Shown one piece after another: positions 1 through 5,658 of a stretch of DNA of 5,658 nucleotides (the first letter of the stretch is position 1; each line of letters opens with the position of its first letter). The DNA comes from Bordetella parapertussis (lineage in GTDB: Bacteria; Pseudomonadota; Gammaproteobacteria; Burkholderiales; SG8-39): positions 1 to 5,658 of the forward strand of contig CAMDRY010000235.1 in NCBI GenBank assembly GCA_945906975.1, in the 5' to 3' direction. Below the pieces are notes generated by a model. It was not told the DNA's origin. It worked only from the letters and a program-made list of their open reading frames with translations, and did not search any database. The translations under genes and the position numbers were made by a program.

Positions 1-277
1 CCATTTGCGTCGGCAGCGCCGGCGCGTCATCAACCTCCTCGAGCCCGAGTCTGCGCGCACGCACCTGGTTGACGAACACGTTGTGCATCACCGCGAACAG
101 CCAGGCCCGCAGATCGCTGCCCTGCCGCCACAAATGAAACTTGCGGCAAGCGCGCTCCAGCGTGTCCTGCACCAGGTCGTCGGCGCGATAGCGGTCGCCC
201 ACCAGCGCACGCGCATAGCGACGCAGGCGCGGGATGTGCTGCGCGATTTCTGGATTCATGGTGCGTGCGGTTTCCAT
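1..277 (-). CDS. ECF-type RNA polymerase sigma factor, N-terminal part (cut by window edge)
   Basis: The minus strand reads 92 open codons from an ATG at 277 to the window edge, so the 3' part is missing. The protein shows sigma-70 region 2: a helix with RYARALVGDRYRADDLVQ (about residues 20-37), then DTLERA, then DLRAWLFAVMHN (core-polymerase binding and -10 recognition), then VNQVRARR. After this comes an acidic linker (LEEVDDAP), as usual between regions 2 and 4. Region 4, which reads the -35 element, lies outside the window. Known for the family: such factors direct RNA polymerase to a small stress or envelope regulon and usually have an anti-sigma partner encoded next door; none is visible here. 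A second in-frame ATG at 259 gives MNPEIAQ and is an equally good start. Neither has a clear Shine-Dalgarno sequence. ECF identity is firm; the subgroup is not determined. Confidence 0.88.
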   Translation of the reverse strand, partial: METARTMNPEIAQHIPRLRRYARALVGDRYRADDLVQDTLERACRKFHLWRQGSDLRAWLFAVMHNVFVNQVRARRLGLEEVDDAPALPTQM

Positions 278-315
278 TGAGGCAAACAGCCGGGTGGGTG
301 GCTTTATTCCGTGCG

Positions 316-345
316 CTTATAACAGCGCGTAAGGGGGCGCATCAA
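316..345 (-). promoter_or_regulatory. Probable sigma70-type promoter of the ECF sigma gene
   Basis: On the minus strand TTGATG (345-340) and TATAAG (321-316) are separated by 18 bp. They match the consensus at 4 of 6 and 5 of 6 positions. The predicted transcript start near 309 leaves a leader of about 30 nt to the ATG at 277, or 50 nt to that at 259. This is a pattern match only. Confidence 0.45.
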
Positions 346-423
346 GGCAGTCATAGTATCACCGCGCGCAATCGGGGCCATCGCACAACAGCACGCAAGA
401 TCGCGCCACATCGCCAAATGCGC

Positions 424-450
424 AAAAGAAAAAGGGCGGCAGGGCCGCCC
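424..450 (-). terminator. Intrinsic terminator of the cytochrome c4 gene
   Basis: Read on the minus strand, a perfect 7-bp G/C stem (GGGCGGC at 450-444 pairing with GCCGCCC at 440-434) with a 3-nt loop is followed at once by TTTTTCTTTT (433-424). It lies 36 nt past the cytochrome stop codon. It should insulate the cytochrome transcript from the sigma factor gene downstream on the same strand. Confidence 0.9.
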
Positions 451-459
451 CTTGTACCG

Positions 460-481
460 CATCACCGCGCAGGCGGTGATG
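460..481 (-). other. 3'-UTR hairpin of the cytochrome c4 transcript
   Basis: A perfect 9-bp inverted repeat (CATCACCGC / GCGGTGATG) with a 4-nt loop sits 5 nt after the cytochrome stop codon and upstream of the terminator hairpin. It has no T-tract of its own. It probably adds a second stable stem to the 3' end of the mRNA, protecting it or assisting termination. Confidence 0.6.
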
Positions 482-486
482 GGCGC

Positions 487-1152
487 TCAGCGCAGGCCCG
501 CGATGTAATCGGAAACCGCCTGGATTTCCTTGTCGGACAATTTGGCCGCAATCGTGCGCATCATTTTCAACGGATCGTTGGCGCGCTGTTCGGAACGCCA
601 AGCTTTCATCTGCGTCTCGGTGTACTCGGCATGCTGGCCGGCAAGGCGCGGGTACTGCGAGGGTACGCCAGCACCGCTGGCCCCGTGGCAGGACGCGCAG
701 GCGGCCACGCCTTTTGCACTGATGCCGCCGCGCCAGATTTTCTGGCCAAGCTGGACCAAGTCTTTGTTGCGCGCTGCTCCATCCTTGGGTTTTTGACCGG
801 CGAAATAGGCACCGAGATTCTTCATGTCATCGGGGCTCAGGGCCGCGACCATGCCGGCCATGACGGCGTTCTCGCGCTCTGCCTTCGTGCCCGGCGCCGC
901 CTTGAAATTGGCAAGCTGCTTGCTGATGTACTCGGGCATCTGACCGGCCAGCTTGGGATTGGCGCTGATGCTGCTGTTGCCGTCGGCGCCATGGCAGGCG
1001 GCGCACCCCTGGGTCGCGATGGTCTGCCCCTTGCCCGCATCGGGTTTGGCGGCGACCTTGCCCGGCGCATCGGCGGCAGCGGCAAGCGTGTTAGTACTGG
1101 TAATAGCAACGACGGCGGCGAGGGCCAGAACGTGTTTCATGCCGAATTTCAT
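487..1152 (-). CDS. Periplasmic diheme cytochrome c4
   Basis: This is a 221-aa class I c-type cytochrome with two haem domains, acting in the periplasm as an electron carrier, classically between the bc1 complex and terminal oxidases. Residues 1-27 form a Sec signal peptide (MKFGMKH, hydrophobic core LALAAVVAI, cleavage likely after LAAAA). Haem motif 1 is CAACH (50-54) and motif 2 is CASCH (152-156). Met98 and Met198, each seven residues before a conserved Leu-Ser, are the likely sixth ligands. Each half repeats the pattern CxxCHG, P(K/R)LAGQ, Y, LS, typical of c4. The start at 1152 is chosen because AGGAG precedes it by 5 nt and the signal peptide begins there. The frame stays open upstream to an ATG at 1245, but that would add 31 non-signal residues. 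Its own terminator follows. In many betaproteobacteria c4 is followed by the ResB/CcsA cytochrome-maturation genes; here it is not. Length and motifs are normal for the family. Confidence 0.93.
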   Translation of the reverse strand: MKFGMKHVLALAAVVAITSTNTLAAAADAPGKVAAKPDAGKGQTIATQGCAACHGADGNSSISANPKLAGQMPEYISKQLANFKAAPGTKAERENAVMAGMVAALSPDDMKNLGAYFAGQKPKDGAARNKDLVQLGQKIWRGGISAKGVAACASCHGASGAGVPSQYPRLAGQHAEYTETQMKAWRSEQRANDPLKMMRTIAAKLSDKEIQAVSDYIAGLR

Positions 1153-1157
1153 GCGGA

Positions 1158-1162
1158 CTCCT
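1158..1162 (-). promoter_or_regulatory. Ribosome binding site deciding the cytochrome c4 start
   Basis: AGGAG on the minus strand lies 5 nt before the ATG at 1152. It selects this start over the in-frame ATGs at 1245 and 1140. Confidence 0.8.
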
Positions 1163-1204
1163 GAAATTGAGTAGGGAAAGGGCCTGACCCCATCCCATTC
1201 CGCA

Positions 1205-1228
1205 CTGCTGTACGCGCTGCGTAAGCAG
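1205..1228. repeat. Imperfect inverted repeat (hairpin or operator)
   Basis: CTGCT-g-TACGC (1205-1215) pairs with GCGTA-AGCAG (1219-1228): 10 base pairs, one bulged G at 1210 and a 3-nt loop. It lies 53 nt upstream of the cytochrome c4 start and would fall in that gene's leader if its promoter is in the AT-rich zone. It could be an mRNA stem or a protein-binding site. No T-tract follows in either direction, so it is not a terminator. Confidence 0.5.
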
Positions 1229-1293
1229 TTGCAGAATAGACTCATACTAAAAGCTGCTATTCTATCTTAGAGTCGTGTTTTTAGGCCATATTT

Positions 1294-1324
1294 GGGCAAC
1301 ATCAGGGCAACATCAGGGCAACAT
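1294..1324. repeat. 11-bp tandem repeat upstream of engB, about 2.8 copies
   Basis: GGGCAACATCA occurs at 1294-1304 and exactly again at 1305-1315. A third copy at 1316-1326 (GGGCAACATTC) matches in its first nine bases. The unit is close to one helical turn, so copies would present the same DNA face. It sits about 70 bp before the engB start, in the probable engB leader or promoter. Confidence 0.85.
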
Positions 1325-1396
1325 TCCGGCGCAAGGTGCGGCCTGCCAAGCCCGTTGCGCGGTACTATCGCGCCTTCCTTTGCAGCAAAGCCACCG

Positions 1397-2092
1397 ATGC
1401 CACTGTTTCAAAACCTGAGCTTTATCCAATCCGCGCAAGAGCTGACCGATCTGCCGCCGCACGCCGGCCTCGAGATCGCCTTCGCCGGCCGCTCCAACGC
1501 CGGCAAATCAAGTGCGATCAACGCACTCGCCAACCACAACCGGCTCGCCTTTGTCAGCAAGACCCCGGGCCGCACGCAGCTGATCAATTTTTTCCGCATG
1601 GCGACGGGGGACTACCTCGTCGACCTGCCCGGCTACGGTTACGCCAAGGTGCCGCACACAGTGCGCGCGCACTGGCAGGGCCTGTTGGAATTTTATCTCA
1701 CCACGCGCGACCAGTTGTGCGGCCTCGCGCTGATGATGGACGTGCGGCGCCCACTCACCGATCTGGACATCGTCATGCTCAACTGGTTCATCCCCACAGG
1801 CAAACCGGTGCACGTGCTGCTTACCAAGTCGGACAAGCTGACGCCCAACCAAGGCAGGAAAGCCTTGCATGAAGTGCAAGTCGCACTGGCCAAATCCTCG
1901 CCGCTGTTTTCAGCTCAACTGTTCTCGAGCACCAAAAAAACCGGCATTGATGAGGCCGAAGCCGTACTGGCCGGCTGGCTGCCGAACGTGTCCATGGCCA
2001 CGCCTGAACACAGAAAAGAGGTGCGCGAAGAAATTCGGGCGGCCACGACAAGAACGCGGCCCCGGAAGTACGCGGGTACATCCGAGGCCTGA
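1397..2092 (+). CDS. engB: Ribosome biogenesis GTPase EngB (YihA/YsxC)
   Basis: This 231-aa member of the TRAFAC/Era-like small GTPases acts in the cytoplasm in late assembly of the large ribosomal subunit. The GTPase motifs occur in order: G1 GRSNAGKS (31-38), G2 Thr60 in [10 protein letters not shown]3 [10 protein letters not shown] (76-85, the EngB signature), D115-[10 protein letters not shown]4 TKSD (143-146) and G5 SST (177-179). The C-terminus is a basic tail (RTRPRKY) typical of the proteobacterial proteins. The start at ATG 1397 fits family length and gives the usual N-terminus (FxxS, then LP, then EIAFAGRSN). The frame is open back to a TTG at 1292, but those 35 codons run through the tandem repeat and do not resemble the family. 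No clear Shine-Dalgarno sequence precedes the start; a small CTTTG/CAAAG hairpin (1378-1390) lies just upstream. No plus-strand terminator follows the gene; the sRNA terminator on the opposite strand abuts its stop codon. Confidence 0.96.
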
Positions 2093-2093
2093 A

Positions 2094-2129
2094 ATAAAAA
2101 ACCCCGGGCGAAGGGGAATAAGCCCGGGG
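2094..2129 (-). terminator. Intrinsic terminator of the small RNA
   Basis: A perfect 8-bp G/C stem (2129-2122 with 2109-2102) with a 12-nt loop is followed on the minus strand by TTTTTTATTT. On the plus strand the stem is followed by ACAAAAATG, so it would not terminate engB transcripts well. The T-tract directly touches the engB stop codon (2090-2092). Confidence 0.88.
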
Positions 2130-2234
2130 ACAAAAATGCCTTAACAGGATTAAGGCACCCGTTCAGGGAGATGAAACGGGAGACGATCGAAACCGTCTGC
2201 GTGTAAGACGGTGGAATCGGACAAAAAGTTTCAG
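2094..2234 (-). ncRNA. Small RNA with four hairpins and C/U-rich loops, antisense side of the engB-hemB gap
   Basis: The minus strand holds a complete-looking sRNA unit. A promoter at 2268-2241 predicts a start near 2234. Hairpins follow in order: SL1 ACCGTCT/AGACGGT (2212-2192, 7-nt loop); SL2 CCCGTT/AACGGG (2180-2158, loop UCAUCUCCCUG); SL3 TGCCTTAA/TTAAGGCA (2157-2137, loop UCCUG) followed by TTTTT; SL4 CCCCGGGC/GCCCGGGG (2129-2102, loop UUAUUCCCCUUC) followed by TTTTTTATTT. The single-stranded UUUUUGUCC occurs twice (2227-2219 and 2136-2128), a possible Hfq contact. Loops 2-4 expose CUCCCU, UCCU and CCCCUU, which could pair with Shine-Dalgarno sequences. Because the T-tract lies only on the minus-strand 3' side of SL4, the RNA is read in this direction. 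From memory this resembles the Rfam family 'Betaproteobacteria toxic small RNA', found by growth toxicity when cloned in E. coli; I could not run a covariance search. No ORF of note lies inside. The existence of the RNA is well supported by structure; its family name is less certain. Confidence 0.78.
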
Positions 2235-2240
2235 GCGGCA

Positions 2241-2268
2241 GCTATAGAAATTCGTAACAATTTGTTAA
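2241..2268 (-). promoter_or_regulatory. Promoter of the small RNA
   Basis: On the minus strand TTAACA (2268-2263, 5 of 6 to the -35 consensus) and TATAGC (2246-2241, 4 of 6 to the -10 consensus) are 16 bp apart in an AT-rich stretch. The implied start near 2234 places the whole four-hairpin structure inside the transcript. Confidence 0.55.
2255..2267. repeat. 13-bp dyad between the sRNA and hemB promoters
   Basis: TAACAA-T-TTGTTA is a perfect 6-bp-arm inverted repeat. It overlaps the -35 box and spacer of the predicted sRNA promoter and lies 37 bp before the hemB start. It is directly followed by a second small palindrome, TCAATTGA (2269-2276). It is a candidate operator for the divergent pair, though in AT-rich DNA short dyads also arise by chance. 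Confidence 0.5.
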
Positions 2269-3309
<1,041 letters not shown>

Positions 3310-3353
3310 ACGCCGCCTGAACACGACCTTGTGGTCGGCACGTCGCCAAGCGA

Positions 3354-4487
3354 CTAAACGACGTGAATGTCGCGACCGTCCCTCACCTGCTCCGGCTTGC
3401 GTCCATCGGACTCCAGCTTGATATGCAAGCGCAAGTCATTGGCTGAATCGGCAAAACGCAGCGCATCCTCGTAACTGATCGCATTCGCCCGATACAAATC
3501 AAACAAGGCCTGGTCAAAGGTCTGCATACCCAGATCCCGCGAGCGCCCCATCAACTCCTTGATGCCGCTCACCTCGCCCTTGAAGATAAGATCCTTGACC
3601 AGCGGTGAGTCGAGCATGATCTCGAACGCGGCAACACGGCCAGTACCGCCCTCGCGCGGTACCAGGCGCTGTGACAGGAATGCGCGCACATTGAGCGACA
3701 AGTCCATCAGCAGCTGCTGGCGGCGATCGTCGGGGAAAAAATTGATGATGCGCTCAAGCGCCTGGTTCGCGCTGTTCGCATGCAGGGTCGCAAAACACAA
3801 ATGTCCGGTCTCGGCGAAAGCCATGGCGTGTTCCATCGTCTCGCGATCGCGTATCTCGCCGATCAAGATGACGTCGGGCGCCTGCCGCAACGTGTTTTTC
3901 AGGGCCGCCGCCCACGACTCCGTGGTAATGCCCACCTCGCGCTGCGTGACAATGCAGTTGCGGTGCTCATGCACAAATTCAATCGGGTCCTCGATGGTGA
4001 TGATATGACCCTGGCTGTGCTCGTTGCGGTAACCGATCATCGCCGCCAAGGTCGTCGATTTGCCCGAGCCCGTTCCACCGGCAACGATCACCAGGCCGCG
4101 CGCCATCATGGCCACCTTGCTCAGCACCTGCGGCAGGCCCAGCTCGGCGAAGCCGGGAATTTTGGCCGTGATCGTGCGCAGCACCAGCCCCGGCCCGTTA
4201 AGATCGAAGAATGCACTCACCCGAAAGCGGCCCAGCCCGCCAGGAGAAATGGCGAAGTTGCATTCCTTGGTCGCCTCGAATGAAGCGAGCTGCTTGTCAT
4301 TCATCAGCGCGCGGGCAAAGTCCTGCGTCTGCACCGCAGTGAGCAACTGCTTGGAGATCGGCGTCACCTTGCCGTCAATTTTAAAAGCCGGGGGAAAGCC
4401 CACGCTCAGGAACAGGTCGGAAGCCTTGCGGCCGACCATCAGCTTGAGCATTTCCTGGATCATTTCGATCGGGTGTTCTTCGGGCAT
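3354..4487 (-). CDS. pilU: Type IV pilus retraction ATPase family protein PilU
   Basis: This 377-aa secretion-superfamily ATPase of the PilT/PilU group forms a cytoplasmic hexamer at the base of the type IV pilus. PilU assists PilT in retraction and twitching. The N-terminal PAS-like part carries SDLFLSVGFPPAFKIDGKV (23-41). The ATPase core has Walker A GGTGSGKS (137-144), the Asp box TIEDPIEFVH (164-173), Walker B VILIGEIRD (206-214) and the His box HLCFATLHAN (229-238). ETMEHAMAFAETGHLCFATLHAN and ALERIINFFP are PilU-like; PilT has ETIRLALTAAETGHLVFGTLHT. The C-terminal part (GMQTFDQAL, SYEDAL, NDLRLHIKL) also matches PilU. The start at 4487 has AGAGG 7 nt upstream (4499-4495). All catalytic motifs are intact. 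A pilT partner, usually adjacent, is absent: the upstream gene on the same strand is a VOC protein 126 bp away. That gap shows no clear terminator or promoter, so read-through from the VOC gene is possible. Confidence 0.93.
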   Translation of the reverse strand: MPEEHPIEMIQEMLKLMVGRKASDLFLSVGFPPAFKIDGKVTPISKQLLTAVQTQDFARALMNDKQLASFEATKECNFAISPGGLGRFRVSAFFDLNGPGLVLRTITAKIPGFAELGLPQVLSKVAMMARGLVIVAGGTGSGKSTTLAAMIGYRNEHSQGHIITIEDPIEFVHEHRNCIVTQREVGITTESWAAALKNTLRQAPDVILIGEIRDRETMEHAMAFAETGHLCFATLHANSANQALERIINFFPDDRRQQLLMDLSLNVRAFLSQRLVPREGGTGRVAAFEIMLDSPLVKDLIFKGEVSGIKELMGRSRDLGMQTFDQALFDLYRANAISYEDALRFADSANDLRLHIKLESDGRKPEQVRDGRDIHVV

Positions 4488-4613
4488 ATGCAGACCTCTT
4501 TGCTTTGGCTCGTGGCGGTGAAACTCTGGCGGACCGACTCAGACATTCCGCGCCGCCCGCATCGGATCAAAGTGTCTGCCTCGCGCGAAGTGGCGTCAAT
4601 CAGAAGTTTGGCT

Positions 4614-5450
4614 CTAGCCAAACACCAGCGCCACGCCATGCGCCTCGGTGGCGCCCACGGCGATCGAGCCATCCGGCATGCGCATGCAACGAAACCCGCC
4701 GCGCCGCAACGCCAGATCCGCGGCGTCGCGATCGGTGACATGCACAAACAAGGCCACCGCCGCCGGTTCCGGCCGGCCCGAGACCCACACGCCCGGGAGT
4801 TTTTTTGCCAGGGAAGCGGCGGACACAAACGCCAGCGGCATGTCGCCGGTCTCCACCACCAGGCCCTCGGCCACCGGCTTTGCCCTCGTATTGAAAATCC
4901 GCTGATAGGGAAGGGCCGCCGCCTCGGGCCTTTCGTCAGCGATGGCGACCGCGGCAAGCCGCATCGCGCCATTCACATGCGACTGCCACTTCGGCCGCCA
5001 AACCAGATCGCGGGTGAAGTGCTGGCAGACAAAAACGCGATGTCCGGGCGTCGCACTCAAGGGCAGGCCCGCCAAGGCAAAGCGCGCCTCCTGCGCGACC
5101 CCGTCCACCACCACCGGCCGCGACAGGGCGAACGGGCCGGTCGGTGCGAAACCGGCCGCGGCAAACTCCTTCGCCGCGGCGGCCGCGTCATCGGACTTGA
5201 GCACGGTGGCCGCAAGTCCCTCGCCGCGCACCAGAAAATCGCTGTAATACTGGTTGAACGGATGCGGCCTGGGCACCGCCACAAGCTCGATGTAATCGTC
5301 GCCAAACATGATGCAATGGTTCTGCGAGCCGAAGTCGTGATAGCCGCGCGGGGTCAGTGTAAAGCCCAGGCGCGTGAATGTTTCAGCCGCCAAATCAAGG
5401 TCATGCACGGCGATGACAATGTGATCGACGCCCTGGATGTGTTTGCGCAT
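4614..5450 (-). CDS. VOC superfamily (glyoxalase-like domain) protein
   Basis: This 278-aa protein begins with a vicinal-oxygen-chelate half domain: VDHIVIAVHDLDLAAETFTRLGF (8-30), then FGSQNHCIMFGDDYIELV (40-57). His10 and Glu55 occupy the usual first-domain metal-ligand positions. A second block around 142-162 has a CQHFT...LVWRPKW...HVNGA pattern seen in glyoxalase-like (Glyoxalase_3 type) proteins, with His144 and His158. The C-terminus ends in HGVALVFG, resembling the closing strand of a second VOC unit. The fold family is clear. The substrate is unknown; members include lyases, dioxygenases and isomerases, and none can be chosen from sequence. The start at 5450 gives the proper N-terminus directly before the first beta strand, though no Shine-Dalgarno is visible in the short leader. 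It is divergent from the M20 amidohydrolase gene, 68 bp apart, so the two may be linked in function. Confidence 0.85.
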   Translation of the reverse strand: MRKHIQGVDHIVIAVHDLDLAAETFTRLGFTLTPRGYHDFGSQNHCIMFGDDYIELVAVPRPHPFNQYYSDFLVRGEGLAATVLKSDDAAAAAKEFAAAGFAPTGPFALSRPVVVDGVAQEARFALAGLPLSATPGHRVFVCQHFTRDLVWRPKWQSHVNGAMRLAAVAIADERPEAAALPYQRIFNTRAKPVAEGLVVETGDMPLAFVSAASLAKKLPGVWVSGRPEPAAVALFVHVTDRDAADLALRRGGFRCMRMPDGSIAVGATEAHGVALVFG

Positions 5451-5476
5451 GGGGAAACCGGTGAGGATGTGGCAAC

Positions 5477-5504
5477 ATTATAAATTGCCCACGCGTAATC
5501 CTAA
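5477..5504 (-). promoter_or_regulatory. Probable promoter of the VOC gene
   Basis: On the minus strand a perfect TATAAT (5482-5477) lies 16 bp downstream of TTAGGA (5504-5499, 3 of 6 to the -35 consensus). The predicted start near 5470 leaves a leader of about 20 nt before the ATG at 5450. This short leader fits the lack of a visible ribosome binding site. Confidence 0.5.
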
Positions 5505-5518
5505 TCCTGGTGACAGCC

Positions 5519-5658
5519 ATGAACATCGTCGAAAAAATTATCCAGCAGCAGGCCGAGATCAGCGCCATCCGGCGCGACATCCACGCCAATCCTGAAACGG
5601 CGTTTGAAGAGCTGCGCACCTCCGGACTGGTTGCGTCAAAACTGGAATCCTGGGGCAT
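5519..5658 (+). CDS. M20 family amidohydrolase (hippurate hydrolase-like), N-terminal part (cut by window edge)
   Basis: An ATG at 5519 opens a frame that runs to the window end: 46 complete codons beginning MNIVEKIIQQQAEISAIRRD. The stretch AIRRDIHANPETAFEELRTSGLVASKLESWG (from about residue 16) is the characteristic N-terminus of M20D-type peptidases and amidohydrolases (hippurate hydrolase, IAA-amino-acid hydrolase and related). These are cytoplasmic, metal-dependent enzymes of about 390 residues that cleave N-acyl amino acids. The metal-binding residues lie beyond the window and cannot be checked. A weak GGTGA precedes the start by 6 nt (5509-5513 region). The gene is divergent from the VOC gene. 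Confidence 0.85.
   Translation, partial: MNIVEKIIQQQAEISAIRRDIHANPETAFEELRTSGLVASKLESWG

Follow-up and report, generated by a model that had tools for sequence, protein, structure and literature searches.

An anti-hemB RNA between engB and hemB

The window, i.e., the whole stretch of 5,658 nucleotides of DNA analysed here, contains on its minus strand, between the genes engB and hemB, a match to the Rfam family RF02837 (anti-hemB) with a score of 73.8 bits (cut-off 49.5, E 1.8e-16). The match is above the gathering cut-off over the entire model and lies upstream of hemB on the opposite strand. Membership of the window RNA in RF02837 is secure; this sRNA family is known but barely studied, and its place in many betaproteobacteria is beside the haem gene hemB. 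The original prediction had pointed to another family, the Betaproteobacteria toxic small RNAs (RF02278), and had suggested an Rfam search as a check. A covariance-model search gave zero matches to RF02278 in the window at E<=1, which contradicts membership in that family; RF02837 was obtained instead.

The features of the locus are collected in Table 1. The stem of the terminator of the RNA begins 10 nt beyond the engB stop codon, and the predicted 5' end of the RNA is located 107 nt ahead of the start codon of hemB, with the RNA directed away from this gene. Elsewhere in the window, at a distance of ~1.9 kb from the sRNA, positions 2-277 (minus strand) encode part of an ECF sigma factor whose sigma2 domain is PhyR-like; it is truncated by the end of the window, and its top NCBIfam matches are families other than rpoE. 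In addition, a GC-rich hairpin with a U-rich tail, a likely terminator, is present at 455-422 (minus strand) downstream of a dihaem cytochrome c gene; this hairpin gives a sub-threshold match to ctRNA_p42d.

Table 1. Genes, RNA elements and predicted promoter elements around the anti-hemB RNA of the window
Feature	Position	Strand	Basis and remarks
engB/ysxC	1398..2092 (start codon putative; mechanical ORF start 1292)	+	TIGR03598, 229.5 bits; convergent neighbour
hemB (porphobilinogen synthase)	2305..3309	+	NF006762, 505.8 bits; divergent neighbour of the sRNA
RF02837 anti-hemB match	2094..2183	-	Model positions 1-81 of 81 covered
Anti-hemB sRNA, predicted transcript	2094..2198	-	Start near A2198, ~105 nt; U-tract end +/- few bases
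-35 element, sigmaE type, GAAACTTTT	2224..2232	-	rpoE-trained matrix, window p about 0.01
-10 element, sigmaE type, GTCTTA	2204..2209	-	Spacer 14; inside the earlier-drawn SL1
5' hairpin SL1' (AGACGGU-UUCG-AUCGUCU)	2181..2198	-	95.3% of cells paired; both-side changes at 7/7 pairs (alignment A2)
SL2 hairpin, carries the anti-Shine-Dalgarno loop	2158..2180	-	99.6% of cells paired; both-side changes at 2/6 pairs
CUCCCU, anti-Shine-Dalgarno core of SL2	2165..2170	-	Family [UA]CCUCCCUGA; window AUCUCCCUGA
SL3 hairpin	2138..2156	-	93.5% of cells paired over 7 main pairs
Terminator stem-loop, GC-rich	2102..2129	-	94.5% of cells paired
Terminator U tract UUUUUUAU	2094..2101	-	Sequence

We screened a named set of 80 loci, which had been retrieved by hemB, for the presence of the RNA. 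RF02837 was found above the cut-off in 57 of them, and all 57 matches are located upstream of hemB on the opposite strand. The gene engB was detected by tblastn in 34 of these 57 loci and went undetected in 23, some of the retrieved stretches being shortened. The loop motif [CT]CTCCCTG was present in none of the 23 named loci lacking a match (RNA's strand, first 2600 bases). At the level of the order, RF02837 was detected at E<=0.001 in 299 of 399 genomes, and above the cut-off in 245. The linkage with hemB was rechecked without hemB bias in the best 30 of the order-level loci, retrieved by the RNA alone; their flanks contained hemB in 29 and engB in 28 cases. At one locus (L066), the sRNA is ~1.5 kb away from hemB.

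Some genomes contain several copies of the sRNA, and a tandem pair was present in three of nine re-searched genomes. The tandem copies are ~180 bases apart (L155/L164 in genome G252, L156/L172 in G098 and L154/L173 in G053), have no hemB in the retrieved flank and are accompanied by more copies elsewhere in the same genomes.

Structure of the RNA and its conserved loop

The region 2199-2094 folds into four hairpins with a free energy of -42.4 kcal/mol (z -6.39), and none of 200 shuffled sequences was equally stable. The longer stretch 2260-2060 gave a z of -5.74, again with 0/200 shuffles. We then used an alignment (A2) of 44 rows, composed of the window, 16 of the 57 named hits and 27 of the 30 order-level loci, with Burkholderia- and Comamonadaceae-type loci omitted. 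The covariation of the entire structure in A2 was 0.278 compared with 0.137 in shuffles, and none of 500 shuffles reached 0.278. The original prediction is thus supported in part: the minus strand does encode a structured sRNA, and the anti-Shine-Dalgarno loop in SL2 is conserved. The covariation test that had been suggested as a check came out positive for SL2, SL3, the terminator and a corrected SL1.

The four hairpins proposed initially were retained in part. SL2, SL3 and the terminator are supported by the fold and by covariation, but SL1 as originally drawn (CCGUCUUACACGCAGACGG) is not: only 43.8% of its cells are paired over the 44 sequences, and 425 of 500 shuffles were equal to it. It is replaced by the hairpin SL1', which shares some of its bases, is supported by covariation and lies outside the Rfam model except for its last 3 bases. 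When the 27 nt around the Rfam start were folded, the hairpin beat letter shuffles (p<=0.05) in 13 of 19 window-type loci and in 24 of 39 others; the window's own 27-nt hairpin, folded alone, gave a p of 0.065. Thus, a 5' hairpin seems to be common in the anti-hemB family. Because both the -10 element and the 5' hairpin are conserved, transcription is predicted to start near A2198, which shortens the RNA from the ~140 nt assumed previously to ~105 nt.

At the other end of the RNA, the GC-rich stem is followed by the U tract, as expected for the strong intrinsic terminator that had been proposed. The plus strand after the stem reads ACAAAAA and has no T-run, and the terminator therefore fits minus-strand transcription only. 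An automated terminator scan reported none; its loop limit was 8 nt, versus a loop of 12 nt in the fold. This loop contains UUCCCCUU at 2118-2111 (minus strand), which constitutes a second C/U-rich single-stranded site. The sequence CCCCTT occurs within the last 45 bases in 39 of the 44 aligned sequences, in agreement with the CCCCUU originally noticed in the last loop.

The proposal that SL3 exposes UCCU did not hold, since its loop consists of only 3 nt (CCU) in the fold and its letters differ among relatives. The sequence GUGUGACAGCAAA in the SL3 region is common to the Comamonadaceae-type loci L018, L019, L026, L027, L028, L032, L036, L037 and L060.

The loop of SL2 is the conserved one, and in the window it exposes CUCCCU as first read. 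Counted over 58 loci, i.e., the 57 RF02837 hits plus the window, the SL2 loop octamer (CUCCCUGA; CTCCCTGA) is present at all 58, this being conservation within the family only and not an independent test, as the hits were picked by a model that contains the loop. CCTCCCTGA is present at 57 of the 58 loci. The sole exception is the window, which has AUCUCCCUGA; its loop carries AUCUCCC, unlike the 57 other loci, in which the loop contains CCUCCC. The pairing of the SL2 stem in the window (2180-2158) is kept via a C-G to U-A change.

A sigmaE-type promoter upstream of the RNA

A promoter-like pair had been read for the RNA, but a scan of positions 1700-2700 with the sigma70 consensus did not detect a promoter. 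The conserved promoter is instead of the sigmaE type and is located inside the stretch that had been taken as RNA. The conserved TCTTA within SL1 as originally drawn is better understood as a -10 box. SigmaE promoters are autoregulated, and hence a motif of this type is expected upstream of rpoE. The rpoE gene (TIGR02939) was present in 20 of 20 genomes, and in 21 of 26 more (one below the family cut-off). After five of the 40 rpoE loci had been dropped as unorientable, expectation maximization seeded with a sigmaE-like consensus was run on the remaining 35 upstream regions, which yielded the motif GAACT[AT]-N13-GTC[TA]. A matrix was then built from the 14 of these 35 regions with strong sites, the rpoE-like loci L101, L102 and L153 being unused, and was used to scan the 90 nt that precede the RNA. 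In the window, the promoter thus identified is GAAACTTTT-N14-GTCTTA at 2232-2204.

Matrix sites upstream of the sRNA were found at 30 of the 58 loci at p<=0.05 (2.9 expected) and at 15 at p<=0.01 (0.6 expected). In the controls, the opposite strand gave 3, the downstream region 5 and the region farther upstream 0 sites at p<=0.05 (58 loci each), and 1, 0 and 0, respectively, at p<=0.01. Among the 30 positive loci, 27 have the site at the conserved place, whereas L012, L026 and L074 have it elsewhere. The start of the site precedes the Rfam start by 45-52 bases in the window's group, by 57-58 in Paraburkholderia/Pandoraea and by 65-69 in Cupriavidus. In a further 30 loci from genomes outside the training set, which were the best-scoring ones and not a random sample, 24 had a site at p<=0.05 and 17 at p<=0.01. 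For a list drawn from multi-copy genomes, in which some copies are counted twice, the numbers were 10 and 8 of 20. As the loci are related, none of these counts represents independent events. A site (p<=0.05) was also present at four of the eight distinct extra copies that were scored and have no hemB in the flank (L154, L156, L161 and L175), and therefore the site accompanies the RNA rather than hemB. One copy of each of the tandem pairs of genomes G098 and G053 was scored, with p values of 0.004 and 0.014, respectively.

The other 28 of the 58 loci were above p 0.05. In loci of the Comamonadaceae and Roseateles types, the sigmaE-type site is missing or weak, and sigma70-like boxes were seen there by eye, in most of the listed loci in the case of the Comamonadaceae type. 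The Burkholderia loci L012, L033 and L103 have no matrix site at the conserved place. Low scores were obtained for the autoregulatory site upstream of rpoE itself at L086 and L089 (Burkholderia and Paraburkholderia), L099, L143, L145, L148 and L151, which parallels the weakness or loss of the site upstream of the sRNA.

A strict sigmaE pattern detected a site in just 1 of 22 rpoE loci, and the promoter call therefore depends on the looser matrix. The first regular expression that we used for the promoter (30/58 versus 0.21 expected) was discarded as circular, because it had been composed after viewing the same sequences. Judged from the DNA sequences, sigmaE control of the window sRNA is probable, and we are fairly confident that RpoE drives the sRNA in the lineage of the window.

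Possible function of the anti-hemB RNA

An orthologue of the RNA has been studied by others. According to the available text of PMC5688073, ncS04 of B. cenocepacia is the anti-hemB orthologue, with a length of 105 nt and a 3' end determined by RACE and dRNA-seq, and Northern blots and Hfq binding are mentioned. Existence, size and Hfq binding are thus reported for ncS04. The same text assigns RF02278 to ncS03, ncS05, ncS27 and ncS62, and not to ncS04/anti-hemB, and the growth effects that it describes belong to the RF02278 RNAs. Anti-hemB is also named in a table of sRNAs in the accessible part of PMC3521395. In the B. cenocepacia expression study, the sole source of expression evidence that we found, the anti-hemB RNA showed no response as far as the text was available, and stress control was not seen. 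The absence of the site from its conserved place at the three Burkholderia loci could explain this result, and for the same reason it leaves the group of the window undecided. The authors of a paper on B. cenocepacia start sites state that they found no sigma-factor-specific motifs. hemB is absent from the main text of the 2010 paper on 104 structured RNAs, as well as from the available part of the review PMC10987360. A limited search, with most subscription journals outside its reach, yielded no published example of a betaproteobacterial sRNA that depends on RpoE.

The window RNA is like Burkholderia RNA 7/anti-hemB (RF02837), or ncS04 as far as the text of PMC5688073 describes it, in its full-model match, its place and strand relative to hemB, its SL2 loop, its terminator and its predicted length of ~105 nt. 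Beyond the RF02837 model, the window has the conserved 5' hairpin and the sigmaE-type promoter upstream. Like the double-hairpin RNAs of RF02278, it has unpaired C/U-rich stretches that face ribosome binding sites (PMC5688073, same text); unlike anti-hemB, however, those RNAs have two hairpins and several dispersed homologues per genome. The B. pertussis sRNA S17, which is homologous to the RF02278 RNAs, represses mRNAs via their ribosome binding site regions, according to the available part of PMC11722255; therefore, sRNAs of such a general design do act in the betaproteobacterial class.

The hairpin loop also resembles the CUCCUCCC-type anti-Shine-Dalgarno loops of the alpha-r14/cuckoo RNAs, such as NfeR1. 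We take the hairpin loops of CcsR1-4 to be of this same CUCCUCCC type. These alphaproteobacterial RNAs are also under the control of stress sigma factors (PMC8307010, accessible part), and the available texts of PMC10746234 and PMC3927594 deal with alphaproteobacterial RNAs that share this loop motif. The three hairpins of NfeR1 all carry CCUCCUCCC, and its promoter is of the sigma70 type (PMC10746234), whereas the anti-hemB RNA has another gene context and belongs to another bacterial class. The cuckoo/alpha-r14 arrangement of three hairpins each with CCUCCUCCC is absent from the anti-hemB RNA, which has one such loop, in a variant form in the window. MicA and RybB are SigmaE-dependent sRNAs of enterobacteria. 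The anti-hemB RNA is like them in having a sigmaE-type promoter, here by sequence only, and Hfq has been reported for ncS04.

No target was identified among the hemB, rpoE and porin starts or among exact complements of the loop before ATG. The hemB starts matched the SL2 loop no better than chance (3/58 at p<=0.05), and the rpoE translation starts slightly better (7/33 at p<=0.05). Since both fits are too weak, we rejected the idea that the SL2 loop targets hemB or rpoE directly. For the porin starts, which bear on the repression of outer-membrane protein mRNAs typical of sigmaE-dependent sRNAs, the fit was also weak (one-sided p 0.03; 24 of 25 loci, with some start codons visibly wrong). Exact loop complements before ATG were found 10 times in 9 of 33 genomes, versus one match for a reversed control pattern; judged by eye, the genes downstream are unrelated and have no member in common.

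The explanation that we consider best, and rather likely, is that the window encodes a sigmaE-activated, Hfq-dependent anti-hemB sRNA of the anti-Shine-Dalgarno type. An unlikely alternative in our view is that the anti-hemB sRNA is under other control, with GGAACTT/TCTNA being recognized by a different ECF sigma factor or constituting an activator site beside a housekeeping promoter. The loci that fall short of p<=0.05 for the element would fit such a situation, as would the partial ECF sigma factor gene in the window and the sequences TATCAT/TATGAT, which by eye lie beside the element or replace it in Paraburkholderia- and Burkholderia-type loci. However, the rpoE promoters of the same lineages agree with the element in both half-sites and in spacing. 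The name of the RNA suggests an antisense RNA that acts in cis against hemB, which we regard as improbable. The constant position of the RNA opposite the hemB strand was found in loci retrieved by hemB, and hemB is also adjacent in nearly all of the loci retrieved by the RNA, but the RNA starts before hemB and is directed away from it (though a long leader of hemB might reach into it), lies far from hemB at L066, has extra copies without hemB in the retrieved flank, and carries a loop that misfits the hemB starts.

The remaining two explanations deny the RNA either its independence or its family. The short distance to the engB stop codon would suit a mere terminator or attenuator region of engB without an independent RNA; the missing T-run on the plus strand, the covariation in four hairpins, the conserved minus-strand promoter and the visibility of the orthologue on Northern blots, according to the available text of PMC5688073, make this very improbable. 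To membership in the toxic RF02278 family we give practically no weight: C/U-rich loops are common to both, but the covariance search favours RF02837, and the same text lists these RNAs as different from anti-hemB.

For the sigmaE-activated, Hfq-dependent sRNA that we favour, we infer RpoE use, stress induction, loop pairing and targets, as follows. Envelope stress would free RpoE, which would transcribe the minus strand from the promoter at 2232-2204. The RNA of ~105 nt would have the 5' hairpin at its start and the U tail at its end, with CUCCC exposed by the SL2 loop and UUCCCCUU by that of the terminator. Hfq would bind it, and the SL2 loop could pair with the purine-rich Shine-Dalgarno regions of target mRNAs and so block their translation. 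Pairing with Shine-Dalgarno regions is, on its own, a reasonably likely mode of action; for RpoE drive, Shine-Dalgarno pairing and Hfq jointly, the balance is about even. Somewhat more tentatively still, anti-hemB may be the sRNA branch of the sigmaE response to envelope stress in betaproteobacteria. Driven by RpoE and dependent on Hfq, the RNA, whose cuckoo-like CUCCUCCC loop hardly varies, would repress a wide range of mRNAs; it would be an analogue of MicA and RybB without being related to them, and would have come under a housekeeping promoter in Comamonadaceae and Burkholderia.

In the literature that we searched, no function is attached to the name RF02837, and as far as these searches go, three points are new, namely the promoter of the sigmaE type, the 5' hairpin with its covariation and the corrected transcript start. 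A sigmaE-type promoter in several betaproteobacterial lineages, together with a loop octamer present at all 58 loci and a 5' hairpin that the model does not contain, provides this family with a testable role, namely that it may be an RNA output of the envelope-stress response.
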